The position numbers and the translations under genes are program-made. This document shows, in pieces, positions 1 to 64,000 of a DNA stretch of 64,000 bases. The DNA lies in contig CAMBSD010000018.1 of assembly GCA_945870425.1 (NCBI GenBank), positions 1 to 64,000 of the forward strand, given 5' to 3'. The DNA is from Chitinophaga pinensis. Lineage in GTDB: Bacteria; Bacteroidota; Bacteroidia; UKL13-3. The notes under the pieces are model-generated. The model saw only the letters and a list, made by a program, of their open reading frames with translations. It searched no databases and was not told the origin of the DNA. Each line of letters starts with the position of its first letter. Positions within the stretch are counted from its first letter, which is position 1.

Positions 1-1
1 A

Positions 2-493
2 GATGTAAATCCATTCCATACATTCCCTGCCTTTGATAGCAATTATGTGGTGTGTTTAACAGCCACAAACAAATGCGGAAGCTATACCTATTGCGATACT
101 GTTTGGATTGATAGCATGCATATAGGTGGTAGTTTTAAAGTAATAGCTACACGTAATCCTGTGCGCAGCCTAGGAACTCAAGATGCTTCGTCCCTCAGCA
201 TGACGAAGGCGAGCAATAACCATCAACCGACAACAAACAACTACCAACTAAGCAACTATCCAAATCCATTCGACCAGTCAACCATAATTGATTATGAGAT
301 TTGGCAAACATTTAGCAAAGCAGAATTGAGAATTACCAATGTTTTAGGTCAAGAAGTTTATATCCAAAAACTAAACAGACCTATGGACAAAGTTCAAATA
401 GATGGTTCTGCGCTGCATGATGGTTTGTATTACTATTCGCTAATAGTGGATGGTACAGTGAAACTAACCAAGACCATGAGTGTGATTAGATAA
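2..493 (+). CDS. C-terminal part of a T9SS-secreted protein with type A sorting domain (5' end outside window)
   Basis: The frame is open to the window edge (DVNPFHTFPAFDSNYVVCLTATNKCGS..., PKD-like). C-terminus NYPNPFDQSTIIDYEI...GLYYYSLIVDGTVKLTKTMSVIR matches a Por secretion tail. Confidence 0.85.
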   Translation, partial: DVNPFHTFPAFDSNYVVCLTATNKCGSYTYCDTVWIDSMHIGGSFKVIATRNPVRSLGTQDASSLSMTKASNNHQPTTNNYQLSNYPNPFDQSTIIDYEIWQTFSKAELRITNVLGQEVYIQKLNRPMDKVQIDGSALHDGLYYYSLIVDGTVKLTKTMSVIR

Positions 494-533
494 AATTGTA
501 GGGGGCGAATAAGTTTTTGCCCATTAAAAACAA

Positions 534-566
534 AAAATCCCGAAGCGTTCACTTCGGAATTTTTGT
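534..566. terminator. Bidirectional intrinsic terminator
   Basis: Stem ccgaag(cgttca)cttcgg flanked by A-rich and T-rich runs, just after the T9SS gene stop. Confidence 0.7.
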
Positions 567-596
567 TTTATTTAATTGAGTATGCTTTGGTAAATA

Positions 597-878
597 TTAG
601 GTTGTTAAAGGGGGTAATTCAACTTCAGGATTAGGTTCTACTTCTGTGGGTGTTTTATTATTATCCACTTCTAATAAACCAAAGTTGAAGTAACTATTAA
701 ACTGTTCGGTATTGTCAATAGATACCGCAGCTATTAACAACACAAGTTTGCTAAGTTGTATGGTTAAGATTTTGCGGCTGTATCTTATTGTTTTTAGTGA
801 AGTCGGATGTTTCAACCTGACTTCATTATGAGAACAATACTTTCGGGAAACAAATCCCAACATCTTGAAATGGAACAA
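597..878 (-). CDS. Hypothetical protein (uncertain)
   Basis: 93-aa ORF in a 725-nt gap, convergent with the T9SS gene across a bidirectional terminator. No family recognised. Confidence 0.25.
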   Translation of the reverse strand: MFHFKMLGFVSRKYCSHNEVRLKHPTSLKTIRYSRKILTIQLSKLVLLIAAVSIDNTEQFNSYFNFGLLEVDNNKTPTEVEPNPEVELPPLTT

Positions 879-1218
879 TTAAATTTTGAATTTAAACTTA
901 CTACTTTGGGAAAATGTAAATGGAGAAATCATATTAGTTTCCCTTGAACAAAAGGTTCCCAATTGAGCTAGGTTTTTCTGAGTTAATAATAAAAACAAAG
1001 GATAATATTTGTGAATTCTCACCAATATTATCTGATATTCCTTATACTTTTTAATTATTAACTGTTTTTCCTTCGATAATATGTCTTGATTTTCAGAAAA
1101 TTACTTTTGACCTGCACTATCTAATATTCAAAAGTAAAAAAAATGTTAAAAAACATATATCTACTAGTGTCAGACATTATTATATTGCAGCGTTTTTTAT
1201 AAAAAACCAATTGACACG

Positions 1219-2490
1219 ATGATTTTAAAAAACCTACTAAACAAAACATTTTTCGCGGCTGTATTGTTCATGTTTTCATTGAATGTATTTGCCTTAACCT
1301 CAAACAAAGCCACTACTTTAGTTGCTAAACCATCTTTTGAATTGAAATCATTGATGACAGAAATTAGAATGGATTTGCAAAATCCAACTCAATTAATTAC
1401 GGCTCAGGTTTCCCCAATGTCCGCAGGTGTTGATGCAACAAGCACTTCAGGTATTAATTGGTTGCTCATTATAGTTGCTATTTTATTGGTAGCTGTTATT
1501 GGAGTAGTATTCGATATCCTTGAGAAAACGGCTAAAATTCAAGGTAAAACGCTATTAAATTGGAGCAAAATCAATTCAATTCTATTAATTTTATTTTTAG
1601 TGTTGGGTTTAATCGCAACCGTTTGGGAGTTTTATGCTCACGGTAAATTAACATTGTTTGAACAAGGTTCTGCTTCAGAACATGGTGCTATTTACGATAA
1701 TATGTTTATGATAACTTTGGCATTAACAGGCGTTGTTTTTGTTATCACTCAAGTATTATTATTTTGGTATAGTGCAAAATATAAACATAATCCAAATAGG
1801 AAAGCTTTATATTACCCTGATAACCATAAGTTAGAATATATTTGGACCATTGTTCCAGCCATTGTACTTACTGTTTTAGTAGTGCGTGGTTTAATTACTT
1901 GGAATAAAATCATGTATCAAAAAGACGAAAAAGCCATCAATGTCGAAATTTTCGGATATCAATTTGGATGGAATGTTAGATATGCTGGTACTGATAACAA
2001 ATTAGGTTTTCATGATTTTAGAACAGTGGGTGTTATTAATCCTTTGGGTGTTGATACTACTGATGAAAAGGCCTTTGATGATGTTGTAACAAATGAGTTA
2101 CATTTACCAGTTGGTGTGCCTGTTCATTTTCATTTTAGAGCTAAGGATGTAATTCATGGTGCTTATTTCCCTCACTTTAGAGCTCAAATGAATGTAGTTC
2201 CGGGTTTACCAACACAATTAGAGTTTATACCAACAGTTACTACTGCTGATATGAGAGCAAAATTAAATCAACCGACTTTTGATTACGCTCTTTTGTGCAA
2301 TAAAATCTGTGGTTCAGCTCACTATAGAATGAAAATGAAAATTGTTATCGAGAGTCAAGCCGAATACGAAAAATGGATGAAAGAACAACCGGCTCTTGTC
2401 AATAAGGCAGCTGCTCCAAAAGTAGAAGAAGTTGCTACACCTACTGCAGACAGCAAGAAAAAGGATAAAAAAGAAGTAGCTTTAAATTAA
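1219..2490 (+). CDS. coxB: Cytochrome c oxidase subunit II
   Basis: CuA motif CNKICGSAHYRM; TM hairpin; Bacteroidota-type N-terminal signal/TM extension; followed by subunit I. Confidence 0.95.
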   Translation: MILKNLLNKTFFAAVLFMFSLNVFALTSNKATTLVAKPSFELKSLMTEIRMDLQNPTQLITAQVSPMSAGVDATSTSGINWLLIIVAILLVAVIGVVFDILEKTAKIQGKTLLNWSKINSILLILFLVLGLIATVWEFYAHGKLTLFEQGSASEHGAIYDNMFMITLALTGVVFVITQVLLFWYSAKYKHNPNRKALYYPDNHKLEYIWTIVPAIVLTVLVVRGLITWNKIMYQKDEKAINVEIFGYQFGWNVRYAGTDNKLGFHDFRTVGVINPLGVDTTDEKAFDDVVTNELHLPVGVPVHFHFRAKDVIHGAYFPHFRAQMNVVPGLPTQLEFIPTVTTADMRAKLNQPTFDYALLCNKICGSAHYRMKMKIVIESQAEYEKWMKEQPALVNKAAAPKVEEVATPTADSKKKDKKEVALN

Positions 2491-2524
2491 TTCATTAGTA
2501 AAAATAATTAAATAAAAGTTTTAT

Positions 2525-4438
2525 ATGAGTAACACACATGACAATCATGAAGCAGTAGGACACCACGATGAACATGCGCATCATGAAGAGAATTTTGTAA
2601 GCAAGTACATTTTCAGTATGGACCACAAGATGATTGCAAAACAGTTTTTAATAACTGGAATCATAATGGGAACCATCGGTATGTTAATGTCACTTGTTTT
2701 TCGTCTTCAACTTGCCTACCCAGATACAAAATTTGCTTTTTTTGAGTCGATTTTAGGTCATTGGGGAAAGGATGGAAAGCTTGATCCTAATTTTTATCTA
2801 GCATTAATAACAATTCATGGCACCATCATGGTGTTTTATGTTTTAACTGCTGGTTTGAGTGGCACTTTTTCTAATTTATTAATTCCACTTCAAGTTGGAG
2901 CAAGGGATATGGCATCACCTTTTATGAATATGCTTTCATATTGGTTTTTCTTTATTTCTTCTATTGTATTATTATGCTCATTATTTGTAGAGGGTGGGCC
3001 AGCTTCAGCAGGTTGGACAGTTTACCCGCCTTTGTCAGCTTTACCAAAAGCCATTCCAGGTTCAGGTGCAGGTATGACATTGTGGTTAGTGGCAATGGTA
3101 TTGTTTATAGTTTCTGCCTTGTTAGGAGGTATCAACTATATCACTACTGTATTGAACATGCGTACTAAAGGAATGAAAATGACAAGAATGCCTTTAACTA
3201 TATGGGCTTTCTTAATCACTGCTGTTTTAGGTTTGTTGTCATTTCCAGTATTATTAGGTGGTTCATTATTACTTGTATTTGATAGAAGTTTTGGAACTTC
3301 TTTCTATTTAAACGAAATTGTTGCTGAATTAGCTGGTGGTATTGAAAGAACGGGTGGTTCTCCAGTATTATTCCAACATTTATTTTGGTTCTTAGGTCAC
3401 CCAGAGGTTTATATTATTTTATTACCTGCTTTGGGTATCACTTCAGAAGTAATTGCTACTAACTCTCGTAAACCAATCTTTGGCTACAGAGCCATGATTA
3501 TTTCAATACTTGCCATCGCATTCCTTTCGTTTATTGTTTGGGGTCACCATATGTTTATGACTGGTATGAATCCATTCTTAGGTTCAGTATTTATGTTAGG
3601 AACCTTAATTATTGCTGTGCCTTCGGCAGTTAAAACCTTTAACTACCTAGCCACTCTTTGGAAAGGCAATATCAAACTTACCCCTGCTATGTTGTTTGCT
3701 ATTGGTTTGGTTTCATTCTTTATCTCTGGTGGTTTAACAGGTATATACTTAGGTAATGCTGCATTAGATATTAATTTGCATGATACATACTTTGTAGTTG
3801 CTCACTTCCATTTGGTAATGGGTAGTGCTGCTATTTTTGGTATGATGAGCGGTATTTACCATTGGTATCCAAAAATGTTTGGAACCATGATGAGTAAATC
3901 TCTAGGATATATTCACTTCTGGTTAACTTTCATTTCAGCTTATTGTGTATTTTTTCCAATGCACTTTATGGGTTTAGCTGGTGTACCTAGAAGATATTAT
4001 GCAAATACTGCCTATGATCAATTCAATGTGTTTATTGACATGAATCAATTTATCACCATTGCCGCCATTTTAGGTGGTATTGCACAATTGGTATTCTTGT
4101 TCAATTTCTTCTATAGTATAAGAAATGGAAAACGCTCACCAAAAAATCCTTGGGACTCAAATACATTGGAATGGACAGCCCCAGTTGAGCACTTACATGG
4201 CAACTGGCCAGGAGAAATTCCTCATGTATATCGTTGGCCATATGACTATAGCAAACCAGGTGAAGAAAGTGATTTTATTCCTCAAAACATACCAGATGAG
4301 TCTCAAAATGGAGATCCTATGGTAGAGCCAAAAGCTCCTGCTGTTCCTCACCATACTGAAGCCCCCCCTATGCAATCGCAAGTTAAAGAGGTTGTAATGT
4401 TTTCTGGCTTGAGAAGGTTGTTTGGTTTTGCAGGATAA
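2525..4438 (+). CDS. ctaD: Cytochrome c oxidase subunit I
   Basis: Heme-copper oxidase motifs (HLFWFLGHPEVYIILLPALGITSEV, WGHHMFMTGMNP, HDTYFVVAHFHLVMG). Confidence 0.97.
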   Translation: MSNTHDNHEAVGHHDEHAHHEENFVSKYIFSMDHKMIAKQFLITGIIMGTIGMLMSLVFRLQLAYPDTKFAFFESILGHWGKDGKLDPNFYLALITIHGTIMVFYVLTAGLSGTFSNLLIPLQVGARDMASPFMNMLSYWFFFISSIVLLCSLFVEGGPASAGWTVYPPLSALPKAIPGSGAGMTLWLVAMVLFIVSALLGGINYITTVLNMRTKGMKMTRMPLTIWAFLITAVLGLLSFPVLLGGSLLLVFDRSFGTSFYLNEIVAELAGGIERTGGSPVLFQHLFWFLGHPEVYIILLPALGITSEVIATNSRKPIFGYRAMIISILAIAFLSFIVWGHHMFMTGMNPFLGSVFMLGTLIIAVPSAVKTFNYLATLWKGNIKLTPAMLFAIGLVSFFISGGLTGIYLGNAALDINLHDTYFVVAHFHLVMGSAAIFGMMSGIYHWYPKMFGTMMSKSLGYIHFWLTFISAYCVFFPMHFMGLAGVPRRYYANTAYDQFNVFIDMNQFITIAAILGGIAQLVFLFNFFYSIRNGKRSPKNPWDSNTLEWTAPVEHLHGNWPGEIPHVYRWPYDYSKPGEESDFIPQNIPDESQNGDPMVEPKAPAVPHHTEAPPMQSQVKEVVMFSGLRRLFGFAG

Positions 4439-5411
4439 TTCATTGATAGAAGAAAAAAAATATGAGAGGCGGTTTAGAAAATTTGGTATAGCTACCATAG
4501 CCGCAGTGTTCTTTTTAATATTTGTCGGAGGACTGGTAAGAAGTACCGGAAGTGGAATGGGTTGTCCTGATTGGCCAAAATGTTTTGGACAATATGTACC
4601 GCCCACAAACATTTCTCAATTACCAATTGATTATAAAATACATTTCGCAGTAAATGGAAAAGAGATAGCTGATTTTGATGCTTTCAAAACATGGACTGAA
4701 TATGTCAATCGCTTGGTTGGAGTGGTTATTGGCATTTTGATTTTATTAACAATCGTTTTTGCCTACCCCTATCTTAAAACACAAAACAGAAAGATATTTT
4801 GGTTGAGTTTTTTAGCCTTTATTTTGGTAGGTTTTGAAGGTTGGATTGGATCAAAAGTTGTAGCTACTGATTTAGCTGTAAGTTTAATAAGCATTCACAT
4901 GTTATTGGCTTTGGCTATAGTAGGGTTGTTAATATACACCATCACAAGTTCCCAAAGTTTTGTAATTGAACAATTACAAGAAAACAAATGGATTAACCCC
5001 CTTTTGATTTTTGCTATTTTTGTTTCAATCGTCCAAATTATTAGCGGAACTCAAGTGAGAGAAATCGTTGATGAGGTAGCAAAGCGAATTGACAACAGAT
5101 TTCTATGGATAGAAGAATTAGGGTATGTGTTTAAATTTCATAGAAGTTGGTCTGTATTAAATTTACTTGTATCGATTGTATTAATGTTGCAATATAAAAA
5201 AGCCTTCGACAGAAATTCCTTAATATATAGATCAGGTTTAGCATTGATTCTGTTAATGGCTGTTCAGGCATTCACAGGAAAAGTACTTAGTCTTTTTGGT
5301 TTTCCAGGCTACTTACAAAGTGTTCATTTAACACTCGGTAGCCTAACAGCAGGATTACAGATGTTTATTTTTATCCTGGTGTTTTATAAAACTAAAAAAA
5401 ATATAGTTTAA
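4422..5411 (+). CDS. ctaA: Heme A synthase (COX15/CtaA family)
   Basis: GGLVRSTGSGMGCPDWPKCFG motif, multi-TM, overlaps the end of ctaD. Exact start uncertain (TTG in the ORF track). Confidence 0.93.
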   Translation: MVLQDNSLIEEKKYERRFRKFGIATIAAVFFLIFVGGLVRSTGSGMGCPDWPKCFGQYVPPTNISQLPIDYKIHFAVNGKEIADFDAFKTWTEYVNRLVGVVIGILILLTIVFAYPYLKTQNRKIFWLSFLAFILVGFEGWIGSKVVATDLAVSLISIHMLLALAIVGLLIYTITSSQSFVIEQLQENKWINPLLIFAIFVSIVQIISGTQVREIVDEVAKRIDNRFLWIEELGYVFKFHRSWSVLNLLVSIVLMLQYKKAFDRNSLIYRSGLALILLMAVQAFTGKVLSLFGFPGYLQSVHLTLGSLTAGLQMFIFILVFYKTKKNIV

Positions 5412-5465
5412 CAACTGTCCACATATGTGTATGGTTTTTAAACAAAAAAACAATAACAAAACAGA

Positions 5466-6368
5466 GTGAAAGAAACATTAGAAATAAACTTAGTAAAGTC
5501 AGAATCAATAAGTGCAAAGTTCAAAGACTATTTGTTATTGGTTAAGTTAAGACTTAGCCTTTTAGTTGTTTTTTCTTCAGTAGTTACTTATTTAACTGCT
5601 GCTATGGGTCATTCCATTAATTGGTTTGAGTTATCGATATTAGCGTTAGGTGGTTTTTTTGTTACGGGTTCTGCTAATGGTATCAATCAAATAATTGAGA
5701 AAGATTTTGATAAATTAATGCATAGAACGGCCAATCGACCATTGGCTACCAATAGAATCTCTATCGTGGAAGCAGCCGTTTTTTGTGCACTTTTGGGTAT
5801 AATAGGTATAGCGCTCATAGGGTTTTACTTAAATAAAACAAGTAGTTTGTTGGCCTTAGCTTCATTGCTATCATATGCTTTTATATATACCCCGCTAAAA
5901 AGGGTCTCTCCAATATCTGTATTGGTGGGTGCTTTCCCTGGAGCAGTGCCTGCCATGTTGGGTTGGGTTGCTTTCACAGGCACTATTGGTATTGAAGCTT
6001 TGGTGTTTTTTGGCATTCAATTTTTCTGGCAGTTCCCACATTTTTGGAGTGTAGCTTGGTTGCTTGATGATGATTACAAACGTGCTGGTTTTAAAATGCT
6101 TCCATCTACACCTGGTCGCGATAAAGGGACTGCTTTGCAAACATTGGCATTTACATTGGTATTAATACCTTTTGGAATGTTACCTGCGTATTTGGGATTT
6201 GCTGGCATAATTTCGACTATTATTGCTTTATCAGGAGGTATTTGGATGAGCTACAATGCCTATTTGTTGTTTAAATCGTGCGACATTGCATCCGCAAAGA
6301 GATTAATGTTTTCGGCATTTATTTATTTGCCTTTGGTGCAATTGGCATTTTGGTTAGATAAAATATAA
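5466..6368 (+). CDS. ctaB: Protoheme IX farnesyltransferase
   Basis: UbiA-family motif NGINQIIEKDFDKLMHRTANRPLATNRI; operon context. Start probably GTG at 5466. Confidence 0.95.
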   Translation: MKETLEINLVKSESISAKFKDYLLLVKLRLSLLVVFSSVVTYLTAAMGHSINWFELSILALGGFFVTGSANGINQIIEKDFDKLMHRTANRPLATNRISIVEAAVFCALLGIIGIALIGFYLNKTSSLLALASLLSYAFIYTPLKRVSPISVLVGAFPGAVPAMLGWVAFTGTIGIEALVFFGIQFFWQFPHFWSVAWLLDDDYKRAGFKMLPSTPGRDKGTALQTLAFTLVLIPFGMLPAYLGFAGIISTIIALSGGIWMSYNAYLLFKSCDIASAKRLMFSAFIYLPLVQLAFWLDKI

Positions 6369-6373
6369 AGGAA

Positions 6374-6964
6374 ATGAAAGCAGATATGATTAATGAATTA
6401 AGCAAAACGGACGAACGTGAAAATGATTTTATCAATCCGAAGAAATTTGGTTTGTGGTTGATTATTGTTGCAAGTGTTATGCTTTTTGCTGCTTTCACAA
6501 GTGCTTATATTGTTAGAAGGGGAGAAGGAAATTGGGAGTTATTTGATTTACCAGCTGTATTTGCGTATAATTTGATAACAATTATACTAAGCAGTATTTT
6601 CATGCAAATGGCGTTTGTTTTTGCTAGAAAGGATGAGATTTCTAAAACAAAATTAACATTACTATTAACTATGGTATTGGGAGTTGTGTTTTGCTTCATG
6701 CAATACCAAGGCTGGAAAGAGTTGGTCAAAAACAGCGTTTATTTGGTCGGTAATCCTTCTGGTTCATTTATTTATGTGATTTCAGGGGTGCATATGTTGC
6801 ACGTGATAGGTGGATTGGTATTTGTATCCATCATGTTATTACAAACATTCAGATACAAAGTTCACAAGAAGAGTATATTATATTTAAGCATGTGCACTAC
6901 CTATTGGCATTTCGTAGGTATTTTGTGGGCATATTTATTTATTTTCTTTAAAATGTACAGATAG
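6374..6964 (+). CDS. Cytochrome c oxidase subunit III (short paralog)
   Basis: Subunit III-like TM pattern, SGVHMLHVIGGLVFV, TTYWHFVGILWAYLFIFF. Confidence 0.9.
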   Translation: MKADMINELSKTDERENDFINPKKFGLWLIIVASVMLFAAFTSAYIVRRGEGNWELFDLPAVFAYNLITIILSSIFMQMAFVFARKDEISKTKLTLLLTMVLGVVFCFMQYQGWKELVKNSVYLVGNPSGSFIYVISGVHMLHVIGGLVFVSIMLLQTFRYKVHKKSILYLSMCTTYWHFVGILWAYLFIFFKMYR

Positions 6965-7003
6965 AATTTTATAATTGAAACATTAATTAAACAGAATATA
7001 AAA

Positions 7004-7759
7004 ATGGCAAACACTACTACACTCGAGGCCGAAAAAAAAATTACTTGGGGCGGAGGAAAATCTCCCTTCACGGTAAGTTATGGTAAACTAATGATGTGGA
7101 TTTTTTTACTTTCAGATGCGTTTTCATTCTCATCTTTGTTAGTTACTTACGGCTTTATTAGATTTACTTTTCCAGCTTCTGGAGCTAATGAAATAGTTAA
7201 ACCTTTGTCTCATACAGCCGAAAATTTTGTTGAGGCCATGAGAGAGGCTCATTTATTTTCACCTGAACATTGGCCATTACCTGAACTAGTTTTTAATCAT
7301 TTCCCTTTTTTGCATGGTTTGCATTTGCCCTTATTCTTTGTAAGTTTAATGACATTTGTGCTTATCTTTAGTTCTGTTACAATGGTATTGGCCGTTGAAG
7401 CTGGACATAGAAATGCTAAAAAGGAAGTTGCATTTTATATGCTTCTTACCATTTTTGGTGGTCTTGCCTTTTTAGGTTGCCAAGCTTGGGAATGGACACA
7501 ATTTATTACTGAAGGAGCTTCACTTCATGGTAATCCTTTTGGGCCAACAGCATTTGCAGCCCTATTTTTTATAGTGACAGGTTTCCATGGTTTCCACGTT
7601 TTCTCAGGTGTGGTGCTCAATTTTATTATTTATGTAAACGTTTTAGATGGTACCTACGAAAGACGTGGTCATTATGAGATGGTTGAAAAAGTGGGTTTAT
7701 ATTGGCACTTTGTAGATTTAGTTTGGGTGTTTGTATTCACATTCTTCTATTTGATTTAA
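7004..7759 (+). CDS. Cytochrome c oxidase subunit III
   Basis: FFIVTGFHGFHVFSGVVLNF and GLYWHFVDLVWVFVFTFFYL motifs. Confidence 0.93.
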   Translation: MANTTTLEAEKKITWGGGKSPFTVSYGKLMMWIFLLSDAFSFSSLLVTYGFIRFTFPASGANEIVKPLSHTAENFVEAMREAHLFSPEHWPLPELVFNHFPFLHGLHLPLFFVSLMTFVLIFSSVTMVLAVEAGHRNAKKEVAFYMLLTIFGGLAFLGCQAWEWTQFITEGASLHGNPFGPTAFAALFFIVTGFHGFHVFSGVVLNFIIYVNVLDGTYERRGHYEMVEKVGLYWHFVDLVWVFVFTFFYLI

Positions 7760-7797
7760 TTTTTATCATTTACACATAATTTATTCTAACAAATAAC

Positions 7798-8121
7798 ATG
7801 GAACATACAGAACATTTAGAACATACCGAGTCTCCAGCTGATATTAAAAAGCAAATTTGGAGGACATTTTGGATTTTATCATTTCTTACCGTTATTGATA
7901 TCGTATTGTATTTTGCATTGCTTTCTTATCATTCAATGTGGAAAAATACATTATTTATTCTACTAGGCGTTGTTAAAGCTTTTTATATCGTTGCCGTTTT
8001 TATGCATATGAAATTTGAGCGCAAGGCTTTGGCAGGTATAATTATACTTCCTTTTATGCTAGTGTTAGTCCTTATTTGGCTTGTACTTATTGAAGGAGGC
8101 TATACTTTTGATTTGAGATAA
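7798..8121 (+). CDS. Cytochrome c oxidase subunit IV family protein
   Basis: 107 aa, three TM segments, VKAFYIVAVFMHMKFE motif, operon context. Confidence 0.88.
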   Translation: MEHTEHLEHTESPADIKKQIWRTFWILSFLTVIDIVLYFALLSYHSMWKNTLFILLGVVKAFYIVAVFMHMKFERKALAGIIILPFMLVLVLIWLVLIEGGYTFDLR

Positions 8122-8128
8122 AAATCTA

Positions 8129-8776
8129 GTGAAAAAATCATTCTACATAGCAGCGGGGGTTATTTTAATCCCCGTTTTAGTTTATTTTCTTTTAAAAGCT
8201 GGAAACACTAGTTTTAAAAGACTTCCATATTTAGGTGAGAGAATTGCCCCTGACGGTATCAACCAAAAGGATACGATTTTTTATTCTATTCCTGATTTTG
8301 AGGTCACAGATCAAAAAGGCAAAAAATTAAACCATGCAAGTTTTCAAAACAAAATATTTGTGGCTAATTTCTTCTTTGCCTCTTGTCAGGAGGTTTGCCC
8401 TGCCATGAACAAAAAGTTGGCAGTTGTTTATGATAAATTTAAAGAATTTTCTGAAATCGAGTTTGTTTCATTCACAGTTGATCCTGAAAATGATAGTACT
8501 TCGGTATTATTTGAATATTCAAAAAAATATAATGCAGACCCAAAGATTTGGCATTTTGTAAATACCAATTTAGATGCTACTAGTAAAATAGGGCAAGGAT
8601 TTTTATTGCCAATTTCAAAAGAGGATAAAACAATTGACCATAGTCAGCAGTTAATTTTAATAGATAAAGAAAAACATATTAGAGGCGTTTACAATAGTTT
8701 CGATGAAGAAGATATGAAACGCTTAAATGACGAATTAAAAGTATTATTATATGAGTACCACCAACCTGGAAAGTAA
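8129..8776 (+). CDS. SCO1/SenC family copper chaperone
   Basis: FFFASCQEVCPAMNKKL (CxxxC) in a thioredoxin-like fold; operon context. Confidence 0.93.
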   Translation: MKKSFYIAAGVILIPVLVYFLLKAGNTSFKRLPYLGERIAPDGINQKDTIFYSIPDFEVTDQKGKKLNHASFQNKIFVANFFFASCQEVCPAMNKKLAVVYDKFKEFSEIEFVSFTVDPENDSTSVLFEYSKKYNADPKIWHFVNTNLDATSKIGQGFLLPISKEDKTIDHSQQLILIDKEKHIRGVYNSFDEEDMKRLNDELKVLLYEYHQPGK

Positions 8777-9347
8777 AGATAAATTAGTTCTAAAAGTTGT
8801 TATTGGTTTATCCCTTTTTGTTTTTTTTACAGTAGTAGTTCTAAATAAACAAATTTTACCAAAACCGAGTGCAATCCCATCATGGACTTATATACTACCT
8901 ATGATAAATGCTATTATTAATGGCACGTGTAGCATTCTTTTATTGGTCTCATTATATTTTATTAAAAGAAGAAATATTGAGATACACAAACAAATTAACC
9001 TAATTGCCTTTGTGCTTTCTAGTTTGTTTTTGGTATGTTATATCTTATACCATTGGTTATCTAAAGAAACTGTATACGGAGATATGGATCACGATGGTTT
9101 ATTGAGTGAAGCTGAATCACTAGCCGTTGCTTCATCCAAGTCTATTTACTATTTCATTCTTATTTCACATATTGTTTTAGCAGCTATAGTTCTTCCCTTG
9201 GTGTTATTATCATTTTATAGCGGTTTGCAACTTGATGTAGATAAGCACAAAAAATTAGTTCGTTATTCTTTTCCAATATGGCTCTATGTTACCATTACTG
9301 GTGTAGTGGTTTATATCATGATTAGTCCATTTTATCCGCTACAATAA
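8751..9347 (+). CDS. DUF420 domain-containing membrane protein
   Basis: Multi-TM, KINxxLNxxS-like PSWTYILPMINAIINGTCSILLLVSLYFIKRRNIEIHKQINL, downstream of SCO. Confidence 0.88.
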   Translation: MSTTNLESKDKLVLKVVIGLSLFVFFTVVVLNKQILPKPSAIPSWTYILPMINAIINGTCSILLLVSLYFIKRRNIEIHKQINLIAFVLSSLFLVCYILYHWLSKETVYGDMDHDGLLSEAESLAVASSKSIYYFILISHIVLAAIVLPLVLLSFYSGLQLDVDKHKKLVRYSFPIWLYVTITGVVVYIMISPFYPLQ

Positions 9348-9403
9348 TCAGTATTTTGTAACGATTTATTGGTAGCAATTTTGCTTTAGGCTTTTGTATA
9401 TTT

Positions 9404-10408
9404 GTGATTCATTTAATGAAAAAAGCAAAATTACTTCATTCAAAACCGATTAAGTGGCTATATAGAGTGACCCAAAAGATGGGTTTCCCTGGCAACAAAA
9501 ACTTAAGCATGTATGCCGTAATGGAGTTTTTTGTTAGAACCGTTTCAAAAAAAGATCTTCAGATGAGAAGCTCTGCGCTATCCTTCACCTTTTTTTTAGC
9601 ATTGTTTCCATCCGCTATTTTCTTTTTTACTTTAATTGCCTATTTGCCGGTAAAACAAGATCATGCTAAGATATTGTTTTTTATATCTGAAATGATGCCT
9701 AAAAGTGCTTATGAAACCATTAGTGAAACTCTTGAGGATATTCTGAAAACACAGAGAAGAGGATTACTTTCAATAGGTTTTTTTTCAGCATTATACTTTT
9801 CTACCAATGGCTTTCATTCATTAATGAATTCGCTCAATAAATACAGTGGAACCGAAGAGAACAGACCTTTTTGGAAGCAAAGACTTGTGGCTTTTGGTTT
9901 AACTTTTTTTGCATCGGTTTTAATTCTACTTTCTGTTTTGATGATAACAATAGGTAATATCACCATAAAGTGGCTTAGCAAAAATCATTGGTTGCCTAAT
10001 GGTGGCTCAGCCTTTGCTTTAAACACACTTAATTATTTGATTGTGGCACTCATCTGTTTTGCAATTGTTGGTGCTATATATTACTATGCCCCAGCAAAGC
10101 ATCGCATGTGGAAGTTCTTTTCAGCGGGAGCTATATTTGCATGTATTAGCATTTTGGTCACTACAACTGGTTTTTCATACTATGTTAATTATTTCAATAC
10201 CTACAACAAAGTATATGGTTCGATAGGTGTCCTAATTGTTATCATGATGCTTATCTACATCAATATGTATATTTTGCTTTTAGGTTATGAATTGAATGTT
10301 GCCATTGATTTGGCTGCCAAGCAAGAGAATAAAAACATTGCTCGCAGACAGAGACAAAACAAAATAATATTCCTCGATATACCCCATGACGAATCAAACA
10401 ATAATTAG
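9404..10408 (+). CDS. YihY/virulence factor BrkB family protein
   Basis: RSSALSFTFFLALFPSAIFFFTLIAYLP and YGSIGVLIVIMMLIYINMYILLLGYELN motifs. Confidence 0.9.
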   Translation: MIHLMKKAKLLHSKPIKWLYRVTQKMGFPGNKNLSMYAVMEFFVRTVSKKDLQMRSSALSFTFFLALFPSAIFFFTLIAYLPVKQDHAKILFFISEMMPKSAYETISETLEDILKTQRRGLLSIGFFSALYFSTNGFHSLMNSLNKYSGTEENRPFWKQRLVAFGLTFFASVLILLSVLMITIGNITIKWLSKNHWLPNGGSAFALNTLNYLIVALICFAIVGAIYYYAPAKHRMWKFFSAGAIFACISILVTTTGFSYYVNYFNTYNKVYGSIGVLIVIMMLIYINMYILLLGYELNVAIDLAAKQENKNIARRQRQNKIIFLDIPHDESNNN

Positions 10409-10446
10409 AAACTTTTATTACAAACGCTTGTTTATTTGTTAAGGTT

Positions 10447-11322
10447 ATGAGAAGAAAAGTTAGAGTAGGTGGTGTGCCAGAGCATTTCAACATAGCTTGG
10501 CACTTGGCTATAGAAGAAGGTAGTTTTGATAGGTGCGGAATTGATATTGAATGGGTGAATGTGCCAGGAGGAACTGGGGCCATGTGTCAGATGCTACGTA
10601 ATGGTGATATTGATATGGCCATAGCCTTGACAGAAGGTGTTATTTCCGATATAATTCATGGTAATCCTAGTAAGATTGTACAGTTTTTTGTAAATTCTCC
10701 TTTGAGATGGGGCATCTATACAGGTGCTAATAATGAATTGCAAAATCTTGAAAACATTGAAGGTAGAAAATATGCTATTAGCAGGTTTAAATCTGGATCG
10801 CATTTGATGGCTTATGTTAATGCTGCTCGTTTGGGTATAAAAATTATTGAAGATGATTTTGTTATCATTGGAAATTTGGAAGGTGCACGAAAAGCCTTGG
10901 CAAGCCAGCAAGCTGATTTATTTATGTGGGAAAAATTTACTACTAAACCTTTTGTTGATAGCGGTGAGTTTAAATTTCTGGGTGAATGTAGAACCCCTTG
11001 GCCTTGTTTTGTTGTGGTTGCCACTGATGAATTTATAAATAACCAAAACGAATCCTTACATGAAGTATTAGATATCATCAATCAGTCTTGCCATGATTTG
11101 AAAAGTAATCAAGAAGCGGTTGATTTAATTGCTTGGAGATACCAAATAAAATTGGCTGATGCGATGCAATGGTTTTCAGAACTTGAGTATGCTGCAAGGC
11201 CTCAGATCAGTGAAGCCTATATGAATGATATATTAGCTAAACTTAAACAGTTTAGTATAATTGATAGTATTCCGGAAATAGAAGAAATTTGCTACTCTGC
11301 CAATGTTGATGTGCTTAATTAG
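10447..11322 (+). CDS. Substrate-binding (PBP2-fold) domain protein, no evident signal peptide
   Basis: NMT1/THI5-like: GGVPEHFNIAWHLAIEEGSFDRCGIDIEWVNVPGGTGAMCQMLRNGDIDMAIALTEG. Confidence 0.75.
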   Translation: MRRKVRVGGVPEHFNIAWHLAIEEGSFDRCGIDIEWVNVPGGTGAMCQMLRNGDIDMAIALTEGVISDIIHGNPSKIVQFFVNSPLRWGIYTGANNELQNLENIEGRKYAISRFKSGSHLMAYVNAARLGIKIIEDDFVIIGNLEGARKALASQQADLFMWEKFTTKPFVDSGEFKFLGECRTPWPCFVVVATDEFINNQNESLHEVLDIINQSCHDLKSNQEAVDLIAWRYQIKLADAMQWFSELEYAARPQISEAYMNDILAKLKQFSIIDSIPEIEEICYSANVDVLN

Positions 11323-11417
11323 GCAATAAAAGTTGAAATGTTCATTCTAACTGCCGTCATACTGCAATTAGCTTCAAATTCAATCTAATTCCTATTAAGT
11401 TTATTCAGACCCAAAAA

Positions 11418-13436
11418 CTACTTCATCAAACGAAGCAATAGTATTTCAAGAAGGATAAAGGCCAAAGCTGCAAAAAGAGCATATTTCCAATACGAGGTCC
11501 CATACTCTTCCAATTCTATTTTTTTCTTCATTGTGCTCATGTCTTCTTTAATGATTTCAGCAGAAGGGTTAATCTTCTCTAATTCGCTATTGGTGAAGTT
11601 AACCATATACGATTCCACTCTATTATAGTTGAATGACACAGAAGCTAGAATCTTGGATTTATCTCCTTTAATTTGATATAAGCCAGCTTCTTTTATTTGA
11701 TCATCAACAAAAATTGTCTTTTCATCTTGATTGTTTTGGATATCGGCAACCATTTCAAATTTATCTTTGCTGATATATCCAATTTTATCCTCACTTTCCG
11801 ACTTGAATTTTACTAACTTATCCTTGCCAATAGTATAATATAATTCAGGTGCTATTTGCTTTCCTAAAGCAATTTTTAGTATGAAAGGAACAAAGAAGGC
11901 ATGTTTTTGAAATGAGCTAAAATCATCACTAAATGGAGAAGCGGCATAAAATATTTTTCCCTTTCCAAAATTCGATTTGAAAATAAATGGTGCGCCATTG
12001 TCCAAAGAAAATATTTCTGAACCTCTGGTGTTTGATGAAATATTAAAAGGATAATAGGCAAATAAACTAGGGGCATCCATGTTTTGCGGAAGTTTATTGA
12101 AGACACCTTTAAACAAATCATCTTGTGTGTTTATCTTATCAATCTTTAATTCTTGCTTGGTTAACTCTGTATATTGAATGTTTGATAAACCAGATGATAG
12201 TACATTTAAACCTTGGATTTGAGAACTGTTTGATGGAGGAATAATGAGTAAATAGCCTCCATTCAATACATGTTTTTTTAGTTCTTCTATAAAGCCTGAT
12301 GAAATATTTTCAGGTTCATTAAGGATAATAAGTTGCTTTTTTTTAAATGAAGAAAAGTCGAGTTGTTTAATATTTTGTGTGCTGCTTTGGTAATAGCCAT
12401 CCACCTTCAATACTTGTTTTAAATATACATTTTCTTTCTTATCATTTATAATTAATACTTCTGCATTGTAGCTTGGTGAAATGGTAAAATACAATTTGTC
12501 GTCAAAAGTGATAGGGTTATCAATGATACTTAACTCGGCATTTTGAAATGCCTCAGTGCCACATGTAAATGTAAGGTTTATATCTATATAAGAATGACTC
12601 TCACAAGTAAAATTTTGTAAGCCTTTTTGTACTTTATTTATGGATAATACCAAAGGTAGATTTTCAGATTTTTCATCGCTTTCATTTCTTAGTCTAACCT
12701 TTATAGTAACTGGTGAATTCGGTTTTACCAATGGTGTTAAAAGCCAAGCTGAATCAATGAAAAGGTTTTGTTGTTTTTCTGCTTCAATGGGTATGAATTT
12801 TACTGATAAGTTTGAATCCAATTCGTTATTACTAGCATTCAATTGTTTCTGCTGAAAATCACTGATGATATATGAGATTCGCTCGGTGTTATTCTGACTT
12901 AAAGCTTGTGATTGACGGGATAAAATTTGACTTAAGTTTTTGCTTGAAGCGCTTAGTTTTATTTCATCAAGCATGTTTAGAAAATCTTGTTTATTCACCA
13001 ATCTTTGGTGTTTGCCTTCAAAATCGTTGCTTAGCAATTGAAATTGACAATCGCTTTTATATACATCTACTATTTGACGGGCTTTATTTTTGGCAGTTTC
13101 AAGCAGTTCGCCATCCTTGCCAATAGCACTCATGCTAAAACTATTGTCTACAAATATGCTTACTGTTTTATCTTTTTGAATGCTTTTATTTTTTTGATAT
13201 GGAAGATAGGGTTGTGCAAATGCAATCACTAAAAAGGATATGGCCAAAATCCTGCATAGTAATACCAACCAGTTTTTTATGTTCTGTTGTTTTTGGTTTT
13301 TCTCAATTACTTGTTTTAAGAAACGAATGTCGCTAAATACTATTTTTTTATACCTTCTGAAATTAAACAGATGGATAATAATAGGTATGGATATGGCAAA
13401 TAAGGCAAATAAAAATCCAGGATAAACAAATTGCAT
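11418..13436 (-). CDS. BatA domain-containing vWA protein
   Basis: MQFVYPGFLFALFAISIPIIIHLFNFRRYKKIVFSDIRFLKQV BatA N-terminus; vWA motif FVDNSFSMSA. The start is reset to 13436 from the ORF track's 13472. Confidence 0.88.
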   Translation of the reverse strand: MQFVYPGFLFALFAISIPIIIHLFNFRRYKKIVFSDIRFLKQVIEKNQKQQNIKNWLVLLCRILAISFLVIAFAQPYLPYQKNKSIQKDKTVSIFVDNSFSMSAIGKDGELLETAKNKARQIVDVYKSDCQFQLLSNDFEGKHQRLVNKQDFLNMLDEIKLSASSKNLSQILSRQSQALSQNNTERISYIISDFQQKQLNASNNELDSNLSVKFIPIEAEKQQNLFIDSAWLLTPLVKPNSPVTIKVRLRNESDEKSENLPLVLSINKVQKGLQNFTCESHSYIDINLTFTCGTEAFQNAELSIIDNPITFDDKLYFTISPSYNAEVLIINDKKENVYLKQVLKVDGYYQSSTQNIKQLDFSSFKKKQLIILNEPENISSGFIEELKKHVLNGGYLLIIPPSNSSQIQGLNVLSSGLSNIQYTELTKQELKIDKINTQDDLFKGVFNKLPQNMDAPSLFAYYPFNISSNTRGSEIFSLDNGAPFIFKSNFGKGKIFYAASPFSDDFSSFQKHAFFVPFILKIALGKQIAPELYYTIGKDKLVKFKSESEDKIGYISKDKFEMVADIQNNQDEKTIFVDDQIKEAGLYQIKGDKSKILASVSFNYNRVESYMVNFTNSELEKINPSAEIIKEDMSTMKKKIELEEYGTSYWKYALFAALAFILLEILLLRLMK

Positions 13437-13591
13437 AACACAATAATAAGCTTCTAAAGTCTTTGCTTCCAAATTTCGTTTATAAATTTAAGAAAGAAAA
13501 GGGTTTGAGGCCGTTTTTTACTTTTAGTGATGGGCTTTAAACAGCTTGAGGCAAAATTTTGAAAACAGCCAGAGGCTAATCAATAAGTTCA

Positions 13592-13606
13592 CTAGCGGGA
13601 CGCTAG
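13592..13606. repeat. Palindrome CTAGCG-GGA-CGCTAG (GCGGGACGC core)
   Basis: Perfect 6-bp arms; shares a 9-nt core with the palindrome at 57507-57521. Confidence 0.55.
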
Positions 13607-13701
13607 CGATTTCTGTGGTTCGAAAAGTCTGACACGCTAGTATTTTGTATGCCTCAATAAATCAGGTAATTTCTTCTTTGATTTGTTTGTATCCTATTTT
13701 T

Positions 13702-14172
13702 TCAAAAACTCATATCATACCTATCAAGTCCAGGTCCGTATTCGTCTTTAGTTATTTTGTGTATTTTGAAACCGAATTTTTCGAAAAAGGAATAGGTATG
13801 CTGAGAGGTGTCAAGCACAATCTTATATTCAGAATATAACATCTTGATTTGATTTATTCTGTGTTGAAATAACAAGCTGCCATAACCTTTTTTGTGATGA
13901 TTTTGATTTACCATTCCCCACACCATATTGACATTGGGTTTGTCTTTCACAATATAAAAGCCACCACAAGCTTGGATTTCCAAGTTTTCTTCTAATACGT
14001 AGAAGTAATCCGCTGATGAAGTTTGATAAGTAATTTGACCGCTATCCTGCCCATTCAACTAATTTTCTAATCCTACTATTTCATCGGCATCAAAATATTT
14101 AGGGCAATTACTCTCGAAAATAGCAAGGCAGGCTTGTCTGTCTTGCGCCAAATAAGGTCGTATACTTACCAT
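13702..14172 (-). pseudogene. GNAT family N-acetyltransferase interrupted by in-frame TAG
   Basis: From ATG at 14172: MVSIRPYLAQDRQACLAIFESNCPKYFDADEIVGLEN*LNGQDSGQITYQ...; stop codon at 14061-14059. The remainder continues in the same frame to the natural end. Confidence 0.8.
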
Positions 14173-14684
14173 TTCTTTAACATTACTTTGTTATCGTATC
14201 TGTTTATTTCCCTTTGAAATGGGGCATTACCAATACAAATATAGTTTTGTCTTTCATAGAATTGAATAGCTCTATAGTTTTCTTCATATACCCAAAGCCA
14301 CATTTCGTGCAGTCCTTTTGACTTAACAATTTTCTCTGCTTCTAATAATAAATGATAGCCAATACCTTGGCCGCAAAACCATTCAAGGATATAGAGTTTG
14401 TTTAACTCTGTTGCTGTAATATTACCAACAGGGCTTTTTTTATTAAATTCAATCTCTGCTACACCCACCAGATTTCCTTTGTATTCGGCCAGTATCAAAC
14501 AATCTGAATGCTGAATTATTAATTCTTGGAGTCTTTCTTCTGAAAACTGTTTTGTTATAAAATTGGCATATTCATCTGAAACGCCTTCCGTTCCATAGGT
14601 TTGGATATAAACCTGTTTGAATAGTATGGATAGTTTTTTTACATCACTAATGTTGGCTAGCCTATACTTGATTTCTTTTTTCAT
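14166..14684 (-). CDS. GNAT family N-acetyltransferase
   Basis: GQGIGYHLLLEAEKIVKSKGLHEMWLWVYEENYRAIQFYERQNY acetyl-CoA binding region. Confidence 0.88.
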   Translation of the reverse strand: MKKEIKYRLANISDVKKLSILFKQVYIQTYGTEGVSDEYANFITKQFSEERLQELIIQHSDCLILAEYKGNLVGVAEIEFNKKSPVGNITATELNKLYILEWFCGQGIGYHLLLEAEKIVKSKGLHEMWLWVYEENYRAIQFYERQNYICIGNAPFQREINRYDNKVMLKKW

Positions 14685-14750
14685 ACTTAGATATTTGCTT
14701 TTCTTTGATGGTAAGTGTTAGACATCTTAGGGGTTTTGAATTGACACTTC

Positions 14751-15452
14751 TCATTTCCTTCCCCTAAGCATATGTCTTTTTCCTATTGGACCTGGGAGAC
14801 GTTCTACTTTAAATCCGGCTGCACGCATGGCTCTTTTTACATCTCCTTTACTCGAATAGGTCAAAAGGCTTGCCCCATCTTTCATGATTTGGTAAAGTGT
14901 AGAAAAAATCTCAACTGTCCACAGTTCAGGTTGCTTGGCAGGGTCGAATGCATCCATGTAAACTAAATCAAAATGATTGGTCGTTTTGCTAAGGGGATGC
15001 TTGGCTATGTCTTCAATTTTGGAATGAAATTTTTGCAAAGAGAACTGCGTATTCAAATCGTTTTTTTTGTTCCATTCACTGGTATGAATTTGGTTGAATA
15101 TATCCTTCTCATCCTCATTCATCCAATCGGAATAATTCAATTGTTCTATCAATGGCAAATCAAGTGGGAAGGCTTCAATGCCTGTATAATCGCAATCCAC
15201 CTGTTGCTTATTACATTCAATATAACTTAATATCGCATTTAAACCTGTTCCAAATCCAAGCTCTAAAATCTGTATGCGATTGTTTACATTTTTTTCTAAT
15301 TGTGCTTTCAAACCAGCTTCAATAAAAACATGCAAACTTTCTTGTAAAGCACCATTTGTTGAATGGTAGCTTTCGTTTATTTGGGCATTAAATAGGGTAT
15401 GAGAACCATCTTTGGTTAATTGTAATTGAGGGTTTCCGAATGTTTCAGTCAT
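14751..15452 (-). CDS. mnmD: tRNA (5-methylaminomethyl-2-thiouridine)(34)-methyltransferase MnmD
   Basis: ILELGFGTGLNAILSYIE, DLVYMDAFDPAKQPELWTVEIF, KRHMLRG motifs; no MnmC oxidase domain. Confidence 0.9.
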   Translation of the reverse strand: MTETFGNPQLQLTKDGSHTLFNAQINESYHSTNGALQESLHVFIEAGLKAQLEKNVNNRIQILELGFGTGLNAILSYIECNKQQVDCDYTGIEAFPLDLPLIEQLNYSDWMNEDEKDIFNQIHTSEWNKKNDLNTQFSLQKFHSKIEDIAKHPLSKTTNHFDLVYMDAFDPAKQPELWTVEIFSTLYQIMKDGASLLTYSSKGDVKRAMRAAGFKVERLPGPIGKRHMLRGRK

Positions 15453-15453
15453 C

Positions 15454-16455
15454 TTATTTGATGTCTAAATACAACATCACCGGCAAGTGGTCGCTGTAGC
15501 CATTTAGGAATTTCATACCACCAAATGTGCGAAGAGGATTTCCTTTGTATTTTTCTTCTGTTTCAAGCATCCACTCCTGTTTGAAAATATCTGTTGAATT
15601 AGCCTTGTACCATATTTTGGTTTTACAATTAACCAAATTATTACTTAGCATAATTTGATCCAAAAAGTTCCATTCTCCTTTATGTCTATAACTACCTTTG
15701 CCTTGTTCCATAAGTCCATACATAGGGTTGAAGAAACCATTAGCTTGAATAGTTTTTACATCACCTGTAGCGCCAATCACGTCTTTTATGCTAGCATTAT
15801 TGGGGTAATCATTAAAATCACCCATCACAATGATATTGGCTTTAGCATCTTTTTTATAAAGGCTATCACATATATGTTTTACAACTCCTGCCACATATAA
15901 CCTTTTAGGTTCTGATTCTTTTTCGCCTTCTCTGCGGCTAGGGAAATGGTTTACTAGGAAATAAATATGCTCATTGTTATTCAATGTGATATTTGCAAAC
16001 AAGATGCCTCGTGTTTTATCACCACCTAAACCATCAGGATTAATGGTGAATAGTTTACCTTTTGCTTCTTTTACAATGTTTTTTTTGAAAATTAATGCAT
16101 TGTCAATACCTCTTTCATCTGGCCCTTCAAAAAATACAGGCTGGAAATTGCTTGCAATTAACTGTTTATTGTTAATCAAATCAGTCAATGAATGAATGCT
16201 TTCAACCTCGCACATACCCAAAAAATCAGGGTTTAAAGCGGAGATTACTTTAGCCATATTGTTCAATTTGGCATAGTATCTTTCTGTATTCCATTTGTAT
16301 TTGCCCTCTGGTAGAAACTCCTCATCATTTTTATCAGGGTCGTTGATGGTATCAAATAAATTTTCTTGGTTGTAGAAGGCTACGCAAACTTTTTGTTGGG
16401 CATAGCTGTTAATAATGGTAAGGTTTAGCACAAGCGCAAAAAATATTCTTTTCAT
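15454..16455 (-). CDS. Endonuclease/exonuclease/phosphatase family protein (secreted)
   Basis: Signal peptide; FYNQENLFDTINDP, VMGDFNDYPNN, GYSDHLPVMLYL. Confidence 0.9.
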   Translation of the reverse strand: MKRIFFALVLNLTIINSYAQQKVCVAFYNQENLFDTINDPDKNDEEFLPEGKYKWNTERYYAKLNNMAKVISALNPDFLGMCEVESIHSLTDLINNKQLIASNFQPVFFEGPDERGIDNALIFKKNIVKEAKGKLFTINPDGLGGDKTRGILFANITLNNNEHIYFLVNHFPSRREGEKESEPKRLYVAGVVKHICDSLYKKDAKANIIVMGDFNDYPNNASIKDVIGATGDVKTIQANGFFNPMYGLMEQGKGSYRHKGEWNFLDQIMLSNNLVNCKTKIWYKANSTDIFKQEWMLETEEKYKGNPLRTFGGMKFLNGYSDHLPVMLYLDIK

Positions 16456-16551
16456 GAGGGCAAAGTAAATAGTTAAGTTGTAAATTATACAGATTATTTA
16501 TTGGTTAAGATGAAAACTTATTGGTTTTAATAACGTAATTAGCAGCAAAGA

Positions 16552-17649
16552 ATGATAGGATTTAATTTTACAAAATACCTTCCTTCGCCCAATGGTGAAG
16601 ATAAGTTTCAGCAAATGCTAAACCTTTTCATGCAGTTGTTGCAATACACCAATGGAGATGTGACCGAGGCGATGGATTGGATGAACCAAATTGACCGTGA
16701 ATACAAGCTTACGGACAATAAATATGGTATGGGTAATTTTGTTCAAGACCTAAAAGACAAAGGCTACATAAAAGAAAACCCCTCAAACGGTAATTTTGAT
16801 GTTACATCTAAAACCAATCAAACCATTAGGCAAAAGTCTTTGGAAGAGGTTTTTGGTAAATTGAAAAAAACTGGTCAAGGTAATCATAAGACCAATTTTA
16901 TAGGAGTTGGAGATGAAGTGACAAGTGATTTGAGGCAATTTAGTTTTGGTGACAGTGTGGATCAAATTGACATGACTGCATCTATACACAATGCCCAAGT
17001 AAATCATGGTATTGATAGTTTTAACCTCACCGAAAATGACTTAGAAATAAAGGAGCGTGACCATAAAAGTCAAACAAGTACTGTGTTGATGATAGACATT
17101 TCACACAGCATGATATTGTATGGTGAAGACCGCATTACACCTGCTAAAAAGGTAGCTATGGCCTTGGCTGAGTTAATTAATACAAAATACCCTAAAGATA
17201 CTTTAGATATTATAGTTTTTGGCAATGATGCATGGCCTATTGAAATTAAGGATTTGCCATTTTTACAAGTGGGTCCATATCATACCAATACTTATGCTGG
17301 CCTTGAATTAGCGATGGATATTTTGAGAAAAAGGAAGGTGAGTAATAAACAAATATTTATGATTACAGATGGTAAACCTACCTGTTTAAAAGAAGGAAAT
17401 GGGTATTACCAAAATAGTTTCGGTTTGGATAGAAAGGTAATCAATAAAACACTTACTATGGCTGCACAAGCACGAAAACTAAAGGTGCCAATTACAACAT
17501 TTATGATAGCTAGTGATCCTTATTTGCAAGAGTTTGTGAGAGAGTTTACAAAAGTTAATAATGGCAAGGCTTATTACAGTGGATTAAATGGATTGGGAGA
17601 TTTTGTGTTTGAAGATTTTGAAAAGAATAGAAGGAAGAATGTTAGGTAA
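16552..17649 (+). CDS. vWA domain-containing protein
   Basis: MIDISHSM MIDAS motif, MITDGKPT; adjacent to an AAA+ MoxR/ChlI-like gene. Confidence 0.88.
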   Translation: MIGFNFTKYLPSPNGEDKFQQMLNLFMQLLQYTNGDVTEAMDWMNQIDREYKLTDNKYGMGNFVQDLKDKGYIKENPSNGNFDVTSKTNQTIRQKSLEEVFGKLKKTGQGNHKTNFIGVGDEVTSDLRQFSFGDSVDQIDMTASIHNAQVNHGIDSFNLTENDLEIKERDHKSQTSTVLMIDISHSMILYGEDRITPAKKVAMALAELINTKYPKDTLDIIVFGNDAWPIEIKDLPFLQVGPYHTNTYAGLELAMDILRKRKVSNKQIFMITDGKPTCLKEGNGYYQNSFGLDRKVINKTLTMAAQARKLKVPITTFMIASDPYLQEFVREFTKVNNGKAYYSGLNGLGDFVFEDFEKNRRKNVR

Positions 17650-17747
17650 TTTAGAATTAGGAATTAAGAATTAAAAATTAGGAAGAAATAGAATGAATTA
17701 GGCTTTTGATCAAATCTTCAAAATTTCTGATTGTAACAAAAAAAAAG

Positions 17748-19235
17748 ATGAACAAAATAAAAACACTAGGAGAATTAAAGAAGTCGGGTTATAAACCTAA
17801 ATCCGTTAAGCATGAAATGCGTGTTAACCTCATCAGCATGCTTAAGGAGGGTAAGAATGTATTTACAGAAATTAAAGGGTATGATGATACCGTAATTCCT
17901 CAACTACAAACAGCCATTTTATCTCGTCATAATATTATTTTGTTGGGTTTGCGAGGTCAAGCCAAAACACGTATTGCACGTATGATGTTGCACCTTTTAG
18001 ATGAGTATATGCCCATAGTTGAAGGATCAGAGATTAATGATGACCCTTTGCAGCCCATCTCCTATTATGCAAGAAAATTGATAGAGGAAAAGGGTGATGA
18101 TACCCCAATTCATTGGGTGCATAGGGATGAGCGATATACAGAAAAACTAGCTACACCTGATGTAAGTATTGCTGATTTGGTGGGTGATATTGATCCTATC
18201 AAAGCAGCATCATTGAAATTAAATTACAATGATGAAAGAGTGATTCATTATGGCCTCATACCACGCAGTCATCGTTGCATATTTGTTATAAACGAGTTAC
18301 CCGATTTACAGGCGCGAATACAAGTATCATTGTTTAATATTTTGCAAGAAGGTGATATGCAAATAAGGGGATTTAAGCTTCGGTTGCCCTTGGATATTCA
18401 GTTTGTGTTTACTGCCAATCCAGAAGATTATACCAATAGAGGTAGCATTGTTACCCCATTAAAAGATAGGATAGACAGTCAGATATTGACGCATTATCCA
18501 AAAACTACAGATATATCTAAAGCCATAACTTCGCAAGAGGCGCATGTAATGCCAAATCAAAGGCAAGACATTATAGTGAATGAGTTATTACTGGATTTAA
18601 TAGAACAGGTTTCGTTTGAAGCTAGAGCAAGTGAATTGGTGGATCAGAAAAGTGGTGTTTCAGCCCGTTTGACCATTTCTGCCTTAGAAAACCTATACAG
18701 TGCTGCAGAGCGAAGAATGCTCCTAAGCAAAGATAAAAAGACAGAAGCTCGTATTGCTGATTTGTTTGGCGTATTACCAAGCATAACAGGTAAGGTTGAA
18801 TTGGTATATGAGGGCGAATTGGAGGGTGCCAGTAATGTTGCTCAAACATTATTGGGTAAGGCAATCAGAACTTTGTTTATCGATAAATTTCCAAATCCAG
18901 AAAAAGCTAAAAAATCCAAAAAGCCAAATCCTTATGCTGAAGTGTTAAATTGGTTTAATGATGGATATGCAATCAGTTTATTGAATATAGCTAGTAACAG
19001 AGGATATGAAGAAGAATTGAATAAAGTAGAAGGTTTGTCTGCCTTGGTTGAAACTACATTTCCTAAGCTCGCCAAAGCCGATAAATTATTGATGATGGAG
19101 TTTGTATTACATGGATTATCGGAATTTAGTCAGTTAAGTAAACATCCTTTGCAAAGCGGATTTGAGTTTAAAGATTTAATGAGTAGCATGTTTGATGTAA
19201 GAGCAGGTAGGGCAGGGGATATGGATGAAAATTAG
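17748..19235 (+). CDS. MoxR/magnesium chelatase-type AAA+ ATPase
   Basis: LLGLRGQAKTRIARMML (Walker A), FVINELPDLQARIQVSLFNILQEGDMQIRGFKLRLPLDIQFVFTANPEDYTNRG. Start set to MNKIKT (17748). Confidence 0.88.
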   Translation: MNKIKTLGELKKSGYKPKSVKHEMRVNLISMLKEGKNVFTEIKGYDDTVIPQLQTAILSRHNIILLGLRGQAKTRIARMMLHLLDEYMPIVEGSEINDDPLQPISYYARKLIEEKGDDTPIHWVHRDERYTEKLATPDVSIADLVGDIDPIKAASLKLNYNDERVIHYGLIPRSHRCIFVINELPDLQARIQVSLFNILQEGDMQIRGFKLRLPLDIQFVFTANPEDYTNRGSIVTPLKDRIDSQILTHYPKTTDISKAITSQEAHVMPNQRQDIIVNELLLDLIEQVSFEARASELVDQKSGVSARLTISALENLYSAAERRMLLSKDKKTEARIADLFGVLPSITGKVELVYEGELEGASNVAQTLLGKAIRTLFIDKFPNPEKAKKSKKPNPYAEVLNWFNDGYAISLLNIASNRGYEEELNKVEGLSALVETTFPKLAKADKLLMMEFVLHGLSEFSQLSKHPLQSGFEFKDLMSSMFDVRAGRAGDMDEN

Positions 19236-19340
19236 GAGTTTCATATAAAATATTTATTTTCACGCTCAAAGAAATTGATTGCCTATTGGTAAAATTTCAG
19301 TTTTAATAATTAGCTAAAAACCTACACACTTAAATACATT

Positions 19341-20114
19341 ATGAAAACCAAAGAAGACATCGTAAAAGATTGGTTACCCAGATACACAGGCATTGAATTA
19401 TCTGAGTTTGGTCAGTATATATTGCTTACAAATTTTCAAAACTATGTAGACATGTTTGCCGAACGTTTTGGTGCAGAAGTTAGAGGTGATGATAAGCCAA
19501 TGAGGTCGGCCACAGCAAACAATATTACCATTATTAATTTTGGAATGGGAAGTGCGATGGCAGCTACGGTTATGGATTTGCTTTCGGCCATTGAGCCTAA
19601 GGCTGTATTGTTTTTAGGAAAATGTGGTGGTCTGAAAAAGGTAACCAAATTAGGTGATATGATATTGCCTATAGCCGCCATAAGGGGTGAAGGTACAAGC
19701 AATGATTATATTATGCCCGAGATTCCTGCACTGCCTTCATTCAGGATGCAAAAGGTCATTTCTTCAGCTATTGTGAAGCATGATATGGATTATTGGACAG
19801 GTACTGTTTACACTACAAATAGAAGGGTTTGGGAGCATGATGATGAGTTCAAAGACTATTTGCAAAAAACCAGGGCTATGGCTATTGATATGGAAACAGC
19901 TACCATATTTATAGTGGGTTTTGTAAACAGTATACCTAAGGGTGCTTTGCTTTTGGTAAGCGATAACCCTATGGTTCCAGAAGGGGTTAAGACATCTAAA
20001 AGCGATAAGAGTGTTACTGAAAAATTTGTGCAGAAACACCTAGAAATCGGCATTGATGCCCTTATTGAATTGAGTCAATCGGGTGAGTCGGTGAAGCATC
20101 TTAAATTTGAGTAA
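19341..20114 (+). CDS. amn: AMP nucleosidase
   Basis: MKTKEDIVKDWLPRYTGIELSEFGQYILLTNFQNYVDMFAERF; FLGKCGGLKK; DMETATIF. Confidence 0.9.
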   Translation: MKTKEDIVKDWLPRYTGIELSEFGQYILLTNFQNYVDMFAERFGAEVRGDDKPMRSATANNITIINFGMGSAMAATVMDLLSAIEPKAVLFLGKCGGLKKVTKLGDMILPIAAIRGEGTSNDYIMPEIPALPSFRMQKVISSAIVKHDMDYWTGTVYTTNRRVWEHDDEFKDYLQKTRAMAIDMETATIFIVGFVNSIPKGALLLVSDNPMVPEGVKTSKSDKSVTEKFVQKHLEIGIDALIELSQSGESVKHLKFE

Positions 20115-20253
20115 TTGAACTTAAATAGCAAGGATAAGTAAAATTATTTCTATTATTCAACTTTGAAATTTTATACTACAAATCTGAGAAACGAATTACA
20201 TAGAAATGTGTTTTTGATAGATGTAAAAGGGTTAGAAAGGTATATTAATCAGC

Positions 20254-21120
20254 TTAATTAGGTTCAATATGGATGAATACATCGGCTATATCTGGCAGCT
20301 CTTCCAATATTTTGTTTTTTAGTTGGTGTGCTATCTCATGTCCATCTCTCACCGTAATGTTTCTATCAACTATTGCATGTAGGTCAACATGATAGCTCAT
20401 TCCTATTTTTCTGACATGGCATTTTTCAGTATCAATTACTCCTTTTACTTTCAGTGAATTAAAACGAATGAGTTCAATCGTGTCGTCATATATATGCTCA
20501 TCCATGATTTCACTTAATGCAGGTCTGAAAATTAAATAGCTATTGTATAAAATAAAAGCTGATCCAAAAAGTGCTGCCCAATCATCGGCAGATTCATAGC
20601 CTTTACCAAAAAACAAAGCGATGGAAATACCAATAAATGCGCTAACTGAAGTTATGGCATCACTTCGGTGATGCCAAGCATCTGCTTTGAGGGATGAACT
20701 ATTTGTTTGAATGCTTTTTTTGATGACAATTCGGTAAGATATTTCTTTCCAAATAATGATCAAGCCGAGCACTATTAATGTAAAGGGTTTAGGTAATTCG
20801 TGAGGCGTATTAATATTGACAATACTATCATGTGCAATAATAGTTGCAGAGGTAATTAAAAAACCTACAACTAAAAATGTAATCAATGGTTCAACCCGGC
20901 CATGTCCATAAGGATGGTTTTTGTCAGCAGGTCTGCTTGCATATTTGATACCAAGCAGCACAAGAAAAGAGGAAAAAATATCTGCTGTTGACTCAATAGC
21001 ATCAGCTATTAACGCGTATGAATTTCCAAAATAACCTGCAAGCCACTTAATAAGTGCTAAACTTGCATTCCCAACGATACTGAAGTACGTGGTGTTAATT
21101 GCCGACTCATGTTTGTTCAT
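20254..21120 (-). CDS. Cation diffusion facilitator family transporter
   Basis: ALIADAIESTADIFSSFLVLLGI, KNHPYGHGRVEPL, ADAWHHRSDAITS. Confidence 0.93.
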   Translation of the reverse strand: MNKHESAINTTYFSIVGNASLALIKWLAGYFGNSYALIADAIESTADIFSSFLVLLGIKYASRPADKNHPYGHGRVEPLITFLVVGFLITSATIIAHDSIVNINTPHELPKPFTLIVLGLIIIWKEISYRIVIKKSIQTNSSSLKADAWHHRSDAITSVSAFIGISIALFFGKGYESADDWAALFGSAFILYNSYLIFRPALSEIMDEHIYDDTIELIRFNSLKVKGVIDTEKCHVRKIGMSYHVDLHAIVDRNITVRDGHEIAHQLKNKILEELPDIADVFIHIEPN

Positions 21121-21356
21121 TTGATTTGAATTTTATTTATTAAAAATAAATATTTATAGAACAACCTCGTCTAATTAAATCGGGATAACTACGCCAATAC
21201 ATTTGGCGCAATGATAGTAAGTATTATCCATAACGCTGCCCTTGTAACTCCTACCCAAATCTATTATTTAGGAAATTCGGTTATAATACATCCAAAATAA
21301 AATGATTCAATCCTATCCTCTGTTTCAAGAAACATGGCAATTAGGATGCTGTAATT

Positions 21357-24212
21357 CTACATTTTGAATTTACGTAAACTGTATGTGAGAGTTATCATAA
21401 AATACTGATTAAGTATGTTACTTCTTGTATCCTCAACATAGGTTTCAGTTACATTACGACTTATATTGTTGTTTTGATTCAATAAATCATAGACACTTAA
21501 CTTGGCTTCAAGTGCTTGACTTTTCAAGAATTTGTATGCAATAGATGCATTACACAAGGTAAAATTTTGATTGTATCCTTGGCTTAAGCCAGTGTATAAA
21601 GTTTGAGTAATATTGGTGTTAAACACAATCTTTTTAAAAATTACATAGTTTAGTTTCAATCCAGCAGTATGATTAAAGTAATTGTTATTGGCACCTTTTT
21701 GAATGGTATTTTCAACAATGTTATAAGTACTGTTATAACTTATGGTAAAATCAAGTTTTTCGCTCACATTGCTAGCAATGGTTAGGCCTTGATTTAAATT
21801 GTAGGTATTTGCATAATTGGTTATGTTATTTATTAAACCTGGTGTTCTGCTATAACTAACGCCTGCATTCACATTGATATTACTCTTAATTGATTTTAAA
21901 GGAAAGCCATACAGCAAGTATGCCCTAGCATTCCAATATCCATCAATGTTAATTGGCCTAGTTAACTGAGAACCTCTTTTAACAATAATGTTATCAATTG
22001 TATCACTTGATGCTGGTAAGATGGTTTGGTTAGCTATATAATCTTGTGTCATTTGGCCATTTAAAAACATGAAGAAGCTAGTTCCTTTGGCCATATTGGT
22101 ATGTCCGAATCTGGCCATAGCAAAGTGGGTGTAATCTTGTTTTAGGTCGGCATTACCCATTGAAAGCAAAACTGGGTTACTATTGTTTACAACTGTTTGT
22201 AGTTGTGAAATACTTGGCGCATTGGCGGATGTTCTATAGTTGAAACGCAGATTGGTTGAAGTTGAGAATTTGTGATTCAATTGCAATTGCGGTAAAATAT
22301 TTTCAAATGTTTTTTCTGTTTTAAAATCAAATGGGTATTGTTGAGTGCCTTGTAAAAGAGATTGCTGGACATTTACAGTTGCTGTTAGGTTTGTATTTTT
22401 GTAATTGAAAACATAACTTAATCCACCTCTTTGAACTGTGTAATCAAAGTTGTATTTATTTGAAAGGCTTGTATCTAATTTGGTATATGCTTTTTCTGTA
22501 CTGTCATATCTTTTAGTGATTTTATCACTTATGTTATAATTATATGAAGGGTTATAACTAATTTGAACTTGGCTATATTTACCAAGTGGTTCGGTATAAC
22601 TTATATTTCCTGAATGACTATATCCAAATGTATTTTGCGTAGCATTCTGAAAATTCGATAGTGTGTCTGTATCGTTTGATACGGAATTAAAAAACAATGA
22701 TGTTGAATTTAACTGATTATAGCCCCATTTATGATTAATGTCTGTTCCGTAGGTAAATGAAATGGTTCTTCCAAATTTTAGAAATTTATGACGATACAAA
22801 ATTTCGTTTTTGAATGAATAACCATCATTTTCAGTTGTATTAAAGTTTTCTGTGCTAATTATAGATTTGCCTGCAATACTGTTTCCTGCATTTATTATTG
22901 AATTTGCACTGTAGTTTTGAAAACTCAATCGAGGTGTTAGTATTACAGCATTGTTTGTATCAGGGTTGTATTCCAACCTGAAATTAATTCTATTATTTGT
23001 ATTGGTAGAGTTGTTGATTGGACTGTTTTCATTATACACCATCCCACTATCCTTTGAGTTAAAGTAGGTTCTTTTTAAATCGCTATTACTCTCATTGTTT
23101 ATTTGATTGAAGAAATAACTTCCTGTCACTTTTATTTGTTTTGTCCACTCATCGGTATAATTGATACCAATCGCATGACTTGTAGCAATTCCATTTTGTT
23201 GATTAACCATAAAATTACCCAGACCGCTGCTTTGCATCATGTAGTTTGCTGCACCAGGGGGCATGTTTCCACCCATTCCACCCATGCCACGCATGCCACC
23301 TCCACCACCTCTGTTTCCGCCACCCATGCCACCGCCCATAACTCCCATCAAATCTTGCATGCTAAAGTTTTGTTGGTTGATATTATTGCTGAAACCAAGC
23401 ATCGAAATCCTTCTTTCACCTTTGAAATAATTGTAGTTGAATCCCGAATTGAAGATGTCAGCAGGTTTATTGAAATACCCTAATCCCCCATAAAATTTTC
23501 CAAATTGACCTTCTGTTTTTCCTCTTTTTGATGTGATGTTAATGGTCTTTTGTGCATTGCCATCATCAACCCCAGTAAAGCGGGCTTGGTCGCTCATTCT
23601 ATCAAATACTTGAATTTTATCTACCATTTCTGCAGGTAAATTTCTGAGGGACATAGATGGGTCATCACCGAAAAACTCTTTACCATCTAATAGTACTTTT
23701 TGCACTTGTTCACCTTGAGCTTTTACTGTTCCGTTTTCATTTGTGACTCCTGGCATTTTAGTAACTAAGTCTTCAACGCTTGCATCTTTATGTGTTTTAT
23801 AGGCAGCCGCATTATATTGAATGGTGTCTCCTTTTTGTTCAACTCGAATTTGTTTGGCATCAATATTTAAATCTTTTAGCTTTTCAGTTTTACTTGTCAT
23901 TTGTACATTTAAAACTTCGTTTTTATCACTTATTCCTACTCTTTTTATATATGTGTTATAGCCTAAGTAATTGTATTTAACTATGTAATATCCATTTGCT
24001 AATCCTTCAAAAGTATAAGTACCATCTGAATTACTAATTGTATTTGATTTCTTGCTTGTATCAGGAATGTGTATAAGGGTAATACTGACTCCTGGTAAAT
24101 ACATTTTATCACTTGCATCTGATATTCTTCCATTAATTGAATAGGACTGAGCCTCAGCGTTAATAAATAAAATGCTTGTTAAGAGGATAAATAGTAAGGA
24201 TTTTTTGTTCAT
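21357..24212 (-). CDS. Outer membrane beta-barrel / TonB-dependent receptor family protein with carboxypeptidase-regulatory-like domain
   Basis: Signal peptide, SINGRISDASDKMYLPGVSITLI domain, plug-like region, beta-barrel C-terminus. Contains a Gly/Met-rich segment. Confidence 0.88.
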   Translation of the reverse strand: MNKKSLLFILLTSILFINAEAQSYSINGRISDASDKMYLPGVSITLIHIPDTSKKSNTISNSDGTYTFEGLANGYYIVKYNYLGYNTYIKRVGISDKNEVLNVQMTSKTEKLKDLNIDAKQIRVEQKGDTIQYNAAAYKTHKDASVEDLVTKMPGVTNENGTVKAQGEQVQKVLLDGKEFFGDDPSMSLRNLPAEMVDKIQVFDRMSDQARFTGVDDGNAQKTINITSKRGKTEGQFGKFYGGLGYFNKPADIFNSGFNYNYFKGERRISMLGFSNNINQQNFSMQDLMGVMGGGMGGGNRGGGGGMRGMGGMGGNMPPGAANYMMQSSGLGNFMVNQQNGIATSHAIGINYTDEWTKQIKVTGSYFFNQINNESNSDLKRTYFNSKDSGMVYNENSPINNSTNTNNRINFRLEYNPDTNNAVILTPRLSFQNYSANSIINAGNSIAGKSIISTENFNTTENDGYSFKNEILYRHKFLKFGRTISFTYGTDINHKWGYNQLNSTSLFFNSVSNDTDTLSNFQNATQNTFGYSHSGNISYTEPLGKYSQVQISYNPSYNYNISDKITKRYDSTEKAYTKLDTSLSNKYNFDYTVQRGGLSYVFNYKNTNLTATVNVQQSLLQGTQQYPFDFKTEKTFENILPQLQLNHKFSTSTNLRFNYRTSANAPSISQLQTVVNNSNPVLLSMGNADLKQDYTHFAMARFGHTNMAKGTSFFMFLNGQMTQDYIANQTILPASSDTIDNIIVKRGSQLTRPINIDGYWNARAYLLYGFPLKSIKSNINVNAGVSYSRTPGLINNITNYANTYNLNQGLTIASNVSEKLDFTISYNSTYNIVENTIQKGANNNYFNHTAGLKLNYVIFKKIVFNTNITQTLYTGLSQGYNQNFTLCNASIAYKFLKSQALEAKLSVYDLLNQNNNISRNVTETYVEDTRSNILNQYFMITLTYSLRKFKM

Positions 24213-24321
24213 GAAATTACTTTGAAATAATAAAAGGCAAAGAAAAGGTATTAGTTTACATCACAATGATTTAAATGTAATATTAATCAACAAGTCTGTT
24301 TAATTCTAAATATTAATAAAC

Positions 24322-24353
24322 AAAAAGCGACCCGAATTTTCGGGTCGCTTTTT
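24322..24353. terminator. Bidirectional intrinsic terminator
   Basis: aaaaagcgacccga-attt-tcgggtcgcttttt, perfect stem with A and T runs. Confidence 0.92.
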
Positions 24354-24371
24354 ACTATATCGTTTAAAGTA

Positions 24372-25259
24372 TTAAATAATAAATTCAGATTTGAATGTTT
24401 CGTGATTTGGATTTACGCAGAAAATAGGAACGATTCCTGAATCATTTACAATCTGTTGAGGGTATGTTTCAATAATATATTCTCTGATTGATTTATCTTC
24501 AGATTGGGTCATAATCATAATCAAGTCAGCACCAATGGCTTCTGCATAATTTAATGTAACCGATGCAAAAACATCACTGTTGTCCATTATTTTTTCATCA
24601 TAAGCCACTCCATTTTCAGACAATAAAGTTTTGATTTGGTTTAAATTAGCCATCATTTTGTTGTTCAAAAACTCATCGTTCATGCGATAAGTCAAAATGT
24701 GGATTGTAGATTTATAGGCTTTGGCTAAGTGCAATGCCCATTTTACTTTTTGTTTCGACTCTGAAGTAAGATCTAGAGGGAATACTATGTTTTTGTAGGC
24801 ATTTGGGTTTTTGTCATTTTTAACAACAATAACTGGAACCGTTGAATAGCTGATAACACGGGATGCATTGCTGCCAATGATACGCTCAACTCCACTTGCA
24901 CCATGAGTTCCCATGATGATACAATCGCAACCATATTCAGTAGCTGTATCAATTATGGTTTTATAAATCTTTCCAGATTTTGCGGTTGTCAAACAATCAA
25001 CTCCATACTTGGCTTTAATTTCAGTGGCTTTTTCGTTTAATTTATGCAGTAATGCCTCTTTGGCTAATTCATCTTTTGTGTAGTTTTTACTAAAATTAAA
25101 TACAAAACTTAAAAAATCATCTTCTAAAATATTTACTAATACCAAGTCATTATCAAAGTGTTTAGCCACTAGTGCTGCGTGATTAAGAGCGTTTAATGAG
25201 ATTTCCGAAAAATCAACGGGAACCAACATGATATTTTTCTTTTTTTGAATGTTTTCCAT
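24372..25259 (-). CDS. Universal stress protein (two UspA domains)
   Basis: LVPVDFSEISLNALNHAALVAKHF; IIMGTHGASGVERIIGSNASRVISYSTVPVIVV. Confidence 0.93.
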   Translation of the reverse strand: MENIQKKKNIMLVPVDFSEISLNALNHAALVAKHFDNDLVLVNILEDDFLSFVFNFSKNYTKDELAKEALLHKLNEKATEIKAKYGVDCLTTAKSGKIYKTIIDTATEYGCDCIIMGTHGASGVERIIGSNASRVISYSTVPVIVVKNDKNPNAYKNIVFPLDLTSESKQKVKWALHLAKAYKSTIHILTYRMNDEFLNNKMMANLNQIKTLLSENGVAYDEKIMDNSDVFASVTLNYAEAIGADLIMIMTQSEDKSIREYIIETYPQQIVNDSGIVPIFCVNPNHETFKSEFII

Positions 25260-25338
25260 GAAATAGTTTTTATTAATTTGTCTGCAAAGGTAAACTTTTT
25301 AACGATATTGCCCTCCCTAATAAAATTATAAAAACCTT

Positions 25339-26226
25339 ATGTTACATGTTATACCTGAATCAGAGCTTATATTAAACGAGGATGGCTCTGTTTATCATCT
25401 GAATTTACTGCCTCCTGATCTTGCAGATGATATCATTTTTGTGGGCGATCCTGACAGGGTTGAAAAGGTTTCTGCCCATTTTGACAGGATTGAGATGAAG
25501 AAAGAAAAAAGAGAGTTTATAACTCATACTGGTTATATTGGTTCTAAGCGAATTAGTGTGCTTTCAACGGGCATCGGAACAGATAATATCGATATTGTTC
25601 TGAACGAAATTGATATGCTAAAAAACATAGATTTAGTATCGAGACAGGAGAAAAAGGAATTGAGCAAATGTAGAATATACCGTGTGGGCACTTCTGGTGC
25701 TTTGCAGGCAGATGTATCTGTAGATTCTTTCATTATTACAACTCACGCCATTGGTCTAGATGGGGTAATGAATTATTATCAAAACAGAAAGGATTTGGAT
25801 ATTGAAAATCAAATTTATTCCCAATTAGGATATGATTTTATTGCGCCATATCTTAGTTATGGTTCAATTGCTTTGATAGATAAATTTGATGAAAGTTTTT
25901 TGCGAGGTGTTACTGCTACTTGTTGCGGATTTTATGCTCCTCAAGGGCGCATGATTAGAAAAAATATTGTAAGTGATGATTTAGTACAAAGGCTTTCAAA
26001 ATTAAATTTTTCAAACATAGGGAGTAAGCCTGAATTGAGTGGATTACGTGTTACAAACTTTGAAATGGAAACCTCTGCTATTTATGGATTGAGCGCTTTA
26101 TTTGGGTTTGATGCGATTTCGGTTAATGCCATAATGGCTAACCGTATAACTAACAAATTTAGTAAGCAAGGTGCCAAAACCATTGAGAATGCTATTGTTA
26201 AAACCTTAGAAGTTATTTGTAAATAA
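25339..26226 (+). CDS. Nucleoside phosphorylase (uridine phosphorylase-like)
   Basis: IIFVGDPDRVEKVSAHFD, STGIGTDNIDIVLNE, NFEMETSAIYGLS. Confidence 0.9.
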   Translation: MLHVIPESELILNEDGSVYHLNLLPPDLADDIIFVGDPDRVEKVSAHFDRIEMKKEKREFITHTGYIGSKRISVLSTGIGTDNIDIVLNEIDMLKNIDLVSRQEKKELSKCRIYRVGTSGALQADVSVDSFIITTHAIGLDGVMNYYQNRKDLDIENQIYSQLGYDFIAPYLSYGSIALIDKFDESFLRGVTATCCGFYAPQGRMIRKNIVSDDLVQRLSKLNFSNIGSKPELSGLRVTNFEMETSAIYGLSALFGFDAISVNAIMANRITNKFSKQGAKTIENAIVKTLEVICK

Positions 26227-27330
26227 ATGAAGTCGGAACAGCAACTTATTTATCAAATTGCCTTAACCCTAATACCAAACATTGGTGATGTGTTAGCTAA
26301 AAACCTTGTAAGTTATTGTGGTGGTGTAGAGGCTGTGTTTAAAGAGAAAAAAGCTAAACTCTTGAAAATACCTGGTATTGGAGAGTTTTCAGCTGATTGT
26401 ATTTCTAGTTTTAAATCATTTGAAAGAGCCGAAGAGGAGTTAAAGTTTATTGAAAAACATAAGATAAAAACCCTGTTTTACCTTGACGAATCATATCCTT
26501 TCCGTTTGAAAGATATTAACGATTCGCCATGCTTAATGTATTATTTTGGGGGTGCCGATTTAAATACTTTGAAAATAGTTTCTATTGTAGGTACTCGCAA
26601 AGCCAGTGATTATGGAAAAGCATTTACTGAAAACCTTGTGGCAGATTTGACTGAACAAAATTGTTTAATACTAAGCGGTTTAGCATTGGGCATAGATGGC
26701 TATGCCCATAGAGCTGCTGTTAAAAATAATTTACCCACAGTGGGAGTGCTCGCTCATGGATTGGATAGAATCTATCCTGCCACACATAAGAAACTAGCCG
26801 CACAAATGGTTGAAAAAGGCGGATTATTAACTGAATTTCCAAGCGGAACCATCCCAGATGCGCCTAATTTTCCTAAGCGTAATCGCATTGTGGCGGGTAT
26901 GTGTGATGTGCTTGTGGTGGTTGAAACCGCTTTGAAAGGAGGCTCGCGAATTACTGCTGAAATTGCTAATAGCTATAACAAAGATATCATGGCTTTGCCT
27001 GGACGAGTGAATGATGAATATTCAACTGGTTGTAATCATTTGATTCGGGTTAACAAAGCATCTGTCATTACATGTGCCCAAGATTTATTGGAGTTGATGA
27101 ATTGGCATACGACAAATGCCAACAAGCCCAAGCAACAAACCTTAACTTTAGATTTAGAACCTGATGATTTGTTGATTGTAAATTACATTAAACAAAAAAA
27201 TAAGATTGGTATTGATGATATTTCGTTTGATTTGCAAATGAATCAAGGAGAGGTTTTGATGAGGTTACTACAATTAGAATTTAAAAGTATTGTGCGCTCA
27301 TTGCCGGGTAAATTTTTTGAAATGATTTGA
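26227..27330 (+). CDS. dprA: DNA-processing protein DprA
   Basis: SIVGTRKASDYGK, LSGLALGIDGYAHRAAV, NRIVAGMCDVLVVVETALKGGSRITAEIA. Confidence 0.96.
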   Translation: MKSEQQLIYQIALTLIPNIGDVLAKNLVSYCGGVEAVFKEKKAKLLKIPGIGEFSADCISSFKSFERAEEELKFIEKHKIKTLFYLDESYPFRLKDINDSPCLMYYFGGADLNTLKIVSIVGTRKASDYGKAFTENLVADLTEQNCLILSGLALGIDGYAHRAAVKNNLPTVGVLAHGLDRIYPATHKKLAAQMVEKGGLLTEFPSGTIPDAPNFPKRNRIVAGMCDVLVVVETALKGGSRITAEIANSYNKDIMALPGRVNDEYSTGCNHLIRVNKASVITCAQDLLELMNWHTTNANKPKQQTLTLDLEPDDLLIVNYIKQKNKIGIDDISFDLQMNQGEVLMRLLQLEFKSIVRSLPGKFFEMI

Positions 27331-28421
27331 TGAAAAATAGTATGAAAAAAATATGGATTAGTTTGTTTACTGTGCTTTTGGGATTGCATGTGGCCAATGC
27401 CAAGCCCAAAAAACCAAAATATAAAAAGCCTAAGAAGGTTATCTTTTTAATTGGAGATGGCATGGGCTTGGCACAAATAACAGGTGCTATGGCCGATAAT
27501 ACAGCAATCAATGCTTTTGAAAGATTTCCAATAATTGGTTTAAGCAAAACTAAATCATCGGATAATTTTGTTACCGATAGTGGAGCTGGAGCGACCGTAT
27601 TTTCGATTGGCAAAAAATCATACAATGGAGCCATAGGTGTTGATTCTGCAGGCAAAGAATATGATGGATTGTTTGAAATGCTGAAAGATAAAGGCTGGGG
27701 CACAGGTGTTGTAGTAACTTCATCTATCACTCATGCAACGCCTGCAGCATTTTATGCTCATGTGGGTTCTCGTAAATCGGAAGATGAAATAGCTGAATTT
27801 CTCATTCGCAACCATTGTGATATAGCCATTGGTGGAGGTATCAAGTACTTTAAAGATAGAAAAGATAAACGCGATTTGCTTGAAGAACTTAAGGAAAAGG
27901 GTTATACGACCATTGTAGATAGTAGTGAAATTAAGTCAGTAGAAGCTAAGAAATTAATATATCTTCTAGCCAATGATGGTATGAAAAAGGAATCAGAAGG
28001 TAGAGGTGATTACCTAAAGAAAGCCACTGAAATTGCTATAAATAATTTGTCTAGAAACGAAGAAGGATATTTCTTGATGGTTGAAGGAAGCCAAATTGAT
28101 TGGGGCGGACATGCCAATGATTTTCAATACATGAAATCAGAGTTGTTGGACTTTAACCAAACTTTGAATGCCGTTTTGGATTATGCTGCCAAAGATGGAA
28201 ATACCTTGGTGGTAGTTACTGCAGATCATGAAACAGGTGGTTTGTCTTTGATTGAAAACAAAGAAAATAAAAGTACATTTAAAGTTAACTACAGCTCGGG
28301 TGGACACTCTGGTATCATGGTGCCAGTTTTCGCATATGGTCCAGGTGCTGAGTTATTTTCAGGTATTTATGAAAATACTGAAATTCATTACAAGTTCAAG
28401 AAATTATTGAATATAAAATGA
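27327..28421 (+). CDS. Alkaline phosphatase
   Basis: FLIGDGMGLAQITGAM, TDSGAGATVFSIGKKSYNGAIGVD, VVVTADHETGGLSL. 4-nt overlap with dprA. Confidence 0.92.
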   Translation: MMKNSMKKIWISLFTVLLGLHVANAKPKKPKYKKPKKVIFLIGDGMGLAQITGAMADNTAINAFERFPIIGLSKTKSSDNFVTDSGAGATVFSIGKKSYNGAIGVDSAGKEYDGLFEMLKDKGWGTGVVVTSSITHATPAAFYAHVGSRKSEDEIAEFLIRNHCDIAIGGGIKYFKDRKDKRDLLEELKEKGYTTIVDSSEIKSVEAKKLIYLLANDGMKKESEGRGDYLKKATEIAINNLSRNEEGYFLMVEGSQIDWGGHANDFQYMKSELLDFNQTLNAVLDYAAKDGNTLVVVTADHETGGLSLIENKENKSTFKVNYSSGGHSGIMVPVFAYGPGAELFSGIYENTEIHYKFKKLLNIK

Positions 28422-28663
28422 ACCTACCCTTAATATTTGTTTTACTTCTTTCTGCGGTAATTGTAGTGTATGTATTACTGCCTAAAATGAAATTAAGTCC
28501 TAATCAAATGACATGGCTTAAAATGATTTTAGCTGCAACGGTGGCCTTATATCTTGCTTTTGATTTTTATAACAAGCAAAAGGATATAAAATTGGTTTTC
28601 TTCTTTATAATAGCTGCTGTAATGTTTTTGTTGATAGGTTTTAGGACAACAAGGAAAAGTTAA
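28418..28663 (+). CDS. Small hypothetical membrane protein
   Basis: 81 aa, hydrophobic segments, ATGA overlap with the phosphatase stop. Confidence 0.65.
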   Translation: MNLPLIFVLLLSAVIVVYVLLPKMKLSPNQMTWLKMILAATVALYLAFDFYNKQKDIKLVFFFIIAAVMFLLIGFRTTRKS

Positions 28664-28738
28664 TTATATCATCTCAAATGTTCATTTTTATATAAAAGAC
28701 ATTCAAATTTTAAGAATGATTTGTATTAATCTTTCCAT

Positions 28739-28774
28739 AAAAAAGGCCAACTGTAATAATTTTCAGTTGGCCTT
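28739..28774 (-). terminator. Intrinsic terminator downstream of sucC
   Basis: aaggccaactg...cagttggcctt 11-bp stem; on the minus strand it is followed by TTTTTT. Confidence 0.85.
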
Positions 28775-28794
28775 CAATTAGTTTTATGTAACGA

Positions 28795-30015
28795 TTATAT
28801 ATTACCAGCAACTGCTTTTTGCACCAGTTCAGCAGCTTCTTTTAACACGATGGCTGAATATACTTTCAATCCGCTTTCGTCAATTAGTTTTTTAGCAGCC
28901 TCAGCATTGGTACCTTGCAAACGAACGATAATGGGCACTGGAATGTTACCAATAGATTTGTAGGCATCAACCACACCTTGAGCAACCCTGTCGCAACGAA
29001 CGATACCTCCAAAGATGTTAATCAAGATAGCTTTTACGTTAGGGTCTTTTAAAATAATACGGAAACCAGCTTCTACGGTTGTAGCATTGGCACTTCCTCC
29101 CACATCTAGGAAGTTAGCAGGATCTCCACCAGATAATTTGATGATATCCATAGTAGCCATAGCTAAACCTGCACCATTTACCATACAACCAACGTTTCCG
29201 TCAAGTTTAACATAGTTAAGGTTGAATTCTTTAGCTTCTACTTCAGTTGGATCTTCTTCAGCTGTATCTCTCATAGCCATGTAATCAGCATGACGGTATA
29301 ATGCATTGTCATCAATATCCACTTTTCCATCAACCGCAATGATTTTGTCATCACTGGTTTTCAAAACTGGGTTGATTTCAAACATAGCTGCATCTGCTTT
29401 GTCGTAGGCAGTATAAAGGGCAGTCACAAATTTTACCATTTGTTTGAAAGCCTCTCCTTCGCATCCTAAGTTGAAAGCAATTTTACGAGCTTGGAAAGCT
29501 TGTAATCCTACTTTAGGATCAATGGTTTCTTTGTGAATTAAGTGAGGCGTATGTTCTGCAACATGTTCAATGTCCATACCACCTTCAGTGCTATACACAA
29601 TAATGTTTTTGCTTTGACTTCTGTCTAACATCACGCTCATGTAGTATTCTTTTGGCTCACTTGAACCAGGATAGTAAACATCTTGGGCAACTAAAACTTT
29701 GCTAACCAATTTACCTTTAGGGCCTGTTTGGATAGTAACCAAAGTGCCACCTATTAAGTTGCTAGCAATTTCTTTTGCTTTATCTGCATTTTTTGCAACA
29801 GCCACACCACGTTGTTCTTTACCTATGATGCTGCCTTTACCGCGACCACCTGCGTGTATTTGTGCTTTAATAACTACAAAGTCGCTACCATATTGTTCTT
29901 TAAGTTTTAGGGCTGCTGAATGCGCTTCGTCAGCTGTTGTAGCTACTATGCCTTCTTGCACAGCCACGCCAAATGATTTTAAAATCTGTTTTGCCTGATA
30001 TTCGTGAATATTCAT
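28795..30015 (-). CDS. sucC: Succinate--CoA ligase (ADP-forming) subunit beta
   Basis: [62 protein letters not shown]. Confidence 0.97.
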
Positions 30016-30180
30016 CTTTTATGAATTTATTTGAGGAGGCGAAAGTATTATAATAAATGAATTTTTCAGAACATTTTTCTCACTTTTCGTACTAGCTGAT
30101 TTATAGCATTTTTAGAGAAATAATTGAGAATTGAAAAGCACAAATTGTTTTGAGTTTTTAACAACTAAGACTTAGAAATG

Positions 30181-31254
30181 TTATTTCTTGTTAATCATTA
30201 TTTTGACACTAATGATATTACTTGCACCCAATAACCCTTGGTTAAAGGCATTTCCCAGAGCATAATCAAATGCGATTTTGTTCAATTTCAATCCAACACC
30301 CACTGAAGGCATACCATTAAAACTTTGAGAGCCAGTAATATCTTTTACACGTTGCAGGTTTGAATAACCACCTCTTAAGTATACAAAATCTTTGTACCCT
30401 AGCTCCAATCCCGCTCTTGGGTTGATGTTGAGCCATGAGCTGCTTATCAATACATTTCTTTGACCATCTGTATTGATATCAAAATTAAGTTCGGGTAAAA
30501 TGCTGACCATTTTCTTGTATACAAGAAAAGTTTTACTAGCCCCAAAAGTGGCCAAAGGCAATGTTATTTCAAGGCTATTGCTTGGTAGTTTATTGTTGCT
30601 TTCTAATAATTTTTGTTTGTCGGCTTCGCTAAAATTATACGACCAGGCATTGAAAGTAGAAGTTACATCACGCACTATGCCACCAAATCGCCAATTGTTT
30701 TTTTCATACATAGCCGACACATCCAAGCCAAATCCCCAAGCCGATGCGAAATCGCCTATTACTCTTCTTATGACTTTCACATTTCCACCTATGAGCAATC
30801 CTGGTATTTTAGTTTGGGTTGAGTAACTGCCAATAAATGCATAATCCACAGCCGAGAAATTGGTAATTTTAGAATAATCTATTTGGCCGTTGTTTATTAA
30901 GTATAATGTGTTTGGGATATTGTCAACACCCAGTCTGACAAAGCCTAAGCCAATCGCGCTTTTATCGTTTAGTTTTAAAGAAATAGCACCAAAATCATGT
31001 TTAGATATGCCTGCAAATTGCTCGTTGTGCATACCCACAATTTGTATCTTGTCTTTTATTTTACAAAGGGCTGCTGGGTTGTAATATAAGCTAGTGACAT
31101 CCTCAGTGCTTGACACCACTGCATCTCCCATAGCCAAGTTACGAGCACCCACACCCAATGATAAAAACTCGTTGCTATACTTAGCCGTTTGCGCTAAGCC
31201 AATTAGAGGAGAACAGATACTTATGAATACTAAAATCCTTTTTATCAATATCAT
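30181..31254 (-). CDS. PorV/PorQ family outer membrane protein
   Basis: Signal peptide; EFLSLGVGARNLAMGDAVVSSTEDVTSLYYNPAAL; beta-barrel. Confidence 0.85.
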   Translation of the reverse strand: MILIKRILVFISICSPLIGLAQTAKYSNEFLSLGVGARNLAMGDAVVSSTEDVTSLYYNPAALCKIKDKIQIVGMHNEQFAGISKHDFGAISLKLNDKSAIGLGFVRLGVDNIPNTLYLINNGQIDYSKITNFSAVDYAFIGSYSTQTKIPGLLIGGNVKVIRRVIGDFASAWGFGLDVSAMYEKNNWRFGGIVRDVTSTFNAWSYNFSEADKQKLLESNNKLPSNSLEITLPLATFGASKTFLVYKKMVSILPELNFDINTDGQRNVLISSSWLNINPRAGLELGYKDFVYLRGGYSNLQRVKDITGSQSFNGMPSVGVGLKLNKIAFDYALGNAFNQGLLGASNIISVKIMINKK

Positions 31255-31257
31255 TTT

Positions 31258-31914
31258 TTAAAATATACTTTTTACTTCTGTTATTATTTGCAACGCATTC
31301 TTAAATATACTTTCTTCTAATTCAATAATACATTGACGAAGAACCAATTTATCCTCAATTGACATCACGCTTACTCCTACGTATTGCAGCACCCTGCTTA
31401 ACGAATACACAAGTGTATTATTGTCAATATATTGGAAAATATACTTTGCGTTGCGAAAATGGTTAAAATTTTGCAATAATTCATCAGGGTTTTTAGCTTG
31501 GTTCAATTGTAAGAATTCACCCAATACGATTGGCTCAATTTTATCAAGGCTATGGTAATAGTTTTTGCAAAGCCCATTAATGTGTTTAACCAATAGCCTA
31601 TCAATCATCATCTCGAATAGGATATGCGCTAAAAACCAACGCCTTTGGAAACTGTCTGAGAAGGGTGCTGCCTTTAAATGGTTTCGAAATGCCTCGGTAT
31701 AATGTTCGAAAAAATCAGAACTGTGAAATTTTTTATCGGCTGCATAATGCGCCATACAACCTGCATGAATTTGGCTATGTTCTTCCTTGTCGAATAGAGC
31801 AGATTTTGAAAAACTCGTCACATGGTTTCTAGCAAAATCAGGCAGTAACAAGCCTACATTGAAATAATGATTCTCTGGCTTTTGGTCGATATAAAAATGA
31901 GATAAGTAGTTCAA
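31258..31914 (-). CDS. Acyl carrier protein phosphodiesterase-like (DUF479/AcpH family)
   Basis: MNYLSHFYIDQKPENHYFNVGLLLPDF...GCMAHYAADKKFHSSDFFEHY. Confidence 0.72.
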   Translation of the reverse strand: MNYLSHFYIDQKPENHYFNVGLLLPDFARNHVTSFSKSALFDKEEHSQIHAGCMAHYAADKKFHSSDFFEHYTEAFRNHLKAAPFSDSFQRRWFLAHILFEMMIDRLLVKHINGLCKNYYHSLDKIEPIVLGEFLQLNQAKNPDELLQNFNHFRNAKYIFQYIDNNTLVYSLSRVLQYVGVSVMSIEDKLVLRQCIIELEESIFKNALQIITEVKSIF

Positions 31915-31986
31915 GATGGATTAATTTTCAAATTAACACATATTTCAATACACTATTTGGCTATTTTCGCACACTTTTAAATTTTT

Positions 31987-33270
31987 ATGAAAAACTTTGT
32001 AGAAGAATTGAAATGGAGAGGCATGTTACACGATGTGATGCCCGGAACGGAGGAGATGTTGAATAAAGGTATGGTGAGTGGTTATATTGGTTTTGATCCA
32101 ACTTCTGATTCACTAGGAGTGGGTAATTTGGTGCAAATCATGACCTTGTTGCATTTTCAAAAATCAGGGCATAAACCTGTTGCCCTTATTGGTGGTGCCA
32201 CAGGAATGGTGGGCGATCCAAGCGGTAAAAGCGCAGAAAGAAACCTGCTAAATGAAGATGTGCTAAATCAAAATGTAGCATGTCAAAAAAAGCAATTAGA
32301 GAAATTTTTAGATTTTAATTGTGGTGCCAACTCAGCTGAATTGGTTAATAATTACGATTGGTTCAAAGACATTTCTTTCCTTGATTTTATCCGTGAGGTC
32401 GGAAAGCATATTTCTATCAATTACATGATGGCTAAAGACTCTGTGAAAAACCGCTTGGAAACAGGCATGAGTTTTACAGAGTTTACTTATCAATTGGTTC
32501 AAGGTTTTGATTTTTACCATTTGTATCATAACAAAAATTGTAAGATACAAATGGGGGGCAGCGACCAGTGGGGCAATATCGTTACAGGTACTGAATTGCT
32601 TAGAAGAAAATCGGGAGTGGATGATGCTTTTGCATTAACAACCCCACTAATAAAAAAAGCCGATGGAACCAAATTTGGTAAGACCGAAAGTGGCAATGTG
32701 TGGCTTGACCCTAAAAAAACTTCACCATACAAATTCTACCAGTTTTGGATGAATGGAAGTGATGCGGATGTAAGCACTTTTATCAAAATATTTTCGCTTA
32801 AAAGCCGCGAAGAGATTGAAGCTTTAGAGTCTGAACATGCACAAGCACCTCATCTAAGGGTATTGCAAAAAGCCCTTGCTGAAGAGATTACTACCCGTGT
32901 TCACAGTGCTGAAGATTATAAAGCAGCTGTTGAAGCATCGGGCATCTTGTTTGGTAATTCAACTGCTGAAGCCTTTGCTTCTTTGAGTGAAGAAACCTTC
33001 TTGGATATTTTTGATGGTGTACCTCAGTTTACCATTGACAAATCAGAGCTTGAATCTGGTTTGGGATTGGTAGAAATGATGGCTGAAAAGACCCAAATAT
33101 TTCCTTCAAAAGGTGAAGCCAGAAAAATGATTGCCGCAGGTGGAGTGAGCATTAACAAAGAGAAACTAATGGATGTGGAGGCCAAAGTAAATGCTTCGCA
33201 ACTTATCAATAACAAATACCTGATTGCCCAAAAAGGCAAAAAGAATTACTTTTTAATTATAGCTGAATAA
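31987..33270 (+). CDS. tyrS: Tyrosine--tRNA ligase
   Basis: [45 protein letters not shown]-terminal S4 domain. Confidence 0.97.
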
Positions 33271-33275
33271 GAAAC

Positions 33276-33581
33276 ATGAAATACGATAAACATATTTTTA
33301 TATGTGCCAACCAAAAAGCCGAAGGCAAAAAATGCTGCGGAGAAGCCAAAGGCATGGAATTGGTTGAGAAATTTAGGGAAGTATTAAAGGCCAAAGGTCT
33401 GCAAACTTCTGTAAGAGCGCAAAGAGCAGGCTGTTTAGACGCTTGTAGTTTTGGTCCATCGATGGTTATTTATCCTGATGGCACATACTATGGCAATGTA
33501 AGCATTGATGATGTTGAGAAAATCGTTGAGCGACATGTGGTAAATAACCAAATTGTAGAAGAGCTGGAATTGAAGTTTTAG
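33276..33581 (+). CDS. (2Fe-2S) ferredoxin domain-containing protein (thioredoxin-like)
   Basis: HIFICANQKAEGKKCCGEAKG...RAGCLDACSFGPSMVIYPDGTYYGNV. Confidence 0.88.
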   Translation: MKYDKHIFICANQKAEGKKCCGEAKGMELVEKFREVLKAKGLQTSVRAQRAGCLDACSFGPSMVIYPDGTYYGNVSIDDVEKIVERHVVNNQIVEELELKF

Positions 33582-33706
33582 TGCTTCGATACCAATAAAT
33601 CGAATGAGTATAAACAAAATGCAATAAGGCTGTTCTATGAAAGGGTAGTCGTTTGTTTTTAGTTTGAAATTTTCATGTGGTTATGTTTTACTGGATTATA
33701 GAATTA

Positions 33707-33728
33707 TGTCGAGAAGTAATTCTCGACA
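33707..33728. repeat. Perfect hairpin TGTCGAGAA-GTAA-TTCTCGACA
   Basis: 9-bp perfect arms, 4-nt loop, no T-tract, in a ~400-nt intergenic region. Confidence 0.7.
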
Positions 33729-33948
33729 ACACATAAAATGCATTAGCTTGTACGCAAAGACCTCAATGTGCAAGGTGTGCTGCAGAGGTTAATTTAGTTT
33801 TATTCTAAAGGACTTGTATATATATATCTCATAAAATGAAAACAATCCCTACTTTTTTGGAAGGATAGGTCTAATAAATTGTCCTTTTATTTTCGAATAC
33901 AATACAAATTAAGGCAATTCGTTTCGTATTATGTTTTATGACTTACTT

Positions 33949-33971
33949 CTCTTGCCTAAATCCTCTATCCT
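33949..33971 (+). repeat. Dispersed repeat CTCTTGCCTAAATCCTCTATCCT
   Basis: 23-nt exact match to the reverse complement of 42594-42616. Confidence 0.75.
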
Positions 33972-33985
33972 AAATCCTTACTAAG

Positions 33986-35854
33986 CTAACTTTTCCATTC
34001 CCACTGCATGTCAACCAATTTTTTGTAGAGTCCATTTGGCATTTGCATCAATTGATCATGTGAGCCTTGTTCTTGCACTGTTCCTTTGTCAATAACCACA
34101 ATTTTATCTGCATTTTTAATGGTAGAAAGTCGGTGAGCAATCACGAAAGAGGTTCTGTTTTTCATCAAATTTTCTAAGGCTTCTTGCACCAATTGTTCGC
34201 TTTCGCTATCCAATGAACTGGTGGCTTCGTCTAAAATTAATATGGCAGGATTCTTAAGTATAGCGCGGGCAATGGCAACCCTCTGTCTTTGTCCACCACT
34301 CAGCTTAACACCTCTTTCACCCACAATGGTATCATAGGCTTCTGGAAACTTATTGATAAACTCATGTGCATTGGCTTTGATGGCTGCTTGCATAATTTCA
34401 TCATCGCTGGCATTTGGTTTACCATAAGCAATATTTTCTTTGATACTGCCACCAAACAACATCACATCCTGGGGCACATAAGCCATTTGTTTGCGTAGTT
34501 GACTCAATGGAATATCATTTGCCTTTTTATCATCAAATAAGATATCGCCTGCACTGGGTTTATAAAATTGGAGTAAGAGTGAAGCAATGGTACTTTTACC
34601 TGCACCACTTGGTCCCACAATGGCTATTTGTTCCCCTGAATTGGCGCTCAGGCTTAGGTTTTTCAGTACTTGCACATCGGTTCTACTTGGGTAATGAAAG
34701 GCAATATTTTCAAAACGTACATTTCCTTTAACTAGATTGTGATTGCTCACTTCAACCATTTCAAGCGATACATCTTCGCCTGTTTCTCTCAATATTTCTC
34801 TTACACGTTGGGTAGCTCCCAGGGTTTTTTGCAATTGACTAAACATATCAGCAAAGCCTGCAAAAGTACCACCTACAAATCCAGAGAAGATAACAAACAT
34901 GGTTAAATCACCGGTACTTAATTGACCTTGGTTAATCATGTTAGCACCATACCACATGACAAAGGCGATGGTTCCAAACACACTAAATATCATCATGCTT
35001 ACAAATGCCCCACGGTAGCGAGCATTACTTATGGCTGTATCTACAACAGAGAAAATGCTCTTGCGGTAACGTGCAATTTCGTAGGCTTCACTGGTAAAGG
35101 CTTTTACTACTGAGATACCTGAAAAAGTTTCATTTACGATATTGCCACTATCAGCCAATTGGTCTTGCGCCTTGCGGCTCATCTTTCGTATTTTCATTCC
35201 GAAAACTACTGCTACCACTGCCACCAGAGGCACAATTGATAACATGACTAAGGCAAGTTTGGTAGAAATAACAAAGATGAATGATAGGCCAATCATGAGG
35301 GTAAAAATACCTCTTAGGAATTCAGCCAAGGTGAAAGAAATGGCATCTTGTATTTGCGATAAATCAGATGAAATACGGCTGCTCAATTCACCCACACGTT
35401 GCTCTGTATAGAAACTCATTGGCATGCTAAGTAACTTGCTGTACAAGTCTTTTCGCATATCAGCCAAAGATTTTTCGCCCACTTCAGTCAACAGATAAAT
35501 GCGCATGAAAGAGAAGATCATCTGCACACTCAATTGAGCAAAAATTAATAAAATAATAGTATTTAAACTCCACTGTATGGTTTTGATATCAAAGCCAAAA
35601 TTACTTGCACTTTGAGGTAAATTAAGCTTAGCTCCTGGTGAGGCTGCATCAATCATCTTACCCAAAAGAAATGGAAAGAGCATGGTGGTAAATGCCGAAA
35701 GAGCAATGAACACCAATGCCAAGATAAACTTGCTGCGATAAGGTTTTAAATATTTGAAAAGTATTAATGCCTGACTTAAGGATTCTTCGGTGATTTTAGC
35801 TTTTTCAACTTCGGGTTTATTTGAGCCGTTGCTGTTGTGTCTAGGTCCTGCCAT
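33986..35854 (-). CDS. ABC transporter ATP-binding protein/permease
   Basis: Walker A IVGPSGAGKSTIA, signature LSGGQRQRVAIARA, Walker B ILILDEATSSLDS; N-terminal 6-TM domain. Confidence 0.96.
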   Translation of the reverse strand: MAGPRHNSNGSNKPEVEKAKITEESLSQALILFKYLKPYRSKFILALVFIALSAFTTMLFPFLLGKMIDAASPGAKLNLPQSASNFGFDIKTIQWSLNTIILLIFAQLSVQMIFSFMRIYLLTEVGEKSLADMRKDLYSKLLSMPMSFYTEQRVGELSSRISSDLSQIQDAISFTLAEFLRGIFTLMIGLSFIFVISTKLALVMLSIVPLVAVVAVVFGMKIRKMSRKAQDQLADSGNIVNETFSGISVVKAFTSEAYEIARYRKSIFSVVDTAISNARYRGAFVSMMIFSVFGTIAFVMWYGANMINQGQLSTGDLTMFVIFSGFVGGTFAGFADMFSQLQKTLGATQRVREILRETGEDVSLEMVEVSNHNLVKGNVRFENIAFHYPSRTDVQVLKNLSLSANSGEQIAIVGPSGAGKSTIASLLLQFYKPSAGDILFDDKKANDIPLSQLRKQMAYVPQDVMLFGGSIKENIAYGKPNASDDEIMQAAIKANAHEFINKFPEAYDTIVGERGVKLSGGQRQRVAIARAILKNPAILILDEATSSLDSESEQLVQEALENLMKNRTSFVIAHRLSTIKNADKIVVIDKGTVQEQGSHDQLMQMPNGLYKKLVDMQWEWKS

Positions 35855-36167
35855 GTATATAAAAATCGTCTAAATGATTTGGGTTAATTGTAATTAATAT
35901 CTGAACAAAAATACGTTCTATGGTTAAGCATTTGAACAAAAATTTTGTCAATAGAAATATAGTATCTCGAATGAACAAACTTATTTTATAAGCCAAATGC
36001 AACATCTTAAATTCTGCTAAACATTTCAAAATTTAGGTGAATGGTAGATTTGGAGAGGTTAAAACGAAAACTTGTTTAGTAAGAATCAAGTTTACATTAT
36101 TTAGCGTTTATTGAGCGGAGCCGAAATGCCATTTAGACAACGCTCAATGAACGTTTCAATTATACCT

Positions 36168-38636
36168 TTATTTGTCTTTCTTTTCTTCTTTGATAGCAAG
36201 ATCAACCGGCTTCTCTACTTTTTCTTCGAGTAAAGCAATATCCAATACTTCAAGCATGTTTTTTACGTAATGGAAATTTAAATCTCCAAGGTACGACATG
36301 TTGATTTCACTAATATCTTTGCGGTTGGCTTCACATAAAATGATATCGGTAATACCTGCGCGTTTTGCGGCTAAAATCTTTTCCTTTACCCCTCCAATTG
36401 GCAATACTTTACCACGCAAAGTAATCTCACCCGTCATAGCCAATTTAGGCTTGATTTTCCTTTGGGTGAAGGCAGATGCCAATGATGTCAGCATAGTAAT
36501 ACCCGCTGATGGTCCGTCTTTAGGCACCGCACCTGCAGGTACATGGATATGAATGTCGAATGCATCAAAAACTCGTTCATCTATATCCAAATATTGGGCA
36601 TTGGCCTTTAAGAAAGTAAGGGCCGTTACAGCAGATTCTTTCATTACATCCCCAAGATGACCGGTTAATGTAAGTTTGCCTTTTCCTCTAATCAGACTAC
36701 TTTCAACAAAAAGAATTTCACCTCCCACACTTGTCCAGGCTAAACCAGTAACTACACCAGCCACTTCATTACCTTGGTAAATTTCTTTTTCAACTCTTTC
36801 AACACCCAAAATGGTCTTGATATCATCAGGACTTAATTTCTTCTTGATTTTTTTCTTGCTTACTTTTTCCTTGGCTATATGTCGGGAAACGCTTGCTATT
36901 TGTTTTTCTAAGGCTCTCACTCCGCTTTCACGGGTATAACCTTCAATGATTTTTTCTATGGCTGCATCAGATAAATCAAAATCTTTGTCCGCTAAACCAT
37001 GGTTTGCTTTTTGTTTCGGAATCAAATATTTTTTAGCTATTTGAACCTTTTCTTCCATGGTATATCCATTGATTTCAATAATCTCCATCCTATCAAGCAA
37101 AGCAGGTTGAATGGTATCTAAATTATTGGCAGTGGCGATAAACATCACCCTTGATAAATCATATTCAATTTCTACGTAATTATCATAAAAACTGGCATTT
37201 TGTTCAGGATCTAGCACCTCTAACAAAGCACTCGAAGGGTCGCCACGGAAACTCGTTTGTATTTTATCAATCTCGTCTAATACAAAAACAGGATTGTTTG
37301 TTTTTACTTTCTTTAAATTTTGGATGATACGACCAGGCATAGCACCAATATAGGTTCTACGGTGGCCTCTTACTTCACTTTCATCATGCAAGCCGCCTAA
37401 AGCTATACGGGCATACTTGCGACCCAAAGCCTTCGCAACCGATTTACCCAAACTTGTTTTACCTACGCCCGGAGGGCCATACAAGCAAAGAATAGGGCTT
37501 TTCATATCGCCTTTAAGCTTTAACACAGCAAGGTATTCAAGGATACGTTGCTTAATTTTTTCAAGTCCAAAATGGTCTTCATTCAATATGTTTTCAGCTT
37601 CGGCTAAGTCGAAATTATCAGTTGTTACATCATTCCAGGGCAAGTCGAGCAATAATTGCATATAGCTTATCTGCATCGAATAATCTGGGGCCATTGGATT
37701 AATTCTGCGCAACTTGTCAAGTTCTTTGTTGAAAGATTCTGACACATTTTTATCCCAGTTTTTTGCTTTGGCGGCTAAAGCTAAGTTTTCAATATCGCGC
37801 TCGGGAGAGTCGCCTCCCAATTCCTCTTGAATGGCTCTGATTTGCTGCTGAAGAAAGAACTCACGTTGCTGTTTGTCCATGTCTCCACGCACTTTGCTTT
37901 GAATTTGGTTTTTCAATTCAAGCATTTGCTTTTCCTTGTTCAACTCCTCTATAAGCATCATGGCACGCATTTTCAAATCCACAATTTCGAGCATTTGCTG
38001 CTTCACCTTGCTTTCGGCATTCATGTTTGACGACACAAAGTTGAGCAAGTATTCAGGACTCTTGATGCTTTTTACTGCACTAATGGCCTCTGAGGGTAAG
38101 TAGGGATTTAACTCAATAATTGCTGAAGCGGTGTCTTTTATGGTATCCATCAAAGCAATGGTTTCCTTGTCTTCTGCTGTATTATTGTTTTCAAACTCAT
38201 GTATTTTGGCTTTGATATATGGTTCAGTGCTAATTACCTCGCCCAATCTAAATCTGCGTTTTCCTTGAAGAATAGCGGTGGTGCTTCCATCAGGCATTTT
38301 AATCATACGAATGATTTTAGCCACCGTACCCACTTTGTAAATATCAGCCTCTTGAGGATCTTCCACTTGTTGATCCAGTTGAGCCACTGTTCCAATGGTT
38401 TTATCGCCTTTATTGGCATCTCTAATCAATCGAATCGATTTATCTCTTCCAACTGTGATAGGTATGACAACACCCGGAAAAAGCACTGTGTTTTTTAGCG
38501 GTAATATTGGCAGACTTTCTGGCAAATCTTCCTTATTTATCTCTTCTTCTTGTTCTTCGCTGAGTAGCGAAATAAAATCCGGCTCCCCCGCATCATCATG
38601 TAACATAGATGTTATCAAATAATTATCATTTTCCAT
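36168..38636 (-). CDS. lon: Endopeptidase La (Lon)
   Basis: LCLYGPPGVGKTSLGKSVAKALGRKY; PKDGPSAGITMLTSLASA catalytic region. Confidence 0.97.
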   Translation of the reverse strand: MENDNYLITSMLHDDAGEPDFISLLSEEQEEEINKEDLPESLPILPLKNTVLFPGVVIPITVGRDKSIRLIRDANKGDKTIGTVAQLDQQVEDPQEADIYKVGTVAKIIRMIKMPDGSTTAILQGKRRFRLGEVISTEPYIKAKIHEFENNNTAEDKETIALMDTIKDTASAIIELNPYLPSEAISAVKSIKSPEYLLNFVSSNMNAESKVKQQMLEIVDLKMRAMMLIEELNKEKQMLELKNQIQSKVRGDMDKQQREFFLQQQIRAIQEELGGDSPERDIENLALAAKAKNWDKNVSESFNKELDKLRRINPMAPDYSMQISYMQLLLDLPWNDVTTDNFDLAEAENILNEDHFGLEKIKQRILEYLAVLKLKGDMKSPILCLYGPPGVGKTSLGKSVAKALGRKYARIALGGLHDESEVRGHRRTYIGAMPGRIIQNLKKVKTNNPVFVLDEIDKIQTSFRGDPSSALLEVLDPEQNASFYDNYVEIEYDLSRVMFIATANNLDTIQPALLDRMEIIEINGYTMEEKVQIAKKYLIPKQKANHGLADKDFDLSDAAIEKIIEGYTRESGVRALEKQIASVSRHIAKEKVSKKKIKKKLSPDDIKTILGVERVEKEIYQGNEVAGVVTGLAWTSVGGEILFVESSLIRGKGKLTLTGHLGDVMKESAVTALTFLKANAQYLDIDERVFDAFDIHIHVPAGAVPKDGPSAGITMLTSLASAFTQRKIKPKLAMTGEITLRGKVLPIGGVKEKILAAKRAGITDIILCEANRKDISEINMSYLGDLNFHYVKNMLEVLDIALLEEKVEKPVDLAIKEEKKDK

Positions 38637-38850
38637 ACGTCCTTTTGCAAATCTAAAGTCTCTTACTAAGTCAATTCAAATGCCAGAAGCACTTGTACCG
38701 AACATTTGAAAGCGTTTTTTCAAATAAAGCAAAAATTAGGCGGATAATTTTGTAAAGAAATGGAGGAGGGATGTAGTTCAACTTGTCTATTTATTTGAAG
38801 CAAATGCTGAAATGTATTTGATTGGATAAAATCGTTTTTTGATTTTATTC

Positions 38851-39348
38851 TCAATTAAACAATTGGTCAAGTGTTTTGATGGCAATAAACATTTTCCCGC
38901 TATCTGGTAATTTTATGAAATCGTATTTTTTATAAAACATTTCTGCAGCATGGTCAATTGGGTCAACAACCACAGCAAAAGAGCCCATTTCCTTCGAAAG
39001 TTCATGGCTTCTTTTTAAAGCGTCTATTAGCAATATTTTGCCTATGCCTTTACCTTGTTGTTCTTTATTTATTGCTAACCTTCCTAGCAGGGTGGTTGGT
39101 ATTGATTTATATGACTTAGGCAATTTCTTTTGAATTTCTTCTGTAAAACTATTTAGTGAAATGCTATTATTTGAGAGTGTATAATATCCCAATATTTGAT
39201 TTGTAGAACTATCAGCTATAATGAAGCAAGCAGATAACTTCCTTTTCATGTCTTGTCCTGCTTGATGTTTCAGATAATTGTTTAATTGGTCATTTCCACA
39301 ATCAAAGTCATCCCTTCTGTGCTTTTTGTCCAATATTTCAATTTTCAT
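38851..39348 (-). CDS. GNAT toxin-like N-acetyltransferase (TacT-type)
   Basis: DFDCGNDQLNNYLKHQAGQDMKRKLSACFIIAD...LLGRLAINKEQQGKGIGKILLIDALKRS; follows a DUF1778 gene. Confidence 0.85.
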   Translation of the reverse strand: MKIEILDKKHRRDDFDCGNDQLNNYLKHQAGQDMKRKLSACFIIADSSTNQILGYYTLSNNSISLNSFTEEIQKKLPKSYKSIPTTLLGRLAINKEQQGKGIGKILLIDALKRSHELSKEMGSFAVVVDPIDHAAEMFYKKYDFIKLPDSGKMFIAIKTLDQLFN

Positions 39349-39349
39349 T

Positions 39350-39640
39350 CTAATGAGATTTTGAAGTGAAATCTTCGTAATCTTTCAATGCATTTTTGAG
39401 ACTTGTTGAAGGCTTTTTAGCTTTAGTGATAGCATTAAAAAAAATCTCGGCATCATTTTCAGTAGCGATGATTAGTTCATTTTCTTGGATAATTTTCTTT
39501 GCTTTTTCTTGCACGGTAAGAATGATAAAGTCTGTTAGATTTCTATACCCACCCAAAATTGCGGCCTTTTCAAACAAAAGCTTTTGTTCCTTTGGAAGTC
39601 TGGCATCAAATCGGGATATATCTTTTATGGCAATGCTCAT
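39350..39640 (-). CDS. DUF1778 antitoxin (TacA-type)
   Basis: RFDARLPKEQKLLFEKAAILGGYRNLTDFIILTVQEKAKKII; one base before the GNAT toxin start. Confidence 0.85.
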   Translation of the reverse strand: MSIAIKDISRFDARLPKEQKLLFEKAAILGGYRNLTDFIILTVQEKAKKIIQENELIIATENDAEIFFNAITKAKKPSTSLKNALKDYEDFTSKSH

Positions 39641-39649
39641 AAATTTAAA

Positions 39650-39682
39650 TGTTTAAACAAATGTACTGAAAAAATACGTACA
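39650..39682. promoter_or_regulatory. Candidate TA operator: TGTTTAAACA palindrome plus TGTAC/GTACA inverted repeat
   Basis: TGTTTAAACA at 39650-39659 and TGTAC(39662-39666)...GTACA(39678-39682), immediately upstream of the antitoxin start. Confidence 0.4.
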
Positions 39683-39726
39683 CTGTCAAGATATGTTTTA
39701 AAATATTGAATTAAACAAAAATCTAA

Positions 39727-40461
39727 TTAATCCCTATCATACAAATCCCTTATAGCCACTGATGCCACCGTGCAGCCAAATACGGTAGGCATATAGCTTA
39801 TGGTGCCCACCACTGATTTCTTTTTGGTATCATTGGGTGTTCTTACCACTTGGTATTGTGGTTTGGCTTCCTCGGGTGAGAAAACCACCTTTAATCCTTT
39901 ATATATGCCCAATCGGTGCAAGTATTTACGTACATATTTAGCCAAATGACAATTGTAACTTTCGCTAATATCAGCCACACGTAATTGTGTTGGGTCCACC
40001 TTTGAACCCGCGCCCATGGAGCTAATGATAGGTACATTTCTATCGATACAAGCTTTAATAAAATACACCTTTGGAGATAAAGTATCAATGCAATCAAGGG
40101 CATAATCAAAATTGCCTTCTTCCACTATCTTCTTGGTCATTTCGTCCTTGATGTAAATAGGCAGAACTGTTAAATCTAAATCGGGATTTATGTCTAATAA
40201 TCTTTGGCCTAAAACCTCTGCTTTTATTTTTTGCTCTGTGCTACTTAGCGCAGCCAATTGACGATTTCTATTGGTTGGATCAACGGTATCTGCATCCACT
40301 ATGGTCATTTTGCCAACACCACTGCGTGCAATCATTTCGGCAGCAATGCCACCCACACCGCCAAGGCCTACTACCAATACATTTGAATTAACCAATTTGT
40401 TTAATTTATCAGGGCCTAGTAATAACTCTGTGCGGCCCATCCAAGGCTTAACTTCCTTCAT
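39727..40461 (-). CDS. tcdA: tRNA threonylcarbamoyladenosine dehydratase (ThiF/TcdA family)
   Basis: WMGRTELLLGPDKLNKLVNSNVLVVGLGGVGGIAAEMIARSGVGKMTIVDADTVDPTNRNRQL. Confidence 0.92.
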   Translation of the reverse strand: MKEVKPWMGRTELLLGPDKLNKLVNSNVLVVGLGGVGGIAAEMIARSGVGKMTIVDADTVDPTNRNRQLAALSSTEQKIKAEVLGQRLLDINPDLDLTVLPIYIKDEMTKKIVEEGNFDYALDCIDTLSPKVYFIKACIDRNVPIISSMGAGSKVDPTQLRVADISESYNCHLAKYVRKYLHRLGIYKGLKVVFSPEEAKPQYQVVRTPNDTKKKSVVGTISYMPTVFGCTVASVAIRDLYDRD

Positions 40462-40464
40462 ATT

Positions 40465-41124
40465 TTATCTCAAGTTTAATTTGAAAATGTCTGCGAATGT
40501 AATGTACAATTGCTTTTTTATCACCTCTTCATCCAACTGTTTAAATAAAGCATATTGCTTATAAATCTCTTTTATGGTATAGTTTGAATTGTCCGTTTCA
40601 AGCAGTGTGCGTTCTAAAGGAATGGTTTTGATGCTTTTTACATAAGCCTCATCAGTTTGAAACAAATGCTTGCCAAAGGAGAAAAATACATTATCATATT
40701 TTAACAATTGCTTGCTTTGTTCTTCGCTGCCTTTATAACCATGTAGTAAAAATATGGCTTGGCTGCTTTTAATGAAGGGCTGCAATTCATTATAAGCCCT
40801 TACACAATGAATGACGAGGGGCTTACCCGTCATTTCAGCCCAATTTACATGTGTCTGAAGAACGCTTTTTTGAAGCTCAAGGTCAGTTTGTATGGCTTTG
40901 TCTAATCCACATTCGCCAATGGCCCAAACGTTTTCTTGCTTTAAATTCAGTTCTATTTGGCTCATCAACTCAGGGCTATAATACCTATCAATAAGCCAAG
41001 GATGGAGACCACACGAAACGGGATACTGCGTGTCAGTATGCCTGTGGTAGGCATTTCTGATGGATATCTCGTCCTCATAGGGTGCCTTACGATGTGTATG
41101 TATATTGATGTAGTGTTCTGTCAA
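40465..41124 (-). CDS. TatD family hydrolase
   Basis: YINIHTHR, AIGECGLDKA, KPLVIHCVRAYNEL, LLETDNSN. Confidence 0.88.
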   Translation of the reverse strand: MTEHYINIHTHRKAPYEDEISIRNAYHRHTDTQYPVSCGLHPWLIDRYYSPELMSQIELNLKQENVWAIGECGLDKAIQTDLELQKSVLQTHVNWAEMTGKPLVIHCVRAYNELQPFIKSSQAIFLLHGYKGSEEQSKQLLKYDNVFFSFGKHLFQTDEAYVKSIKTIPLERTLLETDNSNYTIKEIYKQYALFKQLDEEVIKKQLYITFADIFKLNLR

Positions 41125-41191
41125 AATGCTGTTAACAAATTAGTTTTTTTCTAATTGGCTATCAATTAACATTGCAAATAAAATTAATAGC

Positions 41192-41842
41192 ATGGAATTA
41201 TTAGAAATATTAAAGGAATTACTTACAAATACCAAAGGATTTTTAGAGCAATTTGTAAGCGATCATGGCATGTGGCTATATGCTTTACTTTTTTTAATTG
41301 TGTTTTGCGAAACAGGTTTAGTGGTATTGCCTTTGCTTCCTGGTGATTCTTTGTTGTTTACCGCAGGCGTTTTGGCTGGTAATGCAAACAACAATCTGAA
41401 TGTGTTTGCCATCATTATTTTATTAATTATTGCAGCCTTGCTAGGGGATAATACCAATTACTTTATTGGACGATATTTGGCTAAAAAAGGTGAGGGTGGA
41501 AAATTGTTTGGCATATTTACCATCAAAAAAGAATACCTTGAAAAAACAGAATCTTTCTATGAAAAACATGGTTCAAAAACCATCATCTTAGCTCGCTTCG
41601 TTCCGATTGTTCGAACATTTGCCCCTTTTGTGGCAGGTATTGGAAGCATGCAATACACACGTTATATTTCATATTGTATTATGGGTGCCATTCTTTGGGT
41701 GGGCTCTATCACATTGGCTGGTTACTTCTTGGGTAGCAACGAGTGGATACAGCATAATTTCGAAAAAGTGGTATTGGGAATCGTTGCGGCATCATTGTTG
41801 CCTGTAGTGTTTCAGTTTATCAAACACAAACTTGCTAAATAG
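41192..41842 (+). CDS. DedA family protein
   Basis: LPLLPGDSLLFTAGVLAG, IARFVPIVRTFAPFVAGIGSM. Confidence 0.93.
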   Translation: MELLEILKELLTNTKGFLEQFVSDHGMWLYALLFLIVFCETGLVVLPLLPGDSLLFTAGVLAGNANNNLNVFAIIILLIIAALLGDNTNYFIGRYLAKKGEGGKLFGIFTIKKEYLEKTESFYEKHGSKTIILARFVPIVRTFAPFVAGIGSMQYTRYISYCIMGAILWVGSITLAGYFLGSNEWIQHNFEKVVLGIVAASLLPVVFQFIKHKLAK

Positions 41843-42587
41843 TAGAAATTCATATTATAGCTTTTTTCTCTTTTTTGCTTTATTTTTTTACCTTCAAAAA
41901 GCAAATGCTGAACGCAATCCTGGTCATTGTAGTTTGAAAGACGCGGTCAATGGGCGCAACTTTCTAGAGCTCAATCCTAATACTTATTTTGAATCAGTGG
42001 ATGTGAATGCATCATGGGTTAGGGTGGCGGTAAAAGCTTGGGTAGACAAAGCGAATATGTATGAAGATGTGCAGATTTATCGCAATGCCAGGTTGAGAGA
42101 TAGCGCAGGGAAGGTGCTAGCCATCGCCAGTATTGACTTTACACCGACTAAAAGCATTTCTGAAAATGATTCTCAAGTGTACATGATGATATATGGCTAC
42201 TTGGAAAAAGACTGTATTGATTTACAGTCTATACCCGAATTGGAGTTAAGCAAGATCTTATTACAAATCCAAAAGAATGCTAAGATTGATACTTTTCAAG
42301 TGTTTTTAAATAGGTTTGGTTTTAAAAATTTCTATGAAGAAAATGATTATGTTTCCTATCTCATCACCGAACCTGATTTTATAAGTCAATCTGAAACTCC
42401 TCGCATATTGATGGTGTTTTTCAAAAGCGAATTGATTGCCATTTTTCACACACGCAGTATCAAAGTTGAAATTTATGATTCAATAGAAATGGGCAAACAA
42501 TACAAGCTCATATTCAATTCCAAATTCACAGAACATACCAAAAACCAAATGCTCAAGATATTTAGGAGTAAAGTGGAGAAATACTAG
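41832..42587 (+). CDS. Hypothetical secreted protein
   Basis: N-terminal hydrophobic signal-like sequence; overlaps the DedA stop by 11 nt; TTG start. No family recognised. Confidence 0.65.
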   Translation: MLNSRNSYYSFFLFFALFFYLQKANAERNPGHCSLKDAVNGRNFLELNPNTYFESVDVNASWVRVAVKAWVDKANMYEDVQIYRNARLRDSAGKVLAIASIDFTPTKSISENDSQVYMMIYGYLEKDCIDLQSIPELELSKILLQIQKNAKIDTFQVFLNRFGFKNFYEENDYVSYLITEPDFISQSETPRILMVFFKSELIAIFHTRSIKVEIYDSIEMGKQYKLIFNSKFTEHTKNQMLKIFRSKVEKY

Positions 42588-42593
42588 AATTGG

Positions 42594-42616
42594 AGGATAG
42601 AGGATTTAGGCAAGAG
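42594..42616 (-). repeat. Dispersed repeat, inverted copy of 33949-33971
   Basis: aggatagaggatttaggcaagag is the exact reverse complement. Confidence 0.75.
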
Positions 42617-42758
42617 GCATTAGGGTTTTCTATACTGCCATTTAACTTCGCGTAGGATAACAAACATTACAAATAATAAATTAATACTACTTAGTGAACC
42701 CTATGTTGTAAATTCTGTATGTCTCTGTGGTTTAATAACATTGACTTTTTTGCTAAAC

Positions 42759-44417
42759 CTAATTCAGGTATTTACCTGCTATTGGAACTCTTCTTCCATA
42801 ACCAAATGCCTTGCTTGAGATACGAATGACAGGAGGTGCTTGCCAACGTTTCCACTCATTCATGTTCACCATGCGAAGTATACGTTTTACCAAAGCCTCG
42901 TCAAAGCCAGCTGCTATAATCTCTTTTGGCCCTTTTCGCTCTTCTACATATAGGAATAATATTTTATCCAGTATATCATAATCAGGCAGGGAATCTGAAT
43001 CTTTTTGATTGGGTCTTAATTCTGCCGATGGTTCTTTGGTTAATATATTGCTTGGAATTATTTCTTTCTCACTGTTAATAAATCTGCAAAGTTCAAACAC
43101 TTCTGTTTTGTATAAATCACCAATTACGGATAAGCCTCCACACATATCGCCATACAAAGTGCCATATCCTACAGCCAATTCACTTTTATTGGTGGTGTTA
43201 AGCAAAATATAACCAAACTTATTGCTCATGGCCATTAATATAATGCCTCTTGAACGTGATTGCATATTCTCTTCAGTCAAACCAAATGGTGTGTCCTTAA
43301 AGTGTGAAGCTAAAGTATTTTGCAGAGCATTAAAAGTATTTTCAATAGAGATGGTTTCGTATGAAACACCTAGGTTTTTAGCAAGTGCTACTGAATCGCT
43401 GATAGAATGATCAGAAGAAAATTCAGAAGGTAATAAAACTGCTTTCACATTTTCAGGTCCTAAGGCTTTTGAAGCAAGGTATAGCACCAATGCAGAATCA
43501 ATACCACCTGATAAACCAAGGATGGCTTTGGTAAATCCTAGTTTGTGGAAATACTCTCTTATCCCAAGTACCAATGCTGATTCAATATTTTCAAATTTCG
43601 AATGAAGTCTCTCGACTCCGCTCGAGATGACAATGTTATTTAAAACTTCGCATTCCCCATTTCGCATTTCGCACTCCAATAAGTCTTCTTCAAAGTACTT
43701 GGCCTCTGCAATCAGCTTTCCTTCTGCATCTGTAATACAACTGCCACCATCAAAAATCATGTGTGTTTGTCCACCAATATGGTTTACATACAATACAGGT
43801 AGATGGTATTTGAGTGCGTTGTTACGCAAAACTTCTTGACGGGTTTGTATCTGTGTTTTGCTAAATGGCGAAGCCGCTATATTGATAATGAAATTAGGAT
43901 TTTGTTTAATCAATTCATCCATGGGAGTTTGGATGTAAAGCGGATTTTCATTCAAATTCCAAAGGTCTTCGCAGATGGTTAATGCTATTTTGCTGCCTTT
44001 ATATTCAATCACATTGAATTGTCTATTGGGCTCAAAATATCTATATTCATCAAACACATCATAATTTGGAAGGAGTGTTTTATCCGTTATGTGTTGCACT
44101 TTTCCATCGGCTAAAAAGTAAGCCGAGTTATATAAGTCTTTGCCTTCTACTACTGGGTTTACCCTCGGTGAACCTACAATCGCGGCTATTCCATCTAAAC
44201 AATGATGGGCTATTTTCTCTACATTTTCTCTGCAAAGCTCAATGAAATCTTTAAATTCAAGAAAGTCGCGGGCTGGATAACCGCAAACTGCCAATTCAGA
44301 AAAAACAATTAAATCTACTCCATTGCTTTTGGCTTTATTCAAAGCCTCAATCATTTTAGAAGTATTATGATCGAAATTACCCGTATGATAATTGAGTTGT
44401 GCTAAAGCTATTTTCAA
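42759..44417 (-). CDS. nadE: Glutamine-dependent NAD+ synthase
   Basis: Nitrilase domain (VFSELAVCGYPARDFL, ALTICEDLWN) plus synthetase domain (AILGLSGGIDSALVLYLA). Confidence 0.95.
   Translation of the reverse strand: MKIALAQLNYHTGNFDHNTSKMIEALNKAKSNGVDLIVFSELAVCGYPARDFLEFKDFIELCRENVEKIAHHCLDGIAAIVGSPRVNPVVEGKDLYNSAYFLADGKVQHITDKTLLPNYDVFDEYRYFEPNRQFNVIEYKGSKIALTICEDLWNLNENPLYIQTPMDELIKQNPNFIINIAASPFSKTQIQTRQEVLRNNALKYHLPVLYVNHIGGQTHMIFDGGSCITDAEGKLIAEAKYFEEDLLECEMRNGECEVLNNIVISSGVERLHSKFENIESALVLGIREYFHKLGFTKAILGLSGGIDSALVLYLASKALGPENVKAVLLPSEFSSDHSISDSVALAKNLGVSYETISIENTFNALQNTLASHFKDTPFGLTEENMQSRSRGIILMAMSNKFGYILLNTTNKSELAVGYGTLYGDMCGGLSVIGDLYKTEVFELCRFINSEKEIIPSNILTKEPSAELRPNQKDSDSLPDYDILDKILFLYVEERKGPKEIIAAGFDEALVKRILRMVNMNEWKRWQAPPVIRISSKAFGYGRRVPIAGKYLN
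43606..43635. repeat. REP-like hairpin TCTCGA-CTCCGC-TCGAGA inside nadE
   Basis: Palindrome at 43610-43627; same core as intergenic copies at 47017-47040 and 49544-49567. Confidence 0.75.
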
Positions 44418-44452
44418 TGCAATAAATTGAAAGTGAATTATTCAAACAAAAA

Positions 44453-45199
44453 TTAGAAAATGATACCAAAGCTAAGTGATGTGAAACTATTGGTAGCTGT
44501 CCATTTGTCTTCAGAAAGCATGTCTACCAAACCACCATTGTACCTTAAACCGGTATATACTTTTGTGTTTGAAAACAAATCATATTGAATCCCACCACCT
44601 ATAATAAAAGAAGGATTGAAGAAGCTAACACTTTTGTCATATGCTGCACTTGTTGAGTCAGCTCTGATATCAAATTTATCTGCAGCATCAGGGTTTTTGG
44701 CATCTATATTATCCACTTGCACCACACTTGAACTCACATCTATTTTACTACGGATTAACAAGCCCAAACCCATTCCAAACTCGCCAAATACTCTGAGTTT
44801 ACCTCCGTTAATTGGATTGGTTCTCATTTTAAACAAAATGGGAATTTGCAAATAGCGCAGGTTGTAGGTCATACTTAAGTCATCTGAATAACCTTGTACA
44901 ACATCACTTTTGTAAAGATATACTCTGTCGTATTTGATTTTTGAAGTTACATTCACTACATTGATTTCGGTACCAAAGGCATATCTTTCATTGATGTATC
45001 TCGATACTGTGAAGCCATAATTCCAATCTAAGCTAATGCCATTGGCATCAATACTTTTGCTATCTGGGGTAACCCAACTGATATTGGGTGCTATACGCAA
45101 TCCAAATTCATATTTATTTTCATCGCTGATTATTTGTGAAAAACCATTTGAAACACTCATTATTGCCAAGGCAATTACCATTACATAATTTCTAGTCAT
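44453..45199 (-). CDS. Outer membrane beta-barrel (porin/PorT-like) protein
   Basis: Signal peptide; YEFGLRIAPNISWVTPDSK...; alternating beta strands; terminal F. Confidence 0.78.
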   Translation of the reverse strand: MTRNYVMVIALAIMSVSNGFSQIISDENKYEFGLRIAPNISWVTPDSKSIDANGISLDWNYGFTVSRYINERYAFGTEINVVNVTSKIKYDRVYLYKSDVVQGYSDDLSMTYNLRYLQIPILFKMRTNPINGGKLRVFGEFGMGLGLLIRSKIDVSSSVVQVDNIDAKNPDAADKFDIRADSTSAAYDKSVSFFNPSFIIGGGIQYDLFSNTKVYTGLRYNGGLVDMLSEDKWTATNSFTSLSFGIIF

Positions 45200-45219
45200 A
45201 CATTTGAAAAATAAAAAAT

Positions 45220-46230
45220 ATGGACAAATTTATAAAATACACTTACAAAACCTTCATTTATGTTTTCATCTTATTGTTGGCAGCTTGTGGCGATAATACT
45301 AAAACCAATACAGACGAAGAAACAAAAATTAATATTCACCGATTTGAGCGCGATTTGTTTTCAGGTGAAGGCGCTCCTCATTTTATGATGATGGCAAGTA
45401 AATACAAAGAATTTTTCTTTGGTTTCTGTAATGATATTTTAGAAATACATGAAAACAGACAAGATACGCTTCATAGTAAGGAATTGACTGATTTTACTCA
45501 TCACCCTAGCTTATTGCATTTAAAACATGATGTGGACAGTGTGTATCTTGATTTAGAGCCTATCGAAGTCCAATTGAAAGAGGCCATGAAAAACTACAAA
45601 AAGGAGTTTCCTAAAAATAAAGTGCCTTATTTTGTGAGTTTTATTTCTGAGTTTGGCTTTGCTAACATCACTTATGATACTATCATTGGCATAGGGCTGG
45701 ATATGTATTTGGGTAAAGATTATCCCATTTATCCAATTATAGAGTTTCCAAAATACATGAGCAATAAACTTTGTAAAGAGTATGTCGCATCTAATGCTAT
45801 CAAGGCTTTGGCCATATCAAATTACGAATACCAAACCAAAGACAAGCGTTTCTTGGCCTTTATGTTATTTGAAGGCAAGGTGCGCTATTTTATGAAAAAG
45901 CTAATGCCTGAATTACCTGATTCAATCATATTGGGTTACACCGAAAAGCAAGTGGAATGGAGCAAAGAGAATGCCCACGATGTATGGTCACATTTTATTG
46001 AAAAGAAAATGCTTTATTGTGATGAACCTGCCAAATACATGCGCTATTTAAATGATGGTCCATTTACCACAGCAGAAGGTGTTCCGCAGGAAAGTGCTCC
46101 TGCTATCGGAATTTATACAGCCTATCAAATCATTCAAAAATATGTTGAAGAGAGTGGTGCTAGCTTAGAACAAATCATGCTTGAAAGCAATTGGGACAAG
46201 ATATTGAAGGAAAGTAATTATAGGCCGTAA
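45220..46230 (+). CDS. gldB: Gliding motility lipoprotein GldB
   Basis: Lipobox LLAACG; INIHRFERDLF; YFVSFISEFGFANITYDTIIGIGLDMYLGKDYPIY; GIYTAYQIIQKYVEE. Confidence 0.88.
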   Translation: MDKFIKYTYKTFIYVFILLLAACGDNTKTNTDEETKINIHRFERDLFSGEGAPHFMMMASKYKEFFFGFCNDILEIHENRQDTLHSKELTDFTHHPSLLHLKHDVDSVYLDLEPIEVQLKEAMKNYKKEFPKNKVPYFVSFISEFGFANITYDTIIGIGLDMYLGKDYPIYPIIEFPKYMSNKLCKEYVASNAIKALAISNYEYQTKDKRFLAFMLFEGKVRYFMKKLMPELPDSIILGYTEKQVEWSKENAHDVWSHFIEKKMLYCDEPAKYMRYLNDGPFTTAEGVPQESAPAIGIYTAYQIIQKYVEESGASLEQIMLESNWDKILKESNYRP

Positions 46231-46377
46231 TATACTATATAATAGCACTTTCGACTTCGCTTAGCAGCCGAAATATCTTTGAAATCTAAGAGGAGGATAT
46301 GAAAAAGTAGTAAATTTCTTATTATCAAACCTTGCTTCCAAATTCATAAATATTAAATTGCCTAAAAAATTACATCT

Positions 46378-46893
46378 ATGATACAAAGACCTTTTAACCT
46401 AAACCAATGGATTGATGAAAACCGTCACTTGTTGAAACCACCTGTTGGAAATAAAAGTGTTTACCCCTTGGGAGAAGACTTTATTGTGATGGTAGTGGCG
46501 GGTCCTAATGCCCGAAAAGACTATCATTACAACGAAACTGAGGAGTTGTTTTATCAATTAGAAGGTGAAATATGCGTAACCATTCAAGAGGATGGCAAAG
46601 CCGTAAAAGTGCCTTTAAAAGCGGGTGATATGTTTTTATTACCTGCTAAAACCCCGCATTCTCCTGGTCGTAGTGAAGGTTCAATAGGACTTGTGATTGA
46701 AAGAGTGAGAGCTGGTAAAGGTTTTACGGATGGATTGATGTGGTTCTGCGAAAAATGCAATCACAAATTACATGAAGCCTTTTTCGAATTGAATGATATC
46801 GAAAACGATTTTAAAACCCACTTTAATGCCTACTATGCCTCTGAGGACTTGCGCACTTGCAAAAGTTGCGGTCATATGATGGAAAAAGTGTAA
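46378..46893 (+). CDS. 3-hydroxyanthranilate 3,4-dioxygenase
   Basis: Cupin with GPNARKDYHYNETEELFYQLEGE...PHSPGRSEGSIGLVIE; C-terminal CEKCNH/CKSCGH metal site. Confidence 0.93.
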   Translation: MIQRPFNLNQWIDENRHLLKPPVGNKSVYPLGEDFIVMVVAGPNARKDYHYNETEELFYQLEGEICVTIQEDGKAVKVPLKAGDMFLLPAKTPHSPGRSEGSIGLVIERVRAGKGFTDGLMWFCEKCNHKLHEAFFELNDIENDFKTHFNAYYASEDLRTCKSCGHMMEKV

Positions 46894-47013
46894 CACGGAT
46901 ATTTGTGCGAGGTGCATGGTGCTTTTTAATAGAGCTAAGCGCAATTATAAGTATCAATTTGTAATGAATCATTTCGAATTGTTAGTTAAAGCGAATTGTC
47001 AGCTCGATTGTAT

Positions 47014-47041
47014 TGTCAGTTCGAGCGGAGTCGAGAACTGG
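47014..47041 (+). repeat. REP-like hairpin TGTCAGTTCGAGCGGAGTCGAGAACTGG
   Basis: 28-nt exact inverted match to 49543-49570; internal CAGTTC/GAACTG arms. Confidence 0.85.
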
Positions 47042-47055
47042 CTATGATCCGAGAG

Positions 47056-47094
47056 AGTCTGTCTATTTTTCGACTTCGCTCAAAATGACAGACT
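47056..47094. repeat. Palindrome AGTCTGTC...GACAGACT around a CGACTTCGCTC core
   Basis: 8-bp perfect arms plus T/A-rich inner arms; adjacent to the 47014 copy. Confidence 0.8.
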
Positions 47095-47218
47095 TTAATA
47101 CATAACAAATAACTCTTTTCAAATGCCAATTGTCTTAATTATAGATAATACCATTTTGTAAAATAATAAGTCAAGTAATAACCTATCACTAAATATATCT
47201 TAAGAAAGATTTTTACCC

Positions 47219-48220
47219 ATGAACAAGATTGACGTTCACGCTCATATACTTCCAGATTTTATGCCTAACCTGAAAGAAAAGTATGGCTATGGAAATGATT
47301 TTATTTACCTCGACCATTATCAGCCAGGAAGGGCGAATATGATGAAGGCAGATGGTACTTTTTTTAGAGCCATTGATGAATTATGCTGGAATCCTGAAAC
47401 CATATTGGAACATATGGATAAACATGGGGTTCAACTCATGGCATTGTCCACTGTTCCGGTTTTGTTTTATTATTGGGCCGAAGCCCAACATACCTATGAA
47501 TGGAGTCAGTTTATTAATAACCACTTAGCTAAAATTCAACACACCTATCCTGATAGGTTTGTTGGTTTGGGCACATTGCCAATGCAAGATGTAGATTTGG
47601 CTATTCAGGAGCTAAGTAGGTGTAAGCATGAGTTAAATTTACCAGGGGTTGAAATTGCTACCCATATCAATGATAAAAATTTAGATGATGAGCGTTTTTA
47701 TCCTTTTTATGAGACAGCTGAAAAGCTTGGCATGTGTCTATTTGTTCACCCTTGGGATATGATGGGGCAGGAGCGCATGCCTAATTACATGTTACCTTGG
47801 ATAGTGGGTATGCCTGCCGAAACTTCATTGGCCATTACCTCTTTAATATTCGGTGGTATTTTTGATAAATTTCCTAAGCTTAGGGTATTGTTTGCTCATG
47901 GTGGTGGTTGCTTTCCTCAAACACTTGGTCGAATATCTCATACCTATCTTGCCCGCCCTGATTTGTGCAATGTTAACAAAGTAAAAGATCCAAGAGAGTA
48001 CGTGAACAAATTTTACGTGGATAGTTTAGTGCATGATGACGAAACATTCAAATATTTGCTTAATCTTTTTGGACCCGAAAAAATTGCCATGGGCAGTGAT
48101 TTTCCTTTTCCACTTGGCGATTTGGAGCACGGACGATTTATAGAAATGATGAAAGATTTGGACCAAGATACCAAAGAAAAATTGCTCTTTAGAACAGCTA
48201 AAGAGTGGTTAGGAATTTGA
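47219..48220 (+). CDS. Amidohydrolase, ACMSD-like (2-amino-3-carboxymuconate-6-semialdehyde decarboxylase)
   Basis: KIDVHAHILPDFMPNL; VHPWDMMG; LRVLFAHGGGCFP; MGSDFPFPLGD; downstream of 3-HAO. Confidence 0.85.
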   Translation: MNKIDVHAHILPDFMPNLKEKYGYGNDFIYLDHYQPGRANMMKADGTFFRAIDELCWNPETILEHMDKHGVQLMALSTVPVLFYYWAEAQHTYEWSQFINNHLAKIQHTYPDRFVGLGTLPMQDVDLAIQELSRCKHELNLPGVEIATHINDKNLDDERFYPFYETAEKLGMCLFVHPWDMMGQERMPNYMLPWIVGMPAETSLAITSLIFGGIFDKFPKLRVLFAHGGGCFPQTLGRISHTYLARPDLCNVNKVKDPREYVNKFYVDSLVHDDETFKYLLNLFGPEKIAMGSDFPFPLGDLEHGRFIEMMKDLDQDTKEKLLFRTAKEWLGI

Positions 48221-48336
48221 GAAATTTTACCTAATAGCTTAAGCAATACAGCATTGGTATTTTGACATTTATCTGTGCATAACTTGTGTTTTATTGTGGG
48301 GCTTATGCCTATATTTTTGCTTCATACATTCGTATT

Positions 48337-49458
48337 ATGAAGTTTATTGTAAACAGCACCGTTTTATTAAAACATCTATCTATGATAGATGGCGTAGTGG
48401 TATCAAAACCAATCATACCTATATTGAATAATTTTTTGTTCGATATTAAAGATGGTAACCTAACTATTTCGTCAACCGATTTAGAAACTACTATGACAAC
48501 CAGCATCAAAGTGGATGCAAAAGAAGATGTAGCGATTGCTATTCCTTCAAAGACTACAATTGAACTCTTAAAATCATTGCCCGATCAACCATTGGCTTTT
48601 ACCATCAATGTTGAAAAAGGTTCACTTGAAATTAAATATTCAACAGGTCGTTTTAAGTTAACTGCTCAAAATGCAGATGAGTTTCCCAAAAACCCTGAAG
48701 TGGATGGTGACAAATCGTTTAAAATACATGCAGGTGTTTTGCAAAAAGCCATTGCTAAATCGGTATTTGCAACTAGTAATGATGATTTAAGATTAAATTT
48801 AACTGGCGTATTCGTTCAGTTGTTCAACAAAAACATCGTTTTTGTTGCCACAGATGCAAATCGTTTGGTAAGATATACAAGAAATGATGTTCAACCAGGC
48901 GTTGAAGAATCTTTTATTCTACCTAAAAAAGCATTGAACCTTTTGAAAAATGCTTTGCCAAACAATGATACTGAGGTTACAATCAACTTCAACAAATCAA
49001 ATGCCTATTTCTCATTTGGAGATGTAAGTTTAATTTGTCGTTTGATTGACGAAAAATACCCTGACTATAAAGCAGTAATTCCTACAGACAATCCTAATAA
49101 GATGACTATTGATAAAGCTGAGTTTAACTCATCTGTAAAACGTGTATCTATTACATCTAACAAAACCACACACCAAATTCGTTTGAAAATTGCAGGTAGC
49201 GACCTAGCTATTAGTGCTGAGGATTTGGATTTTGAAAATGAGTCGCAAGAGAAATTAGCCTGTACTTATGTGGGCGAGGATATGGAAATAGGCTTTAACT
49301 CAAAATATTTGAGCGAAATGCTATCTGCTATTGATTCTCCTAATGTTCATTTAGAATTGTCAATGCCAAACCGAGCTGGTGTTTTAGTCCCTGAAACCAC
49401 TGATGAAGGCGAAGAAGTGTTGATGTTGGTGATGCCAATGATGTTAAATAATTACTAA
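48337..49458 (+). CDS. dnaN: DNA polymerase III subunit beta
   Basis: MKFIVNSTVLLKHLSMIDGVV...; sliding clamp domains; VLVMPMML C-terminus. Start reset to 48337. Confidence 0.96.
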   Translation: MKFIVNSTVLLKHLSMIDGVVVSKPIIPILNNFLFDIKDGNLTISSTDLETTMTTSIKVDAKEDVAIAIPSKTTIELLKSLPDQPLAFTINVEKGSLEIKYSTGRFKLTAQNADEFPKNPEVDGDKSFKIHAGVLQKAIAKSVFATSNDDLRLNLTGVFVQLFNKNIVFVATDANRLVRYTRNDVQPGVEESFILPKKALNLLKNALPNNDTEVTINFNKSNAYFSFGDVSLICRLIDEKYPDYKAVIPTDNPNKMTIDKAEFNSSVKRVSITSNKTTHQIRLKIAGSDLAISAEDLDFENESQEKLACTYVGEDMEIGFNSKYLSEMLSAIDSPNVHLELSMPNRAGVLVPETTDEGEEVLMLVMPMMLNNY

Positions 49459-49479
49459 TCAAAATACATAAGATATACT

Positions 49480-49512
49480 AAGGCTGTCCATTGGGCAGCC
49501 TTTTTTGTTTTG
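49480..49512 (+). terminator. Intrinsic terminator after dnaN
   Basis: aaggctg-tccattggg-cagcctttttt. Confidence 0.85.
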
Positions 49513-49542
49513 TTACATTAGTAATACCGAGTTATCGCCAAA

Positions 49543-49570
49543 CCAGTTCTCGACTCCGCTCGAACTGACA
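49543..49570 (-). repeat. REP-like hairpin, inverted copy of 47014-47041
   Basis: ccagttctcgactccgctcgaactgaca is the exact reverse complement. Confidence 0.85.
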
Positions 49571-49606
49571 TGCGTTTTCTGATTTGAAAAAATTGGGTTT
49601 TATTAA

Positions 49607-50086
49607 CTAGAATATAGAAGAGATATTCCTTATAAGTTTTTCTAAATACAATTGGTCTGTTGCATCAAAGTGATTAAGCAATTCACTATCAACATCTAAA
49701 ACACCAATGACTTGTTGGTTGGTTATTATGGGAATAACGATTTCTGATTTAGATGCACTGCTGCAGGCAATATGTCCTGGGAATTTTTCGACATCAGCAA
49801 CGATGATGGTCTGGGCCTGTTGCCAAGCGCTTCCACAAACCCCTCTTCCTATGCCAATGCGTGTGCAAGCAACGGGACCCTGAAAGGGTCCTAATATCAA
49901 TTCGTTTTGTTTAACTAAATAGAAGCCTACCCACCACCAATTGAATGCAGATTTTAAGGCCGCACTTATGTTGGCAAGATTTGCAATCAAATCTTTTTCG
50001 CTCAAAACCAAAGCCTCAATTTGAGGAAGCAAATTTTTATAGTTTTCTTCCTTGTTTGAATTGGCCTTTAATTGTAGCTCTTGCAA
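49607..50086 (-). CDS. GAF domain protein, free methionine-(R)-sulfoxide reductase-like
   Basis: GPVACTRIGIGRGVCGSAWQQAQTIIVADVEKFPGHIACSSASKSEIVIPI with the fRMsr cysteines. Confidence 0.88.
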   Translation of the reverse strand: MQELQLKANSNKEENYKNLLPQIEALVLSEKDLIANLANISAALKSAFNWWWVGFYLVKQNELILGPFQGPVACTRIGIGRGVCGSAWQQAQTIIVADVEKFPGHIACSSASKSEIVIPIITNQQVIGVLDVDSELLNHFDATDQLYLEKLIRNISSIF

Positions 50087-50091
50087 GGGAA

Positions 50092-50313
50092 TTATTTTTT
50101 GGTTGTATCGGCAATAGAAGCCGTTGTATCAGCGGGCGAAGTAACTTCACTGTTAGGTAAAACACCATCATTACCTCTATTGGTTGAGTATTCAGAACCA
50201 GCACCTGATTTATACTCATCATTTGCTTTTAAAGTTTTATCAGCTTCTTCAACACCATAGTGACAAGCAGCTAAAACAGATGTAAAAGCAAGAAGTATTA
50301 ATAATTTTTTCAT
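50092..50313 (-). CDS. Small hypothetical lipoprotein
   Basis: MKKLLILLAFTSVLAAC lipobox; low-complexity polar remainder. Confidence 0.65.
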   Translation of the reverse strand: MKKLLILLAFTSVLAACHYGVEEADKTLKANDEYKSGAGSEYSTNRGNDGVLPNSEVTSPADTTASIADTTKK

Positions 50314-50412
50314 TTTGTGTTATTATTATTTGTCCGCGAATATAAAAATTAGTTTATGGATAAAAATACCCGATTGGGATTTTTTGCGGATAATTATCAG
50401 TCTTTATAAAAA

Positions 50413-50442
50413 AGAAAAGGAAATCCTCAGGATTTCCTTTTC
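50413..50442 (-). terminator. Intrinsic terminator of the S46 peptidase gene
   Basis: agaaaaggaaatcc-tca-ggatttccttttct with a T-tract on the minus strand. Confidence 0.85.
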
Positions 50443-50465
50443 TAAATAGATATCTAAAATAGGTA

Positions 50466-52604
50466 TTATTTAATCAATTTCATTTCGTTTACGATTTGTG
50501 GCGCTTGGCCATATTTTTCAATTAACCAAAGTACATAGCGAATATCAACATTAATGGTACGTTTGTTGGCAGGGTCGAAATGGATATTACCACTCATCGC
50601 TTCCCAGTTTCCGTCAAAAGCCAAACCGATGATATTTCCTTCTCCATCAATAACTGGGCTTCCGCTGTTTCCACCGGTAATGTCGTTATCACTCAAGAAA
50701 GCTACAGGCAGTTTGCCATCTTTCATAGCATATCTTCCATAATCTTTAGCATTATACAAGTCGATTAATCTTTGAGGTACATTATATTCAGGATTGGTAG
50801 GGAATTTTTTATTTTTAGCAATCACCTCATCCAAATTGGTAATCATTTGGTACTTCATATAAGGCTTTACAGTACCGTATGTTAAACGTAATGAAGAATT
50901 TGCATCAGGATAATAGGTTTTGCTGGGATTCATTTCCATCAAACCTTTGATATAGGTACGACCTAAAGCTTGCGAAGTTTCAGTGAAAGCATCTACTTTA
51001 GATTTGAATTTGCTCATGTAATTCTCTCTCATGGCTTTGATAAACTTATAAGCGATATCGTTTCTCAATAATGCAGGACGTGGGTTATGGAACCAAGCCG
51101 AAGCCATGTTTTCATCAGCAAAAATACTGTTGTTGAATACATCGTTCGTAAAAGCAGCAATAGCTGCTCTGGGGTTATCTGTATTGTATTTCAAAACCAC
51201 ATCATTCATATAGGCCGGTTGTTGGTCTTTAGGAATATTATTGTAATATAAAACCAAAATACTATCAAACATACGTTTATCAGCAGCAACAATCATCGGG
51301 TTGTATGGTAAGTCTTTTAAGCCTTCAATCATTTGCTCCTTCATTTTTGAAATGGCTTTCTCATCACCTTTTTCAAATGTTTCGTCCATACTCATGGCCA
51401 TTCCAATAAATTTGGAAAGGGTAGGGGCAAGAATACCTTCGTTTAAATAAGTGCGTTGCAAACCATATGGTTTGTATGCTTCAAAAGTTGTTTTTACATC
51501 ACCTAAAAGGTTTTTGTATTCAGCCTTGTTAGCAGACCATTTTGCAAAAGCAGCTTCTTCTTTTTGTTTTTGTTCAAATACCTTATTTCTTTTCAATTGC
51601 TCAGCCTCACCTCTAAAATACTTCCAGTAGTTAGCCACACTTGCAAAGTCAGAAGATAATTTCAAACGGGTATCAACGTCTTTATTCATTTGCTCTTTCC
51701 ATGCATTTAATCTTACATCACGCAAAGCCACGATAGCTGGATCTACTATGTCAGTAGCAATTTGAACACCTTGGCTAAATTCATAACGGTTGGTGCGACC
51801 AGGAAATCCCATAATCATAGCGAAATCACCTTTGTTTACACCTTTGATATTTATTGGTAAAAAGTGTTTTGGGGTATAAGGTTTGTTTTCAACAGAATAT
51901 GCGGCTGGCTTATTATCTTTATTTGCATAAATACGAAACATACTGAAATCACCTGTATGACGTGGCCACATCCAATTGTCGGTTTCGCCACCAAATTTAC
52001 CAATACTTTGAGGAGGGGTTCCTACTAAACGGATATCGGTATATCTTTCTAAAACAAATAGGTAGTAAGCATTTCCTTTAAACATTTCGCGAACCAAGCC
52101 TTCTTGATTAGTTCCTTCGGTAGCTGCTTTAACTATCTTTCTATATATTTCAGGTAGTTTAGCTGCGCGGGTTTTTTCATCCATGCCTTTTATTTCAGCT
52201 AAAACTTTGTCAGTCACATCTTCCATGCGCTGCACAATGGCTATAGTTAAACCTTCTATGGCTTTTTCTTCACTCATGTTTTTTGCCCAAAAACCATTAT
52301 CTAAAATGTTGTCTTGTGGGCTAGATTTACCTGCAATGGCATCATATCCACAGTGGTGATTTGTAAGCACTAGACCTTTATCAGAAATGATTTCAGCAGT
52401 ACATCCACCACCAAACCATACCACTGCATCCTTTAAACTACTAGTGTTTACATCATATAGTTGTTCTGAGGTTAATTTTAATCCCTTAGCCTTCATGGCT
52501 TCGTAGTTGTACTTTTTTAATAAAATGGGTAACCACATTCCCTCATCGGCATGCACCAATCCACTCATTAATAATGCTAAAACGCTGTAAATAAATTTTT
52601 TCAT
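50466..52604 (-). CDS. S46 family peptidase (DPP7/DPP11-like)
   Basis: GGGCTAEIISDKGLVLTNHHCGYDAI; WMWPRHTGDFSMFRIY; DITGGNSGSPVIDGEGNIIGLAFDGN. Confidence 0.95.
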   Translation of the reverse strand: MKKFIYSVLALLMSGLVHADEGMWLPILLKKYNYEAMKAKGLKLTSEQLYDVNTSSLKDAVVWFGGGCTAEIISDKGLVLTNHHCGYDAIAGKSSPQDNILDNGFWAKNMSEEKAIEGLTIAIVQRMEDVTDKVLAEIKGMDEKTRAAKLPEIYRKIVKAATEGTNQEGLVREMFKGNAYYLFVLERYTDIRLVGTPPQSIGKFGGETDNWMWPRHTGDFSMFRIYANKDNKPAAYSVENKPYTPKHFLPINIKGVNKGDFAMIMGFPGRTNRYEFSQGVQIATDIVDPAIVALRDVRLNAWKEQMNKDVDTRLKLSSDFASVANYWKYFRGEAEQLKRNKVFEQKQKEEAAFAKWSANKAEYKNLLGDVKTTFEAYKPYGLQRTYLNEGILAPTLSKFIGMAMSMDETFEKGDEKAISKMKEQMIEGLKDLPYNPMIVAADKRMFDSILVLYYNNIPKDQQPAYMNDVVLKYNTDNPRAAIAAFTNDVFNNSIFADENMASAWFHNPRPALLRNDIAYKFIKAMRENYMSKFKSKVDAFTETSQALGRTYIKGLMEMNPSKTYYPDANSSLRLTYGTVKPYMKYQMITNLDEVIAKNKKFPTNPEYNVPQRLIDLYNAKDYGRYAMKDGKLPVAFLSDNDITGGNSGSPVIDGEGNIIGLAFDGNWEAMSGNIHFDPANKRTINVDIRYVLWLIEKYGQAPQIVNEMKLIK

Positions 52605-52776
52605 TTCTATTTTTGATTTTTTTAAGTTGACGAAAGTAAGTATTTATTAGAAATGGAAATAAATATTTGAAGAGCGGTTGGATACTAATTTGAAAATCCG
52701 TTTATAATATTTTAACAATTCCTTAACATTGCCTTGTAAAGCCAATAGATTAGCTTTGCTCTTGAAAACTAATATT

Positions 52777-54177
52777 ATGTTTGGATTAGACACATCACTA
52801 ACAATTTTATTAATAGTCTGTCTTTTAGCGGCTTGTATCTTTGAGTTCATTAATGGATTCCATGATACTGCCAACGCTGTTGCTACGGTCATCTATACAA
52901 ATTCATTAAAACCTCATGTTGCTGTAGTTTGGAGTGGTATTTGGAATGCCATAGGAGTTTTTGCCGGAGGTATTGCTGTTGCTATGGGTATCAGTAATTT
53001 ACTTCCAGTTGAGATTCTCACAGACACGAATATATACCATAATGTAGCTCTCATAATTTCGCTATTACTAACTGCCATTATGTGGAATCTTGGAACTTGG
53101 TATTTCGGTATTCCTTGCTCAAGTTCACATACATTGGTTGGTTCAATTTTAGGAGTAGGTTTAACCTATTCCTTCATAGCTGAAAAGCCAGGTAATTATG
53201 TAAATTGGGCTAAAGCAAGCGAAATAGGCATGTCATTGTTTATATCTCCTTTGTTCGGCTTTAGTTTAGCTATACTATTAATGTACACCTTAAGACAAGT
53301 ATTAAAAAAGAAAACTATATTTAAAGAGCCGGATGGGAACAATCCTCCTCCATTTTGGATTAGACTTATTTTATTGCTGACTTGTACGAGTGTAAGCTTC
53401 TCTCATGGTAGCAATGATGGACAAAAAGGTGTGGGTTTAATGATGTTGATTTTAATAGCCATTGTGCCTACCTATTTTACCATTGACACTTCTCGCGAGC
53501 CATATGAGTTTAAAAAGAATATTTCGAGTATTGAGTATGTTTTGAATAAAGTAAATCCTGCTTATTTGGATTTATCTGATAGTTTCGAATATGTGAAGGT
53601 GAAAAGATACGTTGGTGAATTGAAAGTTCAGATGGATACCACTAAAGATTTTAATGCCATTGATGTCACATCAAAATATAATATTCGTAAGGATTTGATA
53701 GTTTTAGGCAAATCAACTAAAAAATTATTAGACAGTGAATCAATTAATTTAAGTGTAATGGATAAAAAAGCACTTAAACATGAGGTTACCGCTTTAAAGT
53801 CATTAACAGATTACGCGCCTTATTGGGTAATTTTAATGATATCCATTTCATTGGGTTTAGGAACTATGATTGGCTGGAAACGTATTGTAGTTACCATTGG
53901 TGAAAAAATTGGTAAACAACATTTAACCTATGCTCAAGGTGCTTCAAGTGAAATAGTAGCTGCAGGTACCATTACTTTATCTACCTATTTGGGATTACCT
54001 GTAAGTACCACGCAAGTTTTGTCATCAGGTATTGCAGGTAGTATGGTTGCAAGCAAGGGAATCAAAAACCTACAAGGTGGCACCATAAGAAACATTGCCA
54101 TTGCATGGATTTTAACTTTGCCTGTGTGCATCACTGTATCAGGACTACTTTATTATATATTAAGAATGATTTTATAG
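52777..54177 (+). CDS. Inorganic phosphate transporter, PiT family
   Basis: FINGFHDTANAVAT; GIPCSSSHTLVGSILGVG; FSHGSNDGQKGVGLM. Start reset to 52777. Confidence 0.95.
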   Translation: MFGLDTSLTILLIVCLLAACIFEFINGFHDTANAVATVIYTNSLKPHVAVVWSGIWNAIGVFAGGIAVAMGISNLLPVEILTDTNIYHNVALIISLLLTAIMWNLGTWYFGIPCSSSHTLVGSILGVGLTYSFIAEKPGNYVNWAKASEIGMSLFISPLFGFSLAILLMYTLRQVLKKKTIFKEPDGNNPPPFWIRLILLLTCTSVSFSHGSNDGQKGVGLMMLILIAIVPTYFTIDTSREPYEFKKNISSIEYVLNKVNPAYLDLSDSFEYVKVKRYVGELKVQMDTTKDFNAIDVTSKYNIRKDLIVLGKSTKKLLDSESINLSVMDKKALKHEVTALKSLTDYAPYWVILMISISLGLGTMIGWKRIVVTIGEKIGKQHLTYAQGASSEIVAAGTITLSTYLGLPVSTTQVLSSGIAGSMVASKGIKNLQGGTIRNIAIAWILTLPVCITVSGLLYYILRMIL

Positions 54178-54194
54178 AAAACGATAAATCTATG

Positions 54195-54233
54195 AAAAGC
54201 GGAAACTAAACTTGATTTGGTTTCCGCTTTTTT
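54195..54233 (+). terminator. Intrinsic terminator after PiT
   Basis: aaaagcggaaac...gtttccgcttttttg. Confidence 0.85.
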
Positions 54234-54297
54234 GTTTTTGATATAAGTTGTTTGCAAAAGTAATCCGAATGCGAAGCCTATTTTCTTAGTGTGTTGG

Positions 54298-54552
54298 CCG
54301 TCACCCTGAGTAGAGTTGAAATGGCGTTTCGACTCCGCTCCCCGACCATATGGCACCTTGATTCCGATTCCGATGCATCCGGAACGGAAGAAGCATTTTG
54401 TCACGACATATCGGGATTTTGATGCCTCAATAGGAAATTGAAAAACAATTAGAAAGCTGATTATTAAATACAACATCACAAAAAGTAAATTACGTTTGCA
54501 ATTCAATGTTTAATAACCCACCCCTAACCTCCGTTGGCTAACGGAAGGGGAA
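54298..54552. repeat. Cluster of several REP-like hairpins and dispersed repeats
   Basis: TTTCGACTCCGCTC core (~54327-54340); TTCCG-ATGCATC-CGGAA (54368-54384); CGACATATCGGGATTTTGATGCCT (54404-54427, identical to 63233-63256); CCCCTAACCTCCGTTGGCTAACGGAAGGGG (~54520-54550). Confidence 0.7.
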
Positions 54553-54589
54553 TGCATTCGTTTTCAAACTTTCAAATAGCTTATCAAAC

Positions 54590-54622
54590 AACAAAGGCTG
54601 TCGTTTTGAGACAGCCTTTGTT
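54590..54622. terminator. Intrinsic terminator of the AsmA gene
   Basis: aacaaaggctgtc-gttttga-gacagcctttgtt. Confidence 0.75.
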
Positions 54623-54640
54623 ATTTATATGTTTATAGGT

Positions 54641-57301
54641 TTAGTTTCCAAACAAACCTTTAAGCCTTTTCTTAGCTTCTTCTTCAGCCTTCTTTTTCAA
54701 ATTATCTAATTCGTTTTTTGCTTTGGCTTCAGCTTCTTTTTTTAAGCGATCAGCTTCAGATTTTAATTTATCTTCTGCTTCTTTCTTTAATCTATCAGCT
54801 TCAGCACGGGCTTGCGCTTCAAGTTCTTTGGCTTTTTGTTTTGCAAAATCGCTTGCTTGACCCTGTAACGAATTGGCTTGGCTTTTGGCAATATCGGCTA
54901 AATTAGTTGATACAATTGGACTGGTGAATGTGCCACTAATCTTCAATCCTACATTGATATTGTCTGCCATCTTAATATTGCTACCAGCTTTTTGGTTCAA
55001 TTGTGCTAAGACTGAATTAAGGGCTGTATTTGCAGAACCTAATTCTTTCATAGCCACTTGTGTTGTTCCCATATAGTCAATGCTTTGGTCCAAACCAGTT
55101 GAACCTGAAAGGTTCATGGTTTTTCCTGCTACTTTGATATCAAATGGTTTGGTATAAACCCTACCATTTTTAACTTCATATTTGATAGCTACGTCTTTCA
55201 TCTCAAATTTACGCAAATCGTCTTTTTTCAATACATCAGCTATTTTGTTAAATACTCCTACATTGCTTACTGATGCTTGCGAAACTTGCAATACCCCATC
55301 AGCAAATAGGTCTTCATAAATAGGTTTCATTTTGCTATTCAAGGCAGTTTTCATGCTGAAAGTGGTGCTAAACATTCCTTGCATTTTTTCTGCAATAGGA
55401 GCAATCTTTTTGATGGTATTGAAAGTCGCAAATGCCTTTTGGATATCTAGGTTTTGAATGCCGAACTTCATATCTACATTTGGCTTTTTAGGATTGGTGG
55501 TTTCGTAAAAGCCATCCAATTTCATGCTTGAACCAAGGGTATTAAGTGAAACATTATTGAAATTCAATTTTTGTTCAGCCACTTTTACCATACCTTTAAA
55601 ATTGGTAATTTCCATATTGGTATAAAGCAATTTGTTAATTGAGCTAGTCAATGTAAAGTCAATGTTTGCAGGAATTTCAACCACTGCCATGCCTGTTGTA
55701 TCATTACTTGCAGTTTCAGTTGCCTTTTCATCTTTGCTTAAAAACTGATTAGCATCCATCATATTGCTTTTAAAATCAAGTGCAGCTTGCAGCGTACCTT
55801 TTCCAAAGAAATATGGAAAGAAGTTGGTTAATGAACCATTCATTTGCATATCACTATTACCAATAACTGCATCAAATCCATTTAAGGCCACGGTTTTTGG
55901 ATTGAAAGTCAAGACAGCATTTTTCATTTGCATGCCTAGAGGCAATTCTTTTGAGACATAGTTTACATTAGTAGCTTGTATGCTACCACTTGCATCAAAG
56001 TTTTCATACTGTTGTTTTTCAATAGCGTTCACTTTTCCTTTGGCCGCAAAATCAGAAATAATAAGGCCTCCCAGTTTCGTGCCCTCTGGCATGGCAACAA
56101 TTTTTACTACATTATCAAGGTTCAATCGGCCTTTAATAGCAGCATCTATATAAGGGTCTTTGATTGGGTTTGTAGCCAATAATTTGGCATCAAATGGGTC
56201 GCCTTGCAATTCAAAATGCAATTTGCTTAAGTTGATTTTTGTATTGTCCAAATTTCCATCAGGATTGGTTACATGCAAAGCTATTCCTAGATTTTCAACA
56301 GGTGCAGGTAATGCTGGGTATTTAAACCAACCATTATCAACCAAAATATTTAAGGCAAAAGAAGGCATGCTTTTATCATTGAATGTGCCTTTCACAATAC
56401 CATCAAAAGCCAATTTACCTTTGCTTTGTAGGTCTTTGAAATTAGAAGCATACATAGCAGGAATCAATGAAAGGAAATCTTTAAAGTCATTCCGCTTAGC
56501 GGCATATTTAATATCCATTAGCATGTCGTCTCCTTTCATTTGAAAAGTACCATCCATACCCAAAGCCAAATCATTTAGTCCGAATTCATTGTTCTTAAAG
56601 GTAAAGTGCATATCCTTCATATTGGCATCTATTTCTGCATTTCCTTTAGCTGCCACTTTGTTAAAATACTTAATGCCTCCATAGCTAACACTCATTTGAT
56701 CAATGCTCAATAGGTTTTTCATTAAGAACAAGTCTTGGTTGAAATCACCTGTTAGGGTATAATTCATATTCACCAATTCACTGCTCATATTGCCCTGTTT
56801 GTCATCGTATTTGATATAACTGTTTCTGATTTCAAACTTCTTTAGTGAAATATTAAACTTCGATTCACTAGCAGGGGCTTGGCTTTGACTGCTATCTGCA
56901 GAGGCTTTGGCTATATCCCAATTGCTTTTACCATCCTTAAGAACGATGGCATTTATACGAGCTTGGTCTAATAGGATGGAGCGTATTTTTATTTTATCAC
57001 CACTGATTACGCTCATAATATCAAGTGTGGCTGATATTTCTTTGGATTCAAAAAGCGTGTCTCCTTCAAATTCATTGATACCAACTACTGATAGGTCTTT
57101 GATTTCTAAGGTGAAGTTAGGGAAAGACTTTATTAAACTCAAACCCATATCATCACTGAAATTAACAATAGCATTGATGTTATTATTGGCTTGTTCTTTG
57201 GCTATTTGTAAGATTTTGCCTTTAAAAGCAAAAGGCAGAATAATGGCGGCAAACAGAATGAATAAAAATAAGAATAAAAACCACTTTAAGAATTTTTTCA
57301 T
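54641..57301 (-). CDS. AsmA family protein
   Basis: N-terminal TM, AsmA-like repeats, C-terminal AsmA_2-like region; charged coiled-coil tail EADRLKKEAEDKLKSEADRLKKEAEAKAKN. Confidence 0.9.
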   Translation of the reverse strand: MKKFLKWFLFLFLFILFAAIILPFAFKGKILQIAKEQANNNINAIVNFSDDMGLSLIKSFPNFTLEIKDLSVVGINEFEGDTLFESKEISATLDIMSVISGDKIKIRSILLDQARINAIVLKDGKSNWDIAKASADSSQSQAPASESKFNISLKKFEIRNSYIKYDDKQGNMSSELVNMNYTLTGDFNQDLFLMKNLLSIDQMSVSYGGIKYFNKVAAKGNAEIDANMKDMHFTFKNNEFGLNDLALGMDGTFQMKGDDMLMDIKYAAKRNDFKDFLSLIPAMYASNFKDLQSKGKLAFDGIVKGTFNDKSMPSFALNILVDNGWFKYPALPAPVENLGIALHVTNPDGNLDNTKINLSKLHFELQGDPFDAKLLATNPIKDPYIDAAIKGRLNLDNVVKIVAMPEGTKLGGLIISDFAAKGKVNAIEKQQYENFDASGSIQATNVNYVSKELPLGMQMKNAVLTFNPKTVALNGFDAVIGNSDMQMNGSLTNFFPYFFGKGTLQAALDFKSNMMDANQFLSKDEKATETASNDTTGMAVVEIPANIDFTLTSSINKLLYTNMEITNFKGMVKVAEQKLNFNNVSLNTLGSSMKLDGFYETTNPKKPNVDMKFGIQNLDIQKAFATFNTIKKIAPIAEKMQGMFSTTFSMKTALNSKMKPIYEDLFADGVLQVSQASVSNVGVFNKIADVLKKDDLRKFEMKDVAIKYEVKNGRVYTKPFDIKVAGKTMNLSGSTGLDQSIDYMGTTQVAMKELGSANTALNSVLAQLNQKAGSNIKMADNINVGLKISGTFTSPIVSTNLADIAKSQANSLQGQASDFAKQKAKELEAQARAEADRLKKEAEDKLKSEADRLKKEAEAKAKNELDNLKKKAEEEAKKRLKGLFGN

Positions 57302-57506
57302 GTTAGCTGTTAATTATAATGTGGCGAAGATATAACATCCCTTAAAAGCATAAAAATATTATTGTCATTTGTTTGTATGCTTGGATGAGCGGTTGTGGTG
57401 CACATTATTTGATAGTGATTTTCTTATCGATTGTAAATCTGTCTTTGTCTATGCTTCGAAATGTCCTACGGAACATCACTAAGAGCGGTTTCCTGTTCTG
57501 CCGTTG

Positions 57507-57521
57507 CAGGCGTCCCGCCTG
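57507..57521. repeat. Palindrome CAGGCG-TCC-CGCCTG
   Basis: Perfect 6-bp arms; reverse complement contains the GCGGGACGC core shared with 13592-13606. Confidence 0.6.
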
Positions 57522-57536
57522 AACTTAATCATTTCA

Positions 57537-57935
57537 TTACCTAGTCCTATTAATAATAAACCCATTTTCTACTTTTTCGAAATTGATTTTGGGATAATAG
57601 TCCATTGCCGAAGGAGCTGATAGTAAGAATAGCATGCTTTGATCTCCTATTTTTTCTTTAGTAAGTGCAATGAGTTTTTTGCCAATTCCTAGTTTCTTAT
57701 ATTCTTGCCTTACTGCCAAGTCTGATAGATAGCAGCAATAACAAAAATCGGAAAGTGAACGTGCTATACCTACAAGTTTATCTTCATCCCAAGCCGAAAC
57801 CACTAGGTTTGAGTTTTCATACATCTGACCTATTCTGTAGATGTCATCAATAGGTCTATTAATACCTGAACTTTTATAGAGGTCAATAATATCTTCAACT
57901 GGAGGTGTAAGGTTAAAGTGTTAGCTAATTCCCAT
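57537..57935 (-). pseudogene. GNAT family N-acetyltransferase with disrupted N-terminus
   Basis: Same-frame extension upstream of the ORF-track ATG (57824): M G I S * H F N L T P P V E D I I D L Y K S S G I N R P I D D I Y R I G Q M Y E N...; TAA at 57923-57921 and no ATG/GTG/TTG in the 32 codons between. Confidence 0.65.
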
Positions 57936-58003
57936 TCGAATGTCTTGTTAAGATTGAATAACAAAATTAAACAATTCTGAAACCAATTCCTTTAGCTTCG
58001 AAA

Positions 58004-59020
58004 CTAATTCAATTTCTTTACCTCAAACACAGGAAATCCTTTTTGTCCTCGGTGGTTATAAAAGTCGGTGAAGCGCATTTTCCAAACAATACCTGGTATA
58101 TTTCCTTTTGGCTTGATGACATAATTAACATAATCGCGGGCCTTGTAATGTTGGTTATTGAAATCATATACTTTCCAATCAAATCCGATTACATCGCGTT
58201 GTGTTTTGAAATTTAAAGATAAGGCTGTGCTAAGGTCGATTTTATAGAAATTTAAAGTACTATCAACTGCTGCTTCGTTTTTAAATGTGTTTATATGTAT
58301 TCCATTCACCAAATATGGAAAGGGTGGATTTAATTCATAATAAACCGTTCGGTAACGAACAAAGCAAAAATCCCAATCATTTTTATTGGGCTCAATATCT
58401 AAAATAATACCTCCTTTATCAAAGTTAAAATACACATTAAGTTTCTCTGCTAACCTTGGTATATGTGCAATGACTAAAGGCCTTTGAGCATAGATGTCTG
58501 TATAGGCTATGGTATATTCCTTTACATTTACATCAATGATTTTGAACTGCATATACCTTTCTTGTGGAGGGCAGTTTGAGCCTCTATCAATAACATATAC
58601 GGAGTCGGTAACCAATTTAGTACTTTTGTTATACCAGCCTTTTAAAGCCAAAGAATCACTAACACCTGAGGCTTCATCCCATCTCCATTTAAGTTTGTTT
58701 CCATCAATATTGCTTTTTAATTTACCTAAGCCTGCGTTGGCAATGAAGGCTGCGTTTCCGCCATTTAGAGTTATATCAAAGGTATTGGTATCACAACTGA
58801 AACTTAGATCCCAAATCATTTGAGGAAAGTTTAGCTGTGAGCTATCGCTTAGGTTCACAAATACTTGGTTTCTGTAATCAGGTCCAAGGTAGCAGGAGAA
58901 AATAGTAGTAGTTGTATCCTGCTTAGGAATCATAACCCTAACATCTTCTTTTTCACAAGAAGTAAGAGCTATGCTGCTAATGAATAATAGTGAAACTAAG
59001 TATACTTGTATGTTCTTCAA
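58004..59020 (-). CDS. HmuY-like lipoprotein
   Basis: Lipobox ALTSC; YFNFDKGGIILDIEPNKNDWDFCFVRYRTVYYE; C-terminal FDWKVYDFNNQHYKARDYVNYVIK. ATGA overlap with the TonB receptor. Confidence 0.75.
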   Translation of the reverse strand: MKNIQVYLVSLLFISSIALTSCEKEDVRVMIPKQDTTTTIFSCYLGPDYRNQVFVNLSDSSQLNFPQMIWDLSFSCDTNTFDITLNGGNAAFIANAGLGKLKSNIDGNKLKWRWDEASGVSDSLALKGWYNKSTKLVTDSVYVIDRGSNCPPQERYMQFKIIDVNVKEYTIAYTDIYAQRPLVIAHIPRLAEKLNVYFNFDKGGIILDIEPNKNDWDFCFVRYRTVYYELNPPFPYLVNGIHINTFKNEAAVDSTLNFYKIDLSTALSLNFKTQRDVIGFDWKVYDFNNQHYKARDYVNYVIKPKGNIPGIVWKMRFTDFYNHRGQKGFPVFEVKKLN

Positions 59021-61062
59021 TTTATTTTGTTTATTTGATATCTTATAGCTATAAATAAGGATCTTCCAACCCCTGTCATAGCTGAATTGTTTTGAGTTGA
59101 ATGGTAACCCGACATATAGCTTGCATTCACATTCACCACATTGAAAATATTTTTAATTCCACCAGTTATTGAGAGGTGTTTTTTGAAAAAGTTTTTACTC
59201 GCAGTTGCATCAAAAATACTAAATGCATCATAGTAAGTAATTTTTACTTTATTGCTTATATTATCGTATTGATAGGCTTGGTAAAAACCATTCAATTTGC
59301 AGAACAAAGATAGGTTCAATTCATTTTTAAAAGTATAACTAGCATTTACTCTTCCTTGGTGGTTAAAGAAAAATTCATTGCTTGTTGGTGTGTTTAATAG
59401 AATGTTTTTAACCCCCATGTATGCATAGCCCACCGATACATTTATTTTTGAAGTTTTATATTCAGTATTTATGTTCAATCCGATGCTTTCAAATTGGTTC
59501 ACATTCACATATTTCATCTTCAGGTTGATAGAGTCAGTGCGGGCTAGGTCTATCATATTATCGATTTTATTATAAAATACTGAAGGTTCAAGTCTGAGTA
59601 ACTTTTTGTCTGTTTTGTATTGATAAGTAAGAAACGCTTGCAGGTTGTTAGAAGTTTCTGCTTGTAGGTTTATATTTCCTTGAATATTATGACTTGGGTC
59701 AACAAAGTTCAAATACAATTCTTTTAAAGATGGTGTTCTAAATCCTCTTGCATACGACATACGTAGGAAAACACGCTCACTTACATCGTATTTTATATTC
59801 AATGATGGGTTTATAGGCGCGGCATAAAGAGTGTTATATGTCAATCTCATACCTGGACGAGCAGTAAATTTCTTACTTACTTTAACTTCAGTACTAGCAA
59901 ATAAACTGTAATCACCCATGCCTCTATAAGAGCCTTGTATCTTATTTCCTTCAGCTGTTTCATAATTAACATCGTAACCCAATTGATAATTGATTTTGCT
60001 ATTTATGTTATTATAGCTATAAGTAGCTCTGCTCATGTATTGATTAAAGTAATTAGTATCTTGAAGGTCGGCTTCAGGAATTAATGACTCAGTTAAATTG
60101 AGCATGTTTTTATAATAGGTATGTAACATACGCCTGTAGTTACTATATGAAACGAGCATATTTATATGCCTGTTTGCAGTTACTTTCTTGTCATAAAACA
60201 ATGAGCTGGTTATTCTTCTTGTGAAATAATATGAATCATTTGCATAAGCTTTTTGCAAAGGGATATTGATGTTTACCTCACCTTTGTTACTTATTTTTTC
60301 ATTGAAAATATTGTTTTGAAATTTAATACTTCCATCCTTAATGATCTTTCCAAAATTAATATCTCCAAAATATTGCTCGCGCGGCTTCCAAAGCATCACT
60401 CGGCTATTTTCATCCATACTATATCCTTGGAAAAAATTTCTTCCTAAATTCAATTGTGAATTCCATTTTTTGTTGGCCAGGCCTAAACCTAAATCTGCAT
60501 TGTATGCACCAACGCTTTCGTAATAGGTGTTTAAGTTAGCCTTTAGTTCGTTTTGCTTAGGCTTTTTGGTGATAATATTTAAAACTCCACCTAGAGCATC
60601 AGTACCAAAGTTTACACTCATGGGGCCTTCCACTATTTCAATACGCTCAACATTGTTCATGTTGATTTGAGATAAATCTATGCTACCCCCTTCGCGACCT
60701 ATTATAGGAACGCCATCAAATAATATTTTTATGCTCTGACCGCTCACGCCTTGCAGGCTGATGCTGCTTCCTAACAGTGGGTCTTGGTTGATTCTGATGT
60801 TAAGCTCATTGCTTAACACATCTTTAAGATTAACAGCGCCTTGGGCTTGTATTCGTTTGTTATCAATAAGTTTAACCTTATAAATTGACTTGCTTGTACT
60901 ACTTTCTCCATATTGACCTGTTACCACTAGTTCGCTCAGGTGTTGCAGTTTGTTAAGCTGGCTAGTATCAGCCGATTTATTCTGGGCTTTAAGCAAAGTA
61001 GTACCCATAAACATTAATGCGATGCTTATGGGTACTATTAGATATTGCTTATTTAAATTCAA
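59017..61062 (-). CDS. TonB-dependent receptor
   Basis: Plug domain VNLKDVLSNELNIRINQDPLLGSSISLQGVSGQSIKILFDGVPIIGREGGSIDLSQINMNNVERIEIVEGPMSVNFGTDALGGVLNIITKK. Confidence 0.93.
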   Translation of the reverse strand: MNLNKQYLIVPISIALMFMGTTLLKAQNKSADTSQLNKLQHLSELVVTGQYGESSTSKSIYKVKLIDNKRIQAQGAVNLKDVLSNELNIRINQDPLLGSSISLQGVSGQSIKILFDGVPIIGREGGSIDLSQINMNNVERIEIVEGPMSVNFGTDALGGVLNIITKKPKQNELKANLNTYYESVGAYNADLGLGLANKKWNSQLNLGRNFFQGYSMDENSRVMLWKPREQYFGDINFGKIIKDGSIKFQNNIFNEKISNKGEVNINIPLQKAYANDSYYFTRRITSSLFYDKKVTANRHINMLVSYSNYRRMLHTYYKNMLNLTESLIPEADLQDTNYFNQYMSRATYSYNNINSKINYQLGYDVNYETAEGNKIQGSYRGMGDYSLFASTEVKVSKKFTARPGMRLTYNTLYAAPINPSLNIKYDVSERVFLRMSYARGFRTPSLKELYLNFVDPSHNIQGNINLQAETSNNLQAFLTYQYKTDKKLLRLEPSVFYNKIDNMIDLARTDSINLKMKYVNVNQFESIGLNINTEYKTSKINVSVGYAYMGVKNILLNTPTSNEFFFNHQGRVNASYTFKNELNLSLFCKLNGFYQAYQYDNISNKVKITYYDAFSIFDATASKNFFKKHLSITGGIKNIFNVVNVNASYMSGYHSTQNNSAMTGVGRSLFIAIRYQINKIN

Positions 61063-61083
61063 ATTATTCTTAGCAGAAAATAA

Positions 61084-62400
61084 TTATTCTACGATTAATT
61101 TTTTAGTTACACTAACCCCATTAATATTTAAGTTGATGAAGTATAAGCCTTTGTTGAAACTTGATAAATCAAGTTGTGTATTATTTCCAACGATGGTTGT
61201 TGTGCTCACTACTTTTCCTGTCATATCGATGATCGAAACAACCACCTGCTCTTTTCCTGAAATGGATGGGATGGACACATTTACTATTTGTTTTGCAGGA
61301 TTAGGGTATATTGATACTTCAAGATTCAAATTAGATAAGTTTGAAATACCTGTATTCATTTTAGGTGAAATGGTTTTGATATTGAACACGATGATTTGAG
61401 ATGGAACATTCGAGAATTTATCAAATGTCAATTTGTAAGTAACTGAATCTTTATCACGCTTGATAAAATAAGTTAATGAATCTGTTAAATTCCATGGACC
61501 CGAAGGGGGAGGACCTAATGGTGTTACTTTCCAATCCCAACCGATGGTACCTATTCTTTTAGAGTAAATAGTAATATCACTAGTATCAGATATTGGTTTA
61601 GCAACATTAGTTACTCTAGCAACATTCAATTGTGGGGCTTGTAACACACCTGCAAAGTTGAAAGCAGATGTAGGAAATCCAGGGAAAGTAGCATTGGTGC
61701 GATAGTGAGTGAAAACTAAATCCCAATTTCGGTTTGGCTCACGATCAATAACCGTTTTTGTTAAGATGTTGTAATAAGCAAACAATTTGCCTTTGTAGGT
61801 TGGTTTGCTAATGGTTTGGGTAGTGCTATCAGTTCCATCTAAATTACTGAAAGTAAAAAACCACAAAGTATCATACGCTAATTTTTGAATAGTGATTTTT
61901 TTGTAGGTTTTAGCTTGACCTGATCCAACTGCCAAAAGATACATTTTTGTTCCTTCTACATTGTGACTGTTCATACTGTATTGTCCCCAACCATAGTCGA
62001 ATGGGTTACTTGCATCGTAATCAGCATTAAATGCTGCTACATCCCATGAGCTATCTCCATTAGCCATTACACGCCAAGTTGTAAAGCCTGCGGTGTCAAA
62101 ACTACTCCATTGGTTACTTGTGAAATTGCTTTTGTATAAAGTTACATTTCTTGAAGCATTGATACGAACGGTGGTTGAACGCATCACGTTTGCAGGAGGA
62201 AGAGCAGGTCTCATGGCAAAAGCCAAATGCCAATTTGTATTAACTACTGTATCTTTATCTCCTGTTGTCAAATTATAAAACACATCATAGGGATAAGGTG
62301 GAGTTCCTGTACCCATTGAAACTGAATCTACTCTCGTGTTTTGCGCTGATACAGCAGCGGCAAGTGCTAATAAAATAATGCTTACTATGTTTCTTTTCAT
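61084..62400 (-). CDS. HmuY-like protein with T9SS type A sorting domain
   Basis: YKGKLFAYYNILTKTVIDREPNRNWDLVFTHYRT...GTIGWDWKV; C-terminus VSIYPNPAKQIVNVSIPS...GLYFINLNINGVSVTKKLIVE. Confidence 0.78.
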   Translation of the reverse strand: MKRNIVSIILLALAAAVSAQNTRVDSVSMGTGTPPYPYDVFYNLTTGDKDTVVNTNWHLAFAMRPALPPANVMRSTTVRINASRNVTLYKSNFTSNQWSSFDTAGFTTWRVMANGDSSWDVAAFNADYDASNPFDYGWGQYSMNSHNVEGTKMYLLAVGSGQAKTYKKITIQKLAYDTLWFFTFSNLDGTDSTTQTISKPTYKGKLFAYYNILTKTVIDREPNRNWDLVFTHYRTNATFPGFPTSAFNFAGVLQAPQLNVARVTNVAKPISDTSDITIYSKRIGTIGWDWKVTPLGPPPSGPWNLTDSLTYFIKRDKDSVTYKLTFDKFSNVPSQIIVFNIKTISPKMNTGISNLSNLNLEVSIYPNPAKQIVNVSIPSISGKEQVVVSIIDMTGKVVSTTTIVGNNTQLDLSSFNKGLYFINLNINGVSVTKKLIVE

Positions 62401-62788
62401 TTTGTTTAATTTTTTAATTAATTAACGATACAAAGAAACCTATGGATTTAGGGCATACAAATGATAGGTGTCATTATTGGGCTTTATGACAGATTTATGA
62501 CACATTAATATTTTTTAACGACTGTTGTGGCTTCTCTATTACTCTGACAAAGCTTGGCATTGATTGAGGAATTGTAAAAAGTTTATCATAAGTTGAGGTG
62601 TGATTGAAGATTATTGCTTAATCCTTTATAGTATAAAATGATTTTCTAAGTGTGCGGGCCGTCAACCAGAGCGTAACGAAGGGTCTGGGTAAGATATCGA
62701 TAATATTGGAAGGAGCATTTGAGATAGTGATGGTTTTGAAAACTTAATCGATAGCGTTCTTTTGTATTGACTTTAGGGCGGTTTGCTT

Positions 62789-63166
62789 TTAAGGCTTTAA
62801 TCGTTGGGCTCCAGACTTTTTTCTTATAACAATTCCTAGCTTACTTTCTGCAACATCTATCATGGTATTATAAAGATCTGCCTTTAACTCAGCTATTCGT
62901 TTTTCTTCTTCTAGCCTTGCCACTTTTTCCTTTAACTCTTGAAGTTCTTTATTATCATTCATCAATTCAAATTTAGTATTTTCATTCATTGGTTGTCGAT
63001 AGTTTTTCTCTCCGTTAAACTTTCGCATCCGATACAATACTGCACATTTTGCCTTTATTCCATAAAGTCTTCGTGCTTCTTCCTTTGTGTATTTTCCTAA
63101 TAATACATCGTTTACTACAGTTGCTTTAAATTTTTCACTGTAATTGGTTGGTTTTTTTCTTTCCAT
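62789..63166 (-). mobile_element. Solo IS3-family orfA-like transposase (no orfB visible), probable IS remnant
   Basis: MERKKPTNYSEKFKATVVNDVLLGKYTKEEARRLYGIKAKCAVLYRMRKFNGE HTH followed by a leucine-zipper-like coiled coil. Confidence 0.75.
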
Positions 63167-63169
63167 TTT

Positions 63170-63222
63170 GTCCTGTTTTTAGTTGACTTTTTATCATTTT
63201 TGGAGTCAACCTATTTCAGGAC
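63170..63222. repeat. Nested inverted repeat at the presumed IS left end
   Basis: GTCCTG(63170-63175)/CAGGAC(63217-63222) enclosing GTTGACT(63182-63188)/AGTCAAC(63204-63210), directly upstream of the orfA start. Confidence 0.7.
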
Positions 63223-63232
63223 TATACAGTCC

Positions 63233-63256
63233 CGACATATCGGGATTTTGATGCCT
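63233..63256 (+). repeat. Dispersed repeat CGACATATCGGGATTTTGATGCCT
   Basis: 24-nt exact match to 54404-54427, same orientation, with weaker similarity continuing downstream. Confidence 0.8.
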
Positions 63257-63431
63257 TAAAAGGAAAAAGTGAAATAATTAGATAGATGATGATTTAGCCG
63301 AAGGTTAGTAAAATATACTAATGAGTCATCTATATGCTTAGAGTTGCTTGCAGGCGAGGACGCATGAAAAGGGCGGAAGGAGGGGAAACATCCCCCTAAC
63401 CCACTTCAAAGGGGGAATCCAAAAACAAAAA

Positions 63432-63459
63432 AAGGTTTGAAAATTCATTTTCAAACCTT
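63432..63459. terminator. Intrinsic terminator of adk
   Basis: aaggtttgaaaa-ttca-ttttcaaacctt; A-rich on the plus strand gives a T-tract on the minus strand. Confidence 0.8.
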
Positions 63460-63487
63460 CTCTGGGTTGCGTAATGCGATCGTATGA

Positions 63488-64000
63488 TTAATCAATTTCA
63501 GCACAAAGTGCATTGAAGATAGCTTCAATTTCACCAATACCATCAATACCTTTATATTTATTTTGCAATTGGTAAAACTCCTTCACAGGCATGGTCTCAC
63601 CATTATACACATCAATTCTTTTTTGAATAACGGCTGGGTCTTGGTCATCCGCGCGGCCACTGTCTTTACCTCTTAATAAAAGACGTTTGCGAAGCTCTTC
63701 TTCTTCCACTTCAAGGGCCAACATCATCGTGATACTTGTAGCTTTTGATGCCAATAATTCATCAAGTGCTTTAGCTTGTGCTTGGGTTCGAGGAAATCCA
63801 TCAAAAATGAAGCCTTTGGCATCTGGGTTTTTATTTACCTCACCTGCCAACATACCAATGGTTACTTCATCTGGCACCAATTGTCCTTTGTCTATATAGC
63901 TTTTAGCCAATAACCCCAATTCGGTGGCCGACTTAATATTTGCCCTAAAAATATCTCCCGTTGAAAGGTGTACCAAATGATACTTTTCGATAAGTTTGGC
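63488..64000 (-). CDS. adk: Adenylate kinase (partial, 5' end outside window)
   Basis: AKLIEKYHLVHLSTGDIFRANIKSATELG...FDGFPRTQAQAKALDELL; frame open to the window edge. Confidence 0.95.
   Translation of the reverse strand, partial: AKLIEKYHLVHLSTGDIFRANIKSATELGLLAKSYIDKGQLVPDEVTIGMLAGEVNKNPDAKGFIFDGFPRTQAQAKALDELLASKATSITMMLALEVEEEELRKRLLLRGKDSGRADDQDPAVIQKRIDVYNGETMPVKEFYQLQNKYKGIDGIGEIEAIFNALCAEID

Follow-up and report, generated by a model that had tools for sequence, protein, structure and literature searches.

Which ligand is captured by an operon in which a TonB-dependent receptor gene lies between two genes for HmuY-like proteins, one exported by the type 9 secretion system (T9SS) and the other a lipoprotein? 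This gene arrangement is found in the window (the whole stretch of 64,000 nucleotides of DNA analysed here), where ORFs 58004-59020, 59017-61062 and 61084-62400, all on the minus strand, are located at the positions given in the earlier note. The three genes are co-oriented and, in the order of transcription, the gene of the T9SS protein comes first, the receptor gene begins 21 bp past it, and the lipoprotein gene is the last. The receptor and lipoprotein genes do overlap by 4 bp, as previously noticed, but the overlapping sequence is TTGA (with a TTG start) rather than ATGA, and the sister genome likewise has a TTG start. Quite probably, the trio is an operon for the capture and outer-membrane uptake of haem or a related tetrapyrrole in a haem-auxotrophic, T9SS-bearing bacterium of the class Bacteroidia, with haem being the best-supported ligand.

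Two homologous proteins flanking the receptor

The protein encoded by the first gene of the operon (61084..62400, minus strand, 438 aa) carries a C-terminal T9SS type A sorting domain (61090..61311), which exceeds the cut-offs of both PF18962 (Por_Secre_tail, 62.1 bits versus 27) and TIGR04183 (54.5 versus 23). SprA is found in the same genome, so that the sorting domain and the secretion system, which together define T9SS type A cargo, are both present. In the product of the last gene (58004..59020, minus strand, 338 aa), the lipobox ALTSC is real, with Cys22 kept in 75 of the 75 homologues. The lipid-attachment cysteine is followed by an acidic lipoprotein export signal (C-E-K-E-D, 58943..58957), in which position +5 is acidic in all 75 homologues and position +3 is lysine in 57 of the 75; this signal is of the same type as the K-(D/E)2 consensus of Bacteroidota surface lipoproteins (PMC5080379).

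Comparison of the family profiles of the two proteins using hhalign yields whole-length homology (278 columns, probability 100%, E=1.5e-43). The module that the earlier note had recognized on both sides of the receptor is thus genuinely shared; the note saw a single module per protein, but the homology spans both halves. Each of the flanking proteins probably contains two HmuY-like domains in tandem, given that each half separately matches HmuY structures, albeit weakly in the case of the N-terminal half of the lipoprotein. The match is strongest for domain 2 of the lipoprotein (58007..58459), which scores 35.6 bits against PF14064 (HmuY; cut-off 27), with aa 196-333 aligned to positions 6-156 of the 157 in the profile, and retrieves the PDB entries 8b6a (E=2.9e-6) and 3h8t (E=7e-4); PF14064 is also matched by 32 of the 36 lipoprotein homologues. 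For domain 1 (58460..58909), the sole two PDB matches are both HmuYs (E=0.62 and 0.67). In the T9SS protein, the family profile of domain 1 (61816..62343) has HmuY 8b6a as the top PDB match (E=0.0031, two pieces in order), and that of domain 2 (61351..61815) retrieves 8b6a (E=0.0041) and 3h8t (E=0.026) and aligns with the C-terminal half of the lipoprotein in hhalign (E=6.8e-30). The T9SS protein from the window shows no direct match to PF14064; 13 of the 31 T9SS homologues do match, at best with E=5.9e-11. Single-sequence PDB searches with the two proteins produced no HmuY, in contrast to the profile searches. The internal duplication is weakly visible by profile comparison (79%, E=1.7e-5 for the halves of the lipoprotein; 8% for the T9SS protein), and the mature bodies, about 310-330 aa long, differ from the single domain of about 200 aa that is seen in the HmuY family. 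In the phylogenetic tree, the T9SS (70) and lipoprotein (75) forms separate cleanly, with support of 1.0, and therefore appear to have two distinct conserved roles.

The pair of His/Met residues of the characterized HmuYs is conserved neither among the 75 lipoproteins nor among the 70 T9SS proteins; this pair is also absent from some known HmuYs (PMC12106395). The only conserved candidate haem ligand in either protein is His146 of the T9SS protein (61963-61965), which is present in 58 of 70 sequences (83%) and is located in the loop directly preceding the 'YLI/YFI' strand. The AlphaFold models, built from alignments of 3-4 sequences, have pLDDT of 36-37, so no pocket can be derived from them.

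The receptor (59017..61062, minus strand, 681 aa, TTG start) is HmuR-like and consists of a plug (PF07715) and a barrel (PF00593). It contains, in the extracellular loop region, the FRAP-His-NxxL motif (GFRTPSLKELYLNFVDPSHNIQGNINL, 59665..59745), the significance of which for haem receptors has been described (PMC9331221) and which is near-invariant in the receptor alignment (His458 in 74 of 76 sequences, Asn463 and Leu466 in 76 of 76). The receptor misses the NCBIfam haem-receptor cut-offs (TIGR01785, 107 versus 317 bits; TIGR01786, 112 versus 324 bits) and scores nearly equally with the B12 and haem receptor models, under every cut-off.

Conservation of the trio in Bacteroidia

The neighbourhood survey that the earlier note had called for demonstrates that the trio is common across Bacteroidia, being widespread among free-living members of the class, and is not confined to the host genome. 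The lipoprotein profile matches in 145 of the 395 Bacteroidia genomes, and in 66 inspected loci from many families the three genes occur in the same order, the receptor gene having a HmuY gene on either side, apart from rearrangements such as that at locus L079. These counts come from protein and profile queries; a direct Pfam search of the host genome missed even the copy in the window. Together with the profile homology, the 66 loci provide good support for a T9SS-type HmuY being paired with one of the lipoprotein type. In five genomes (G026, G038, G048, G050 and G052), a double-length T9SS protein is encoded apart from the receptor-lipoprotein pair.

In prototroph genomes, the trio operons include additional genes, and the trio is associated with genes for haem processing. 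HemS/ChuX and HmuTUV-type importer genes join it in 5 inspected genomes, inside the operon in four (G061, G354, G358 and G251) and divergently next door in the fifth (G264); HemS in two Pfam-scanned operon copies scores 251-257 bits, and one operon ATPase exceeds the haem-importer cut-off (268 versus 261). Other operons encode a CbiX-like chelatase with a PepSY-TM or FMN-binding/Fer4 membrane protein, or else DUF6607.

Intact haem as the proposed cargo

The trio is also associated with the loss of haem synthesis. Among the 395 genomes, ferrochelatase is present in 46 and absent from 99 of those with a match to the trio profile, compared with 203 and 47, respectively, of those without (p=9e-23, uncorrected for phylogeny, so that the genomes are not independent). 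The operon type separates along the same line: operons with an additional module come from 23 genomes with and 1 without hemH, whereas bare operons come from 6 and 33, respectively (p=1e-10 by genome and 4e-5 by family). The host genome, with its bare operon, resembles the 33 of 39 bare-operon genomes that are missing hemH: it has no match for hemH, hemB or HemS, nor for CobN/HmuS (PF02514), which has no match in 34 other searched genomes either. It does possess two COX1 genes, one of them inside the window in a cytochrome oxidase cluster (COX2-COX1-CtaA-CtaB-like UbiA prenyltransferase-COX3-COX3-SCO1-DUF420; 1219..9344, plus strand), where CtaA is the haem A synthase, so that the window carries haem O/A synthases. 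The oxidase is a consumer that requires haem in a genome without hemH and hemB. Because the host lacks haem synthesis, intact haem, not iron, is the likely purpose of uptake, serving the oxidase and the formation of haem A, both encoded in the window, and the trio in this organism probably imports ready-made haem. The earlier proposal of haem as the substrate has accordingly fared well, being backed by the HmuY homology, the haem-processing operon genes, the ferrochelatase link and the receptor motif.

The sequence features suggest how the three proteins might cooperate. Both HmuY-like proteins are predicted to bind haem. The 61084 protein, once exported by the T9SS, would act as a tandem HmuY-like haemophore that either stays attached to the surface or is released; the 58004 protein, the second tandem HmuY, would be flipped to the cell surface via its export signal and would likely dock on the receptor. 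Haem captured by the T9SS protein would be handed to the lipoprotein and then to the 59017 receptor, which would deliver it to the periplasm, powered by TonB.

It is fairly possible, if not the favoured view, that haem is the ligand but no relay exists, with the T9SS form being a scavenger, at the surface or released, that has its own task (obtaining haem from haemoproteins, or storage) or an alternative receptor partner, and the lipoprotein alone serving the receptor. The five genomes with a separately encoded double-length T9SS protein are compatible with this possibility, as is the absence of a growth phenotype upon deletion of the T9SS-exported HmuY of Flavobacterium columnare (PMC9618737), but the T9SS gene holds its operon position in the 66 loci from many families and its product never stands in for the lipoprotein. 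An altogether different ligand, namely a metal chelate or a tetrapyrrole other than haem (cobalamin, porphyrins of sirohaem-like or plant/algal type, siderophores), seems unlikely. The near-equal receptor scores for the B12 and haem models, the CbiX-like chelatases in some trio operons and the lack of conservation of the HmuY iron ligands would fit such a ligand; against these stand HemS/ChuX and the haem ABC ATPase that passes its curated cut-off in trio operons, the strong inverse link to ferrochelatase, the FRAP-His-NxxL motif and the HmuY homology of the flanking proteins, and the siderophore and B12 readings are accordingly placed below haem. That the trio in this organism yields iron out of haem appears highly improbable, even though this is the use in most characterized Bacteroidota systems (HmuS, PMC12583661) and iron-extraction genes are found in prototroph trio operons: the operon here is bare, HemS and CobN/HmuS have no match in the host genome, and haem-dependent oxidase genes persist in the window despite the lack of haem synthesis.

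The evidence is evenly balanced on a broader reading, under which the trio is a widespread haem uptake system of environmental Bacteroidia that comes as a bare or an extended operon. Two ancient paralogous tandem HmuYs, one T9SS-exported and one a surface lipoprotein, would surround a single receptor; the bare trio would supply haem auxotrophs with intact haem as a cofactor, whereas the extended operon of prototrophs would take iron from haem by means of interchangeable modules, i.e. HemS with an ABC importer, DUF6607, or a CbiX-type protein with a reductase. The CbiX-type module would then be a new periplasmic dechelatase paired with a PepSY or FMN-binding reductase, and the system as a whole would be one not assembled before.

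In natural waters, auxotrophy for haem is a common trait. Among 192 surveyed freshwater and marine auxotroph genomes, 60% have no known haem receptor, and as yet unrecognized receptors have been suggested (PMC11139205); the trio would be a concrete candidate system for many Bacteroidia. The split between bare and extended operons would tell genomes that want haem itself from those that want haem iron, and would make the CbiX-like, FMN-binding/Fer4 and DUF6607 proteins candidate components of haem-iron extraction.

Relation to known systems

The literature already records a HmuY exported by the T9SS, in F. columnare, as well as a gene with a T9SS tail inside the hmu operon of a Porphyromonas species. 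The former, C6N29_01035, combines PF14064 and Por_Secre_tail in a single protein that is reported to be T9SS-secreted, similarly to the 61084 protein, but was described alone, outside any receptor-lipoprotein trio (PMC9618737). The latter, POREN0001_0445 of P. endodontalis, lies upstream of and is co-transcribed with hmuY/hmuR, and is elsewhere reported as an orphan gene; as described, it resembles the trio in being a T9SS-sorting gene transcribed with a HmuY and a receptor gene, and it was neither assigned a function nor recognized as HmuY-like (PMC11208336, PMC12106395). In the HmuYR/Hmu systems of P. gingivalis and B. thetaiotaomicron (PF14064), the gene of a HmuY-fold lipoprotein likewise adjoins a TonB haem receptor gene; unlike these, the trio has two HmuY-type proteins, apparently tandem and one of them T9SS-exported, and here lacks HmuSTUV and the conserved His/Met ligand pair. 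In the XusAB xenosiderophore system, too, a surface lipoprotein forms the lid of a TonB transporter and there is a PepSY reductase partner, but its lipoprotein has an unrelated fold (DUF4374) and its ligand is a siderophore (PMC13142918).

HfpR-HfpY of Flavobacterium psychrophilum also combines a receptor with a HmuY-like haemophore, with proven haem binding and haem use, and HfpY, like the trio proteins, lacks clear HmuY ligands; a T9SS-type HmuY partner is not described for this operon (PMC9331221). Small membrane genes are present at the trio loci L104 and L106, and the DoxX-like gene of the HfpR-HfpY operon resembles them (PMC9331221).

The paired T9SS protein and lipoprotein

The locus consists of three closely packed genes on the minus strand. 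The first encodes a T9SS protein with a C-terminal type A sorting domain (62400–61084), the second, starting 21 bp later, a TonB receptor with plug and barrel domains (61062–59017), and the third a lipoprotein (59020–58004) that scores above the Pfam HmuY cut-off and whose gene overlaps the receptor gene by TTGA rather than by the ATGA that the earlier note had read. TTG is the apparent start codon of both the receptor and the lipoprotein genes (58004–61062) and is retained for the lipoprotein in a sister genome (locus L061). SprA is encoded in the window's own genome, so that a T9SS is present to export the 61084–62400 protein. The CEKED after the lipid cysteine of the lipoprotein matches the Bacteroidetes surface-export signal (PMC5080379), and the residue at +5 after this cysteine is acidic in 75/75 lipoprotein homologues. 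Elsewhere in the window, a weak IS3 OrfA-like remnant lies upstream of the T9SS gene (62789–63166, 25.6 bits), and an S46 family dipeptidyl-peptidase is encoded at 50469–52604 (716 bits).

The family profiles of the T9SS protein and the lipoprotein align with each other (278 columns, 100%, E = 1.5e-43), and that of the lipoprotein matches the solved HmuY proteins 8b6a (8.5e-9), 3h8t (1e-5) and 6eu8 (0.0012); together with the Pfam score, these matches bear out both the common module and the HmuY likeness claimed earlier. In the lipoprotein search, the start of HmuY aligns to the N half and its end to the C half. Each protein probably consists of two HmuY-like domains in tandem, because the separate halves match HmuY structures (lipoprotein C half, 8b6a at 2.9e-6; T9SS protein C half, 0.0041, and N half, 0.0031). 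The lipoprotein N half is the weakest, with two matches in all, both HmuYs (0.62 and 0.67), and the internal repeat is faint when the halves of each protein are compared directly. In the tree, 70 T9SS forms and 75 lipoprotein forms separate cleanly (support 1.0, branch 0.87), and therefore the two forms are old and have been kept distinct. In a few same-family genomes, the module occurs twice in a single T9SS ORF of about 760–770 aa; in the double-length proteins of loci L084 (7414–9714) and L073 (9726–11996), the two-domain body is repeated, predicting probably four HmuY-like domains. In some genomes with the doubled module, the T9SS gene is distant from the receptor–lipoprotein pair.

Spread and precedents

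The lipoprotein profile matches 145 of 395 Bacteroidia genomes and 88 of 197 genera. Among the 66 mapped loci with all three genes, the usual order is T9SS protein, receptor, lipoprotein, with few exceptions (in L079, for example, the lipoprotein gene comes before that of the T9SS protein), and the receptor–lipoprotein junction mostly spans –4 to +5 bp. Known precedents are a T9SS-secreted HmuY in F. columnare (PMC9618737), a receptor with HmuY in F. psychrophilum and, within the hmu operon of P. endodontalis, a gene with a T9SS tail. The trio is common, but the open-access papers searched contain no account of the T9SS/lipoprotein pairing or of its spread.

Ligand and proposed relay

Three independent lines, namely operon partners, genome content and a receptor motif, point to haem as the ligand. 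The motif is FRAP-His-NxxL, discussed as a haem receptor motif (PMC9331221), with His458 in 74/76 receptors. Ferrochelatase (hemH) is absent in 34/35 same-family genomes, and so is ALAD (hemB). Across the class, trio presence accompanies ferrochelatase loss, and the contrast sharpens when trio operons joined by extra haem-processing genes are separated from bare ones: 23 of the former occur with hemH and 1 without, versus 6 and 33 of the latter (P = 1e-10), or 13/1 versus 3/14 with one vote per family and type (P = 4e-5), kinship being partly removed at most in both counts. Neither this split with haem auxotrophy nor the tandem domains were found described in the open-access papers searched. 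In the sole haem-synthesis-positive same-family genome tested (G033, contig C15, 84617–89280), hemB and hemH lie at most 5 kb apart, which looks like re-acquisition.

In the window's own genome (97% complete assembly), ferrochelatase, ALAD, HemS and CobN/HmuS have no match, yet a complete cytochrome c oxidase cluster is present (1219–9344; COX1, COX2, COX3, SCO1, the haem A synthase CtaA and a prenyltransferase of the UbiA family, taken to be the haem O synthase CtaB), one of the two COX1 genes of the genome being inside the window. Most likely, therefore, the Chitinophaga pinensis host takes up haem intact and then modifies it.

The most likely route is a relay from the T9SS protein through the lipoprotein to the receptor. 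The parts and their association are observed; from these we infer haem binding and the order of transfer, in which the T9SS-displayed HmuY would catch haem, the surface lipoprotein would take it over and pass it to the receptor, and TonB would power import. No conserved His/Met pair was found in the HmuY-like proteins, which counts against a simple transfer from HmuY, although haem binding is on record for HfpY, whose similarity to HmuY is poor (PMC9331221), and for some HmuYs that lack iron ligands (PMC12106395).

Partner genes in trio operons

HmuT-U-V and HemS genes lie between those of the T9SS protein and the receptor in four genomes; a fifth genome has them next to the trio in divergent orientation. 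The two Pfam-scanned HemS copies score 256.6 and 250.8 bits, and the G061 ATPase exceeds the haem-importer cut-off. Other trio operons contain a CbiX-like chelatase, with either PepSY_TM or an FMN-binding/Fer4 membrane protein, or DUF6607. The chelatase adjoins a PepSY_TM protein in L081 (8988–10522), L090 (2702–4230) and L094 (7538–9063), as well as in L107, L126, L134, L136 and L138, and this pair is a candidate periplasmic haem dechelatase plus reductase. Several of these chelatases have a lipoprotein-like N-terminus. In L102 (8244–9626), L114, L123, L131 and L133, the neighbour of the CbiX-like chelatase is a 460 aa FMN_bind/Fer4_5 membrane protein instead of the PepSY protein. DUF6607 (PF20311; 354–355 bits in two scanned copies) is found in L104, L105, L106, L113, L119, L120 and L139, in trio operons of genomes that have ferrochelatase, which suggests that it takes part in haem use.
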